NCBI GenBank assembly: GCA_024398845.1
Contig: JAKSIM010000022.1
Coordinates: 1-44,493 of the forward strand
Origin: Fibrobacter sp.
Lineage (GTDB): Bacteria > Fibrobacterota > Fibrobacteria > Fibrobacterales > Fibrobacteraceae
Direction of reading: 5' to 3'
DNA length: 44,493 nucleotides
Shown here piece by piece: positions 1 through 44,493 of this stretch. Position 1 is the stretch's first letter; every line of letters starts with the position of its first letter. A model generated the notes under the pieces. It was not told the DNA's origin and made no database searches. It saw only the letters and a program-made list of their open reading frames with translations. The translations under genes and the position numbers were made by a program.

Positions 1-1204
1 GAAAATGCTGCTTAGACTCCTCCCAACCCCTCCACACATAGTTACGATGCCTCAAATTTGCAGCCATATTAGCATTCGAAGCTTTATTTCCAAATTCACC
101 AACAAGTTCAACATTCTTTACATCTACGTCAACGAAGTTGGAATACGCAACAACATCTTTTTGCGCTGTTTCAAAGTGACCAAACTGATACCCAGAAACG
201 CCTTTAGTCCCTTTTACAGAAATCGTTTCATTTTTTATATGGGTGTTGTAAACAAACACATCAGCTGCCGCCGTGTAATAAGCGGCCAATCCACCTACGT
301 AAAACTTTTTCTCGGCATCTTTAAAATCAACCGAAACATTCAAGTCATCAACAACAACATTTGAAACAACAGTGCCTAAAGCTTCACCAAGCAATCCACC
401 CACCTTAAGATCCGCTTGAATATCCTCCGAAGTCCACGAAGAAGTCAAAAGATTCTCGTCAAAAGAAACACTTATATTTTTTGCAGTGACATTTTTAATT
501 TCGCTACCACTTACAAAGCCGCCTATCACTCCGACATCATAGCCCTTTACCGACACGTTTGTAAAAGCAACATCGCTGATGGAACTAGCAATAATGCTCC
601 CGGAAACCACACCTACAGGCAGTTTATAATTGGATATGTAAAAATTTTGAACACTCAAATCAACATTCGCAAAGGCGATGTTCGATATATTGGCATGATT
701 CGCAGCAGAAAAAAATCCATAATCATAATCACTCAAATCAGCATTTTGCCCTCTTACCGCATGGTAGCAAAAGTTTTTCACCTCAGGTTTTTTTCCATCT
801 TCACCCTTAAAAGTGAGATATTGCGCTTTTATGGGTTTATAGTCAAGCTTGCAATTACCGGTTCCATCAACGCCATTAAAATCAAGATCCGTAGTCAAAA
901 TAATCGTCGGATTCGTAGAATGATTCAAGGCCATTGTAATTGCGTCGTAAGCATAATTTTTATTATCCGAATAATCCGTCCAACGATCATAGCACTGCAA
1001 ATCCGTTCCATTATAGGTATAGGTATTATCATTTCTATTAAAACCAGATTCAATATACTTCACCTGCATAAGGACAAATGTTTCCTCTGCAGCAGCCCCG
1101 GTTTGACCAAAGCAAAAATATTCGCCACTTAAGGCGTTGCCAGCAAATGCGGTCGTGACAGCACACAACAGCATAGAAAACAAAAAAAAGCGCCTAAACC
1201 ACAT
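1..1204 (-). CDS. Large secreted GLUG/beta-helix protein, N-terminal part (runs off window)
   Basis: The frame is open from the ATG at 1204 to the window edge, giving about 401 residues of a longer protein. An AGAGGGC ribosome-binding site lies just upstream, the same arrangement as in the next gene. The N-terminus is a clear signal peptide (MWFRRFF, then a hydrophobic core ending TAFA). The mature part has many short Gly/Val/Asn-rich repeats of the GLUG kind (for example GGFVSG, VGGLLGEA, VGGLAAY), which are expected to stack as a right-handed beta-helix at the cell surface. The order of elements (a T-DLDF-G segment, a KNFCY segment, then GLUG repeats) matches the protein encoded at 1340-6382, so the two are tandem paralogs. 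The role is not known; surface adhesion is an inference. The C-terminal half, including any sorting tail, is outside the window. Confidence 0.85.
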   Translation of the reverse strand, partial: MWFRRFFLFSMLLCAVTTAFAGNALSGEYFCFGQTGAAAEETFVLMQVKYIESGFNRNDNTYTYNGTDLQCYDRWTDYSDNKNYAYDAITMALNHSTNPTIILTTDLDFNGVDGTGNCKLDYKPIKAQYLTFKGEDGKKPEVKNFCYHAVRGQNADLSDYDYGFFSAANHANISNIAFANVDLSVQNFYISNYKLPVGVVSGSIIASSISDVAFTNVSVKGYDVGVIGGFVSGSEIKNVTAKNISVSFDENLLTSSWTSEDIQADLKVGGLLGEALGTVVSNVVVDDLNVSVDFKDAEKKFYVGGLAAYYTAAADVFVYNTHIKNETISVKGTKGVSGYQFGHFETAQKDVVAYSNFVDVDVKNVELVGEFGNKASNANMAANLRHRNYVWRGWEESKQHF

Positions 1205-1253
1205 ATTGCCCTCTTTCGAAAAAGCATTTATGTGAAAAAAATATATAATGTTC

Positions 1254-1291
1254 AAAAAAATGTAAAACGCCCCACACGGTCGTGTGAGGCG
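1254..1291 (-). terminator. Rho-independent terminator of the 1680-residue GLUG protein gene
   Basis: On the minus strand CGCCTCACAC and GTGTGGGGCG form a 10-bp stem (one mismatch) closing a 4-base loop (1268-1291). It is followed by TTTT and, after three bases, a run of seven T (to 1254). It lies 48 bases past the stop codon at 1340. Confidence 0.75.
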
Positions 1292-1339
1292 AATTACAAG
1301 AATACAGGCCTATTTCGTGCGAAATATCACTTTGTGCGT

Positions 1340-4300
1340 TTATTTCACCATAACTTTGCCTGTAGCAACCTGGCTTGCGACCTTTACTCGCACAAAGTAG
1401 AGCCCATTCTTGGCTACTTTCAGGGAGACCCCGTTGAAGCCCGCCATCGCCACAAAGTTCTGGCTTGCCACAATTTCACCCTTCAAGCTAACCAATTCAA
1501 CTCTAGCGTTTGCCCCTGCCAGGTTCTGCGGAGCATCAAAGTTCACATTCAAGTATCCTTGAGCCAGTTCCGTACGGAAGCCCTTGAGGTTATTCGAGGC
1601 AACTACCGACGCAGACTTGGCCACGCGTACAGTCACCTGCTTAGAATTTTCCTTTAAACCGACCTTCACAGATTCACCCGCCATAACCTCCGTAGTCTTG
1701 TTATCGGCAGTTACAAACAGGTGCAAACCAGAAGCGGCGAGATCCTCAATACCTTCAAAGCGCAAGAAGCCATCGCGAGCACTGGAAGCGTTCACCGACA
1801 GAGTCCACTGCATATCGCTACCCACAGTTTTCACACTCTTAGCAAGGCGCTTTTGGCCTTCAAGAATCGTGAGGTTCACGCGGTCGCCCATACCGGCAGG
1901 AGGTTCATCCATAGATGAAGCGGAACCAACACCCAAGAAGTTCCAACTGTCCTGTTTGCCGTTCTGGTCGGCCAACGTCACACGCAGACTCCATTCGCCA
2001 TTTACACTGGCGCGCTTTGCAGCCACGGAATTCGGGTCAACCGATTTTTTCAAGTCAAACATCGGCTTCGAAGAAACAGTCCAAGTGGTCGGTTCCGAGA
2101 CCTTCGCCCAAACGGCTTCGTACGGGCCAAGCATGGTCGCGACTTCGTAGTCGCCAATCTGGGAATTCCAGCGCCAGAAATCAACCTTGCCCCCCTCGCC
2201 TTCAGTCAGGTCCACATTCCAACCATGCGGGTTCGCCACCAGGTTCCAACCGCTATACTTGCAGTTGAGTTCCCAAGTGATTTCGGCATCCTTCGTCGGA
2301 GTTTCTTCCTTGAGAATCAGCGGATTGCCGTTCTGCGTACCATACCAGAATCCGCGAGAAGCATCCATTTTATCGTCTAAATTATAAGAACGATACTGCC
2401 AGTAATCACCAATCGGATTCAACTCATCCCACCAGTAGAATGCGGCATCTTCTTCATCATAAGAGGTTTCCAAGTCAAGCGCGGCAAGGGACACCATTTG
2501 CCAAGAACGCGGCTGTACTTCGATTTCGTTTTTCACTTCGAACGCATCGGTAAAGCGAACCGTATCCACAACATTGAACAAGCTTAAAGCCACCTCGTAC
2601 TTACCCAACGGAGCCGGAGCCAAGACCCATTCCGTAACGGCATCAAAGTCCGTAATGGAATCCGTCAACACGGTATCAATAATGACACCAGCATCGCCAA
2701 TCACCTGCACACGGGCGCCCGTTTTGATTTCCTTGTAAGCAGAATTGGTACCAAAGGTCAAGCGAATGGCATTACCGCTCATTTCGACCTTGGAATCAAC
2801 AAGTCCAAGTTCCGTTTCACCAGCCGGAGGCAATTCACTGCTGCTGGAACCCGGATCATAGCTACTACTGGAGCCCGGATCGGAGTTGCTGCTGGAACCC
2901 GGATCGGAGCTGCTGCTAGAACCCGGATCAGAGCTGCTGCTAGAACCCGGAATCTTATGGAATACGGCACGCACCACTATATCGCTAGTAATCTCACTGA
3001 AATCCTTGCTCCAAGCAAGTTCATAACCTTCCGGAACATAAACATTCGGTTCCGTAGCAGACTTGCCGTATTCAACCTTTTCAACCTTGAGAATATTACC
3101 AGCAGCGTCCGCAAAAGTAACATTAAAGACCCTAAGACTTGACGTGAACTGCGCTACGTAAGTCGTGGCACCCCATACAGGACCTATGGTCGGAGACCAG
3201 CCGCTAAATGTGTATGTATACTGGGCATCATCAGCCTTGGTCGGAGTTTCGCCTTTATACGCGGGCGTTTCTTCGTACTCAAAAGACGCAACAGAAAGAA
3301 TCTTGTCGCCATTCTTGAATGTAATGTCATACATCACCGCATTGGAGTCATATACAGCTTTGTAGGTTATGTTACTCCTGACCGTATCGATTTTCGGAGA
3401 CCATTCCTTGAACACATAGGTGTACTTCATCGTAGCAGGCTTTTCAGGAATAGAACTACACGTTGGCCAAGTTCCATACGCAAAATCTCCTTCTTGAATT
3501 GTTGAAGATTCGCTTTGGAAAATAACCCTATACTTATTCAAAGTGGAATCAAATATTGCTTTGTATTCAGCATCTTTCGTCACGTTTAGACCCTGATCAA
3601 AATACGGATCCCATTTATTAAACGTATAAGTATACTTGGCCGTTGCCGCTTTACTCGGAGTATCTCTGTATACAAGTTTGGAACCAGACTCAATCAAGGT
3701 ATCCTTTACGGTTTTACCATCGCTAGTAAACTTCACCTCAACTAGATCCCTGTACAAGGCATTAACAACCATATCGGCAGAGACATCGGTGAAACTACGA
3801 TCCCACCCTAAGAACTGATGACGAGGAATATTCTTTTCGGCATCGGTCAACGCAGGTTCAAGGGCCTTGGTATGGGTCACCACAAGAGTATCGTACGAAA
3901 AATCAGAGAATTCCTTTAAGTTTTCATTCCACTTTTTATACTTAAATGTGATCGTATACATTTTAGGAGCATTAGAAGCATCAAGGAACGGCAGATTATC
4001 GTTCCGACCATCGACAAAATTCCAAATCAACTTTTTATGGTCTTCGTTCAAGAAGTCAGCAAACGTACTTGTTTGCATAGAGGCATCAGTCATCGTTCCG
4101 TTTCCGCTACCAATCAGCGATTCAGTGGAGCCGTTGCGAACGTTATGACTCAACGTCCAGACTTTTGCCAACTTTGTGTCGGTAATATTCTTCCAAGAAC
4201 CGGTAATTTCTCCACCATTACTCAAATAGCCAAAAGCATCCAAATAACCTTTATCCGTATCGCTAAAGTGATAGTTCGAAACAAAGTTGTGTTCATATTG

Positions 4301-6382
4301 ATCACTTGCCAAATAAGCAAAGCCCATCAAATAACCAATTTTCGTACTCTTCTTTTCTCTAGAAGCTTGAGGAACGTCAATTGCGCCAATCATATAGTTG
4401 TCCCTGACATCAATGGAAAAATTCGAAGTAGTGCTACCCACGAAGCCGCCCACCACAAGGCTATCGCCGGCATAATCATCATCGTCCAACACAATATTTC
4501 CAACAACAGACACCTGAGAGATTTTTTCAATATCACCACAACTTCCACAAACGCCACCAGCATGAATAACAGCCCCCTTTGTCGCAAGGTTAGCCGTTTC
4601 AAAGGTCATCAAATTTTCGGTGCTATTTTCAACAACTAGCGAAGTAAAAGACACCTTTGTGCTTCGAGCATTTTTGTAGAATCCAAAAATACCACCCACA
4701 TTGATTTTATCCGCTTTGTTTTTTATAGTAATACTTCCATCAAAACGTCCATTCGACACGTTAAAGGCTTTTTCAGAACTAAACATATCAGCCTTGCCCA
4801 CAAAGCCGCCAATATTAGACACGCCACCACTTGATTCTAACCTCGAGCTAATTTTTACGCTAGAAGTAATCCCGGTAAGCACATTTTCTCCCTTGGCAAA
4901 ACAAGCAGAACCAACTACGCCTCCTACATTGGCATTTACAACCCCGTTCGAAGCAGTCCCTTCACTCGACAACATGCTAATACTACCTGCAGCCGATGCG
5001 TTCGTTATAGACAGATCCACCTTACGATCAGTGCAATCGTTAGTTTTACCTATATAGGCGCCAGCATAATAATTGCTGGTATTTGAGCCCATAAAGGTAT
5101 TTTTGATATCTACATCAGAAGAGACACTATCAATAGCAAGACTGTATCCAGTCGCCAAGTTCGCTTTACCAACAAAACCTCCCACAAACAAGTCTTTTGA
5201 CGAAGAGCCTACAATTTCAAGATTTTTAACGGCAGACTTAAAGATATTGACATCAGAGAATTCGCGACCATCATACGTGGAGTTAAAATCACCCACAAAA
5301 CCACCCATGGAGAGACCTCCAAAAAGGCTAATGTTACTGACGGTATCATTAACAAATCCGTATTCCATATAGCCGCCAGCCCAAACACCGGCAATACCGC
5401 CCAAAGCCGACGGAGTCGCCTCGGAGCTCAAGTCACTGACATTAGCCGTCACGTTTACATTGACAATGGAATCCTTGACGGCCATGCCCACTACACCGCC
5501 TAAAAACACGGTATAATCACTAACATATTTTTGCCAATCAGAAGATATTGCGCTCCCTGCATAAGCACCAGTGATAGCTGGATTCGTTGAGGTCAATTCA
5601 AGTTTATTCGAAACAGAAATTTCGCCCGTAGTAACAACCCCTGCAATGGTAGAGTTCGACACAAAGCCAGCCACGCCACCTGCCATCGGAGCTTCAATGA
5701 ACGCATTTTCAACAGATGCGTTCCTAATGGAAGCCATATACATAGCGCCCACCACGGCACCAACCGGGTAATATTCCGCACCCGCTTCGCTAGCATCGCG
5801 TATCATTCGAGAGTCCTTCACCAATATGCGCACATTTTCCATGCTCACATTTTTAATTTCCCCTCTATTTAACGAAGAAATCAAACCCACGGGTTCCGTC
5901 ATCGCGCCCTCTTTGATATCTGCAGAATAGCAAAAATTGCGGACTTTAAAACCTTTATCGGAGCCGCCATCAAAAAGGGTATTCACATTCAATTTCAAAG
6001 GAACCGCCTGGGCATCGCACTCGCCTTCAGCAGTATTGTCGCCAAAACCACCAAGATCAATATCAGAGCCAAGCCTAATCGAGACTCCTTGTGGATTCGC
6101 ATCCACTATGGTAGAGATTATATATGCAAATTCATCGTTCACTTCTTGCGCAGTAGTCAACTTTTCCGTAGATGTACAATTGCCCATCGGAAACATTGAT
6201 GTTGATGCAGGGCAACCACTCGAAGACTGACTAATGGTATAAGCACAATTATAAAATTCACATGTAATCTCGTATTTTAAGTACGACATGTTCGTATTCC
6301 AGGCGCCAAAAACCGTAGAAGCCATAACCAGCGCCACAGCTGACGCCACCATAAAGTTCGGAATAGAATGAATCTTATTCAT
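1340..6382 (-). CDS. Giant secreted GLUG-repeat protein with InlB-like repeats, Ser-rich linker and type IX-like C-terminal tail
   Basis: This encodes 1680 residues from the ATG at 6382. That start is preferred over one 40 codons upstream because GAGGGCG precedes it and a signal peptide follows (MNKIHSIPNF, hydrophobic core, STVFG-A). Residues about 90-800 are a long array of GLUG-type segments (VGGFVG, GGIAGV, VGAVVG), predicted to be a beta-helix. Residues about 807-1143 hold about five InlB B-repeat-like units of around 65 residues with the recurrent pattern YTYTFxxWSP followed by TYxAxF. A Ser/Asp-Pro-Gly linker follows (about 1144-1182), then beta-rich domains and a final segment of about 80 residues ending GLYFVRVK...GKVMVK. 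That tail resembles type A sorting domains of the type IX secretion system, which fits a surface-exposed or released protein. It is paralogous to the gene at 1-1204. The ligand is unknown; adhesion to plant wall is an inference. Confidence 0.85.
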   Translation of the reverse strand: MNKIHSIPNFMVASAVALVMASTVFGAWNTNMSYLKYEITCEFYNCAYTISQSSSGCPASTSMFPMGNCTSTEKLTTAQEVNDEFAYIISTIVDANPQGVSIRLGSDIDLGGFGDNTAEGECDAQAVPLKLNVNTLFDGGSDKGFKVRNFCYSADIKEGAMTEPVGLISSLNRGEIKNVSMENVRILVKDSRMIRDASEAGAEYYPVGAVVGAMYMASIRNASVENAFIEAPMAGGVAGFVSNSTIAGVVTTGEISVSNKLELTSTNPAITGAYAGSAISSDWQKYVSDYTVFLGGVVGMAVKDSIVNVNVTANVSDLSSEATPSALGGIAGVWAGGYMEYGFVNDTVSNISLFGGLSMGGFVGDFNSTYDGREFSDVNIFKSAVKNLEIVGSSSKDLFVGGFVGKANLATGYSLAIDSVSSDVDIKNTFMGSNTSNYYAGAYIGKTNDCTDRKVDLSITNASAAGSISMLSSEGTASNGVVNANVGGVVGSACFAKGENVLTGITSSVKISSRLESSGGVSNIGGFVGKADMFSSEKAFNVSNGRFDGSITIKNKADKINVGGIFGFYKNARSTKVSFTSLVVENSTENLMTFETANLATKGAVIHAGGVCGSCGDIEKISQVSVVGNIVLDDDDYAGDSLVVGGFVGSTTSNFSIDVRDNYMIGAIDVPQASREKKSTKIGYLMGFAYLASDQYEHNFVSNYHFSDTDKGYLDAFGYLSNGGEITGSWKNITDTKLAKVWTLSHNVRNGSTESLIGSGNGTMTDASMQTSTFADFLNEDHKKLIWNFVDGRNDNLPFLDASNAPKMYTITFKYKKWNENLKEFSDFSYDTLVVTHTKALEPALTDAEKNIPRHQFLGWDRSFTDVSADMVVNALYRDLVEVKFTSDGKTVKDTLIESGSKLVYRDTPSKAATAKYTYTFNKWDPYFDQGLNVTKDAEYKAIFDSTLNKYRVIFQSESSTIQEGDFAYGTWPTCSSIPEKPATMKYTYVFKEWSPKIDTVRSNITYKAVYDSNAVMYDITFKNGDKILSVASFEYEETPAYKGETPTKADDAQYTYTFSGWSPTIGPVWGATTYVAQFTSSLRVFNVTFADAAGNILKVEKVEYGKSATEPNVYVPEGYELAWSKDFSEITSDIVVRAVFHKIPGSSSSSDPGSSSSSDPGSSSNSDPGSSSSYDPGSSSSELPPAGETELGLVDSKVEMSGNAIRLTFGTNSAYKEIKTGARVQVIGDAGVIIDTVLTDSITDFDAVTEWVLAPAPLGKYEVALSLFNVVDTVRFTDAFEVKNEIEVQPRSWQMVSLAALDLETSYDEEDAAFYWWDELNPIGDYWQYRSYNLDDKMDASRGFWYGTQNGNPLILKEETPTKDAEITWELNCKYSGWNLVANPHGWNVDLTEGEGGKVDFWRWNSQIGDYEVATMLGPYEAVWAKVSEPTTWTVSSKPMFDLKKSVDPNSVAAKRASVNGEWSLRVTLADQNGKQDSWNFLGVGSASSMDEPPAGMGDRVNLTILEGQKRLAKSVKTVGSDMQWTLSVNASSARDGFLRFEGIEDLAASGLHLFVTADNKTTEVMAGESVKVGLKENSKQVTVRVAKSASVVASNNLKGFRTELAQGYLNVNFDAPQNLAGANARVELVSLKGEIVASQNFVAMAGFNGVSLKVAKNGLYFVRVKVASQVATGKVMVK
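2838..2949 (-). repeat. 24-bp tandem repeat encoding SSSSSDPG linker
   Basis: About four and a half copies of a 24-bp unit lie within the GLUG protein gene. Each codes for an 8-residue unit of the form SSSSSDPG with minor variants (one Asn, one Tyr). It separates the InlB-like repeats from the C-terminal domains and is the type of flexible linker common in Fibrobacter secreted proteins. Copy number is likely to vary between strains. Confidence 0.85.
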
Positions 6383-6414
6383 AATTCGCCCTCTATTTTT
6401 ATAGTTATAAAATA

Positions 6415-6425
6415 CGTTTACATTC
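6415..6425 (-). promoter_or_regulatory. GAATGTAAACG element upstream of the GLUG gene
   Basis: The 11-mer GAATGTAAACG lies 33 bases upstream of the ATG at 6382 on the minus strand and is followed by an AT-rich TATTTTATAA stretch. The same 11-mer occurs upstream of the fibro-slime gene (30641-30651), and a shorter GAATGTAAA lies upstream of glycogen phosphorylase (34988-34996). It may be a promoter part or an activator site; the function is inferred only from recurrence. Confidence 0.35.
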
Positions 6426-6536
6426 GCCATATCCAAAGTGATTTGGAGCACCCAAGCGTTTTTTGTGACAGCCCGCACGTATTTTTTTGATTTTTTTTGC
6501 AATTAAAACCTTAAAAATTGCCTTTTTTCGCCAAAT

Positions 6537-6566
6537 TTGTGACTTTTGTCACTTTTCTGTAATAAT
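6537..6566 (+). promoter_or_regulatory. Sigma-70-like promoter overlapping a CRP/FNR-like palindrome
   Basis: TTGTGA (6537-6542), a 17-base spacer and TAATAA (6560-6565) form a plausible promoter for the barrel gene at 6642. The -35 region overlaps TGTGA-N6-TCAC (6538-6552), which is close to the consensus half-sites of the CRP/FNR regulator superfamily. The resulting leader would be about 70 bases. No transcript data support it. Confidence 0.45.
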
Positions 6567-6627
6567 CCCCTGCCCTATTTCAATTTGGAATATTAAATTT
6601 AAAGAGTAACATTCACTTATCCTCAAA

Positions 6628-6640
6628 AGGAGACACTCCT
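6628..6640 (+). promoter_or_regulatory. Hairpin that would hide the ribosome-binding site of the barrel gene
   Basis: AGGAG (6628-6632) is the Shine-Dalgarno of the gene at 6642. It is followed after three bases by its exact complement CTCCT (6636-6640), which ends one base before the ATG. A five-pair stem with an ACA loop would mask the ribosome-binding site. The stem is short, so it may tune rather than block translation. Confidence 0.4.
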
Positions 6641-6641
6641 A

Positions 6642-7451
6642 ATGTTCAAGAAAATCGCACTCGCAGCCGCTGTTGCTGCCTCCGCCTCTTTCGCAACCTA
6701 CAACTTCTTCCCGGTAGGCGCCGCCCACAGTGGTCAGGTTGAAGCCGGCATCCAGTACAACTGGTGGGAAGCAGGTCCGGCCGACATGTCTTCCATGAAT
6801 ATTGTCGCCGCTGGCGAATTCGTTGTTATCGACAAGTTGGCATTGTCCTTGCAGGGTCTTGGCTACCAGCTCTGGTCTGAAAACACCGAATGCGACGATG
6901 ACGATGTTCCAGGTTGTGACACAGATGGCCTCAAGGCAATGACTGTTGGCGCCCGTTACTGGTTCATGCCGATGCTCGGTGCCGCCTTGGATGTAAACAT
7001 TCCGCTTAACAGCGAAGACGCCGTTGGTGGCAAATACGATCCGTTCGGTCTCTATGCCGCCATCCAATTCAGCACGGAATTCATGCCGGGTCTCGCTCTC
7101 GGTAGCGAAGCTGGCATCAGCTACAAGTTCGAAGACGAAAATACAACTGAAGGCCTCGGCCTCAAAATTCAGGCTGAATTGGACTACACCATCGCTTCCA
7201 TCGGTCTTACCCCGTGGATTGGCGCAGCCTTTAACATTCGCTTGAGCGATATCGAAGTTGAAGAAGGCCCTGTCACTTACAAACGTGGATCGGGTGACAA
7301 CTCCATTGACCTCTGGATTGGTGCCAGCTACAGCATCACCCAGATGTTCTACGTAAAGGCCAACTTCCTCATGACCTTCGCCGACGAAACCGAAACGATG
7401 GGTCCGGACAGCATGATGGGCTTCAACGTCAAGTTCGGCGTAAACTTCTAA
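6642..7451 (+). CDS. Outer-membrane beta-barrel-like protein (first of a tandem pair)
   Basis: The product has 269 residues starting at an ATG with AAGGAG nine bases upstream. A signal peptide (MFKKIALAAAVAAS...SFA) is followed by alternating amphipathic strands rich in Trp/Tyr/Gly, such as VEAGIQYNWWEAG and YQLWSEN, and it ends in an aromatic residue (VKFGVNF). A C-terminal Phe is typical of barrels inserted by the BAM machinery. The N-terminal pattern A-SFATY-FFPV and the WSE, G..YW and GSEAG segments recur in the next gene, so the two are duplicates. No specific family was recognised; a small porin-like or structural envelope protein is the best guess. It has its own promoter candidate and terminator. 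Confidence 0.7.
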   Translation: MFKKIALAAAVAASASFATYNFFPVGAAHSGQVEAGIQYNWWEAGPADMSSMNIVAAGEFVVIDKLALSLQGLGYQLWSENTECDDDDVPGCDTDGLKAMTVGARYWFMPMLGAALDVNIPLNSEDAVGGKYDPFGLYAAIQFSTEFMPGLALGSEAGISYKFEDENTTEGLGLKIQAELDYTIASIGLTPWIGAAFNIRLSDIEVEEGPVTYKRGSGDNSIDLWIGASYSITQMFYVKANFLMTFADETETMGPDSMMGFNVKFGVNF

Positions 7452-7470
7452 TCCTAGGATTCAACCAAAA

Positions 7471-7498
7471 AAAAGACCTGCTTATGCGGGTCTTTTTT
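7471..7498 (+). terminator. Terminator after the first barrel gene
   Basis: AAGACCTGC and GCGGGTCTT pair around a TTAT loop, with one G-T wobble, and are followed by a T run (TCTTTTTTG). It lies about 20 bases past the stop codon. Confidence 0.85.
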
Positions 7499-7593
7499 GT
7501 TTACAAAAAACTTGCAAGTGTAAACATAAAATGAATTGCATCAAAAAAAACATTTTCTAGATTTGAAACAGCTAATTATCAAAGGAGTTATGG

Positions 7594-8394
7594 ATGCTCA
7601 AAAAATTATTTCTCGCAATCGCATTAGTCGCCACAGCAAGCTTCGCTACCTGGGACTACTTCCCAGTTCTTCCCGCAGGTCAGGGTTCCGTCAAGGGCGG
7701 ACTCTACTATGACTGGGACGGCGACTGGAGCCAGGCCGGTCTTGACCTCGGCGTACGTTTTTCCGTCATCGAGAATCTTGAAATTGCGCTCCTCGGCTGG
7801 GGTTACCAGTTCTGGAGTGAAGATGACTGCAAGGGTTGCCCCAACGGTGGCGACGGTCTGCGCGATCTGACGCTTGCCGGTCGTTACCAAATCACCCCGA
7901 CGGTCAACGGATTTTTGGATTTCCACCTTCCGGTTGGCAACGACGACTTTGGTAAAAATGGCCACGCTCCGTCTACCGACGAAATCGCCCTCTACTTTGG
8001 TGCCCAGTTCTCCATGGCTTTACCCGACGCCCCGGGCTTTAAGTTCGGTTCCGAAGCCGGCCTTGACTGGGGCTTTGAACACAATGGTTTTGAACGTGGT
8101 CTCGAAATCCACCTTGGTGCCGAAGCCGATTACACCATTCCGAATACAATGGTCACCCCGTTCCTCGGTTTGCAATTCAAGCTCAAGCTCTTTGAAGATG
8201 AATATGAAGCCGCAGACGGCAAGGAATACGGCCAAGACAACAGCGGCAACAACCAGATTCAAATCTGGCTCGGTGCAGCCTTCGCCATTGACCCCAACAT
8301 TTCTATCAAGGGACAACTCATTGTGCGTAGCGGCGACCAGGATATGGGCGGCGATGCCACAGGTCTGTACGTTGGTTGCGAATTCGTTTTCTAA
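7594..8394 (+). CDS. Outer-membrane beta-barrel-like protein (second of a tandem pair)
   Basis: The product has 266 residues. AAAGGAG precedes the ATG with a seven-base spacer. A signal peptide (MLKKLFLAIALVATASFA) leads to a barrel-like pattern with matches to the upstream paralog (WDYFPV against YNFFPV, WGYQFWSEDD against LGYQLWSEN, FKFGSEAGLDWGFE against LALGSEAGISYKFE) and a C-terminal Phe (YVGCEFVF). It is more acidic and Asp/Asn-rich than its neighbour. TGTAAAC lies about 70 bases upstream. The function is unknown; the pair probably arose by duplication and divergence. Confidence 0.7.
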   Translation: MLKKLFLAIALVATASFATWDYFPVLPAGQGSVKGGLYYDWDGDWSQAGLDLGVRFSVIENLEIALLGWGYQFWSEDDCKGCPNGGDGLRDLTLAGRYQITPTVNGFLDFHLPVGNDDFGKNGHAPSTDEIALYFGAQFSMALPDAPGFKFGSEAGLDWGFEHNGFERGLEIHLGAEADYTIPNTMVTPFLGLQFKLKLFEDEYEAADGKEYGQDNSGNNQIQIWLGAAFAIDPNISIKGQLIVRSGDQDMGGDATGLYVGCEFVF

Positions 8395-8433
8395 CGTCTA
8401 ATTCGCTAGCTTAAAATTATTACGTAATTCAGG

Positions 8434-8463
8434 TCACCTCGGGTACACCGAGGTGATTTTTTA
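8434..8463 (+). terminator. Terminator after the second barrel gene
   Basis: TCACCTCGG (8434-8442) and CCGAGGTGA (8448-8456) form a perfect 9-bp stem with a GTACA loop, followed by six T. Confidence 0.9.
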
Positions 8464-8486
8464 TTGACTTTGTTCAAATAAATTAA

Positions 8487-8504
8487 GCGGCCCGCAAAGG
8501 CCGC
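8487..8504 (-). terminator. Probable terminator of the rnc-lipoprotein transcript
   Basis: GCGGCC and GGCCGC form a 6-bp GC-only stem with a 6-base loop. On the minus strand it is followed by TTAATTTATTT, a weak T-rich tract. It lies 27 bases past the stop of the lipoprotein gene at 8531. Confidence 0.6.
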
Positions 8505-8530
8505 CTTTAATGGATTCGTTTTCGCTCTTT

Positions 8531-10354
8531 TTACTTCACATCGAAAGCGGGCACAGGAAGGGCTTCGCCCTTCTTTATGGCAGCGTCAAGCGCAGCAGAC
8601 TTTGCCGGGTCCACCCACCAGTAAACCGGAATGGCATCTTCGCGATTATACATATCAAAGACCTTCTCGGGAGTTCCGTAACGGTTCCAATAAAGTACAC
8701 GGTGGTGGTCGCACTGCCACATCAGCACGTACGGTACAATTTCCGCAAGACGGTTGTCGAGCGCCTTGAGAATTTCATTGCGCTTCGCGAGGTCAAATTC
8801 CGTCTTTTGCAGGTCAATGAGACTATCCACCACGGCATCCTGGACTCCGCTCAGGTTGTTCGTCCCCTTTTGCATAGCCGTTGCAGAGTACCAGCTGGAC
8901 TCCGGGTCACGCAGGCGTCCAGCACCCCAGTTTACCCAATAAAGGTCAAAGTCGGCATCGTCCAAACGCTTGCGGAGCGTACTCTGGCTCATCTGTTCGA
9001 TGGTCGCCTCAATGCCCACTTTCTTCAAATCTTCTTGATAGAGAGTCAGGTGTCGCATATCCTCGCTTGCTGTAATGAAGTTGATGGTAAATGGTTTGCC
9101 ATCTTTCTCCAGCACGCCCTGGGCATTCACCTTGTAGCCCGCTTCGGCAAGAAGCGCACGTGCGCTATCCGGGTTAAAGCGGTACACAGGCGCCGTCGGG
9201 TTCTGGTTGTTTTGCCACAAGTCTGGGTAATAGCTATTTAAAAGGAAGTACTGGCCATACATGTACTTTTCGTTCATCTGTTCGCGGTTCATAAGGTACG
9301 AGAGCGCCTTACGCACGCGCACATCCTGGAACTGCGGTTTACGCATATTGATGGCCATGCCCTGGAAACCCATCGGCTCCTTATTAAAGATGCGCTGCTT
9401 TACGGCCCAGCCCTTTTGTACAGCTTCAAAATCAGTCTGTTTCATCCAAATGCTGCTGGTATAAATGGCGTAGGCGTTAAAATCCTGCTTTTTGAAAGCT
9501 TCCAAGGCCTTGGTCTGGTCGTTCATAAAGCGGTAACGAATCTTTTGGAAGTTGTACTTGCCTCGGTTCCAGTTCTTGTGGAAACCCCACCAGTCGGCAC
9601 GGCGAACTAGCTCCACATAACGGTCTTCGCGGAACGTTTTGATAATGTACGGTCCAGAGACCACCGGGAAGTCATAGCGAATCTGGTTAAAGTCCTTCCC
9701 CGCCCAAACGTGCTTCGGGAAGGCGAGCATGCCAGCGGCTTCCCAGAAGTTGCCCCAATGTTCTTCCTTCGCCGTAAGGCTCAAGGTAAGGCTATCGATA
9801 ACGACAGGGCGTTCAAAACGGCTGAGCCCCACCTTGAAAATCGGGGTCAGGTTCTTTTCGTCCATAATCACGTCGTAGTAAAACTGAACGTCCTCGGCGG
9901 TAACCGGCTTGCCATCGCTCCACTTTGCGCGCGGGTCCACATGGAAAGTGAACGTTTTGCCATCGTCGCTAATGTTCCAGGAGTCCGCCAAAATGCCGAC
10001 TTCGCGGTCCTCTGTACTATGCAGGTTCACAAGCGGTTCGTACATCATGCTCATGAGTTCTGCCGAGAAACTGTTATAGTCTTCCCACATATTAAACGAC
10101 TTGGGCATTGCAGAACCCCAAAGCGTAATCGTGCCGCAAGGGCGAGCATCCTTACTTGCAATCGGGTCAAATTCACCCGTCGCAGTTGAGTCCATCGGTA
10201 GCACCGGGCAATCCGCCTCGGACACAGCAGTGTCGTTCCCGCCCTTAGCGGCTCCAGCCTTGGATTCGTTACAAGCACTCAAGCCAATGAACATTGGGCA
10301 GAGAACCATGAACAGTAGACAATGTTTTGTGAAAAATGGACTGCGATTCTTCAT
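8531..10354 (-). CDS. Peptide-type ABC transporter substrate-binding lipoprotein (SBP_bac_5 family)
   Basis: The product has 607 residues. The N-terminus is a lipoprotein signal with lipobox LSAC (Cys28). The rest matches the oligopeptide/dipeptide-binding family: FNMWEDYNSFSAELMSMMYEPL near the start, the ADSWNISDDGKTFTFHV-RAKWSDGKPVTAEDV signature, and the C-terminal region for ligand binding. Length is slightly above the usual 500-550. It should bind peptides or another small ligand at the membrane and pass them to an ABC permease, but no permease or ATPase gene is beside it. It is the last gene of the minus-strand cluster, 26 bases after rnc, with a weak ribosome-binding site. Substrate specificity cannot be read from the sequence. 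Confidence 0.85.
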   Translation of the reverse strand: MKNRSPFFTKHCLLFMVLCPMFIGLSACNESKAGAAKGGNDTAVSEADCPVLPMDSTATGEFDPIASKDARPCGTITLWGSAMPKSFNMWEDYNSFSAELMSMMYEPLVNLHSTEDREVGILADSWNISDDGKTFTFHVDPRAKWSDGKPVTAEDVQFYYDVIMDEKNLTPIFKVGLSRFERPVVIDSLTLSLTAKEEHWGNFWEAAGMLAFPKHVWAGKDFNQIRYDFPVVSGPYIIKTFREDRYVELVRRADWWGFHKNWNRGKYNFQKIRYRFMNDQTKALEAFKKQDFNAYAIYTSSIWMKQTDFEAVQKGWAVKQRIFNKEPMGFQGMAINMRKPQFQDVRVRKALSYLMNREQMNEKYMYGQYFLLNSYYPDLWQNNQNPTAPVYRFNPDSARALLAEAGYKVNAQGVLEKDGKPFTINFITASEDMRHLTLYQEDLKKVGIEATIEQMSQSTLRKRLDDADFDLYWVNWGAGRLRDPESSWYSATAMQKGTNNLSGVQDAVVDSLIDLQKTEFDLAKRNEILKALDNRLAEIVPYVLMWQCDHHRVLYWNRYGTPEKVFDMYNREDAIPVYWWVDPAKSAALDAAIKKGEALPVPAFDVK

Positions 10355-10380
10355 AAAATTAGTTTCCCAGAATAAATGAA

Positions 10381-11205
10381 CTAAGGTCTCCCCAAATAAC
10401 GGGAAGGCTTCTTTTTAAGGTCAGCCGGTTCAACCGCCCCAGCCGAAGACTTTTCCTTTTCTAGAGCCTCGGCCTTTAAAGCCTCGAGCGTTACTCGGGC
10501 GGCTTCCTGTTCGGCACGTTTTTTGTTTGGCCCCTGGCCCTGCCCGTAAATTTTGCCGTTCACGTGGACCTGCGCGGTAAACACCTTCTGGTGTTCCGGG
10601 CCATCCTCGCCAACAATCTCGTACTCCGGCGCGGTGTGTAACTTGCCTTGGCAGAACTCCAAAAGTCCGCTCTTAAAGTTCACAAAGTCCTCTGCACTTA
10701 TGATTTCCTTAACGCGCGGGAAATGGAAACGGTTCAAAATCGCACGGACATCCTCGAGCCCGCCATCAAGGTAAACCGCACCGAGAACCGCCTCGTAGGC
10801 ATCGGCCAAAATACTTTCTTTGCCGCGACCGCCCATTTTGGCTTCACTCTTGCCAATTTTGATGTACTCACCCAGGTCCCATTCCTTTGAGGACTGGGCG
10901 CAGGCATGCCCTGAGACAATAGCGCTCTTGCGCTTGGAGAGATCGCCTTCCGAGTCGTCAGGGTAGGTCCGGTAAAGGTATTCCGTGGTAAGCATATTGA
11001 GCACGGAATCGCCCAGGAATTCCAGGCGTTCGTTATTGCTCTCGTAGGGCATGTCCTTACCGGTCAAAAACGAGCGATGGACCAAAGCGTGAGCCAGGAG
11101 TTCAGGATCGCGGAACCTGTACCCGAGCTTCGCCTCAAGCCCGTCCCCGGACTTCTGGCGAAACCAGAGTTTTAACAGTTTGTGGAGCATGTTTTTTTCT
11201 TCCAA
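10381..11205 (-). CDS. rnc: Ribonuclease III
   Basis: The product has 274 residues. It cleaves double-stranded RNA in rRNA and mRNA processing. The catalytic signature NERLEFLGDSVL (residues 58-69) carries the conserved acidic residues, and ADAYEAVLGAVYLDGG follows, with a C-terminal double-stranded-RNA-binding domain (YGQGQGPNKKRAEQEAA). The start is the TTG at 11205, chosen because AAGGAG lies six bases upstream; an ATG five codons later has a poorer site. A Lys/Ala/Glu-rich tail of about 30 residues follows the RNA-binding domain. In many bacteria rnc follows acpP, as here, but a terminator-like hairpin separates the two. Confidence 0.95.
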   Translation of the reverse strand: MEEKNMLHKLLKLWFRQKSGDGLEAKLGYRFRDPELLAHALVHRSFLTGKDMPYESNNERLEFLGDSVLNMLTTEYLYRTYPDDSEGDLSKRKSAIVSGHACAQSSKEWDLGEYIKIGKSEAKMGGRGKESILADAYEAVLGAVYLDGGLEDVRAILNRFHFPRVKEIISAEDFVNFKSGLLEFCQGKLHTAPEYEIVGEDGPEHQKVFTAQVHVNGKIYGQGQGPNKKRAEQEAARVTLEALKAEALEKEKSSAGAVEPADLKKKPSRYLGRP

Positions 11206-11242
11206 GAGATTCTCCTTATAATAGGGTGATAGTTAGAAAATA

Positions 11243-11269
11243 CAAAAATACCCCGGTTGTACCCGGGGT
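11243..11269 (-). terminator. Terminator between acpP and rnc
   Basis: ACCCCGG (11250-11256) and CCGGGGT (11263-11269) form a 7-bp stem with a 6-base loop. On the minus strand it is followed by ATTTTTG. It should end or attenuate the acpP transcript before rnc. Confidence 0.75.
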
Positions 11270-11324
11270 GTTCTGCCACTCGCTCCGCCCAACCATTGCG
11301 GGCAGAGAATCTGGGCTAAGAGAA

Positions 11325-11567
11325 TTACTTCTTCTTCTCTTCGAGGAAGGCAACCACGTCGGATACCTTGAGGAACTTTTCGGCGTCAGAATCGAGAATT
11401 TCGACTTCGAATTCGTCCTCGAGAGCCATCACGAGCTCAACGCGGTCGAGAGAGTCTGCACCGAGGTCATTGCTGAATTCAGATTCAGGCTTCACATCTT
11501 CAGCCTTAACTTCCAACTTGGCAACGATAACGTCGGTGACCTTCTTGAAAATTTCTTCTTGTGTCAT
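11325..11567 (-). CDS. acpP: Acyl carrier protein
   Basis: The product has 80 residues, the usual ACP length, is very acidic and ends in KKK. The phosphopantetheine attachment motif DSLDRVEL is at residues 38-45, with Ser39 as the modified residue. It carries growing acyl chains in type II fatty-acid synthesis and donates them to PlsX. ACGGAGT lies upstream of the ATG. It sits 47 bases after fabG, in the common fabG-acpP order, and the Sfp-type transferase at 39169-39849 is a candidate for its activation. Confidence 0.97.
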   Translation of the reverse strand: MTQEEIFKKVTDVIVAKLEVKAEDVKPESEFSNDLGADSLDRVELVMALEDEFEVEILDSDAEKFLKVSDVVAFLEEKKK

Positions 11568-11614
11568 TTTATACTCCGTTTGGAAATGTTTGGGTGCAAA
11601 TTTAGAAAAAACCC

Positions 11615-12346
11615 CTAGGCATTCAACCCCCCATCTACTCCAATTATTTGCCCAGTCACGTATTTAGCGTCATCGGACGCCAAAAAAACGACCATTTTGG
11701 CAACTTCCTCGGGTTGCCCGAGTCGACCCAGAGGAATTTGAGCGGCATATTTAGCCCGGACCTCGTCACTCAGTACGGCGGTCATGTCGGTATCGATAAA
11801 CCCGGGGGCGACCGCATTGACCGTCACGCCCCGACCCGCAAACTCCATCGCGTTGGACTTGGTAAGCCCGATGACCCCCGCCTTGGCCGCGGCGTAGTTC
11901 GCCTGACCCGCCTGGGCCCGGATGGCATTGACGCTCGCAATGTTCACAATTCGGCCATACCTCGCCCCGAGCATCGACTTCGCGACCGCCCTCGTACAGA
12001 GGAACACCGACCTGAGGTCTGTCGCAATGACCTCATCAAAAGCCTCGTCCTTCATGCGCAGTACGAGCCCGTCACGGGTGACCCCCGCATTATTGACCAG
12101 CACGTCGACCCCGCCCAAAGCTTTAATGGCCGCGGTAAAAACCTCCTGGACCTGACAAGAATCGCCCACATCACAGGCAAAGGAGAACGCCCGAACGTGG
12201 AACTCCTCGGCAATAGCCTTGGCCTGAACATCACACCCGCCCCGGGAAACCAGAGCCACGTCGGAACCGCGAGCGGCAAGTTCCCTCGCTACCGCAAGGC
12301 CAATCCCTCGGGAAGCTCCAGTAACAATAGACCTTTTGTTCTTCAT
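11615..12346 (-). CDS. fabG: 3-oxoacyl-ACP reductase
   Basis: The product has 243 residues. This NADPH-dependent reductase of fatty-acid elongation belongs to the short-chain dehydrogenase family. The cofactor motif TGASRGIG is at residues 9-16, NNAG follows near 87, and the catalytic YAAAK lies within GQANYAAAKAG; the end FLASDDAKYVTGQIIGVDGG is typical. No Shine-Dalgarno is visible: the leader is AT-only (TTTATATTTAAAAAT) and directly follows a terminator-like hairpin at 12362-12392. This suggests a leader-poor or separately promoted message. Neighbours plsX and acpP fit the family's standard cluster. Confidence 0.95.
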   Translation of the reverse strand: MKNKRSIVTGASRGIGLAVARELAARGSDVALVSRGGCDVQAKAIAEEFHVRAFSFACDVGDSCQVQEVFTAAIKALGGVDVLVNNAGVTRDGLVLRMKDEAFDEVIATDLRSVFLCTRAVAKSMLGARYGRIVNIASVNAIRAQAGQANYAAAKAGVIGLTKSNAMEFAGRGVTVNAVAPGFIDTDMTAVLSDEVRAKYAAQIPLGRLGQPEEVAKMVVFLASDDAKYVTGQIIGVDGGLNA

Positions 12347-12361
12347 ATTTTTAAATATAAA

Positions 12362-12392
12362 AAAAAGGCAGGGCCATAAGCCATGCCTTTTT
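12362..12392 (-). terminator. Terminator or attenuator hairpin between plsX and fabG
   Basis: AAAAAGGCA and TGCCTTTTT pair, with an inner GGC/GCC extension around a CATAA loop. T runs flank it on both strands. It sits 31 bases past the plsX stop and 15 bases before the fabG start, so it divides the fatty-acid cluster into two transcripts or attenuates it. Confidence 0.7.
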
Positions 12393-12423
12393 CAAGTTCA
12401 AATTCGCGTTGCGAATAAACTAA

Positions 12424-13425
12424 TTAAGCCTTCGGAGCTTCCGCAGATGCTTCAGCCGGTTCGTCCTTGATTGCCATCAAGCGTTCGTTCACCTTAGCGG
12501 CGACACCCTTTTCGGCATACTGGGCGGCAACTTCGATAGCCTTTTCGATAGCGAGTGCATCGGAACGGCCGTGAGCGATGATGCCCGTGCCATTGAGGCC
12601 AAGCAACAAGGCGCCACCCGTAGCGCGATAGTCCCACATCTCGGCAAAGCGCTTGCCTGCCGGAGTATCGATGGTGCCAAACATTTCTTGGTGCATTTCA
12701 AAGAAACCTTCCAAGAGTTTAAGCACAACGTTACCCGTATAACCAGAGCAAGCCACAACGTCGGCCTTACCAGCAATGAGGTCACGGCCTTCGATGTTAC
12801 CGATAAAGTTTACCGGGGCGGACTTCAACAGCTGGTGCGCTTCCTGAAGTACAGCCGGTCCCTTGTGTTCTTCTTCGCCCATGTTGAGGAGACCAACCGT
12901 CGGGTTCTTGTAACCGAGGTAGGTTTCTGCAAAGGCAGAACCTGCAATGGCGAAGTCCACAAGAGTAGAGGCGCGTTCATCAACGTTAGCACCAGCGTCC
13001 ACCAACACAATGCGGCGATCCTTGGTCGGGAGAGCACAGCCAATAGGCGGACGACCAAAGCGTTCGGTCGAACGTCCAAGGAGCATAAGGCAGCTAGCCA
13101 TCATGGCACCAGAGTTACCGGCACTAACGCTAGCATCAACCATACCCTTCTTTTGCAAGGCAACGCAAGTCACCAAGCCAGAATGCTGTTTCTTCTTAAC
13201 CACCATCACGGGGTGTTCGTCCATGGCCACAGGGTCCGGAGCGTCAACAACAGAAATGCCGTTGCCAGCATAGCCGAGCTTTTCCAAGCCAGCCTTGACC
13301 TGAGCTTCCGGTCCGCAGAGGACCACATGAATATTGGCGTTTTTCTTGACGGCGTTTACCGCGCCTTCAATACACACGTCTGGGGCGTAATCACCACCAA
13401 GGGCATCCAGTGCAACTTTGATCAC
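12424..13425 (-). CDS. plsX: Phosphate acyltransferase PlsX
   Basis: The product has 333 residues. It converts acyl-ACP and phosphate to acyl-phosphate, the donor for PlsY in phospholipid synthesis. The start MIKVALDALGGDYAP, the segment VSAGNSGAMMA and the C-terminal GLNGTGIIAHGRSDA are characteristic. The start codon is GTG at 13425 with AAGGAG six bases upstream. A short Ala/Glu-rich tail (DEPAEASAEAPKA) follows the family core. It lies 21 bases after rpmF, in the order seen across many bacteria. Confidence 0.96.
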   Translation of the reverse strand: MIKVALDALGGDYAPDVCIEGAVNAVKKNANIHVVLCGPEAQVKAGLEKLGYAGNGISVVDAPDPVAMDEHPVMVVKKKQHSGLVTCVALQKKGMVDASVSAGNSGAMMASCLMLLGRSTERFGRPPIGCALPTKDRRIVLVDAGANVDERASTLVDFAIAGSAFAETYLGYKNPTVGLLNMGEEEHKGPAVLQEAHQLLKSAPVNFIGNIEGRDLIAGKADVVACSGYTGNVVLKLLEGFFEMHQEMFGTIDTPAGKRFAEMWDYRATGGALLLGLNGTGIIAHGRSDALAIEKAIEVAAQYAEKGVAAKVNERLMAIKDEPAEASAEAPKA

Positions 13426-13446
13426 GGATTTCTCCTTCTACACAAA

Positions 13447-13635
13447 TTAGGCTTCGGCACCCTTCATGTCGACAACTTCCACACCATTGTAGAAGCCGCA
13501 AACCGGGCACACGCGATGCGGGCGCTTGGTTGCACCGCAATGGTCGCAAGTGGCCATAGCCGGGGCTTCCATCTTCCAATGGGTGCGGCGCTTGTCACGA
13601 CGAGCGGTCGAGGTCTTTCTTTTAGGTACTGCCAT
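13447..13635 (-). CDS. rpmF: 50S ribosomal protein L32
   Basis: The product has 62 residues. It starts [17 protein letters not shown], the typical L32 N-terminus, and has a zinc-ribbon with CxxC pairs at Cys30/33 and Cys43/46. AGGAG lies within the last codons of the preceding yceD-like gene, so the two are translationally close. rpmF-plsX adjacency is widely conserved. Confidence 0.97.
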
Positions 13636-13637
13636 TT

Positions 13638-14168
13638 TTAACTCCTGTTTTCCATTTTGCTCTTAAGAGCTTTGAGTTTTTCCCAACGAGGATCCAAGGG
13701 CTTTTCGGCATCCGCGGAATCTTCGCCGGTTTGATTGTTTGTTACAAAGATAAAATCTTCGTCAGGATTTTTCACGGGTGCAAATGGTTCTTGCAACAAA
13801 ACCAGCTGTCGGACGCACTCGGAAATATCTACGAAGTCCTGTGTCTGCGGGATTTTGTACGCGAAAACATCGTCGTCATCGTCATTCAATTCCTGCGATG
13901 CCACCTGGAGGCGTTCCACCTCGATCGTCATTTCGGTTTCGAACGGACGGTCAAAGAGTTCCAGGGTGCGGACACAAGTTAGAGTTTGCACTCCAGAGAC
14001 CTTACCAGTCACAAGACACTTACCATTGCCTTCGGGGCTAACCAGCACCTGAGCTACCAGATCGCCCTTTAGGTGCAGTTCGTCGAAGACCTCAGGAGCA
14101 TCGGCTCTTGACCAGACCACTCGGCGGTCTTCGGATTCAGTAAGGTTTTGTGCAATATCGAGTCTCAA
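13638..14168 (-). CDS. YceD/DUF177-family protein
   Basis: About 176 residues from a proposed TTG at 14168 ([12 protein letters not shown]). The frame extends further upstream, but that stretch is Tyr/Ile/Phe-rich and unlike protein, and the family is normally about 170 residues. No good ribosome-binding site precedes the TTG, so the start is uncertain. The core [20 protein letters not shown] matches the DUF177 strand-Cys pattern; the second Cys of the usual CxxC pair is Leu here (CVRTL). The C-terminal [13 protein letters not shown] matches the family's end. YceD has been linked to 23S rRNA accumulation; its gene precedes rpmF in most genomes, as here. Confidence 0.8.
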
Positions 14169-14271
14169 AGTGGCCCAAATGTAGTAAAATAAAGGAAAAG
14201 GGTAAAGGGGGCACTCGCAAGCCACGTATTTAGCAACCAACAAAGCGAAGGGTCCAACCTCCGTGAATATT

Positions 14272-14300
14272 ATTATATAAGATATATAATATGTCTCCAA
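14272..14300 (-). promoter_or_regulatory. Promoter candidate for the yceD-rpmF-plsX cluster
   Basis: On the minus strand TTGGAG and TATAAT are separated by 17 bases. Transcription would begin near 14265, giving a leader of about 97 bases. A second TATAAT on the plus strand (14285-14290) could serve the divergent glycosyltransferase gene. The -35 match is weak. Confidence 0.45.
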
Positions 14301-14371
14301 AATTTGCGTTCTTTTTACGTACCCCCTCCCTACCCCCGCCATAAACCTTTGATTAAATTTGCGCTTGAAAA

Positions 14372-15508
14372 ATGATTTTGAACGTTTTGACATACGTCGC
14401 AATTGGCTTACTCGCCATTTTCTGCGTCTTCTACCTGTGGTTGGAAGTGCGTTTTTACCGCGCACTCGGAACCGTCCGTGCAGGCGCCTCTGACATTGAA
14501 CCAAAACCCGACGTCAGCATTTTGATTGCCGCAAGGAACGAATCCGAAGGCATTCGCGCGACCCTCGATTCCGTTTTGGCACAGGACTATCCCGGCAACT
14601 GGGAGGTCTGGGTCGCCGATGACCGCAGCACAGACGACACCCCGAAGATTCTTGCCGAATACGCAGCCAAGTACCCAGAACGGCTCCATGTTTTGACCAT
14701 CACAGACATCCCCGAAGGCGTGAGCCCCAAAAAACAGGCCATTAGCAAAATGATTGAAGCCTGCAACGGCGAAATCCTTTGCCTCACGGACGCCGACTGC
14801 CTAGTCCAGCCCACCTGGATTCTTGGAATTGTCCGCGAATTCGAACCGGGCATTGAGCTCGTCGCCGGGCACTCTTACATCCCGACCGAGCCAAAAAAAT
14901 CCAAGGTCATTATCTGCATGCAGGCGATTGAAACTCTCATTTACCGAGTCGCCGGAACCGCGGGTCTCGCCATGAAGCTCCCGCTCACCAGTACCGGCAA
15001 CAACCTCGCCTACCGCAAGAGTTTCTTCAAGAGCGTAAACGGTTTCGACAACGTCATCAAAATCCAAAGCGGAGACGACGACCTCCTAATGCAAAAACTC
15101 GCCGCCGACCGCCCGTGGGCCATGCGCTACTGCATTGCCCCCTCGACTTTTGTCACCACGAACGGCAAAGAAACTTTGAAGGAACTATGGGAACAGCGCA
15201 AACGTTGGGCCTCCAAAACCATCTACTACACCCCAAAGATTGTTTTTGTACTCAGCATGGTATTTTTGTTCCTCACCATGCTCTGCGTTACGGCCATTCT
15301 CTCGCCGTTCAGCTTTGAAATTTTCATCGCCACGCTTATCGCCTTCGTATTCAAGTGCGTGGGAGACCTCGTTTTAATACTTCGCGGGCTCAAGGTATTT
15401 AAACAGGAACACCTCATCAAGTGGTGCATCCCTGTAGAATTTATACATGCTCCTTTCACCGTACTCGCCGTTTTGTTCGGCCTGTTCGGTCGCTTCAAGT
15501 GGAAATAA
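14372..15508 (+). CDS. Membrane glycosyltransferase, family 2
   Basis: The product has 378 residues. An N-terminal membrane segment (residues 3-25) is followed by a GT2 domain with VSILIAARNE, DDRSTDDT (nucleotide-sugar), DADC (metal-binding DxD type), GDDD and the QRKRW motif of processive-type enzymes. Two or three C-terminal hydrophobic segments follow (about residues 288-370). It likely transfers a sugar from a nucleotide donor to a lipid or polysaccharide acceptor on the cytoplasmic face of the inner membrane. It ends one base before the topoisomerase start. Donor and acceptor cannot be assigned. The ribosome-binding site is weak. Confidence 0.85.
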   Translation: MILNVLTYVAIGLLAIFCVFYLWLEVRFYRALGTVRAGASDIEPKPDVSILIAARNESEGIRATLDSVLAQDYPGNWEVWVADDRSTDDTPKILAEYAAKYPERLHVLTITDIPEGVSPKKQAISKMIEACNGEILCLTDADCLVQPTWILGIVREFEPGIELVAGHSYIPTEPKKSKVIICMQAIETLIYRVAGTAGLAMKLPLTSTGNNLAYRKSFFKSVNGFDNVIKIQSGDDDLLMQKLAADRPWAMRYCIAPSTFVTTNGKETLKELWEQRKRWASKTIYYTPKIVFVLSMVFLFLTMLCVTAILSPFSFEIFIATLIAFVFKCVGDLVLILRGLKVFKQEHLIKWCIPVEFIHAPFTVLAVLFGLFGRFKWK

Positions 15509-15509
15509 T

Positions 15510-17975
15510 ATGGCAACAAGAACATCAAAAGCAGCAAAAACTCCAACCGAGGGTATCACCCTCATCATCGCCGAAAAACCAAGTGTTGCTGCAGACCTCG
15601 TAAAAGTTCTCGGATCCAAGAACTTCAAAAAAGGCACCGGCGTCTACGAAAGCGACAAGATTATCGTGAGCCACGCCATTGGCCACCTCGTAACAATTGC
15701 CGACCCCAAGGATATTGACGAACGCTACAAAGCATGGGACATGAAAACGCTCCCGATGCTCCCCGAGAAGTTCCCGCTCGTCGCAAGCCCGACCACCAAA
15801 GCGCAACTTTCCATTTTAAGCAAGCTCATCAAAAAGAAAGATGTCACGACCATCATCAACGCATGCGATGCTGGCCGCGAAGGTGAGTTGATTTTCTTCT
15901 ACATATTGGATTATGTGCTCAAGGGCAACTTCAAGGGCAAGACCTTCAAGCGTCTATGGATGCAGAGCATGACTCCTGCCGCCATCAAGGAAGCTTTTGA
16001 GAACCTCCGCACCGAAGAAGACATGGTGAACCTCCGTGCCGCAGCCCTTTGCCGCAGTGAAGCAGACTGGCTTGTGGGCATGAACGGCAGCCGCGGGCTC
16101 ACCGCCTACAACAGCAGCATGGGAGGCTTCCAAATTACGCCATGCGGCCGCGTGCAAACGCCGACGCTCGCCATTATTGTAAAACGCGAAGAAGAACGCC
16201 ACCAGTTTGTACCGCAAAAATTCTGGACCATCACCGCCGATTTTGACAACAGCGGCAACGCCTACCAAGGCAAGTGGTTCACAGGCGACGGCAAGGACCG
16301 CGTAAAGCAAATCTTTGACGAAAAAAAGGCAAAGGAAGTTGTAGCCAAATGCAAAGGCAAAGCCGGCAAAATCGAAGAAACGACCGCCCCGAGCCAGCAA
16401 AAGTGCGGACAACTTTACGACCTGACCACGCTCCAGCGCGAAGCGAACAACCGCTTTGGCTTTAGCGCCAAAACAACACTCAGCATTGCCCAAAGCTTGT
16501 ACGAACATTATAAGGCTACAACATACCCGCGTACCGACAGCCGTTGCCTCCCCGAAGATTACGTGGCTACGGTCAAGGCTACCCTCGGAAAAATCACAAG
16601 TCCGCTCGCCAAGTTTGCACAAGAGGCCCTCGACAAGAATTACGTAAAGCGCACTCCGAAAGTTTTTGACAACACGAAAATCTCGGACCACTTCGCCATC
16701 ATTCCCACAGGCGTCGCCCCCAAGGGACTCTCGGAAGCCGAAGAAAAAATCTACACCATGATTTGCCAGCGTTTTATCGCTGTATTCTTCCCGCCGGCCC
16801 AGTACCTGAACACGACCCGTATCACGACCGTCGAAAAGGAAACCTTCATTACCGAAGGCAAGATTCTCGTAGATCCAGGTTTCAAGGCCGTTTATGGCAA
16901 AGACAGCGACGACGAATCCAACATTCCGCCTATCAAGGGCGACAGCGCAAAAACGGTTGAAATAGCCTCCGAAGAAGACTTCACCAAGCCGCCAGCCCAC
17001 TACACCGAAAGTACACTTCTTTCTATGATGGAAAGTGCCGGTAAGCTTGTCGAAGACGATGAGCTCCGCGATGCCATGAAGGAACGCGGTCTCGGCACTC
17101 CGGCAACCCGCGCCGCCATCATCGAAAAACTCGTGAGCGACAAATACGTTGTTCGTGATGGCAAGGAAATGATTCCGACCGCCAAAGCCTTTGACCTCAT
17201 CAAGGTTCTCTCGGCCATGGACATCGAAGCCCTTACGAGTCCGGAACTCACCGGCGAATGGGAATACAAAATGGACTTAATCTCCAAGGGCAAGGAATCC
17301 CGCGAGAAGTTCATGGAAGGCATTGTAGAAATGACCAAAAAGATGGTCACGAACATCAAGGGCTTTAAAGAAGAAAGCACCTCCGGTGAAGCAAAGTTCA
17401 GCCCGGTGAACGGCAAAAAAGTCTTTGAAACCGTGAGCCGCTACACCACCGAAGATGGAATTGTAATCCGCAAAATCATTGGCGGCAAGCACCTCTCCGA
17501 TGACGAAATCGTGGAACTCCTGACCAACCGTAAAATTGGTCCGCTCACCGGTTTCCGCAGCAAAAAAGGCGCCGAATTCTCGGCCGTGCTCACGATTAAC
17601 GATCAAAATAAAATTGAATTTGTCTTTGACGAAAAACCCGAAGAAATCGAAATCGGCGCTAAGATTGGAGAATCCCCAGTCGATGGCACCGACGTTTTCG
17701 AAACCCTCACTGGATACGTATCACAAAGCTATATCGACAAGCAGCCCTCAGGCATAACGCTTCCAAAGATTCTCCTCGGCAAAGAAATTCCGCTCGAAGA
17801 AATCAAGAACCTGCTTAACGGCAAAAAGACGGCACTCATCAAAGGGTTCCGAAGCAACAAGACGCACCGCCTTTTTGACGCGTTCCTCATGCTCGATAAA
17901 GGCAAACTCAAATTTGACTTTCCTCCGCGCGATTTCACCAAACGCCGTTTTGTGAAGAAACCAGCCGAGAAGTAA
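15510..17975 (+). CDS. topB: DNA topoisomerase III (type IA)
   Basis: The product has 821 residues from the ATG at 15510, one base after the preceding stop; a longer frame through the glycosyltransferase gene is rejected. The Toprim domain begins TLIIAEKPSVA and contains CDAGREGELIF (about residue 118). The active tyrosine is Tyr339 in TYPRTDSR, and GLGTPATRAAIIE marks the family core. Two C-terminal repeats follow (about 630-710 and 715-810), both with the pattern of a short PV-G...FET start and a LTGFRSKKG-type end, then a basic tail. It decatenates and relaxes negatively supercoiled DNA. Its length exceeds the roughly 650 of the E. coli enzyme because of the added repeats. Confidence 0.92.
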   Translation: MATRTSKAAKTPTEGITLIIAEKPSVAADLVKVLGSKNFKKGTGVYESDKIIVSHAIGHLVTIADPKDIDERYKAWDMKTLPMLPEKFPLVASPTTKAQLSILSKLIKKKDVTTIINACDAGREGELIFFYILDYVLKGNFKGKTFKRLWMQSMTPAAIKEAFENLRTEEDMVNLRAAALCRSEADWLVGMNGSRGLTAYNSSMGGFQITPCGRVQTPTLAIIVKREEERHQFVPQKFWTITADFDNSGNAYQGKWFTGDGKDRVKQIFDEKKAKEVVAKCKGKAGKIEETTAPSQQKCGQLYDLTTLQREANNRFGFSAKTTLSIAQSLYEHYKATTYPRTDSRCLPEDYVATVKATLGKITSPLAKFAQEALDKNYVKRTPKVFDNTKISDHFAIIPTGVAPKGLSEAEEKIYTMICQRFIAVFFPPAQYLNTTRITTVEKETFITEGKILVDPGFKAVYGKDSDDESNIPPIKGDSAKTVEIASEEDFTKPPAHYTESTLLSMMESAGKLVEDDELRDAMKERGLGTPATRAAIIEKLVSDKYVVRDGKEMIPTAKAFDLIKVLSAMDIEALTSPELTGEWEYKMDLISKGKESREKFMEGIVEMTKKMVTNIKGFKEESTSGEAKFSPVNGKKVFETVSRYTTEDGIVIRKIIGGKHLSDDEIVELLTNRKIGPLTGFRSKKGAEFSAVLTINDQNKIEFVFDEKPEEIEIGAKIGESPVDGTDVFETLTGYVSQSYIDKQPSGITLPKILLGKEIPLEEIKNLLNGKKTALIKGFRSNKTHRLFDAFLMLDKGKLKFDFPPRDFTKRRFVKKPAEK

Positions 17976-17976
17976 C

Positions 17977-19116
17977 GTGTTTAAACATTGGATTGTAACA
18001 GCGCTGTTTTGTGCCGTTTGTGTTCACGCCCAAACGGACAGTTCCTCTATCACCGATTCCACAAGCAACCCGTACAACATTCCCGAGGCTATTTTGCCTC
18101 TTTGGGATTCACTCACCATTAAGCAAAAGGCCGCTCAAATGGTGATGGTCTACCTCTCCCCCGCCAATTTTCTTATTGAAAATGAATTTGGCGCCGTGCT
18201 TGTGATGAAGAGTCACCTCAAGGATACCGCTGCTTTCAAGGAACGCATTCGCACCGCCAACGAAGGTCTCCGCATACCTCTCCTTGTTGCAAGCGACCAG
18301 GAAGGCGGCCAGGTCAACCGCATTGGAGGCATCTCCGAAAAATGGAAAAAAGCACCTAGCGCAAAACAAATGCGCAATATGGAAAATGATTCCATTGAAC
18401 AGATTGCCCAAAGCATTGGCGAAGAACTCAAGGAACTCAGCATTAACCTGAACCTCGCACCTGTACTGGACCCAGCCCTGGACCATCGCGGCAAAAAATC
18501 CTTTATGGAAGTCAGCAACCGCTCTTGGCAAAAAGACAGCCTTAGCACAGAAAAAGTCCGCGCCTTCGTGCGTGGCATGCGCAACAGTGGAATCTCCTGC
18601 GTATCTAAGCATTTCCCGGGATACGATTCCTGGACCAACAGTGACCACCAAATCGCAATCAGTTCTAGCCCCAAGACCAAAATGAGCGAGAACTACCAAT
18701 TCTTTAAGGAACTCGCAAACGACATTCCCTTTACCATGATGAGCAGCGTGCGCTTTGTGCGTGTATCCAGCCGCCCAGCTGTATTTGAGCCAAAAATTGT
18801 GCGCATGGCCCGCAAAATGTCGCCAGACATCGTGATTCTCACCGATGACCTGTGGGGAGTCTCGCTCCGCGCCTGGGTCAGTGGCACCGAACGCGTCACT
18901 AGCAAAAACTACCCTAAAAAAGACTTCCGCAAACTCATTCGCACAGCCCTCATGGCCGGGAACGACATGTTCATGATTACCTACCCCGCCAAGGCAGTCG
19001 AGATGATTAATTACCTCGACGCCCTTTCAAAACAAGGCGACTCGTACAAAAAGCGCATCGAAGAATCTGCAGCGAGAATTTTAAAAATGAAGTACAACGC
19101 AGGGCTTTTACACTAA
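17977..19116 (+). CDS. Secreted glycoside hydrolase family 3 protein, NagZ-like
   Basis: The product has 379 residues from a GTG at 17977, one base after the topB stop. A signal peptide (MFKHWIVTALFCAVCVHA) directs it out of the cytoplasm, unlike classical NagZ. The GH3 core is present: SDQEGGQVNRI (about 106-116), SKHFPGYDSW (210-219) and the VILTDDLWG nucleophile region with Asp290/Asp291. In NagZ the loop after KHFPG is GHGDTAVDSH; here it is GYDSWTNSDH, so the acid/base His (His224) is kept while the neighbouring Asp is moved by one residue. A beta-N-acetylglucosaminidase acting on cell-wall or chitin-like sugars is likely. There is no C-terminal beta-sandwich domain. Confidence 0.8.
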   Translation: MFKHWIVTALFCAVCVHAQTDSSSITDSTSNPYNIPEAILPLWDSLTIKQKAAQMVMVYLSPANFLIENEFGAVLVMKSHLKDTAAFKERIRTANEGLRIPLLVASDQEGGQVNRIGGISEKWKKAPSAKQMRNMENDSIEQIAQSIGEELKELSINLNLAPVLDPALDHRGKKSFMEVSNRSWQKDSLSTEKVRAFVRGMRNSGISCVSKHFPGYDSWTNSDHQIAISSSPKTKMSENYQFFKELANDIPFTMMSSVRFVRVSSRPAVFEPKIVRMARKMSPDIVILTDDLWGVSLRAWVSGTERVTSKNYPKKDFRKLIRTALMAGNDMFMITYPAKAVEMINYLDALSKQGDSYKKRIEESAARILKMKYNAGLLH

Positions 19117-19119
19117 GCC

Positions 19120-19662
19120 CTACACCTTCTTATTGTTTTTAACTTCCTTCATTACGCGCTCTTCACCCGCACGATTCAACGCAAGTTTCAAAATTTCAGC
19201 GCAGGCCATGGTATCGTCCAAAGCCCTATGGTGATGGAAGTCCGGCAACTCCAAGCTTTGCGTGAGGTTATGCAGGCTATAACTCGGAAAACCCGGGAAC
19301 ACCCGACGCGCAAGCTTTACCGTGCAAAGCCTTGGGGAATCAAACATAATGGCACAGCGTTTGAGTTCCTGCTTAATCATCTTGTAGTCAAACTGAACAT
19401 TGTGCGCCACAAAAATGCGCCCCTTCAAAAGCCCGTCAATTTCATCGGCGACTCCGCGGAACTGCGGGGAGCCTTGTACCATTTCGTCGGTAATCCCTGT
19501 TAAATGTTGAACAAACGGCGTTATGGGAACTCCAGGGTCAACCAAACTGTGGAATGTTTTTACCACTTCGGTATCATCTAGCAGAACGATTCCCACTTCT
19601 GTTATGCGATTAAACTCACCCGTACCACCCGTCGTTTCTACATCAACAACAGCAAACTTCAT
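19120..19662 (-). CDS. DnaQ-like 3'-5' exonuclease
   Basis: The product has 180 residues. The DEDDh exonuclease motifs are all visible: DVETTG (residues 7-12), HNVQFD (about 97) and HHRALDD (about 144). This is the size of a stand-alone epsilon-type proofreading exonuclease domain without the polymerase-binding tail found in full DnaQ, so it could be an epsilon subunit or a repair exonuclease. It ends three bases from the stop of the convergent GH3 gene, with no room for a separate terminator, and is followed on its own strand by no other gene. It follows the secreted protein gene at 19667 with a four-base gap. Confidence 0.88.
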   Translation of the reverse strand: MKFAVVDVETTGGTGEFNRITEVGIVLLDDTEVVKTFHSLVDPGVPITPFVQHLTGITDEMVQGSPQFRGVADEIDGLLKGRIFVAHNVQFDYKMIKQELKRCAIMFDSPRLCTVKLARRVFPGFPSYSLHNLTQSLELPDFHHHRALDDTMACAEILKLALNRAGEERVMKEVKNNKKV

Positions 19663-19666
19663 TTTA

Positions 19667-20245
19667 TCATCTTATCGGTATATCAATCTCTAGCGAAGAT
19701 TTTTTGGTTTTCACAAAGGCTTTTAGCACTTTACCCTTTGGTTTTGCATAAACAGGAACCACCAGCAAATTGCTCACCCCCCGATCTTCACTAGGAGTCG
19801 CCTCGGTATCTGGCAATGTCGTCGTGAAGAACGGTTTTTTACCCTTGTCAAAAATAGTATAAGTTAGTGTGCGCACCATTCCCTTTTTAATCTGATGGGT
19901 CGGAACTTGGAAGTAAATGATACCACCCTTGGGTACACGGCGGAGACTATCCTTGATTTCTTGTTCCGTGGCGAAATCGGCTTCCATCGCCATACGCACG
20001 TCTTTCTTTACCTTATCGACACTTTCATAAAGTACCGACACATTAAATTTGGCATCTTCAGGAATCGCATCTGGACGAACATCGCGAATCTTTGAATTAT
20101 TTTGATAGTATTCCCAACGGCCATCATCATGTAAAATTACAGCCGCACCATTGGAGGTTGTCGCTACAATATCTTCACCAAAAACCGAAGAAACAACAGC
20201 TAAAAAGCATACAAGCACACATTTGCGCCAGCAATTCTTACTCAT
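19667..20245 (-). CDS. Small secreted protein of unknown function (DUF3157-like N-terminus)
   Basis: About 192 residues from the ATG at 20245, chosen because AGGAG lies eight bases upstream; a longer frame is rejected. The N-terminus is a signal peptide (MSKNCWRKCVLVCFLAVVSSVFG). The segment VATTSNGAAVILHDDGRWEYY resembles the short domain of periplasmic proteins often called DUF3157. The rest (about residues 60-190) is beta-rich, with phrases such as KGGIIYFQVP and LLVVPVYAKPKG. No catalytic motif is visible. It is transcribed with the exonuclease gene. Confidence 0.7.
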   Translation of the reverse strand: MSKNCWRKCVLVCFLAVVSSVFGEDIVATTSNGAAVILHDDGRWEYYQNNSKIRDVRPDAIPEDAKFNVSVLYESVDKVKKDVRMAMEADFATEQEIKDSLRRVPKGGIIYFQVPTHQIKKGMVRTLTYTIFDKGKKPFFTTTLPDTEATPSEDRGVSNLLVVPVYAKPKGKVLKAFVKTKKSSLEIDIPIR

Positions 20246-20403
20246 AAATTTACTCCTGCCAGGTCTTGGACCCGCCATCCCCTTTTAATATATATTGGAA
20301 GTTGTTTAAAAATTACAATCGCCTAAAAAAACAGCCTTAAGAGAACACAAAAAATACTCCAATTGCTATTTTCTTAAAAAATTGCGCAGCAAAGATAAAA
20401 AAA

Positions 20404-21285
20404 ATGGATCAAAAAGTTCGTTTCGCGCCAAGTCCCACCGGCTATCTTCATGAAGGGCACCTCCTTTCGGCGCTCTACGTGTGGGCGGCGGCCCAAAAAT
20501 GGCACCTCAAAATCCATCTGCGCATCGAGGACCACGACCAGAGCAGGGCTCGTCCCGAATACATCCAGAGCATTTACCAGGACCTTGAACGCTTCGGCTT
20601 TCAATGGGACTCGACTAGCATCCAAAGTGAGCGCCACCCCATTTACAAGGCAGCCCTCAATAAACTCGAAGAACAGCACCTGGTCTACCCCTGTTTTTGC
20701 AGCCGAAAGCAACTTGAAGCCGAGAACCCCAAAAGCGAGACCGGCGAAATCATATACCAGGGCAAGTGCCACACGCGGTTCAATACGCAAAGCAAGTCCA
20801 TAGACGAACCGCACAACTTGCGCGTCATAATTCCAGACAAAGTAATCCATTGGCACGACGAACTCCTCGGAGACTTTGACGAGAATCCAAAACTCCAATG
20901 CGGCGATTTCCCGATTATAGATCGCGACAACCAGTGGACCTACCAATTTGCGGTTTGCGTAGACGACATGGACGAAGGCATAACCCACATTGTGCGTGGA
21001 GAGGACATTCGCAGTTCCACAGCGAGGCAAATTGCGCTAATGCAACTTTTGGGGCAAAAAGAACGCCCCATTTACCTGCACCACCCCCTAATTGTGGACC
21101 CAAACGGCAAAAAGCTCTCCAAACGCGAAAAAGCCCATAGCCTTAGGCAAGATCTGGAATCAGGCATTTCCACCGAGGAACTCCTCGGAAAAGTATGTTT
21201 TGAAGCCCGATTACAGCCCAATAGGCAGCCGATTCCCTTAAATGAAGCTATTTCAATGGTATGCAACAATTTAATATCAATATAA
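20404..21285 (+). CDS. gluQ: Glutamyl-Q tRNA(Asp) synthetase
   Basis: The product has 293 residues, typical for GluQ and far shorter than GltX because the anticodon-binding domain is absent. It activates glutamate and transfers it to queuosine at the wobble position of tRNA(Asp). The class I motif is FAPSPTGYLHEGH (residues 7-19) and the KMSKS equivalent is KKLSKR. The zinc ligands expected in this family are all present: Cys97, Cys99, Tyr118 and Cys122. RIEDHDQSR (residues 40-48) matches the family's R-(I/L)-E-D-x-D signature. The helicase-like gene starts 31 bases downstream. The ribosome-binding site is poor. Confidence 0.92.
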   Translation: MDQKVRFAPSPTGYLHEGHLLSALYVWAAAQKWHLKIHLRIEDHDQSRARPEYIQSIYQDLERFGFQWDSTSIQSERHPIYKAALNKLEEQHLVYPCFCSRKQLEAENPKSETGEIIYQGKCHTRFNTQSKSIDEPHNLRVIIPDKVIHWHDELLGDFDENPKLQCGDFPIIDRDNQWTYQFAVCVDDMDEGITHIVRGEDIRSSTARQIALMQLLGQKERPIYLHHPLIVDPNGKKLSKREKAHSLRQDLESGISTEELLGKVCFEARLQPNRQPIPLNEAISMVCNNLISI

Positions 21286-21310
21286 ATCCCTAAAAAAAAT
21301 TTATATTGAT
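21276..21310 (+). repeat. 12-bp perfect AT-rich inverted repeat at the gluQ/helicase-like junction
   Basis: ATCAATATAAAT (21276-21287) and ATTTATATTGAT (21299-21310) are exact complements around an 11-base CCCTAAAAAAA spacer. The left arm contains the gluQ stop and the right arm ends six bases before the ATG at 21317. It could be an operator or a weak hairpin. No Shine-Dalgarno lies between it and the start. Confidence 0.6.
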
Positions 21311-21316
21311 TTATAT

Positions 21317-24300
21317 ATGCCACAAATCAGTCCTTCTGAAATTGTCAATAAAATTTGCAAGGAATCGGAGCTTTTTGATTCCAAGGATCGTTTGTTGAAT
21401 TTTTCAACCAAGGGCGAGTTTCAAACGCCCTTGATTCTCGAAGCCGGTGACCTTTTTTACGAAAAATTGGCTCAGTCCAAAACACCGCTTCCGTTGGACA
21501 CATTCCTGCCCATTTCGCAGGCACTCACCGCCCAGCAAAAAACGGATATCGAAGAACAGTTCAAAACCGTATTCCGCGAAAAGTCCGAGGACTTTTTATG
21601 TTCTGACTTGTACATGTTGCTGGGATTTTTAAAGTGGGACGGAAACGCCCTTGCGCCAAGCCTACTTGTGCCCCTTGATGTGGACCCCGAAAAGAATACC
21701 ATTTCACTCTCTAAAAGCGGTCCCATCGAAAACGTCATTTTACGCGAAAGACTTTTAAGTACCATAACGCTCCCCACCGTCGAAGAAGCTACATCCAACG
21801 GTCAATTCAACATCTTGCTCTATTTTTCGCTATTTGAAAAAGCGATTCTGCAAGAAAAAAAATGGAAGTTTACGCGTCACGGATTGTGCCTAGCTTTCTT
21901 TGACACAAACCGTCTCAGACTCAAAAAGCGTTTAAAGCAGGGTTTCCCCGACAAACAAACGAACAAGTCCCCGTTCCTTGGTCCGCTCTTTAGCGAAGAA
22001 GGATTCCAATTCAAAGAATCGGTTTTTGAAGAAGCGAACTTCAACAACATTTTCAACCCGGCGGACCATTACTTTTTATACCCCACAGATTCGCACACCA
22101 GCAAGGTGATGCTCGACGCGCTTGACGACAAGTTCGAAGCCTATGCCATTCAAACGGTTCCAGGAACAGCCAAAGCGCAAGTCGCAGCGAACATCACCGC
22201 CGAAGCCATAGCCAAGGGCAAACGTACACTCGTTGTTGCCCGTAGGGCAATTTCCAAGCAAAATTTCTGCTCGGCCTTCCGCCCAATGTTCCGTTCCTTT
22301 GACGGTCCCGAACGCGAGGTCATTGAACAAGACCTGCGCAAAACCCGCGGAGCCCTGAGCGCCTACTACAACGCTATTAACCATTCCATCGAGCCCGCCA
22401 AGGCACCGCTTTCTGACGTCTTAAACGAGTTCATGAAATACCCGCCCTCAAAAGCGAGAATTCCGGAATCTGTTTTCCAGTGCGTATCGAGCCTTTCATT
22501 AAAAGATTACGAGGCCCTTAAGCAAATTCTTGAACAGATTGTGGACCTGTACTTTAACCAGGGTGGCATTGAAGCCAGCAGGGCTTTTAATAAAATCAAG
22601 ATTTCAAATATCGAAGAAACCACCAAGGCGAAGGTTGCAGCAGAACTCCAAACGGCCGCAGCCAAAGTACAAGACCTAAAGCCTGTCATCAAGATTTTTG
22701 AAAGCATCGGGCTATTCCCCGCAGGTATTTACATTTCGGGTTTAATAGACATCATTGACTTGATTCAAAAGAACTTCAATGAAGACACTCCCGAATACGA
22801 GGATTGGGAACTGCGCTCCAGCAACTGGGCCGCATACCAAGACACCCTCAAGGCGCTCCCCGAAGCAGGCGACAAGTGGGTGCGCTACCGCAGGCAGACT
22901 TCCGAAATTTACACCGAAAACGCTGTAGACGAGAACATCTTCTCGGCACGTGAAGAATTCGCCGAAAGCCTCAAGGCAACTCTCAAGGGCCTTTCGGACC
23001 ATTACCGTCTGTCCCGCAAGCGCTTGCTCAGCGTCATCAAGAACCCCAAGTCCATCGAAAGCGACGCCCAGCTTTTGGACCTCATAGATACGCTTATCGA
23101 ATTGCAAGAGAACAAGCGCGCCTACAAGGACACCTCCGTTCTCGGCAATCACCTGCTAGGCAAGGACTGGCAATTCGAAAAATCCAATTGGGTTGAACTC
23201 AACAAAAAAATCATATACCTTTACAACTTCCGTGAAATTCACAAGAACGACCCGTTCCTGGAACTAATGTTAATCATTCTCGAAAGTTGGCACGTTTTAA
23301 AACCGCACATTGGCGAATTCAAAAAATACTACAACGACTTGCAAGCCTTGCTTGCGTCCATCCGCAACATCAGCAAGGACCTGGACCTAGAGAATCCTCT
23401 CGAGAGCTTGAGCATCGACAAGTGGTTCAACGAAATAGACTCTTGGAACAAAAACTGGGACCGTTTAGACACCCACCTGCAGTTAACGGGTTTGGTGAAC
23501 CAAATTGCCGCCGCCGGTTGCGAAGAACTAGCTCAATACGCGGGCAATGTTTCGACAATCAACAAGGAACTTGCCAAGGAATTCGGGCGTTACTGGTCCG
23601 GTTCTCAAATCCAGCAAGTCACTAAGAACTGCCCGGAACTGTTCTCGCTCGCTCCTAAGGACCGCTACCTCAAAGGCAAGGAATACCGCAACCAGCTGGA
23701 CCAGTTCTGCAACGCAAACTTCAGAGCCGTTCACGCGGCAGTCGACCAGAATCCGGACCTGCTCAAGATTTTGAATCTGGATGCAACCTTCAACCTGGCA
23801 AACGAACATTTTGATACCGCTATTTTGCTGGACGCCGACTGCATCACCGTAGCCGAATCCCTTGTTTCGACCTACATTGCAGACAAAGTCATTCTTATTG
23901 GCGACCCGCATTCTCCGATACTCGAAACGCAACCATTCGACGCCTTCCGCGACGCACTTCCGCGCCAAAGTTCATTCTTCCAAGAGAACATCTTGGCAGC
24001 GGCGCTTCGCAGAGGCATCGCGACTCGCGAACTCTGGTACACAAGCAGCTACAGCGATATTGCCCTCACGAACTTTGCGAACGCCAAGATTTACAATTAC
24101 GGCATTAAGCAATACCCCATGCCGAATCGCGAAAAATCCAGGAGCGAATCCATCAAGTGCGTTTCAGACAAGGTCATGGAAATCGCCAAGGCCGCCATTT
24201 GGCATGCCGAAAAGCACCCGGGTCAGACCCTTGGTATTATCGCATTCCATCAGGCACGTTGCTTTGAAATTGAATCGGCCATCAAGGCACTTGTGGCAAA

Positions 24301-25417
24301 GGATTCCCCGGCAGCGCGCTTCTTTGCGCAAAACAATCCGCAAACGCGCTACTACATTAAAACGCCAGATCGCGCCGTAGACAAGTACCGCGACACCATA
24401 CTCGTATGCATTGACGTCGAAGGCACCGACAAGATTTCAACAGAACGTAGACTCTCGGTCTGCACAACTCTTGCAAAACAAGATTTGCAGGTATTCATCT
24501 CCGAAAGCGACATGGAGAAAAAGGCGAAGTCCAACCTCTTCTGGGAATGGATTCAATATCTGCAAACAAAGGAAGGCATCGAACCTCAAACAGCAGAACA
24601 GGTTCCTTCAGTGCTCTTCCCGCAAATCGTCGAAGCCCTCCAGTCCGAGAATATCACTGTAGAAAACGTATTCGCCCCGGGCGGCATTCCCGTTGGACCG
24701 GTCATCGTAGATGCGAACAATAAAAAGCGATTCCTCGCCGTCGTAGAAGACGACTGCACCACAGAACGCTTCCGCGAATCCATTGAAGACCGTGAATACG
24801 TTCGCCCAACAATTTTACGCCAGCTGGGTTGGAAGGTCCTTAACGTTTGGCAGCCATTCTGGTACATGGCCTACCAAAGCGAAAAGGACCACATGATTGC
24901 AACCATCGCCATTGAACAGAGCGTTGCCCCGCCGCCTCCCGAAAACGAAGACGAACAAACGGACAATAACGTTTCGAGCAATGAACCCGATTTGCATATC
25001 GAGCAGTACCAAGTGCTGCATCCAAAAATCGAGGGCACACCGCACGACAAACCCATTGCAGAACTCCCGGCGGCGTCCCTCATTACGCAGCTCAAGTTCT
25101 ACGTAGACCACGAAGCACCAATTCACGAAGAATTGCTGTTGCACCGTCTTTTGGAATTGCATCACGTGGATCGCGCGGGCCCCATGCTCCAGCAAGCTTT
25201 GAACGATGCCATCAAGCAAGGCTTCCAAAAGCAGCGCTTTATTAAAACAGGCAAGTTCTTCTACTCCATCAAGAACCCGCCGGTAGTACTCCGCGACCGC
25301 AGCATGCGCCCCGACAACGAGCGCAAGTTCGCCTACGTCTCTCCGGAAGAGCGAGCCCTGCTCCCCGCCTCAGTGGACGAGCGCGGCATCAAGCAGCTCC
25401 TTGGCTTACTTGAATAA
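21317..25417 (+). CDS. DUF4011/SF1-helicase/endonuclease-like/DUF3320 protein with degenerate ATPase motifs
   Basis: The product has 1366 residues. The order of domains matches large DUF4011-type helicases: residues 20-210 DUF4011-like (RLLNFS, DLYMLLGFLKW, LLVPLDVD); 255-310 helicase 1A; a helical insert (about 400-760); 830-870 Walker B and motif III region; 905-1062 helicase 2A; 1095-1198 MTES/Vsr-type nuclease fold (VIVD, FLAVVEDD, LRQLGWKVLNVW); 1255-1320 DUF3320 (APIHEELLLHRLLEL, GKFFYS). The active sites are eroded: Walker A is VPGTAKAQ (281-288) instead of GPPGTGKS, Walker B has Asp839-Ala840 instead of Asp-Glu, motif III is GDPHSP, the VQGDE motif is AVDKY (1020-1024), and the motif VI Arg is Leu1052. 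The reading frame is intact over 4.1 kb, so the protein is probably used, perhaps as a scaffold or nucleic-acid binder. Active relatives have been linked to phage defence. Domain calls are by eye. Confidence 0.7.
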   Translation: MPQISPSEIVNKICKESELFDSKDRLLNFSTKGEFQTPLILEAGDLFYEKLAQSKTPLPLDTFLPISQALTAQQKTDIEEQFKTVFREKSEDFLCSDLYMLLGFLKWDGNALAPSLLVPLDVDPEKNTISLSKSGPIENVILRERLLSTITLPTVEEATSNGQFNILLYFSLFEKAILQEKKWKFTRHGLCLAFFDTNRLRLKKRLKQGFPDKQTNKSPFLGPLFSEEGFQFKESVFEEANFNNIFNPADHYFLYPTDSHTSKVMLDALDDKFEAYAIQTVPGTAKAQVAANITAEAIAKGKRTLVVARRAISKQNFCSAFRPMFRSFDGPEREVIEQDLRKTRGALSAYYNAINHSIEPAKAPLSDVLNEFMKYPPSKARIPESVFQCVSSLSLKDYEALKQILEQIVDLYFNQGGIEASRAFNKIKISNIEETTKAKVAAELQTAAAKVQDLKPVIKIFESIGLFPAGIYISGLIDIIDLIQKNFNEDTPEYEDWELRSSNWAAYQDTLKALPEAGDKWVRYRRQTSEIYTENAVDENIFSAREEFAESLKATLKGLSDHYRLSRKRLLSVIKNPKSIESDAQLLDLIDTLIELQENKRAYKDTSVLGNHLLGKDWQFEKSNWVELNKKIIYLYNFREIHKNDPFLELMLIILESWHVLKPHIGEFKKYYNDLQALLASIRNISKDLDLENPLESLSIDKWFNEIDSWNKNWDRLDTHLQLTGLVNQIAAAGCEELAQYAGNVSTINKELAKEFGRYWSGSQIQQVTKNCPELFSLAPKDRYLKGKEYRNQLDQFCNANFRAVHAAVDQNPDLLKILNLDATFNLANEHFDTAILLDADCITVAESLVSTYIADKVILIGDPHSPILETQPFDAFRDALPRQSSFFQENILAAALRRGIATRELWYTSSYSDIALTNFANAKIYNYGIKQYPMPNREKSRSESIKCVSDKVMEIAKAAIWHAEKHPGQTLGIIAFHQARCFEIESAIKALVAKDSPAARFFAQNNPQTRYYIKTPDRAVDKYRDTILVCIDVEGTDKISTERRLSVCTTLAKQDLQVFISESDMEKKAKSNLFWEWIQYLQTKEGIEPQTAEQVPSVLFPQIVEALQSENITVENVFAPGGIPVGPVIVDANNKKRFLAVVEDDCTTERFRESIEDREYVRPTILRQLGWKVLNVWQPFWYMAYQSEKDHMIATIAIEQSVAPPPPENEDEQTDNNVSSNEPDLHIEQYQVLHPKIEGTPHDKPIAELPAASLITQLKFYVDHEAPIHEELLLHRLLELHHVDRAGPMLQQALNDAIKQGFQKQRFIKTGKFFYSIKNPPVVLRDRSMRPDNERKFAYVSPEERALLPASVDERGIKQLLGLLE

Positions 25418-25437
25418 AGCGAAACTACAAAGCATTA

Positions 25438-25465
25438 AAAAGAGCGCCCGCAAAGGCGCTCTTTT
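25438..25465 (+). terminator. Bidirectional terminator between the helicase-like and SPOR genes
   Basis: AAAAGAGCGCC and GGCGCTCTTTT form an 11-bp perfect stem with a CGCAAA loop. It serves both the plus-strand gene ending at 25417 and the minus-strand gene ending at 25487. Confidence 0.93.
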
Positions 25466-25486
25466 AACATCTGCATAAAAATTCAA

Positions 25487-25903
25487 TTAGCGAATCTTAA
25501 CCACAAAGGCGTTGATGTTATAGGCCGAAAGTTCACGAGCCTTGTCGTCGGCGGCCTTCTTGGTCGTCCATCCACCACCGCGAAGCTTGTAGAACGGAGC
25601 ATCGAATACCACCTGGATGGCATAGCCGGTACTTGCCGAGATTTGAGCTTTGCGACGTTGAGCCGCATCAAAGTCAGCCACAGCTTCGAACTGCAACATA
25701 TAATAGCCATCAGCGGCCTTGCCCTTGGTATTATTAGCCTGAGCCTTGTTTGCAGCAGCATTCTCCGCCATAGAAGACGTATCTCGCAGAGCAGAGCTCA
25801 ATACCGGTTTATATTCATTCCCGCGGAAAAGGGAATCCAAATCCGTCGGTTCACCAGCCCACGCAAGGGCACACATCGAGAGGGCAATAAGCAATTTTCG
25901 CAT
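25487..25903 (-). CDS. Secreted SPOR-domain protein
   Basis: The product has 138 residues: a signal peptide (MRKLLIALSMCALAWA), a low-complexity Ala/Asn/Lys spacer, and a C-terminal SPOR-like domain (about residues 66-138: GYYMLQFEAVADFDAA, YKLRGGGWTTKKAADDKARELS, AFVVKIR). SPOR domains bind denuded peptidoglycan, often at division sites. It has no transmembrane anchor beyond the signal, so it is likely periplasmic. Terminators flank it on both sides, so it is probably transcribed alone; the promoter must lie in the 70 bases after the fibro-slime gene. Confidence 0.82.
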   Translation of the reverse strand: MRKLLIALSMCALAWAGEPTDLDSLFRGNEYKPVLSSALRDTSSMAENAAANKAQANNTKGKAADGYYMLQFEAVADFDAAQRRKAQISASTGYAIQVVFDAPFYKLRGGGWTTKKAADDKARELSAYNINAFVVKIR

Positions 25904-25920
25904 ACGAGAAATTTAACAAA

Positions 25921-25948
25921 AAAAGAGCGGCCCGAAGGTCGCTCTTTT
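25921..25948 (-). terminator. Terminator of the fibro-slime gene
   Basis: AAAAGAGCG and CGCTCTTTT pair, with an inner CC/GG extension around a CGAA loop, and are followed on the minus strand by a T run. It lies 26 bases past the stop at 25975 and 17 bases before the SPOR start. Confidence 0.85.
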
Positions 25949-25974
25949 AAATGTTTGCAAGAAAAAGTGTTCTT

Positions 25975-28900
25975 TTATTTCTTCTTGGATTTTCCCTTGG
26001 CGTTACCGTGACGGATACCCCAGACTTCGGTGTTATCCGTCATCTTCTTCTGCTTGCCGAACTTGCCAAGCACAACATAGGAACTCCACTTTACAATGTA
26101 GGCACCGGCACCCACCAAGCGGTTCTTGTCGGAGGTTCCGTTCCAAGCAACAAACACGTTCTTATTTGCAGTCAAGCAATTATTACCCGCACCAAAGTAG
26201 GCTGTGTCAGTACAGGCAACCTTAAGTGCCTTGTGAGCCACAAAACCACCGAGGTTCGTGAACACGTTCATTTCAAAGTCAAGGTAAATCTCTTCCGGCG
26301 GAACTTCAGCATATTCCGTTCTTTCCTTACTCAAGGACTTCATATCGGTCTTAAGGAACAAGCCCAAGGTATTCGGGTTGTTTTCCTTGATGGAGTCCAG
26401 GTTCCAGTTAGACGGGATGAAGGTCAATTCAATCGGAGTCTTGTCCTTCTTAGAAACATCAGAAGTAGCAAGGTTAATAGAAGAGTGGGCCGTAGCAGAA
26501 GCACCTTCGATCAACACCCACGGGCTCGGCAAGCGATCCGTAGAAGCGTAATCGGTCGGAGTGTTCCACTTGATTCCATCATTAGGACGGAGAGTATCGG
26601 CACCCGGAACATTGATGTTCACAGTATCCTTCCAGGTCACGAGATCCGTACGGAAACGGATGTAGTCACCCACATGCGGAGACGGATTCTGCACGTCATC
26701 GTTACGGAAGCGGAATTCAATAACATCGCTAACAGCCATCTGGCCGTTTTCAGAACGAGCGGACCTATAGCGAGCGTTTTCGCTCAAGTCAGTCGCAGAG
26801 TTCAGGTAATAGCTGAACGCTTCCTTCTTGAGATCATCCGAGGACGTTTCAATGGTCACCGGTTCAGAGTAAGTAACTTCCAGTTTATCGAAGTTCTGAG
26901 ATTCGGTAGCACGAACAATAGCACTCATGATAATCGGAGCAATGCGGTCGGTAATAGTTCCATCAAAGGCCTGAACCACAGCGCGCTTCTTATCTTCGAA
27001 CTTAGCCCAAGAGCTAACCTTACCCGTACCGGCAGTCTTTACGTTCTTAGAGAACTGCTTGCCACCGAATTTGAGCACCGGCAGGCAACGGACTACACCG
27101 TTTTCGTCAGTCGTTTCGCAAGTAGCGGCTTCCTGAATTTCGGCCTTAGTGATAGCGACAGAATCCTTTTCATTTTCCCAGTACACAAAGACAGAGTCCG
27201 GCAGAGAGTCCTTTGCAAAATTACGGTTATAGTAGATAGCAATGGAGTCTGCGATACCATCCAGGAACTTTTGACCATCCGGAGCGTATTGTGACGGCAT
27301 TTCAAACTTGTTCGGAGCTTCAGCACCCTGAGCGTCGAAAATGTCGACCAAGACCGGGAACGGTACCGGCGGTTCACGGAAGTAGATCGGCGTATATTCG
27401 GCATGAATCAAGGCCGGATTTTCACCCGTAATCTGGATTGTTGCCGGAGAATGGATACTCGGATCGGTATCGTAGCGATATTCCTTCTGAGAACGGATAG
27501 AAATCATCGCCTTACCGTTTACAATCTTCATATTGCCTTCGTCAAGAGCTTCAATCTTAGCAGAGGTCTGAGAACCCATTTGCAGGTTGAAGTTACATGC
27601 ATCGCAGAAGCTGCATTCGCCAGCGCCGTTGCACTTGAATGCTGCAATGTAGAAGTCGTAGAAGCTACCCACCCAGCGTTCGTTAGGCGGAGTATCACCG
27701 GTAATCGGCTTTTCGGTAGTAACGCTATCTTCCATAAACATGAGCTTCGGAGCATAGAACGCAACCGTAGCAGGGGTACGTCCGGTAACACCTATGGTGT
27801 AAGTTGAATAAGCACTCTTCATAGAGAGCAGTTCAGCAGTTACATAAATGGTATCAACACCGGTTTCGCCAACAGTACGCATTTCGTTAGCGGTAAGCAC
27901 ACGGAAACCACCTTCTGCCGTAGCATCGGACACATAGACCGTCAAACCGGACTGTACATCCAACGTATAGTTCTGCTTCGGAGCGCTAGTCACATCCATT
28001 TCGAGCGGAGAAGAGCAAGTTGCAGCACCACCTTCGCACGGGTCAGCGATAGCAGAAATGTACAGCGGAATCATTTCGCCACCAAAGGCCTCGCCCACGT
28101 AGTGGTAGTCGCGGCCAGCAATGGCAGTACCATTGGAGTCAATAGCAATTGCATCACGAGAAGCAACATCAAGAGAACCGTTAAGCTTGAAGGTAATCTT
28201 TTTGCTCTTGCCTTCAATCGTCACAACGAGGTTGTAACGGCCAGGTCCAAGCGTACAAGCATCTTTCTTGATTCTCGGGATAGACGGATTCGTGAGGTCA
28301 ATACAACCCTTAGAAACTTCTCCAAGCGGAACAGTTTCCATCACAACGTCGCCATTACCACGTTCAAGCTTGTAGCTAACAATGTCGCCAACATCGCAAA
28401 TTGTATCAACAGTCGAAGCACCAGAAAGTCTAGAGGCGCAACCACCGTCTCCACTCTTAATCAAGCACACCTGGTCAACTTCCGTTGCCGGATCCTGCGG
28501 ATCCTTGCTCGTCTTAAGCATAATACCAGTCTTTTGCTGGATGTACATATTCGTCTTGATACGCACGTTACTCATGGTCGTACGGCGGTCGCAGAAGAAG
28601 ATGTCAATATCGTAGGTCTTGCCTTCGACGAGGGCACCACTCTTACCCACAAAATTATCCAACTTCACATAACCAGGAGCAGCAAGGTGAGTACCACCAA
28701 GGTCCACGGCCAGCTTGTTATCGATAAACACCCAAATATCATCGTCACCACGGAACGAGAAGTTCAGGCCCTTAGAGAACACGAAGTTTGCATGAGATTC
28801 AAAGCAGAACTGCTGGTTACGTCTAACAACAGTAGCTTCCTCTTCTTTATCAGTACCCCAGCGAGGTGTTGCACCAGTCGTGGAAGCCGTAGCAAGTTTT

Positions 28901-30516
28901 CCTGTATTCGGCACATAAAGAGGCCAATCATTAGGTAATTCATCAGTACAGTAATCACCCCAGCACCAAACATCATCCTGTATCGTTTTACTTCCAGTAA
29001 CGGTTTGCGGGAAAAGATCTGCCAAATCGCCACCTCCGGCATAAAGGCCTTCGCAATCGTGGCTACCATAGCCGTCCCAACCCGGGCCCTTGCACACCAG
29101 GTCCATACGCGGGGCATCTTCGGTGCTCTTGGGGTCAACCTTTCTCATATATGTGGTCATATACACAGGCCCCTGAGCAGCATGCTTGGTACGGGCAGCA
29201 GCCACCGGACTCTGATTAGCGTCAGCCGCTATAATAACAGCATCCGTCGTTTGCTCTACAGGGTAGAAACCACCTTGGATATCAACACCAGGACTCGTAA
29301 AGTGATCCGAGTCAAATTCCCACTTGTTATCGCTTGCTCGGCCAAAGGGCATTTCAAAGCAAGACATTTCGTTCACGCCCTGGGTGTAGTTAAACATCAT
29401 GTCAAAGATTTCAGCACTCGGGAAGCACTTCTTGGCATTGGCCGAATTGGAGAGGTGCGGTTTTTTATCGGGTCCAAGGGTGTCTACAATAATGCCCGAA
29501 GTTACACCAATACAACTCTTAACATAATTCACAGCCTGCGCTTCCGAGATACCCAAAGCGCCTTTCTGGCATCCCTCATTAAATTGTCCTGCAGCTGTAT
29601 AATAGTCGCAAGAGAACGACGGGTGCAAGCTAGCATCGGTATCGTAAATAATAGCAGCCAAGCTATAAGAGCAAATACCTTCAACTTCAGGATAAGCCCC
29701 ATAAAAACCATTGCTGGTTTCATCTGGCCATTGGTTTTGATCCGGAATAAAATAGATAGTATTTGTTTCAAAAGCGTCAAAATAGGTATTCAAGGGAATC
29801 GGGGTTGCAACGTCGCCTTCTTCTTGCAAACCATTCACGCCAAGAGCCTTATCAAGAGTCTGGGCATCACTACGCATGAACACCACGTCATCAGAAATGG
29901 CTTCACCAAACCAAACATGGTAGAACCAACCGCAGTGGTCGGGGTCTGCGGTCATCATGGTAGCCGTTTGACCACCATCAAGGCTCACCATAGGCACAGC
30001 AGCCATCCAGGCGTCGTCATCAGGAGGAATCATAATATAGATGTACTTGGCATCGGGCGGTTCCGACTGCACTTCTGTTTTGCCTTCGGTTTTGGGATTT
30101 TCGAAGACATAAATTTCGTTTTCATCGCCCGGACATCTAATGAGCGATTTTTGGAAAGTATTACGTTCTTCGCTGACATTATAGCTCTTGGATTGTACAA
30201 CCTTTGGAGGAGGATAATCCACACTTGTACTGTTGACAAAGACAAACCCATTGTCTGTCGTATTCGGCTGAGGGCTAATTACGCTGGCAAGATCTAACGT
30301 AATATAGCCAGCATCATTCTTTGCAGCTTTTGTAGGAACTGGATACGCTTTATTAGCGAAATATACATAGCTTGTTCCCCAGGAATCGGGCAACTTGACA
30401 TGTACGGTCCCAAGACAACCTGCAAATGCACTCTGCACTCCAGCAACAAGCAACATCAGAGCCAGTACACGCTCAAACAGGGAAGTTGTTCTTTTCTTCA
30501 TAATAGTTCTATCCAT
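25975..30516 (-). CDS. Giant secreted fibro-slime domain protein
   Basis: The product has 1513 residues from an ATG at 30516 with GGAGA eight bases upstream; a second ATG five codons later has a poorer site. A signal peptide (KKRTTSLFERVLALMLLVAGVQSAFA) is followed by a Cys-rich N-terminal region and the fibro-slime domain at about residues 490-680, with its hallmark FRGDDDIWVFID (about 585) and YDIDIFFCDRR. This PA14-like beta-sandwich is expanded in Fibrobacter and is associated with outer-membrane proteins that adhere to cellulose. Ig-like segments follow to about residue 1400, with a late part typical of surface proteins (LGLFLKTDMKSL). The C-terminus is strongly basic (GNAKGKSKKK) and shows no obvious type IX tail. 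It is flanked by its own terminator. Confidence 0.87.
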   Translation of the reverse strand: MDRTIMKKRTTSLFERVLALMLLVAGVQSAFAGCLGTVHVKLPDSWGTSYVYFANKAYPVPTKAAKNDAGYITLDLASVISPQPNTTDNGFVFVNSTSVDYPPPKVVQSKSYNVSEERNTFQKSLIRCPGDENEIYVFENPKTEGKTEVQSEPPDAKYIYIMIPPDDDAWMAAVPMVSLDGGQTATMMTADPDHCGWFYHVWFGEAISDDVVFMRSDAQTLDKALGVNGLQEEGDVATPIPLNTYFDAFETNTIYFIPDQNQWPDETSNGFYGAYPEVEGICSYSLAAIIYDTDASLHPSFSCDYYTAAGQFNEGCQKGALGISEAQAVNYVKSCIGVTSGIIVDTLGPDKKPHLSNSANAKKCFPSAEIFDMMFNYTQGVNEMSCFEMPFGRASDNKWEFDSDHFTSPGVDIQGGFYPVEQTTDAVIIAADANQSPVAAARTKHAAQGPVYMTTYMRKVDPKSTEDAPRMDLVCKGPGWDGYGSHDCEGLYAGGGDLADLFPQTVTGSKTIQDDVWCWGDYCTDELPNDWPLYVPNTGKLATASTTGATPRWGTDKEEEATVVRRNQQFCFESHANFVFSKGLNFSFRGDDDIWVFIDNKLAVDLGGTHLAAPGYVKLDNFVGKSGALVEGKTYDIDIFFCDRRTTMSNVRIKTNMYIQQKTGIMLKTSKDPQDPATEVDQVCLIKSGDGGCASRLSGASTVDTICDVGDIVSYKLERGNGDVVMETVPLGEVSKGCIDLTNPSIPRIKKDACTLGPGRYNLVVTIEGKSKKITFKLNGSLDVASRDAIAIDSNGTAIAGRDYHYVGEAFGGEMIPLYISAIADPCEGGAATCSSPLEMDVTSAPKQNYTLDVQSGLTVYVSDATAEGGFRVLTANEMRTVGETGVDTIYVTAELLSMKSAYSTYTIGVTGRTPATVAFYAPKLMFMEDSVTTEKPITGDTPPNERWVGSFYDFYIAAFKCNGAGECSFCDACNFNLQMGSQTSAKIEALDEGNMKIVNGKAMISIRSQKEYRYDTDPSIHSPATIQITGENPALIHAEYTPIYFREPPVPFPVLVDIFDAQGAEAPNKFEMPSQYAPDGQKFLDGIADSIAIYYNRNFAKDSLPDSVFVYWENEKDSVAITKAEIQEAATCETTDENGVVRCLPVLKFGGKQFSKNVKTAGTGKVSSWAKFEDKKRAVVQAFDGTITDRIAPIIMSAIVRATESQNFDKLEVTYSEPVTIETSSDDLKKEAFSYYLNSATDLSENARYRSARSENGQMAVSDVIEFRFRNDDVQNPSPHVGDYIRFRTDLVTWKDTVNINVPGADTLRPNDGIKWNTPTDYASTDRLPSPWVLIEGASATAHSSINLATSDVSKKDKTPIELTFIPSNWNLDSIKENNPNTLGLFLKTDMKSLSKERTEYAEVPPEEIYLDFEMNVFTNLGGFVAHKALKVACTDTAYFGAGNNCLTANKNVFVAWNGTSDKNRLVGAGAYIVKWSSYVVLGKFGKQKKMTDNTEVWGIRHGNAKGKSKKK

Positions 30517-30818
30517 TTTGGTTCTCCAGCCAATAGCAACGCAAAAAAAACACCAGCTTCTTGCGATGCCACACCGTGTTGAAATTTACCCTTTTCTTTT
30601 GAAAAACGGCTGTTTTTTTTTGAAATTAATAATTAAATATCGTTTACATTCAGGTTTTGTCAAAAATAAGACCACCAAATCACATCTTTTTGCATCAGTT
30701 TTGTAAACACCGTTTTACATAGTTGAAGTACACAGCACATTTGAGTAGTAGTAGACCTTCAAAACCTCACCATCAGTCAAAAATTAATTAGATTTTTATA
30801 GGTAAACGGAGATACACA
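30517..30818. other. Divergent regulatory region between the fibro-slime and cyclase genes
   Basis: These 302 bases hold no ORF that looks protein-like. On the minus strand GAATGTAAACG (30641-30651) lies about 125 bases upstream of the fibro-slime start, followed by an AT-rich stretch. On the plus strand TGTAAAC (30702-30708) lies about 110 bases upstream of the cyclase gene. No terminator hairpin was seen. Confidence 0.5.
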
Positions 30819-31703
30819 ATGCAAGATCTGGATCAGACAATCGCTACGCCGGGAAAAACGTTGCATTTCAAAAAATTCGAATTACGCCCGCACCTGATCG
30901 TTTTGTACCCCCAGACCATGTTCAAGCAGATCCCTCTCGACGTAGGTACCGTAATCCTCGGTCGCGGGCAAGAAGCCAATATTAGGTTGGAAGACGAGCT
31001 TGTCAGCCGCAAGCACTGTTCCATCCACTTTGACGGTAAGTCCGTAACTGTCACCGACTTAGGGAGCACCAACGGAACGTTTGTCGATGGTCAGCAAATC
31101 GAATCCCGCATTCTGGAAACCGACAACCGCCTCCAGATTGGCAAGATGGTTTTGAAAATTGACTTCAAGGACCAGAACGAAGAAGCCTTTGACCGGGAAC
31201 TTTTTGAAGCCGCGACCATGGACCCGCTCACCAAGATTTCGAATAGGCGCACCTTTTTTGATCGTGCCCTTGGGGAACTTGCCCTCGCCCGCCGCAACAA
31301 CTTTTACGTACATGCCATCATGGTTGACGCAGACCATTTTAAACAAGTGAACGACACCTGGGGGCACCAGGCTGGCGACATGGTTCTTAAAGAAATCGCG
31401 CGCCTGCTCAAGCAAGAAAAACGTGAATCCGACCTGCTCGCCCGCTATGGCGGAGAAGAATTTATACTGCTCCTTGCAGGTATTGGCCCCGAAGACGCCA
31501 AAAAGAGCGCCGAACGCCTACGCCTTGCCGTCGAGCGCCACCGCTTTTGCTGGAAGGACACCATTATTCCGGTGACCATTTCCCTTGGACTCGCAAGCAA
31601 AGTCGGAGAAGAAATCCCGACTATCGAGGCGATGATTGCCGAGAGCGACAAGCTGCTGTACGTTGCCAAAGAAGCCGGAAGGAACCAAGTCGCTACCGCA
31701 TAA
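30819..31703 (+). CDS. FHA-GGDEF diguanylate cyclase
   Basis: The product has 294 residues. GGAG lies eight bases upstream of the ATG. Residues about 45-115 form a forkhead-associated domain (GRGQEANIRL, LVSRKHCSIHF, DLGSTNGTFVDG) that binds phosphothreonine. Residues about 130-290 form a GGDEF domain with the active-site GGEEF at 211-215 and an intact inhibitory I-site RESD at 202-205. It should make cyclic di-GMP in response to a Ser/Thr-kinase signal and be subject to product inhibition. There is no membrane segment, so it is cytoplasmic. No kinase, EAL or PilZ gene is in the window. The ferredoxin gene follows after 22 bases. Confidence 0.93.
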   Translation: MQDLDQTIATPGKTLHFKKFELRPHLIVLYPQTMFKQIPLDVGTVILGRGQEANIRLEDELVSRKHCSIHFDGKSVTVTDLGSTNGTFVDGQQIESRILETDNRLQIGKMVLKIDFKDQNEEAFDRELFEAATMDPLTKISNRRTFFDRALGELALARRNNFYVHAIMVDADHFKQVNDTWGHQAGDMVLKEIARLLKQEKRESDLLARYGGEEFILLLAGIGPEDAKKSAERLRLAVERHRFCWKDTIIPVTISLGLASKVGEEIPTIEAMIAESDKLLYVAKEAGRNQVATA

Positions 31704-31725
31704 ATATATTGTATATTGTCATTTA

Positions 31726-31920
31726 ATGAAACATCTCGTTCACGATAGAAAAAAATGCCTCAAGTGCGCCGGCTGCGTCGGTCTTTGCCCGCAGATGGCG
31801 CTCGACATGTTTGGGCTCGATTTGCAAATCGACCACGAAAAGTGCACCCGCTGCGGGCTTTGCACCAGAGGTTGCCCCGTGGGCGCCCTCCAGATTACGG
31901 AGGTAAACGATGCTCAGTAA
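31726..31920 (+). CDS. Two-[4Fe-4S] ferredoxin
   Basis: The product has 64 residues from the ATG at 31726; a longer frame overlapping the cyclase gene is rejected because the Cys motifs begin at residue 11. Two CxxCxxCxxxC motifs are present (Cys11/14/17/21 and Cys40/43/46/50), so it should carry two [4Fe-4S] clusters. No Shine-Dalgarno precedes it. Its last 11 bases overlap the start of the flavoprotein gene, and the GGAGG for that gene lies inside its own last codons, which implies coupled translation. It is the likely electron donor for the following reductase. Confidence 0.9.
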   Translation: MKHLVHDRKKCLKCAGCVGLCPQMALDMFGLDLQIDHEKCTRCGLCTRGCPVGALQITEVNDAQ

Positions 31921-33130
31921 CAATTACGACGTTGTGGTGATTGGCGCGGGCCCGGGTGGCTGTGTCGCCGCGAGAAACCTCGCCCGTGAAGGCCACAAGG
32001 TTCTGCTCCTGGAAAAACGCGAACGCGTGGGCTACCCGGTGCGTTGCGGCGAAGCGAGCACGACTCTCGAAGATTTGCAGACCTACGGTCCGATTGACGA
32101 AGGTTGCATCGAGAGCATCATCAACGGTTTATTCATTTACGGGCCCGACGGCGTGAACATCGAAGTTCCGAAGCCGGGCACGGGCATCATGCTGAACCGC
32201 GAGAAGTTCGACCCGTGGCTCGCCAAGCTCGCCGTGGACGACGGCGCTGAACTCGTGACGGCGGCCCGCGCGGAATTCGTGGGCGACGTGCAGGGGGATT
32301 CCCGCATGGTACGCGTGGTTCTCGGAAAAGGGAACGGCGACGGAAGCGTCACGGAAACCGGGACCCAGGAAATCTTTGCGAAAATGGTAATTGCCGCCGA
32401 CGGCGTGGAAAGTCGCATCGGCCGCATGGTCGGCTTGAACTGTGGCCAGAAGCCCGGATGCACCTGCACCGGCGTGGATATCCAGGTCGAGGGCATTTTG
32501 ACGAAGCCGGACTATCTTACATTCTGGCAGGGTCACGACTTTATTAACGACGGCTACATCTGGAGTTTCCCGAAGCAGAAATCCAACGTCACGAACTTCG
32601 GCGCAGGTTTCCTCGTACCGAAGGCAGGACAGCCGAACATTTACGACGTGACGATGGAATGGCTCAACAAGCTGTTCCCGGGCGCGAAAGTCAACCACGT
32701 GGTTGGCGGTCTCGTCCCCGTATCGAGTACGCTTGACAATTATACGCTGGACCGCTTTGCCCTGGTGGGCGACGCCGCCCATCATACGAACCCGCTTACA
32801 GGCGGCGGCATCGCGGCCGCTATGCGCGCCGGACGGTTTTGTGCCGAAACCGTGCACCAGGGCCTCATCGCAGGTTCCGGTGACGCTGCGAACCTGAGCC
32901 ACAGTTTCCTCAAGACCTACGAAAAGCGCTGCTACAACTACTTTGGCAAAGGTCACGACTTTCAGTTAAAGTTCCGCAAATTCCTCCTTGCCTTAAACAA
33001 ACAAGATCAAATCGGGCTTTACAAAGTTTTGCAGGGATTCGCCCTCAGCGGGTACAAAAAGAGCGCCTTCTTGAAGACGCCCATCCAATCGGCAAAGTTC
33101 CTCGCCAAGTTCATTAAGTTCAAAGGGTAA
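31910..33130 (+). CDS. Geranylgeranyl-reductase-family flavoprotein
   Basis: The product has 406 residues. The N-terminal FAD-binding motif is DVVVIGAGPGGCVAARNLAREG, and YPVRCGEAS matches the family's conserved segment. A second FAD motif (ALVGDAAHHTNPLTGGGIAAAMRAGR, about residues 283-308) is present. The family includes geranylgeranyl reductases that saturate isoprenoid chains in archaeal lipids and bacteriochlorophyll. In this bacterium the substrate could be a menaquinone side chain or another polyprenyl compound; that is inference. The 11-base overlap with a ferredoxin gene fits the ferredoxin dependence reported for some archaeal members. The gene converges with the gene at 33135 with a four-base gap. 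Confidence 0.85.
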   Translation: MLSNNYDVVVIGAGPGGCVAARNLAREGHKVLLLEKRERVGYPVRCGEASTTLEDLQTYGPIDEGCIESIINGLFIYGPDGVNIEVPKPGTGIMLNREKFDPWLAKLAVDDGAELVTAARAEFVGDVQGDSRMVRVVLGKGNGDGSVTETGTQEIFAKMVIAADGVESRIGRMVGLNCGQKPGCTCTGVDIQVEGILTKPDYLTFWQGHDFINDGYIWSFPKQKSNVTNFGAGFLVPKAGQPNIYDVTMEWLNKLFPGAKVNHVVGGLVPVSSTLDNYTLDRFALVGDAAHHTNPLTGGGIAAAMRAGRFCAETVHQGLIAGSGDAANLSHSFLKTYEKRCYNYFGKGHDFQLKFRKFLLALNKQDQIGLYKVLQGFALSGYKKSAFLKTPIQSAKFLAKFIKFKG

Positions 33131-33134
33131 CGGC

Positions 33135-33863
33135 TTAAAACAGTTCGTCCACTTTAGTCTGCGCCAAAACGCGGTTGTAGATTATACGCTTTCCCTTGAC
33201 ACCATCGCTCGCGCACACAACGTCCTTTGGAGGCCGAAGCAAAGACGCCACCAAATGAGCAGCAACCGTTTCGGCATGCACCGGGCGGATATGCGCGGGA
33301 ATCCATTCCGGATGTTTGCCAATCGTCTTTTGCAAAAGTTCCTCGCCAAAGCGCTTATCCTTGTGCTTACCGAGCAACAACGAAGGGCGTACAAGCGTAA
33401 GACACTCAAAATCCATCATAGTGAGGCCTTCTTCAAGCATTCCCTTGAGACGGTTGTAAAAGAACGGAGAATCCTTGCGGGCCCCTTGCGCACTCACGCA
33501 CAGGAACTGCCTAACGCCTTGCTTTTTCGCCATTGCCGCAAGCGAAAGCGGGAGCCTTAAATCCACTTTTTCTTGCGCTGGTTTGCTACCCGCCTGTTTA
33601 AGGGTTGTTCCCAAACAGCACACAACAGCATCACAGCCCAAGAAACCCGCACGAATTTTATTCGCCTCACCGACCGTATTAATTTGTTCAAAATTAACTA
33701 CTTCAAAATCAATTTTTGAAGAACCTTGCAAAATACCTAAGGACGCAAGTTCTGGAACCAACCGTACCGGACAATAAACAGAAGCCACCTGGTCCAAACG
33801 GGATAGAAGTTTCAAGACGTTTTTTCCCACCAGTCCAGTAGAGCCAAGAACAGCAATTTTCAT
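33135..33863 (-). CDS. NAD(P)-binding SDR-like protein (HTATIP2/YbjT-type)
   Basis: The product has 242 residues. The Rossmann motif GSTGLVG (residues 7-13) is typical of atypical short-chain reductases. The active-site-like Ser and Tyr lie in SAQGARKDSPFFYNRLKG (about 123-140). It is similar in plan to HTATIP2/TIP30-like proteins, whose substrates are mostly unknown. The gene follows the histidine-phosphatase lipoprotein gene by nine bases on the same strand, without a recognisable ribosome-binding site. Confidence 0.75.
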   Translation of the reverse strand: MKIAVLGSTGLVGKNVLKLLSRLDQVASVYCPVRLVPELASLGILQGSSKIDFEVVNFEQINTVGEANKIRAGFLGCDAVVCCLGTTLKQAGSKPAQEKVDLRLPLSLAAMAKKQGVRQFLCVSAQGARKDSPFFYNRLKGMLEEGLTMMDFECLTLVRPSLLLGKHKDKRFGEELLQKTIGKHPEWIPAHIRPVHAETVAAHLVASLLRPPKDVVCASDGVKGKRIIYNRVLAQTKVDELF

Positions 33864-33872
33864 AGCAGAAAA

Positions 33873-34889
33873 TTATTCATCAACTTCCTCAGAAAATTTC
33901 ATCCAGCCAACGGTATCACCCTTAGTGGGAAGAACCGTGACAACTCCGTTAGCATCAACGATAACCGCTATACCAGAAAGGTAATTCACCCATCTGAAGG
34001 GAGTTTCATAAACTTTCAAGTTGATGGTTCTGTTAGAGGCGTAAGCAATCAAGGGTTCCACAAGCATGTCGTGAGATACTAGGATGCTAACACGCTTCCA
34101 AGAATCCATGTTGGCAACCACAATTTCGTTGACGAACTGATTTGCACGAGCAAACATATCCGGGTAAAAATAGGGTTCCACCTGTAATTCAACCGCTTTC
34201 GTAAAAGGGGCTCCATAGGCATACTTGGCGATATATCTGGGATTTCCACCTTTACCCGAAACAACAGCATCCAAAGTATCGGAAGGAACGGTCAAGAAGT
34301 AGCCGCCATTAAGACCATCCCAAGTGAAAACTTCCGCAGTTTCACCGCGCCCCTGGGCAATGTATTCGCAAGTGGTACGAGTACGGATAAAATCCGTAGA
34401 CGCATAGTAGAAAGGTTCGTCGCCTCCAAGGCGTTCACCGAGAGTTGTTGCCATCTGAATACCAATGGGAGTCAATAGGGATTCTGATCCAACATCCTTT
34501 TGACGTTTGGAATGACGAATAACAAAAGCAACCTTGCTTGTGGCAGGAACAGCCTTGTAAACATCGGCCATATCGTAGAATCCGTCTTCGTCGGTTGAAA
34601 GTACAAGGCCCGTAACCGCAGGATCAAAAACAATTGAGCCATTACCATCTTGATTGGCAACAGAAGACGAAGAAACTTCAGGTGTTGCCGGAACGTCCAC
34701 ACCTTCACCACCAGCGGATGACAGCACCTCACTAGAAATGGCCTCACTAGAAATAGCTCCACTAGAAGAGGTAAGGGACGGTTCAGGAGTAACCGGATTA
34801 ACGGGAGCCGTTCCATTAGAAGAATCATCGCCACAACCAACGGCGATTAACGCGACTGCCATTCCTAAAAGTCCTAAAATTTTGCGCAT
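33873..34889 (-). CDS. Lipoprotein with a histidine-phosphatase domain
   Basis: The product has 338 residues from the ATG at 34889; a GTG four codons upstream is less likely because the lipoprotein signal starts MRKILGLLGM and the lipobox AVGC puts Cys19 at the usual place. A Ser-rich linker (residues 39-78) joins the lipid anchor to the catalytic domain. VIRHSKRQ (Arg125, His126) is the phosphatase-superfamily RHG motif with Ser in place of Gly. The second conserved His lies in LVSHDMLVEP. It probably hydrolyses phosphate esters at the cell surface or in the periplasm. The substrate is unknown. Confidence 0.8.
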   Translation of the reverse strand: MRKILGLLGMAVALIAVGCGDDSSNGTAPVNPVTPEPSLTSSSGAISSEAISSEVLSSAGGEGVDVPATPEVSSSSVANQDGNGSIVFDPAVTGLVLSTDEDGFYDMADVYKAVPATSKVAFVIRHSKRQKDVGSESLLTPIGIQMATTLGERLGGDEPFYYASTDFIRTRTTCEYIAQGRGETAEVFTWDGLNGGYFLTVPSDTLDAVVSGKGGNPRYIAKYAYGAPFTKAVELQVEPYFYPDMFARANQFVNEIVVANMDSWKRVSILVSHDMLVEPLIAYASNRTINLKVYETPFRWVNYLSGIAVIVDANGVVTVLPTKGDTVGWMKFSEEVDE

Positions 34890-34987
34890 AGCTATTCTCA
34901 CATTGTCTGTTTTCTTTGGAAATTAACTTTTTATAGCAAGAATCCTCGTAAAACTTAGCCAAAGACCGTAAAATTTTCTAAACTTAC

Positions 34988-34996
34988 GAATGTAAA
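34988..34996 (+). promoter_or_regulatory. GAATGTAAA element upstream of glgP
   Basis: This shares nine bases with the GAATGTAAACG elements at 6415-6425 and 30641-30651 and begins 33 bases before the glgP start. It could be part of a promoter or coincidence. Confidence 0.3.
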
Positions 34997-35020
34997 TTTT
35001 AACCCTAACCCAGGTGTATT

Positions 35021-37495
35021 ATGGCAAAAGCAACCAAAAAGAACGTTGAAACCCCAGTGCTCGGCACTGACGCCGACGCATTCCGTCAGGCCTTTACCGA
35101 CCACATCAACCACACGCTCGCTCGTAGCATGCAAACGGTGACAGACCACGAAAAGTTCCTCGCCGTGGCTTACGCTGTACGCGACCGCTTGGTGGACCGC
35201 TGGATCAAGACGCAGAACACCTATTACGAAAAAGACGTAAAGCGCGTTTACTACCTCTCCCTTGAATTTTTGATTGGCCGCACCCTCGGAAACTCCGTTT
35301 TGAACCTCGACGTCGAAAGCGCCGTTCAAGAAGCTCTTGACGAAGTGGGCATGACCCTCGACGAACTCCGCGAACAAGAAGTGGACGCAGGCCTCGGCAA
35401 CGGCGGTCTCGGCCGTCTTGCAGCTTGCTTCCTCGACTCCATGGCTACGCTCGAACTTCCGGCCACCGGTATGGGCATCCGCTACGAATACGGCATGTTC
35501 AGCCAGAAGATTGTGAACGGCGAACAAGAAGAACAGCCGGATAACTGGCTGCGCCTCCCGAACCCGTGGGAAATCGCTCGTCCGGCAAATTCCATCAAGG
35601 TTCCGTTCTACGGCTACGTCGTAAGCTGGATGGACGACAAGGGCAAACTCCGCAACCGTTGGGAAACCAAGGACTACGTGCTCGCCCTCCCATACGACAC
35701 TCCGATTCCGGGTTACAAGAACAACACCGTGAACAACCTGCGCCTCTGGAGCGCCAAGTCCACCGACGACTTCGGCCTCTCCTACTTCAACAACGGTGAC
35801 TACATCGCCGCTGTGCAGGACATGGAACTTTCCGAAACCATTTCCAAGGTTCTCTACCCCAACGACTCCTCCATGAACGGTAAGGAACTGCGCCTCAAGC
35901 AGCAGTACTTCCTCTGCTCCGCTTCTCTGCAGGATATCATCAACCGCTTCAAGAAGCTCCACAACAACGACTGGAAGCTCTTCCCCGAAAAGGTTGCCAT
36001 CCAGTTGAACGATACGCACCCGGCAATTTCCATCGCCGAAATGATGCGCATCTTGCTCGACATCGAAGACATGGAATGGGACGAAGCCTGGGATATTGTC
36101 ACGAAGACTTTCGCCTACACGAACCACACCCTGATGCCGGAAGCCCTCGAAAAGTGGCCGGTCAGCCTGTTCGAAAAGTTGCTGCCTCGCCACCTCCAGA
36201 TTATCTACGAAATCAACGCACGCTTCCTCCGCATGGTCAGCATGAAGTGGCCCGGCGACAACGCTCGCCTCGCCCGCATGAGCCTCATCGAAGAAGGCGG
36301 CTGCAAGATGGTCCGCATGGCTTACCTCTCCATCGTGGGTTCGTTTGCTGTGAACGGCGTTGCCGCTTTGCACAGTGACCTCCTCAAGACTACGCTCTTC
36401 AAGGACTTCTATGAACTGTGGCCCGAAAAGTTCAACAACAAGACGAACGGCGTCACACCGCGTCGCTGGGTCCGCAAGGCAAACCCGGCCATGTCAGAAC
36501 TCATCACGTCTAAGATTGGTGAATCTTGGGTCAAGGACCTGGACGATTTGAAGAAACTCGAAAAGTTCGCAAAGGACGTGAGTTTCCAGAAGGAATTCAT
36601 GGCGGTGAAGAAGCAGAACAAGGAACGCCTCGCCAAGTACCTGAAGGAAACGCAGGGCGTTGACCTCGACACCAACATGTTCTTCGACGTGCAGGTGAAG
36701 CGCATTCACGAATACAAGCGCCAGCTTTTGAACATCCTCCACGCCATTCACCTGTACATCCAGTTGAAGGACGGCAAGGAAATCATGCCGCGCACCATCA
36801 TGATTGGTGGTAAGAGCGCTCCTGGTTACTGGATGGCAAAGCAGATTATCCGCCTTGCAAATGCAGTCGCTTCCATCATTGACGCCGACCCGGTTTGCAA
36901 GGGCAAGCTCAAGATGGTGTTCCTCGAGAACTACCGCGTGTCCTTCGCCGAAAAGATTATTCCGGCAGCCGACCTCTCCGAACAGATTTCCACCGCCGGT
37001 ACCGAAGCTTCCGGTACGGGTAACATGAAGTTCGCCCTGAACGGCGCGCTCACCATCGGTACGCTCGATGGCGCCAACGTCGAAATGAAGGAAGAAGTGG
37101 GTGACGAAAACATCTTCATCTTCGGCCTTACCGTCGAAGAAGTGACCGACCTTTTGGCCAAGGGTTACCGCCCGCGCGACTTCTACGAAAAGGACGACGA
37201 CCTGCGCCGCGTGATCGACCTCATCGGTTCCGGCTTCTTCAGCCCGGATCGTCCGGACCTGTTCAAGCACATTGCCGATAAGCTCCTCACCCACGACCCG
37301 TACATGCTCTGCGCCGACTTCCGCAGTTACGTGGACATGCAGGCCAAGGTGGCAAAGGCTTACCAGAACAAGAAGCACTGGGCCGAAATGGCAATCCTCA
37401 ACGTCGCTCGCATGGGCAAGTTCAGTTCCGACCGTACCATCAAGCAGTACGCCGAAGAAATCTGGAACGCCAAGGCCTGCCCGATTAAGTTGTAG
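35021..37495 (+). CDS. glgP: Glycogen/starch phosphorylase
   Basis: The product has 824 residues, typical for the GT35 family. It releases glucose-1-phosphate from glycogen with pyridoxal phosphate as cofactor. The core motifs are GLGNGGLGRLAACFLDS (about residues 125-141), IAEMMR, NKTNGVTPRRW, and the PLP-lysine segment EASGTGNMKFALNGA (about 660-674). AGGTG lies seven bases upstream of the ATG. Fibrobacter is known to store and cycle glycogen, which fits. No glgA, glgB or glgC is adjacent. The codon use is strongly biased, as expected for high expression. Confidence 0.97.
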   Translation: MAKATKKNVETPVLGTDADAFRQAFTDHINHTLARSMQTVTDHEKFLAVAYAVRDRLVDRWIKTQNTYYEKDVKRVYYLSLEFLIGRTLGNSVLNLDVESAVQEALDEVGMTLDELREQEVDAGLGNGGLGRLAACFLDSMATLELPATGMGIRYEYGMFSQKIVNGEQEEQPDNWLRLPNPWEIARPANSIKVPFYGYVVSWMDDKGKLRNRWETKDYVLALPYDTPIPGYKNNTVNNLRLWSAKSTDDFGLSYFNNGDYIAAVQDMELSETISKVLYPNDSSMNGKELRLKQQYFLCSASLQDIINRFKKLHNNDWKLFPEKVAIQLNDTHPAISIAEMMRILLDIEDMEWDEAWDIVTKTFAYTNHTLMPEALEKWPVSLFEKLLPRHLQIIYEINARFLRMVSMKWPGDNARLARMSLIEEGGCKMVRMAYLSIVGSFAVNGVAALHSDLLKTTLFKDFYELWPEKFNNKTNGVTPRRWVRKANPAMSELITSKIGESWVKDLDDLKKLEKFAKDVSFQKEFMAVKKQNKERLAKYLKETQGVDLDTNMFFDVQVKRIHEYKRQLLNILHAIHLYIQLKDGKEIMPRTIMIGGKSAPGYWMAKQIIRLANAVASIIDADPVCKGKLKMVFLENYRVSFAEKIIPAADLSEQISTAGTEASGTGNMKFALNGALTIGTLDGANVEMKEEVGDENIFIFGLTVEEVTDLLAKGYRPRDFYEKDDDLRRVIDLIGSGFFSPDRPDLFKHIADKLLTHDPYMLCADFRSYVDMQAKVAKAYQNKKHWAEMAILNVARMGKFSSDRTIKQYAEEIWNAKACPIKL

Positions 37496-37499
37496 TCTA

Positions 37500-37570
37500 G
37501 ACAAGAGAGGACGCTTCGCTCTGAGGGCGGGCTTCGCCCTTCGAGGTCGCGCCTTCGGCGCTTTGCGTAA
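37500..37570 (+). repeat. GC-rich cluster of small UUCG-type hairpins
   Basis: Directly after glgP there are several short self-complementary units sharing a CTTCG core, including GGGCTTCGCCC and GCGCCTTCGGCGC. They differ from the surrounding AT-rich sequence and look like REP-type elements or an RNA-stabilising 3' end. A genome search would show whether the unit is repeated. Confidence 0.45.
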
Positions 37571-37579
37571 GTATGAAAA

Positions 37580-37614
37580 TGTCCGCGATTCAGTGAATCG
37601 CGGGCATTTTTTTT
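37580..37614 (+). terminator. Terminator after glgP
   Basis: CCGCGATTCA and TGAATCGCGG pair tightly, with one mismatch in the outer extension, and are followed by CATTTTTTTT. Confidence 0.9.
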
Positions 37615-37624
37615 CAAAAATCAA

Positions 37625-37671
37625 GCTGAAAAATTTTTCAGCACGCTTTTACAACACAATTTATTTATAAT
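37625..37671 (+). promoter_or_regulatory. 18-bp perfect palindrome next to a TATAAT box
   Basis: GCTGAAAAATTTTTCAGC (37625-37642) is an exact palindrome. TATAAT lies at 37666-37671, 44 bases before the orphan gene at 37715. The palindrome would sit at or just upstream of the -35 region, the usual place for a dimeric regulator's operator. No clear -35 box is visible. Confidence 0.45.
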
Positions 37672-37714
37672 ATTTCTTTTATTACAATCAACACAAAAAG
37701 AAGAAGGGGAAAAA

Positions 37715-38236
37715 ATGAAGCAATTGTTCATATTATTAATACTGTTGGTAAATATGAGTTTTGCCAGCATTAACACTAGTTTAGGTTTCGGCCCATCTAA
37801 AGGGCTTTTAAGTGTAGGCTATACTTTCCCAAACAATCGCATTTCAGCCAACATTCATTTGCCATTCTATGATTCGGATTATGATTTTATTGGAGGTATT
37901 GGTATTAATTACCATTTTCTCGGCAAAAATGGCCCCTATGCATTCCATTCATCCGAATGGTTTAACGGGACCTTCAATAGCTTTGGATATTCCATCAAAG
38001 ATGGAATGTCTTCATCCCCAAAGGAAATAGAAAGAAACATCAACTATTGGCGCCTAGTTTTTGGATTCGGTTACCAGTATATGTTTACATCCCATGTTGG
38101 AGCTTTTTTTGAAGCGGGCTTTGAATTTTATGCTGGAAACGGAGGCTACTATACAAATTTTGACATTGACAAAGCAACACTGGATAATGACCAACTATGC
38201 TTTCCAGCAGGATTGGGCGTAATCTTTTCCTTTTAG
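37715..38236 (+). CDS. AT-rich orphan secreted protein, probable small beta-barrel
   Basis: The product has 173 residues with a good ribosome-binding site (GAAGGGG). A signal peptide (MKQLFILLILLVNMSFA) is followed by alternating aromatic/Gly strands (NTSLGFGPSKGLLSVGYTF, LVFGFGYQYMF, VGAFFEAGFEF) and a C-terminal Phe (GVIFSF). This suggests an eight-stranded outer-membrane barrel. Base and codon use are clearly more AT-rich than in glgP and the other neighbours. That may reflect low expression or recent transfer. I recognise no family. It converges with the oxidoreductase gene with a 10-base gap. Confidence 0.7.
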   Translation: MKQLFILLILLVNMSFASINTSLGFGPSKGLLSVGYTFPNNRISANIHLPFYDSDYDFIGGIGINYHFLGKNGPYAFHSSEWFNGTFNSFGYSIKDGMSSSPKEIERNINYWRLVFGFGYQYMFTSHVGAFFEAGFEFYAGNGGYYTNFDIDKATLDNDQLCFPAGLGVIFSF

Positions 38237-38246
38237 TCTAAAATTT

Positions 38247-39176
38247 TTACGGGGCAATGAGTTTTACCACGTTGGCGGCGTTTTGAGCAGCTCGCCACCC
38301 CCATTCGGTACAAGCGCCTGCAAGTAGCTTTAAAAAGAACCGATGTTCATTTTCAAGCGAATCGGCAATATGGTCGACTTCGCCATTTTTCATATACTTG
38401 GCGAGACTTACAATATATTCAGCATCTTCGAAGCTCGCCGTAATGGTGCGAACATCCTGAACGCTATTTCGATTCACCTTGAACGTTGCCTCAACGCCTT
38501 TGAACTTGCCCGACTTTACGCGCATAAAGGCCCAGGCTTCATCATCGCTATTTTGAATAAAGTTTTCGACGCTCACATCTTCGTAATTAAAAAGCGTGAG
38601 GAACAGGCTCAAATCGTGAACCATCAAATCAAGCGCCACACCAACATCACGGCAACGTTCCGAATAGCGATGCTCTCTGCGGAACTCCAATTTAGCATTG
38701 AGCGGAGCCGTGCTATCGCCATGCAGTTCCAAGCATTCCCTAAGTTCAATCTTTAAGCTCTTGCGGAAATTCAAAAAGATTGGGTTAAAGCACTCGGACT
38801 GCGCCACAAACAATATGGTATTGTTGCGTTTTGCCAAGTCGTACAGTTCCTGGGCTTGCGCACCCGAGGTCGCAAGTGGCTTTTCGACAAATACAGGAAC
38901 CTTCAACTCCAAATACTTTTTCACATACTCGTAATGCGTTGATGCAGGCGACGCAATCACCACGAAATCCACATCGGCATCATTTACAATGGGATCTTCG
39001 CTAAAAGGAGTACACCCGATTTCAACACAATCCACATTAGAATCCGGGTCCTCACATTTTTCGCCAGCTTTAGAATCTAGAATCTTAACAAATTGAACTC
39101 CACACGATTCAAAGCGCGCTCTATGGCGCTTACCCATCGTTCCATGACCAATCAAAATCGCCTTATAATTATTCAT
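38247..39176 (-). CDS. Gfo/Idh/MocA-family oxidoreductase
   Basis: The product has 309 residues. The N-terminal nucleotide-binding motif is GHGTMGKRH (residues 10-18). The conserved EKP (VFVEKPLATS, about 95) contacts the cofactor, and the second-domain Asp/His pair is DLMVHDLSLF. Members reduce or oxidise sugars, inositols or related polyols with NAD(P). Family members near glycosyltransferases often make nucleotide-sugar derivatives, but the substrate is unknown here. The start overlaps the end of the PPTase gene by eight bases, so the two are co-translated. Confidence 0.85.
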   Translation of the reverse strand: MNNYKAILIGHGTMGKRHRARFESCGVQFVKILDSKAGEKCEDPDSNVDCVEIGCTPFSEDPIVNDADVDFVVIASPASTHYEYVKKYLELKVPVFVEKPLATSGAQAQELYDLAKRNNTILFVAQSECFNPIFLNFRKSLKIELRECLELHGDSTAPLNAKLEFRREHRYSERCRDVGVALDLMVHDLSLFLTLFNYEDVSVENFIQNSDDEAWAFMRVKSGKFKGVEATFKVNRNSVQDVRTITASFEDAEYIVSLAKYMKNGEVDHIADSLENEHRFFLKLLAGACTEWGWRAAQNAANVVKLIAP

Positions 39177-39849
39177 CGGTATAGCCCTTTACAACATCTA
39201 TCACACAGCCAACCGGTGCATCCCTCAAGCAACATGCGTATTTATACCCATCGTTAAAGTCAAATTCACGAAACACGTATTCCGGACGCAGCCCATTATG
39301 GTTCAAAAGAATGCGCGAATCATCCATATGCAAAGCAAAGTCACTCGGAATAAGTTCAAAACCAAGTCCCGTCACTTTCATATAACATTCCTTCAAAGTC
39401 CAAATACGGTAAAACCCCTTGTCTTGTTCAAGAGCGTCCCCTAAACTTTTAATCCAGGCCTGTTCCGAAGGTGAAAACGCTTTCTCTGCAATATGCAATC
39501 TATCTTTCTTGATAATCTCCACATCGCAGCCGACCTCGTATGTCGAAATGGCACACATGACTCGTTCGTCGGAATGCGAAAGATTAAAATGAATTTGAGG
39601 ATAATCGACAAAATACGGTTTGCCCCTTTCAGAGCATTCGACATGTTCATCGGCCCCCGCAATTCCAAAATCCTCACAGGCCCTTTTTAATAAAAGAGCC
39701 ACCCCAAGCGAGAGCCGTTTGTCTTTTTCAAACCTGAATCGATCAATCTTTTTTTGGCGATACGCCGGCACAGAAGAATAGAGGCGGTTAAAAACAGCCT
39801 CATCTTTGAGCGCAGAAGTTTCTGCTATGTACACACGGGTATCGGTCAA
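39169..39849 (-). CDS. 4'-phosphopantetheinyl transferase (Sfp type)
   Basis: The product has 226 residues. It moves the phosphopantetheine arm of coenzyme A to a Ser of a carrier protein. The magnesium-binding motif is VGCDVE (Asp109, Glu111) and the second motif is WTLKECYMK (150-158), both typical of the Sfp/HetI class. HFNLSHS (88-94) is the conserved CoA-contact region. The start is a TTG at 39849; GTG five codons later is an alternative, and neither has a strong ribosome-binding site. The acyl carrier protein at 11325 is the only carrier in the window, so this may be the general activating enzyme if no AcpS exists. Confidence 0.88.
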   Translation of the reverse strand: MTDTRVYIAETSALKDEAVFNRLYSSVPAYRQKKIDRFRFEKDKRLSLGVALLLKRACEDFGIAGADEHVECSERGKPYFVDYPQIHFNLSHSDERVMCAISTYEVGCDVEIIKKDRLHIAEKAFSPSEQAWIKSLGDALEQDKGFYRIWTLKECYMKVTGLGFELIPSDFALHMDDSRILLNHNGLRPEYVFREFDFNDGYKYACCLRDAPVGCVIDVVKGYTDE

Positions 39850-39960
39850 AACGTCTTTAATATTTTACTTTTAAGATATATGAAAATTAATTAGATTGCA
39901 CGCAAACTGGCTAAGTTTTATATTTAAATAAGCAAAATAAGCAAAAAAACGGATTTTTTT

Positions 39961-40458
39961 ATGGAAATAAAAAAGACTAACGCGGCCCGCATTCTGGATC
40001 GTCAAAAAATCAGCTATGAACTGATCCCCTACAAGGTGGACGAGACCGATTTGGGCGCACAGCATGTCGCGGACTCCCTCGGCGAAGATATCAACCAAGT
40101 TTTTAAGACCATTTTGGTCCATGGCGATAAAATCGGCTACCTAATATGCGTTGTTCCGGGGAACCTGGAAGTGGACCTGAAAGGGGCTGCAAAGGTCAGC
40201 GGCAACAAGAAAATAGACACAGTCCCACTCAAAGACCTGACCCCGCTAACCGGCTACATCCGTGGTGGTTGCAGTCCGCTCGGCCTCAAGAAGAACTTCC
40301 CGATATTCATCCACGAAACCGCGCTGCAGTTCGATTACATTTACGTAAGCGCGGGCGAACGCGGCCTGCAGTTGAAAGTCAACCCGAACGACCTCATAAA
40401 AGCGACCCGAGCAACGGTGGGCGTCATCGCGAGAGTCCCGCCAGAAGAACCCGAGTAA
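39961..40458 (+). CDS. ybaK: Cys-tRNA(Pro) deacylase YbaK/EbsC
   Basis: The product has 165 residues, the normal family size. It hydrolyses misacylated Cys-tRNA(Pro). The motifs TNAARILD at the N-terminus, VFKTILVHGD (with the conserved Lys), VVPGNLEVDLK and the GYIRGGCSPLGLKK loop are all characteristic of YbaK rather than the shorter ProX. No ribosome-binding site is visible. The GH16 gene begins 16 bases downstream, so the two may share a transcript, although they are functionally unrelated. Confidence 0.92.
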   Translation: MEIKKTNAARILDRQKISYELIPYKVDETDLGAQHVADSLGEDINQVFKTILVHGDKIGYLICVVPGNLEVDLKGAAKVSGNKKIDTVPLKDLTPLTGYIRGGCSPLGLKKNFPIFIHETALQFDYIYVSAGERGLQLKVNPNDLIKATRATVGVIARVPPEEPE

Positions 40459-40474
40459 TTTTGCAATAAATCCT

Positions 40475-41611
40475 ATGAATAATTCTTTTTTTGCTTTTTC
40501 GTTTATCATTGCAGGATTCCTCTTTTTCGGTACTCTAACCAGTTGCTCCGATGACGCTACTAGCGCTCCCGAAAACAATATCTCAGAATCCATTTCTTCG
40601 CAGGCGGAACAAAGCAGCGCTGAAAACACACCAGCAAGCGTCAGCTCTTGCAGCGCAGACGAACAGACATCTAGCAGCGACGCAAAACCCGTTAGCAGTG
40701 TGGCGGATTTCATTTCCTCGCAAGCGGTTCAAAGCAGCGCAGAAATTTCGTCGGCAGACATAGTCGCTTCCAGCAGCTCTGCGGGCAGTGACTCAGCGAG
40801 CAGCGACGCGACGTCATCTAGCATCGCAGCTTCGTCCAGTTCCGCGAGCGGTGACACAGAACTCAATCCGAAGCCCTTCTGGAACGACGAATTCGAAGGA
40901 ACCTCCCTCGACGAATCCAAGTGGGGCTACAACATCGGCACCGGAGACAACGGCTGGGGCAACGGTGAATGGGAATACTACACCGACCGCGCAGAAAACG
41001 TCTATGTGAAGGACGGCCTTCTCCATATCCGTGCGAGCCTTGAAACCAACGCCGACGACATCGCCAATAAATTCGACGGTCAAAAATACACCTCGGCCCG
41101 CATCATCACGCAAAACAAGTTCACATTCGCCTACGGCACCGTCGAAGCGCGCATAGCCCTCCCCGCAGGCAAGGGAATTTGGCCCGCCTTCTGGATGCTC
41201 GGCGAGAACATAGACAAAGTAAGCTGGCCTGCCTGCGGTGAAATCGACATCATCGAAGCCATCAACGACGAAAACGTCATTTACGGTACCCACCACTGGG
41301 CGCACGAAGGAACTCACGCCCAGTACGGCAATAGCACCAAGCAGCATTTTGACGGCCACTACGACTTGGACATTACCGAATTCCACGTCTACAAAATGAC
41401 GTGGGACAAGAACGCCATTTCCATGTACGTCGACGATTTCATGTACCAGAAAATCGACATCGCGGATGCCGCCGGCGAGATGGGGACATTCCACAAGCCG
41501 TTCTTCTTCATCTTGAACGTCGCCGTGGGCGGTTCCTGGCCGGGCTTCGACATCGACGATGCGCAGTTCCCGACCGAAATGCAAGTGGACTACATCAGAG
41601 TTTATAAGTAA
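40475..41611 (+). CDS. GH16 beta-glucanase lipoprotein
   Basis: The product has 378 residues. The lipoprotein signal ends in LTSC (Cys24), followed by an unusually long Ser/Ala-rich linker (residues 25-127) and one GH16 domain (about 135-378). The catalytic motif is GEIDIIEA with Glu256 as nucleophile, Asp258 and Glu261 as acid/base. The ExDxxE spacing is that of the beta-bulge branch (laminarinase and beta-1,3(4)-glucanase) rather than the ExDxE of compact licheninases. WPAFWMLG and the C-terminal MQVDYIRVYK are also typical. It should cleave beta-1,3 or mixed-linkage glucan at the outer surface. No ribosome-binding site is visible. Confidence 0.93.
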   Translation: MNNSFFAFSFIIAGFLFFGTLTSCSDDATSAPENNISESISSQAEQSSAENTPASVSSCSADEQTSSSDAKPVSSVADFISSQAVQSSAEISSADIVASSSSAGSDSASSDATSSSIAASSSSASGDTELNPKPFWNDEFEGTSLDESKWGYNIGTGDNGWGNGEWEYYTDRAENVYVKDGLLHIRASLETNADDIANKFDGQKYTSARIITQNKFTFAYGTVEARIALPAGKGIWPAFWMLGENIDKVSWPACGEIDIIEAINDENVIYGTHHWAHEGTHAQYGNSTKQHFDGHYDLDITEFHVYKMTWDKNAISMYVDDFMYQKIDIADAAGEMGTFHKPFFFILNVAVGGSWPGFDIDDAQFPTEMQVDYIRVYK

Positions 41612-41633
41612 GATTATACAAAATTGGGTAACC

Positions 41634-41741
41634 CTAGACAAAGCTCACCACGAGCTTTTTGCCAACCGCCTTCGCAAAGCGGTCGAGCATTGCGACACTT
41701 ACGTTGGACGCGGGCTTTTGCAAACGTAAATCCACAGCTCT
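41634..41741 (-). pseudogene. Remnant of an XRE-type antitoxin (C-terminal part)
   Basis: A 35-codon open stretch ends at the TAG 41634-41636 and reads ...SNVSVAMLDRFAKAVGKKLV... and then SFV. This matches the end of helix-turn-helix antitoxins of the HigA kind (typical pattern: S-xxTLEKIAKALGKKLxISF). The frame is closed upstream by a stop, and no start, helix-turn-helix or toxin partner is found. It is therefore probably a decayed toxin-antitoxin remnant. Confidence 0.5.
41640..41660 (+). terminator. Possible terminator of the GH16 transcript
   Basis: AAAGCTC and GAGCTTT pair across an ACCAC loop and are followed by TT. The stem is only 7 bp, and it lies within the antitoxin remnant. Confidence 0.4.
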
Positions 41742-41815
41742 TCAGCAATTTTATCATCTCTTTGCATTCATAAAATACACACTCAATATTTATTTTACAG
41801 ACCCAAGCAAAAAAA

Positions 41816-42310
41816 TCAATCCTCGTAAATTTCAACGTGTTTGCCCCACGCGAAAGCCTTTTGGCACATCGGCGTCAAAAAGTCGCTCTTGAAACCGAAC
41901 CAGTACGCATGATGGTCCGTACACATCGCAGCCCAATGTGCGCAGAAGCGCGCTGTAGCTTCGGTGTGATGTTTTCGGTTGAAGCACGAAATCACAAGCA
42001 AACGTCCATCAAGAAATGCCTGCAAATGAACGTCCGTGTACTGGAATGGCAACCGGCACCCGCGAAACCACACGGCCTTACCGCCATTCGCAAGCACCAA
42101 ATTCAAAATTTCACGTTCCGCATCTGAGTGGAAAGTTCCAATCACGCAATGGCGCAGGCGCCCATGCTCCACAGCCCACTGCTCCAACTGGTAATTTCCA
42201 TGCACGTTCACCGTCTGCGAAGCAAACACACTGATGCGCGTCGCAGGGATCGTAGTCCAAAGGCGCAAATTTCCTTCGCACTTCGTTCCAATCAATTTCA
42301 TCTTCTTCAT
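41816..42310 (-). CDS. DprA/SLOG-like small protein
   Basis: About 164 residues from the ATG at 42310, chosen for GGAGG six bases upstream; a longer frame is rejected. The sequence follows the pattern of short DprA-related Rossmann (SLOG) proteins: RISVFASQTVN, a Gly-turn IGTFHSDAEREILNLVL (compare G-FHSxLEREvL), AVWFRGCRLP, and FLDGRLLVISCFNRKHHTEATARFCAHWAAM (the L-DGRLLxxSxF signature). The fold would bind a nucleotide or DNA. It lacks the extra domains of true DprA. The family label is a judgement by eye. The sequence is Cys/His/Trp-rich. Its immediate downstream neighbour is the antitoxin remnant. Confidence 0.55.
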   Translation of the reverse strand: MKKMKLIGTKCEGNLRLWTTIPATRISVFASQTVNVHGNYQLEQWAVEHGRLRHCVIGTFHSDAEREILNLVLANGGKAVWFRGCRLPFQYTDVHLQAFLDGRLLVISCFNRKHHTEATARFCAHWAAMCTDHHAYWFGFKSDFLTPMCQKAFAWGKHVEIYED

Positions 42311-42368
42311 ATTTCCTCCAAGCTTAAGGCCCCGAATTAGGCCAACAGTCAAACATTTTGCGCAATGT

Positions 42369-42446
42369 CATCTCGTACACCACCGCGCTTTTTGCATAAA
42401 AAAAGACCGCCCACGCACAAGCGCAGCGATCTATCAATACGAGATG
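42369..42446 (-). repeat. Structured element: 9-bp inverted repeat around an inner terminator-like hairpin
   Basis: CATCTCGTA (42369-42377) and TACGAGATG (42438-42446) are exact complements. Between them GATCGC and GCGGTC (minus strand, G-T wobble) form a stem followed by TTTTTTTATG, which looks like a minus-strand terminator. No minus-strand gene ends here, so it may terminate a short RNA or be a small mobile or repeat element. Confidence 0.45.
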
Positions 42447-42587
42447 TACTTGAAATATATAAACATTTGCACATTAAGACCTTTAAAAAAAAGATTTTAG
42501 CAGGTTTTAATCTTGTTTCGTTTTTTTTATTTGCAATTTTTCCGAAAAGCATTAGATTTATGGACGGTGTAAAAAAGGTTTGGATTT

Positions 42588-44252
42588 ATGAAAAAAATAT
42601 TGGGCGCAGCCCTCGTTTTGTCTTATGGACTTTCCGTTTCATCTGCTGCAGAATCCCTGCTCGCATTCCCCACAGCCGAGGGCTTCGGCCGCTACACTTT
42701 AGGTGTTCGCGCGGCAAACGCTCCCGAAGTTTACCACGTCACGAATTTGAACGATTCCGGCACAGGCTCCCTGAGAGACGCCGTCAGCAAAGACGGCCGC
42801 ATCGTAGTCTTTGACGTCAGCGGAATTATCAAGCTGAAAAGCACGCTTGTTTTCAAGGGCAATTCCATCATTGCAGGGCAAACAGCACCGGGCGACGGCG
42901 TCGTAGTTTACGGCGACCGCGTTTCTTTTTCTGGCGCAAAAAACTTGATTATGCGTCACATGCGCTTCCGCATGGGTAAAGGAGCTCCGAGCGGCAAAAA
43001 GGACGCTGCAGGCGTTGCAAACGGCACCGACATGATTTTTGACCACATGTCCATCAGCTGGGGCCGCGACGAGACATTCTCCATCAGTTGGGACAACAAG
43101 GGAAGCAAGCCCGCAAACATCACCATTCAGAATTCCATTATCGGCCAGGGGCTTCACGACCACTCCTGCGGAGGCCTGATACAGACCGATGGCGGAGTCA
43201 CGCTTTTTCGCAACTTGTACATCGACAACAAGACCCGCAACCCGAAGGTCAAAGGCCTGAACCAGTTCGTGAACAACGTTGTCTATAACTGGGGCGGTGG
43301 CGGCGGCTACATCATGGGCGATTCCGAAGGCGACTCCTGGGCGACTGTCGAAGACAACTACTTCATTGGCGGCCCCAATTCCAGCGGGACCTCCGCATTC
43401 ACCCGCGGCACGCAGACTTTCCAGATTTACCAGAAGGGCAATTACATTGACGCCGACGGAAATGGACAAATGAACGGGACCCTAGCCGCTACGGAATCCG
43501 ACGGATCCTTCTACGGCTCCAAAATTGTGACCGCTCCCGACAAATTCGCGAACCTGCCGCAGCCCTTCGCCACCATCACACAGCAGACTTCCGCCAAGGA
43601 AGCCTACGACTACATCGTCAAAGAAGTCGGAGCCTCCTTCCCCTCCCGCGACGAAGTGGACAAGTACATGATAGGCGAACTCACCTCCCTCGGCAAAAAA
43701 GGCGCCATCATTTCTGACGAAACATCTTTAGGCATCGCTAACGTCGTAGGTAATTTCAAGAGCGGCACAAAAACCGACTCCGACAAAGACGGCATCCCCG
43801 ACGAATGGGAAGACAAAATGGGCCTGAACAAGGACGACGCCAGCGACGCTTTGAAGAAGGACGCCTCCGGCTACCTGAACATCGAAATCTACCTGAACGG
43901 ACTTGTGGACGGATACACTCCCGTTGAAAAGTCGATTGAAACGCCGACCGACACAACAACCGAGATGCCGACTGACACGACAGCCGAAACGCCCACGGAC
44001 ACTTCCAAAATCGGGACACCAACGGACAGTTCCGGAATCGAGACGCCCGCGGACAGCACAAAAATCGTAAATCCAGAAAATCCGTCAGCCCTGCCAAAGG
44101 CTTCGACAATCGCACGCAAGAGCGGCATGGCCACCGTCCATGTGTTCAACCACCTGGGTCAAAGAATCGCCATCCGCCAAGTCTACGTAACGGAAGGCCA
44201 AAAGATTTCAATCCCAGGCATGCCAAGGAACAGCATCTACGTGGTGAAGTAA
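42588..44252 (+). CDS. Secreted PL1-type pectate lyase
   Basis: The product has 554 residues. A signal peptide (MKKILGAALVLSYGLSVSSA) is followed by a polysaccharide-lyase family 1 beta-helix: AFPTAEGFGRYT, VYHVTNLNDSGTGSLRDAV, IIAGQTAPGDGVVVYG, then HMSISWGRDE and later turns to about residue 330. A Ca-binding-type segment (DSDKDGIPDEWEDKMGLN) appears near residue 405, then a repetitive Thr/Pro/Asp linker (about 445-490), and a C-terminal segment that may be a shortened sorting tail (ending NSIYVVK). It should cleave polygalacturonate by beta-elimination, outside the cell. Exact substrate and subfamily are inferred only. Confidence 0.88.
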   Translation: MKKILGAALVLSYGLSVSSAAESLLAFPTAEGFGRYTLGVRAANAPEVYHVTNLNDSGTGSLRDAVSKDGRIVVFDVSGIIKLKSTLVFKGNSIIAGQTAPGDGVVVYGDRVSFSGAKNLIMRHMRFRMGKGAPSGKKDAAGVANGTDMIFDHMSISWGRDETFSISWDNKGSKPANITIQNSIIGQGLHDHSCGGLIQTDGGVTLFRNLYIDNKTRNPKVKGLNQFVNNVVYNWGGGGGYIMGDSEGDSWATVEDNYFIGGPNSSGTSAFTRGTQTFQIYQKGNYIDADGNGQMNGTLAATESDGSFYGSKIVTAPDKFANLPQPFATITQQTSAKEAYDYIVKEVGASFPSRDEVDKYMIGELTSLGKKGAIISDETSLGIANVVGNFKSGTKTDSDKDGIPDEWEDKMGLNKDDASDALKKDASGYLNIEIYLNGLVDGYTPVEKSIETPTDTTTEMPTDTTAETPTDTSKIGTPTDSSGIETPADSTKIVNPENPSALPKASTIARKSGMATVHVFNHLGQRIAIRQVYVTEGQKISIPGMPRNSIYVVK

Positions 44253-44260
44253 TCTGAACT

Positions 44261-44425
44261 TCAAAACACGAAAGAAGAATCCCAAATTTTGGGATTCTTT
44301 TTCGCATTGGATAGTTCCCTGGATTTTCTATTCAGGACTTTAGCAACACTATCGTCAGTCACATTGTAATCCTTGCGCCATTTTTCAAATTCCTCAAGAA
44401 ACGACTTTTCATGTTCGTTCTTCAC
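44261..44425 (-). CDS. Small ORF translationally coupled to a PIN-type toxin-like gene
   Basis: This 54-residue ORF starts at a GTG at 44425 with GGAGG just upstream. Its GTG overlaps the TGA stop of the preceding gene as GTGA, the classic sign of translational coupling. The product is charged and helical (KNEHEKSFLEEFEKWRKDYN...VLNRKSRELS). The last codons run into the hairpin at 44275-44299. It may be an antitoxin-like or accessory protein, but I recognise no family, and it was too short for a standard 60-residue cutoff. Confidence 0.55.
   Translation of the reverse strand: MKNEHEKSFLEEFEKWRKDYNVTDDSVAKVLNRKSRELSNAKKNPKIWDSSFVF
44275..44302 (+). terminator. Bidirectional terminator between the PL1 and coupled genes
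   Basis: AAGAATCCC and GGGATTCTT pair around an AAATTTT loop and are followed by TTTTC on the plus strand; AAGAA precedes the stem, giving T runs on the minus strand. It serves the PL1 gene and lies inside the end of the small coupled ORF. Confidence 0.85.
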
Positions 44426-44493
44426 ACCCCCTCCTTCACAAGAATTTCTAGAAATTCCCGAGGCGTCACGGCGAACGGAACTCCAGGAAAATG
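44422..44493 (-). CDS. 3' end of a PIN-family toxin-like gene (cut by window)
   Basis: Only the last 23 codons are inside the window. They read HFPGVPFAVTPREFLEILVKEGV and stop. Proteins of the COG1569 group (putative PIN-domain toxin of type II toxin-antitoxin systems) commonly end in a G-IP-VTPREFL segment, which this matches. The call rests on that short motif. Confidence 0.55.
   Translation of the reverse strand, partial: HFPGVPFAVTPREFLEILVKEGV

What the first reader, a model, noticed from the sequence alone, without database searches (positions are those of the whole stretch)
21317..25417. Intact 1366-residue DUF4011-type helicase relative with nearly every ATPase motif lost
The domain order (DUF4011, SF1 helicase halves with a long insert, MTES/Vsr-type nuclease fold, DUF3320) is retained without a break, yet Walker A (VPGTAKAQ), Walker B (Asp839-Ala840), motif III (GDPHSP), motif V and the motif VI arginine (Leu1052) are all changed. 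The nuclease fold keeps an Asp and Glu (Asp1132, Glu1144). An intact frame of this length argues against decay. I infer a pseudo-helicase clade with a new role, possibly regulatory, structural or defensive.
Basis: partly seen in the sequence, partly recalled or inferred. Interest (0 to 1): 0.85.

Follow-up and report, generated by a model that had tools for sequence, protein, structure and literature searches.

The report
Core dead helicase-nuclease of Fibrobacter
Nearly every Fibrobacter genome examined carries, usually beside the same neighbour genes, a protein of about 1,366 residues with the predicted shape of a helicase fused to a nuclease but without key catalytic residues of either, so it likely works as a non-enzymatic scaffold that would bind nucleic acid or partner proteins.

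Summary
The frame at 21317-25417 encodes a predicted Upf1-like SF1 helicase fold, a Vsr-type nuclease fold and a likely winged helix (AlphaFold2, pLDDT 89.5 and 87.5). Of 186 family sequences none keeps the motif II Asp or Glu, motif V Gln or Glu, or motif VI Arg; 120 of 120 helicase-like relatives keep all. The nuclease is altered too: its canonical first Asp is absent in 186 of 186. The gene is not decaying: 78 of 80 genus genomes and six other genera carry it, dN/dS is 0.015-0.157 in the 40 closest pairs, it sits beside gluQ in 66 of 68 loci checked, and a TATATT box lies 6-9 nt before its ATG in 65 of 65. Conservation has moved: the motor is relaxed, while the insert core (481-660) and C-terminus, weaker in relatives, are now the best-conserved parts. 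I conclude it is a single-clade pseudohelicase-pseudonuclease related to anti-phage PDC-S37/ProA proteins and fixed as a core gene. It likely works RecC-like, as a non-catalytic scaffold. Losses, conservation and synteny are shown; the scaffold role, nucleic-acid binding and partner are inferred.

The parts
21317..25417 (+). Whole gene, 1366 aa pseudohelicase-pseudonuclease
   Evidence: Open frame; 78 of 80 genus genomes have a match
21302..21307 (+). TATATT box 9 nt before the ATG, likely -10 element of a leaderless promoter
   Evidence: Box in 65 of 65 loci; distance to ATG 6 nt in 55, 7 in 2, 9 in 8. Promoter role inferred
21317..22051 (+). DUF4011-like N-terminal region, residues 1-245
   Evidence: Pfam 16.1 bits, below cut-off here; 41.7 in sister-genus locus L032
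22052..22324 (+). First motor part, residues 246-336
   Evidence: AlphaFold2 model and Upf1/UvrD match
22157..22180 (+). Altered Walker A, VPGTAKAQ
   Evidence: GPPGTGKSQ in 120 of 120 relatives; Gly at 285 in 1 of 186 and Ser/Thr at 287 in 4 of 186 here
22325..23746 (+). Long helical insert, residues 337-810
   Evidence: Best PDC-S37 stretch 337-793; helical in the model
22757..23296 (+). Insert core, residues 481-660, the part whose conservation rose
   Evidence: Column score 0.577 here against 0.355 in relatives; the rest of the insert stays variable
23747..24556 (+). Second motor part, residues 811-1080
   Evidence: Column score 0.456 here against 0.754 in relatives
23825..23842 (+). Altered Walker B, LLDADC
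   Evidence: DE in 120 of 120 relatives; D838 and E839 in 0 of 186 here, D839 in 186 of 186
23900..23917 (+). Altered motif III, GDPHSP
24371..24394 (+). Altered motif V, RAVDKYRD
   Evidence: Gln and Glu kept in 0 of 186; Arg1025-Asp1026 in 186 of 186
24467..24478 (+). Altered motif VI, Leu1052 for Arg
   Evidence: Arg in 120 of 120 relatives, 0 of 186 here
24614..24931 (+). Vsr-type nuclease fold, residues 1100-1205
24710..24712 (+). Asp1132, clade-specific, in the turn after the second strand
   Evidence: 185 of 186 here, 0 of 120 relatives; strand limits
24746..24754 (+). Glu1144-Asp1145-Asp1146; Glu1144 and Asp1146 are kept from the relatives
   Evidence: Glu1144 185 of 186, Asp1146 186 of 186
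25007..25414 (+). C-terminal region with predicted winged helix (DUF3320 overlap), residues 1231-1366
   Evidence: Three helices then strands, block pLDDT 89-97; column score 0.642 here against 0.5
20404..21285 (+). Upstream gluQ-like gene (glutamyl-Q-tRNA synthetase type, name from recall)
   Evidence: Pfam tRNA-synt_1c; beside the gene in 66 of 67 loci, not in G072
25487..25903 (-). Downstream SPOR-domain gene, convergent
   Evidence: Pfam SPOR; found in 58 of 67 loci

Best explanation
This protein, core to Fibrobacter and shared by six sister genera, keeps the predicted fold of a helicase-nuclease but has lost key catalytic residues of both parts, and it likely acts as a non-enzymatic scaffold that would hold nucleic acid in that fold while its insert core and C-terminal predicted winged helix would dock a conserved partner. 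Shown: the losses, their single clade, purifying selection, near-fixed gene neighbourhood, and the shift of conservation from motor to insert core and C-terminus. Inferred: that it binds nucleic acid, that the frozen insert core and C-terminus contact a host partner, and that its ancestor was an anti-phage protein of the PDC-S37/ProA kind. The closest working analogy is RecC, whose helicase and nuclease domains are both inactivated and serve DNA handling and Chi recognition.
Against: No binding, ATPase or nuclease assay exists; lost motifs do not prove a dead enzyme. Net charge is negative (mean -26; relatives -40), not what a dedicated nucleic-acid binder would suggest. Lys286 is kept in 165 of 186 and Glu1144/Asp1146 in nearly all, so a ligand or metal site may remain. 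Only the insert core is frozen; its flanks (331-480, 661-810) score 0.339 and 0.372. No partner was identified. One genome (G072, 8% contaminated) has the gene away from gluQ on another contig. Two copies look interrupted (G014 one stop, G015 split). The comparison set is the top 120 hits of one relative, 13 clusters at 70% identity, so its motif uniformity is partly by selection.
Confidence: 0.6

Rival explanations
1. Defence role kept without catalysis: the protein still senses phage, or works as decoy or inhibitor for an active defence enzyme, and triggers another effector.
For: Its nearest profile is the candidate defence family PDC-S37 (368 bits); ProA and Hhe anti-phage models also match.
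Against: Defence genes are usually patchy and mobile (recall); this one is core and mostly syntenic. The insert core, variable in relatives, is frozen here. Neighbours are housekeeping-type genes.
Confidence: 0.15
2. Residual enzyme: the protein still hydrolyses a nucleotide or cuts nucleic acid through a rearranged site using Lys286, Asp839, Asp1132, Glu1144 and Asp1146.
For: Asp839 186 of 186, Asp1132 185 of 186, Glu1144 185 of 186, Asp1146 186 of 186, Lys286 165 of 186.
Against: Motif II Asp and Glu, motif V Gln and Glu and motif VI Arg are gone in 186 of 186. Predicted strands 1124-1131 and 1139-1145 put Asp1132 in the turn, likely at the far end of the hairpin from Glu1144 (geometry inferred, no distance measured).
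Confidence: 0.12
3. tRNA or translation factor: the protein works with the neighbouring GluQ-type enzyme on tRNA.
For: gluQ lies beside it in 66 of 67 loci; both are missing from genus g4 (g4 shows only the weak hits typical of other genomes).
Against: Genus g7 (G103) keeps the protein without gluQ; G072 has the two on different contigs. The conserved TATATT box suggests separate transcription. G108, G081 and G151 have a gluQ-type gene but not this one.
Confidence: 0.1

Closest known systems
PDC-S37 / ProA anti-phage helicase-nucleases (DUF4011 - SF1 - MTES_1575 REase - DUF3320)
   Same: Same domain order, including the long insert; best profile match
   Different: Key catalytic residues lost, about 160 residues shorter (mean 1366 against 1530), core and syntenic rather than sporadic; far below the ProA cut-off (237 against 1500 bits)
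RecC of RecBCD
   Different: RecB-type ancestry rather than Upf1-like; part of RecBCD. No partner known here
Deinococcus radiodurans PriA pseudohelicase
   Same: Lineage-wide motif loss in an otherwise conserved helicase (PMC4504706, abstract read)
   Different: PriA keeps DNA binding and a DnaB interaction, shown by assay; here the nearest kin are defence proteins and no job is known
Core DUF4011 gene of Pseudomonas aeruginosa
   Same: A large DUF4011 gene found in every isolate, flanking a defence hotspot (PMC10250203, passages read)
   Different: Its catalytic state was not examined here

Membership tests
SF1 helicase, active | Motif I, II, V and VI catalytic residues | tested here: not met
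   D838, E839, Q1021, E1024, R1052: 0 of 186 each
SF1 helicase fold | Two RecA-like motor domains of Upf1/UvrD type | tested here: met
PDC-S37 (PADLOC) | Profile match over the protein | tested here: met
   368 bits, E 2.4e-110, three stretches; no curated cut-off given
ProA anti-phage protein (NF058533) | Score over curated cut-off | tested here: not met
   237 against 1500 bits; the helicase-competent relative L051 also misses it with 1241
Hhe anti-phage protein (NF042953) | Score over curated cut-off | tested here: not met
   82 against 2000 bits
DUF4011 (PF13195) | Score over Pfam gathering score | tested here: not met
   16.1 against 22.2 here; met by relatives L031, L032, L037, no hit in L043
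MTES_1575/Vsr nuclease (PF18741), active | Asp, Glu-x-Asp-Gly and Tyr-His of the relatives | tested here: not met
   D1127 0, G1147 0, Y1150 0, H1151 1 of 186; E1144 185, D1146 186
Vsr nuclease fold | Fold | tested here: met
DUF3320 winged helix | Winged-helix topology | tested here: inconclusive
RecC-like pseudo helicase-nuclease | Works in a complex with active motor subunits | not testable with these tools
   No partner data
Anti-phage defence system | Phage protection | not testable with these tools
   Needs assay; genomic signs (core, syntenic) speak against it

The most novel reading that the evidence does not exclude
In the ancestor of Fibrobacter and its sister genera an anti-phage helicase-nuclease was captured beside gluQ, lost both catalytic activities, and became a RecC-like core machine whose formerly variable insert core is now a frozen docking surface for a cellular nucleic-acid process.
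Probability: 0.4. Interest if true: 0.78.

Novelty: new variant of a known kind. Interest (0 to 1): 0.62.

Why it matters
Here much of a bacterial family carries one vertically inherited, apparently doubly inactivated relative of anti-phage enzymes, with intact kin to compare against. If the reading holds, it lets one test directly how an immune helicase-nuclease becomes a non-enzymatic core part, and its newly conserved surfaces name where to look for the partner. It also warns that a DUF4011 or PDC-S37 hit in Fibrobacter should not be counted as a defence system without checking the motifs.

Tried and rejected
Decay: rejected by dN/dS and intact frames. Sequencing or assembly artefact: rejected by 186 family sequences from several sources. 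Replacement of AddAB/RecBCD: PF12705 rings in 36 of 111 family genomes, 27 of 93 carriers and 9 of 18 non-carriers, no clear pattern (set). An active orthologue in the same slot of genomes lacking the gene: none seen beside gluQ in G108, G081 or G151 (gene calling there was crude and missed gluQ itself in two of the three). Relatives of the dead clade outside the family: none at E 0.001 among 167 phylum genomes; 65 loci of the genome collection all carry Fibrobacter, Fibrobacteraceae, Fibrobacterales, Fibrobacteria or Fibrobacteres titles; a profile search of the protein database gave 165 proteins among 7981 scored candidates, 120 of them listed. PDB by sequence gave one row, E 0.28. Foldseek of the C-terminal model had no match under 0.001; its top rows include Toxoplasma mitoribosome proteins that I believe from recall to be RAP-domain proteins, a lead not followed. 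Papers: Fibrobacter with DUF4011 0, PDC-S37 0, ProA with DUF4011 0, DUF4011 alone 3, DUF3320 alone 1. Of those four I read passages of two (PMC10250203, PMC3710099) and only the listing of the other two; nothing seen describes this protein, and subscription journals are mostly not held. The names SF1 motif I-VI, Walker A/B and GluQ come from recall plus alignment.

Full report
What is there. The frame at 21317-25417 is open for 1366 residues. Pfam recognises MTES_1575, DUF3320 and DUF4011 only below cut-off, but PADLOC's PDC-S37 model matches with 368 bits and NCBIfam's ProA and Hhe with 237 and 82 bits, far under their cut-offs. Some sister-genus copies pass Pfam cut-offs.

Distribution. A search of 80 genomes of the genus finds it in 78, and in 40 of 40 of those at least 90% complete and at most 5% contaminated. 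The two without it are 65% and 71% complete. Of the 78, 74 match within nine residues of both ends in one uninterrupted frame, one (G014) has a single TAG, one (G015) is split and two (G025, G078) are partial. In the family 94 of 111 genomes match. One of these (G084) is a stray short hit, so 93 carry it: 78 in the genus and 15 in genera g5, g6, g7, g9, g10 and g11. None was found in g2, g3, g4 (apart from G084's stray hit) or g8, nor in one of three g11 genomes. The 167 genomes of the phylum give the same 94 matches and no more. Named loci include F. succinogenes and F. intestinalis ATCC 43854.

Losses. I aligned 186 family rows (the 120 listed hits and 66 loci, which may overlap in source) with the 120 listed hits, relatives of the motif-intact protein in L051. 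Every relative keeps GPPGTGKSQ, DEASQ, QGDERD, the motif VI Arg and the nuclease Asp, Glu-Cys-Asp-Gly and Tyr-His. In the family, motif II Asp and Glu, motif V Gln and Glu, motif VI Arg and nuclease Asp1127 are kept in 0 of 186; Gly285 in 1, Ser/Thr287 in 4, Gly1022 in 26, Lys286 in 165, motif III Asp863 in 128. Two g11 copies contain a GKT in the loop, shifted by two residues from the aligned position. Glu1144 (185) and Asp1146 (186) stay. Asp1132 (185 of 186, against 0 of 120 relatives) and Asn1135 (184, against 0) are clade-specific; Asn1134 is in 186 of 186 but also in 31 of 120 relatives.

Selection and history. In the 40 closest pairs listed, dN/dS is 0.015-0.157 (pairs are not independent). 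In a tree of 28 family and 12 related rows the two groups part on one branch with support 100. That was the quick method; the program warned of long branches and the root is unknown. gluQ lies beside the gene in 66 of 67 loci and the SPOR gene was found in 58 of 67 (flanks of 1.5-5 kb). When checking I looked at one more genome, G072 (8% contaminated), whose gluQ is on another contig, well inside it; there the gene keeps its SPOR side. So the count is 66 of 68. G103 keeps the gene without gluQ. G108, G081 and G151 have a gluQ-type gene but not this one. A TATATT box ends 6, 7 or 9 nt before the ATG in 55, 2 and 8 of 65 loci; among 49 other frames it lies 4-9 nt before the start in 3. I read this as a leaderless promoter, by inference.

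Where selection now acts. With representatives under 70% identity (43 family, 13 relatives), the mean column score of the motor is 0.494 and 0.456 against 0.881 and 0.754 in relatives; residues 481-660 of the insert score 0.577 against 0.355 and the C-terminus 0.642 against 0.5. Other regions: nuclease 0.563 against 0.774, N-terminal region 0.500 against 0.576, insert flanks 0.339 and 0.372 against 0.442 and 0.389. So only the insert core and the C-terminus rose; the nuclease fold fell but is still the third-best region. None of 1306 circular shifts of the difference profile reached the observed insert-minus-motor contrast (0.537, largest 0.502; neighbouring shifts overlap, so this is descriptive). 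The 31 database representatives alone show the same order.

How it likely works. A protein under purifying selection that keeps its predicted fold but not its key catalytic residues is best read as a scaffold. RecC is the documented example with both an inactivated helicase and an inactivated nuclease domain (PMC1185551, passages); Deinococcus PriA is a lineage-wide pseudohelicase that still binds DNA (PMC4504706, abstract). I infer nucleic-acid binding and a host partner; neither is shown, and the net negative charge (mean -26; relatives -40) does not argue for strong binding.

Novelty. The kind (pseudohelicase) is known. A doubly altered DUF4011-type protein fixed as a core gene was not found in the papers searched (most seen only as listings).

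Noticed in passing
window 30819-31703 (+): FHA domain fused to a GGDEF diguanylate cyclase domain.
   Followed up: no
window 25975-30516 (-): 1513-residue PA14-domain protein that often keeps its place near the gene (53 of 67 loci) but falls to 30-52% identity, lower than its neighbours gluQ and SPOR.
   Followed up: no
L051, L052, L053 (genomes G043, G018, G045): Long PDC-S37 relatives in open frames of 1537, 1986 and 1963 residues, found sporadically in the genus besides the core dead copy. The catalytic motifs were read in L051 only.
   Followed up: partly
L023 (G014) and L067 (G015): Two copies of the gene look interrupted, one by a stop and one split; assembly error or real loss not told apart.
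   Followed up: no
L147 and L148 (G072): gluQ and the dead helicase lie on different contigs, with gluQ's upstream and the helicase's downstream neighbours kept; rearrangement or mis-binning.
   Followed up: partly
window 19667-20278 (-): DUF3157-like neighbour that lies elsewhere in several genus genomes while gluQ and the dead helicase stay together.
   Followed up: partly
L043 and L044, residues near 285: Genus g11 copies have a shifted GKT in the former P-loop; chance or relic unknown.
   Followed up: no
model of residues 1071-1366: Top Foldseek rows are Toxoplasma mitoribosome proteins, and FASTKD4 FAST1-FAST2-RAP appears among the VIA-align rows, hinting at non-catalytic RNA-binding kin of the Vsr fold.
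   Followed up: no
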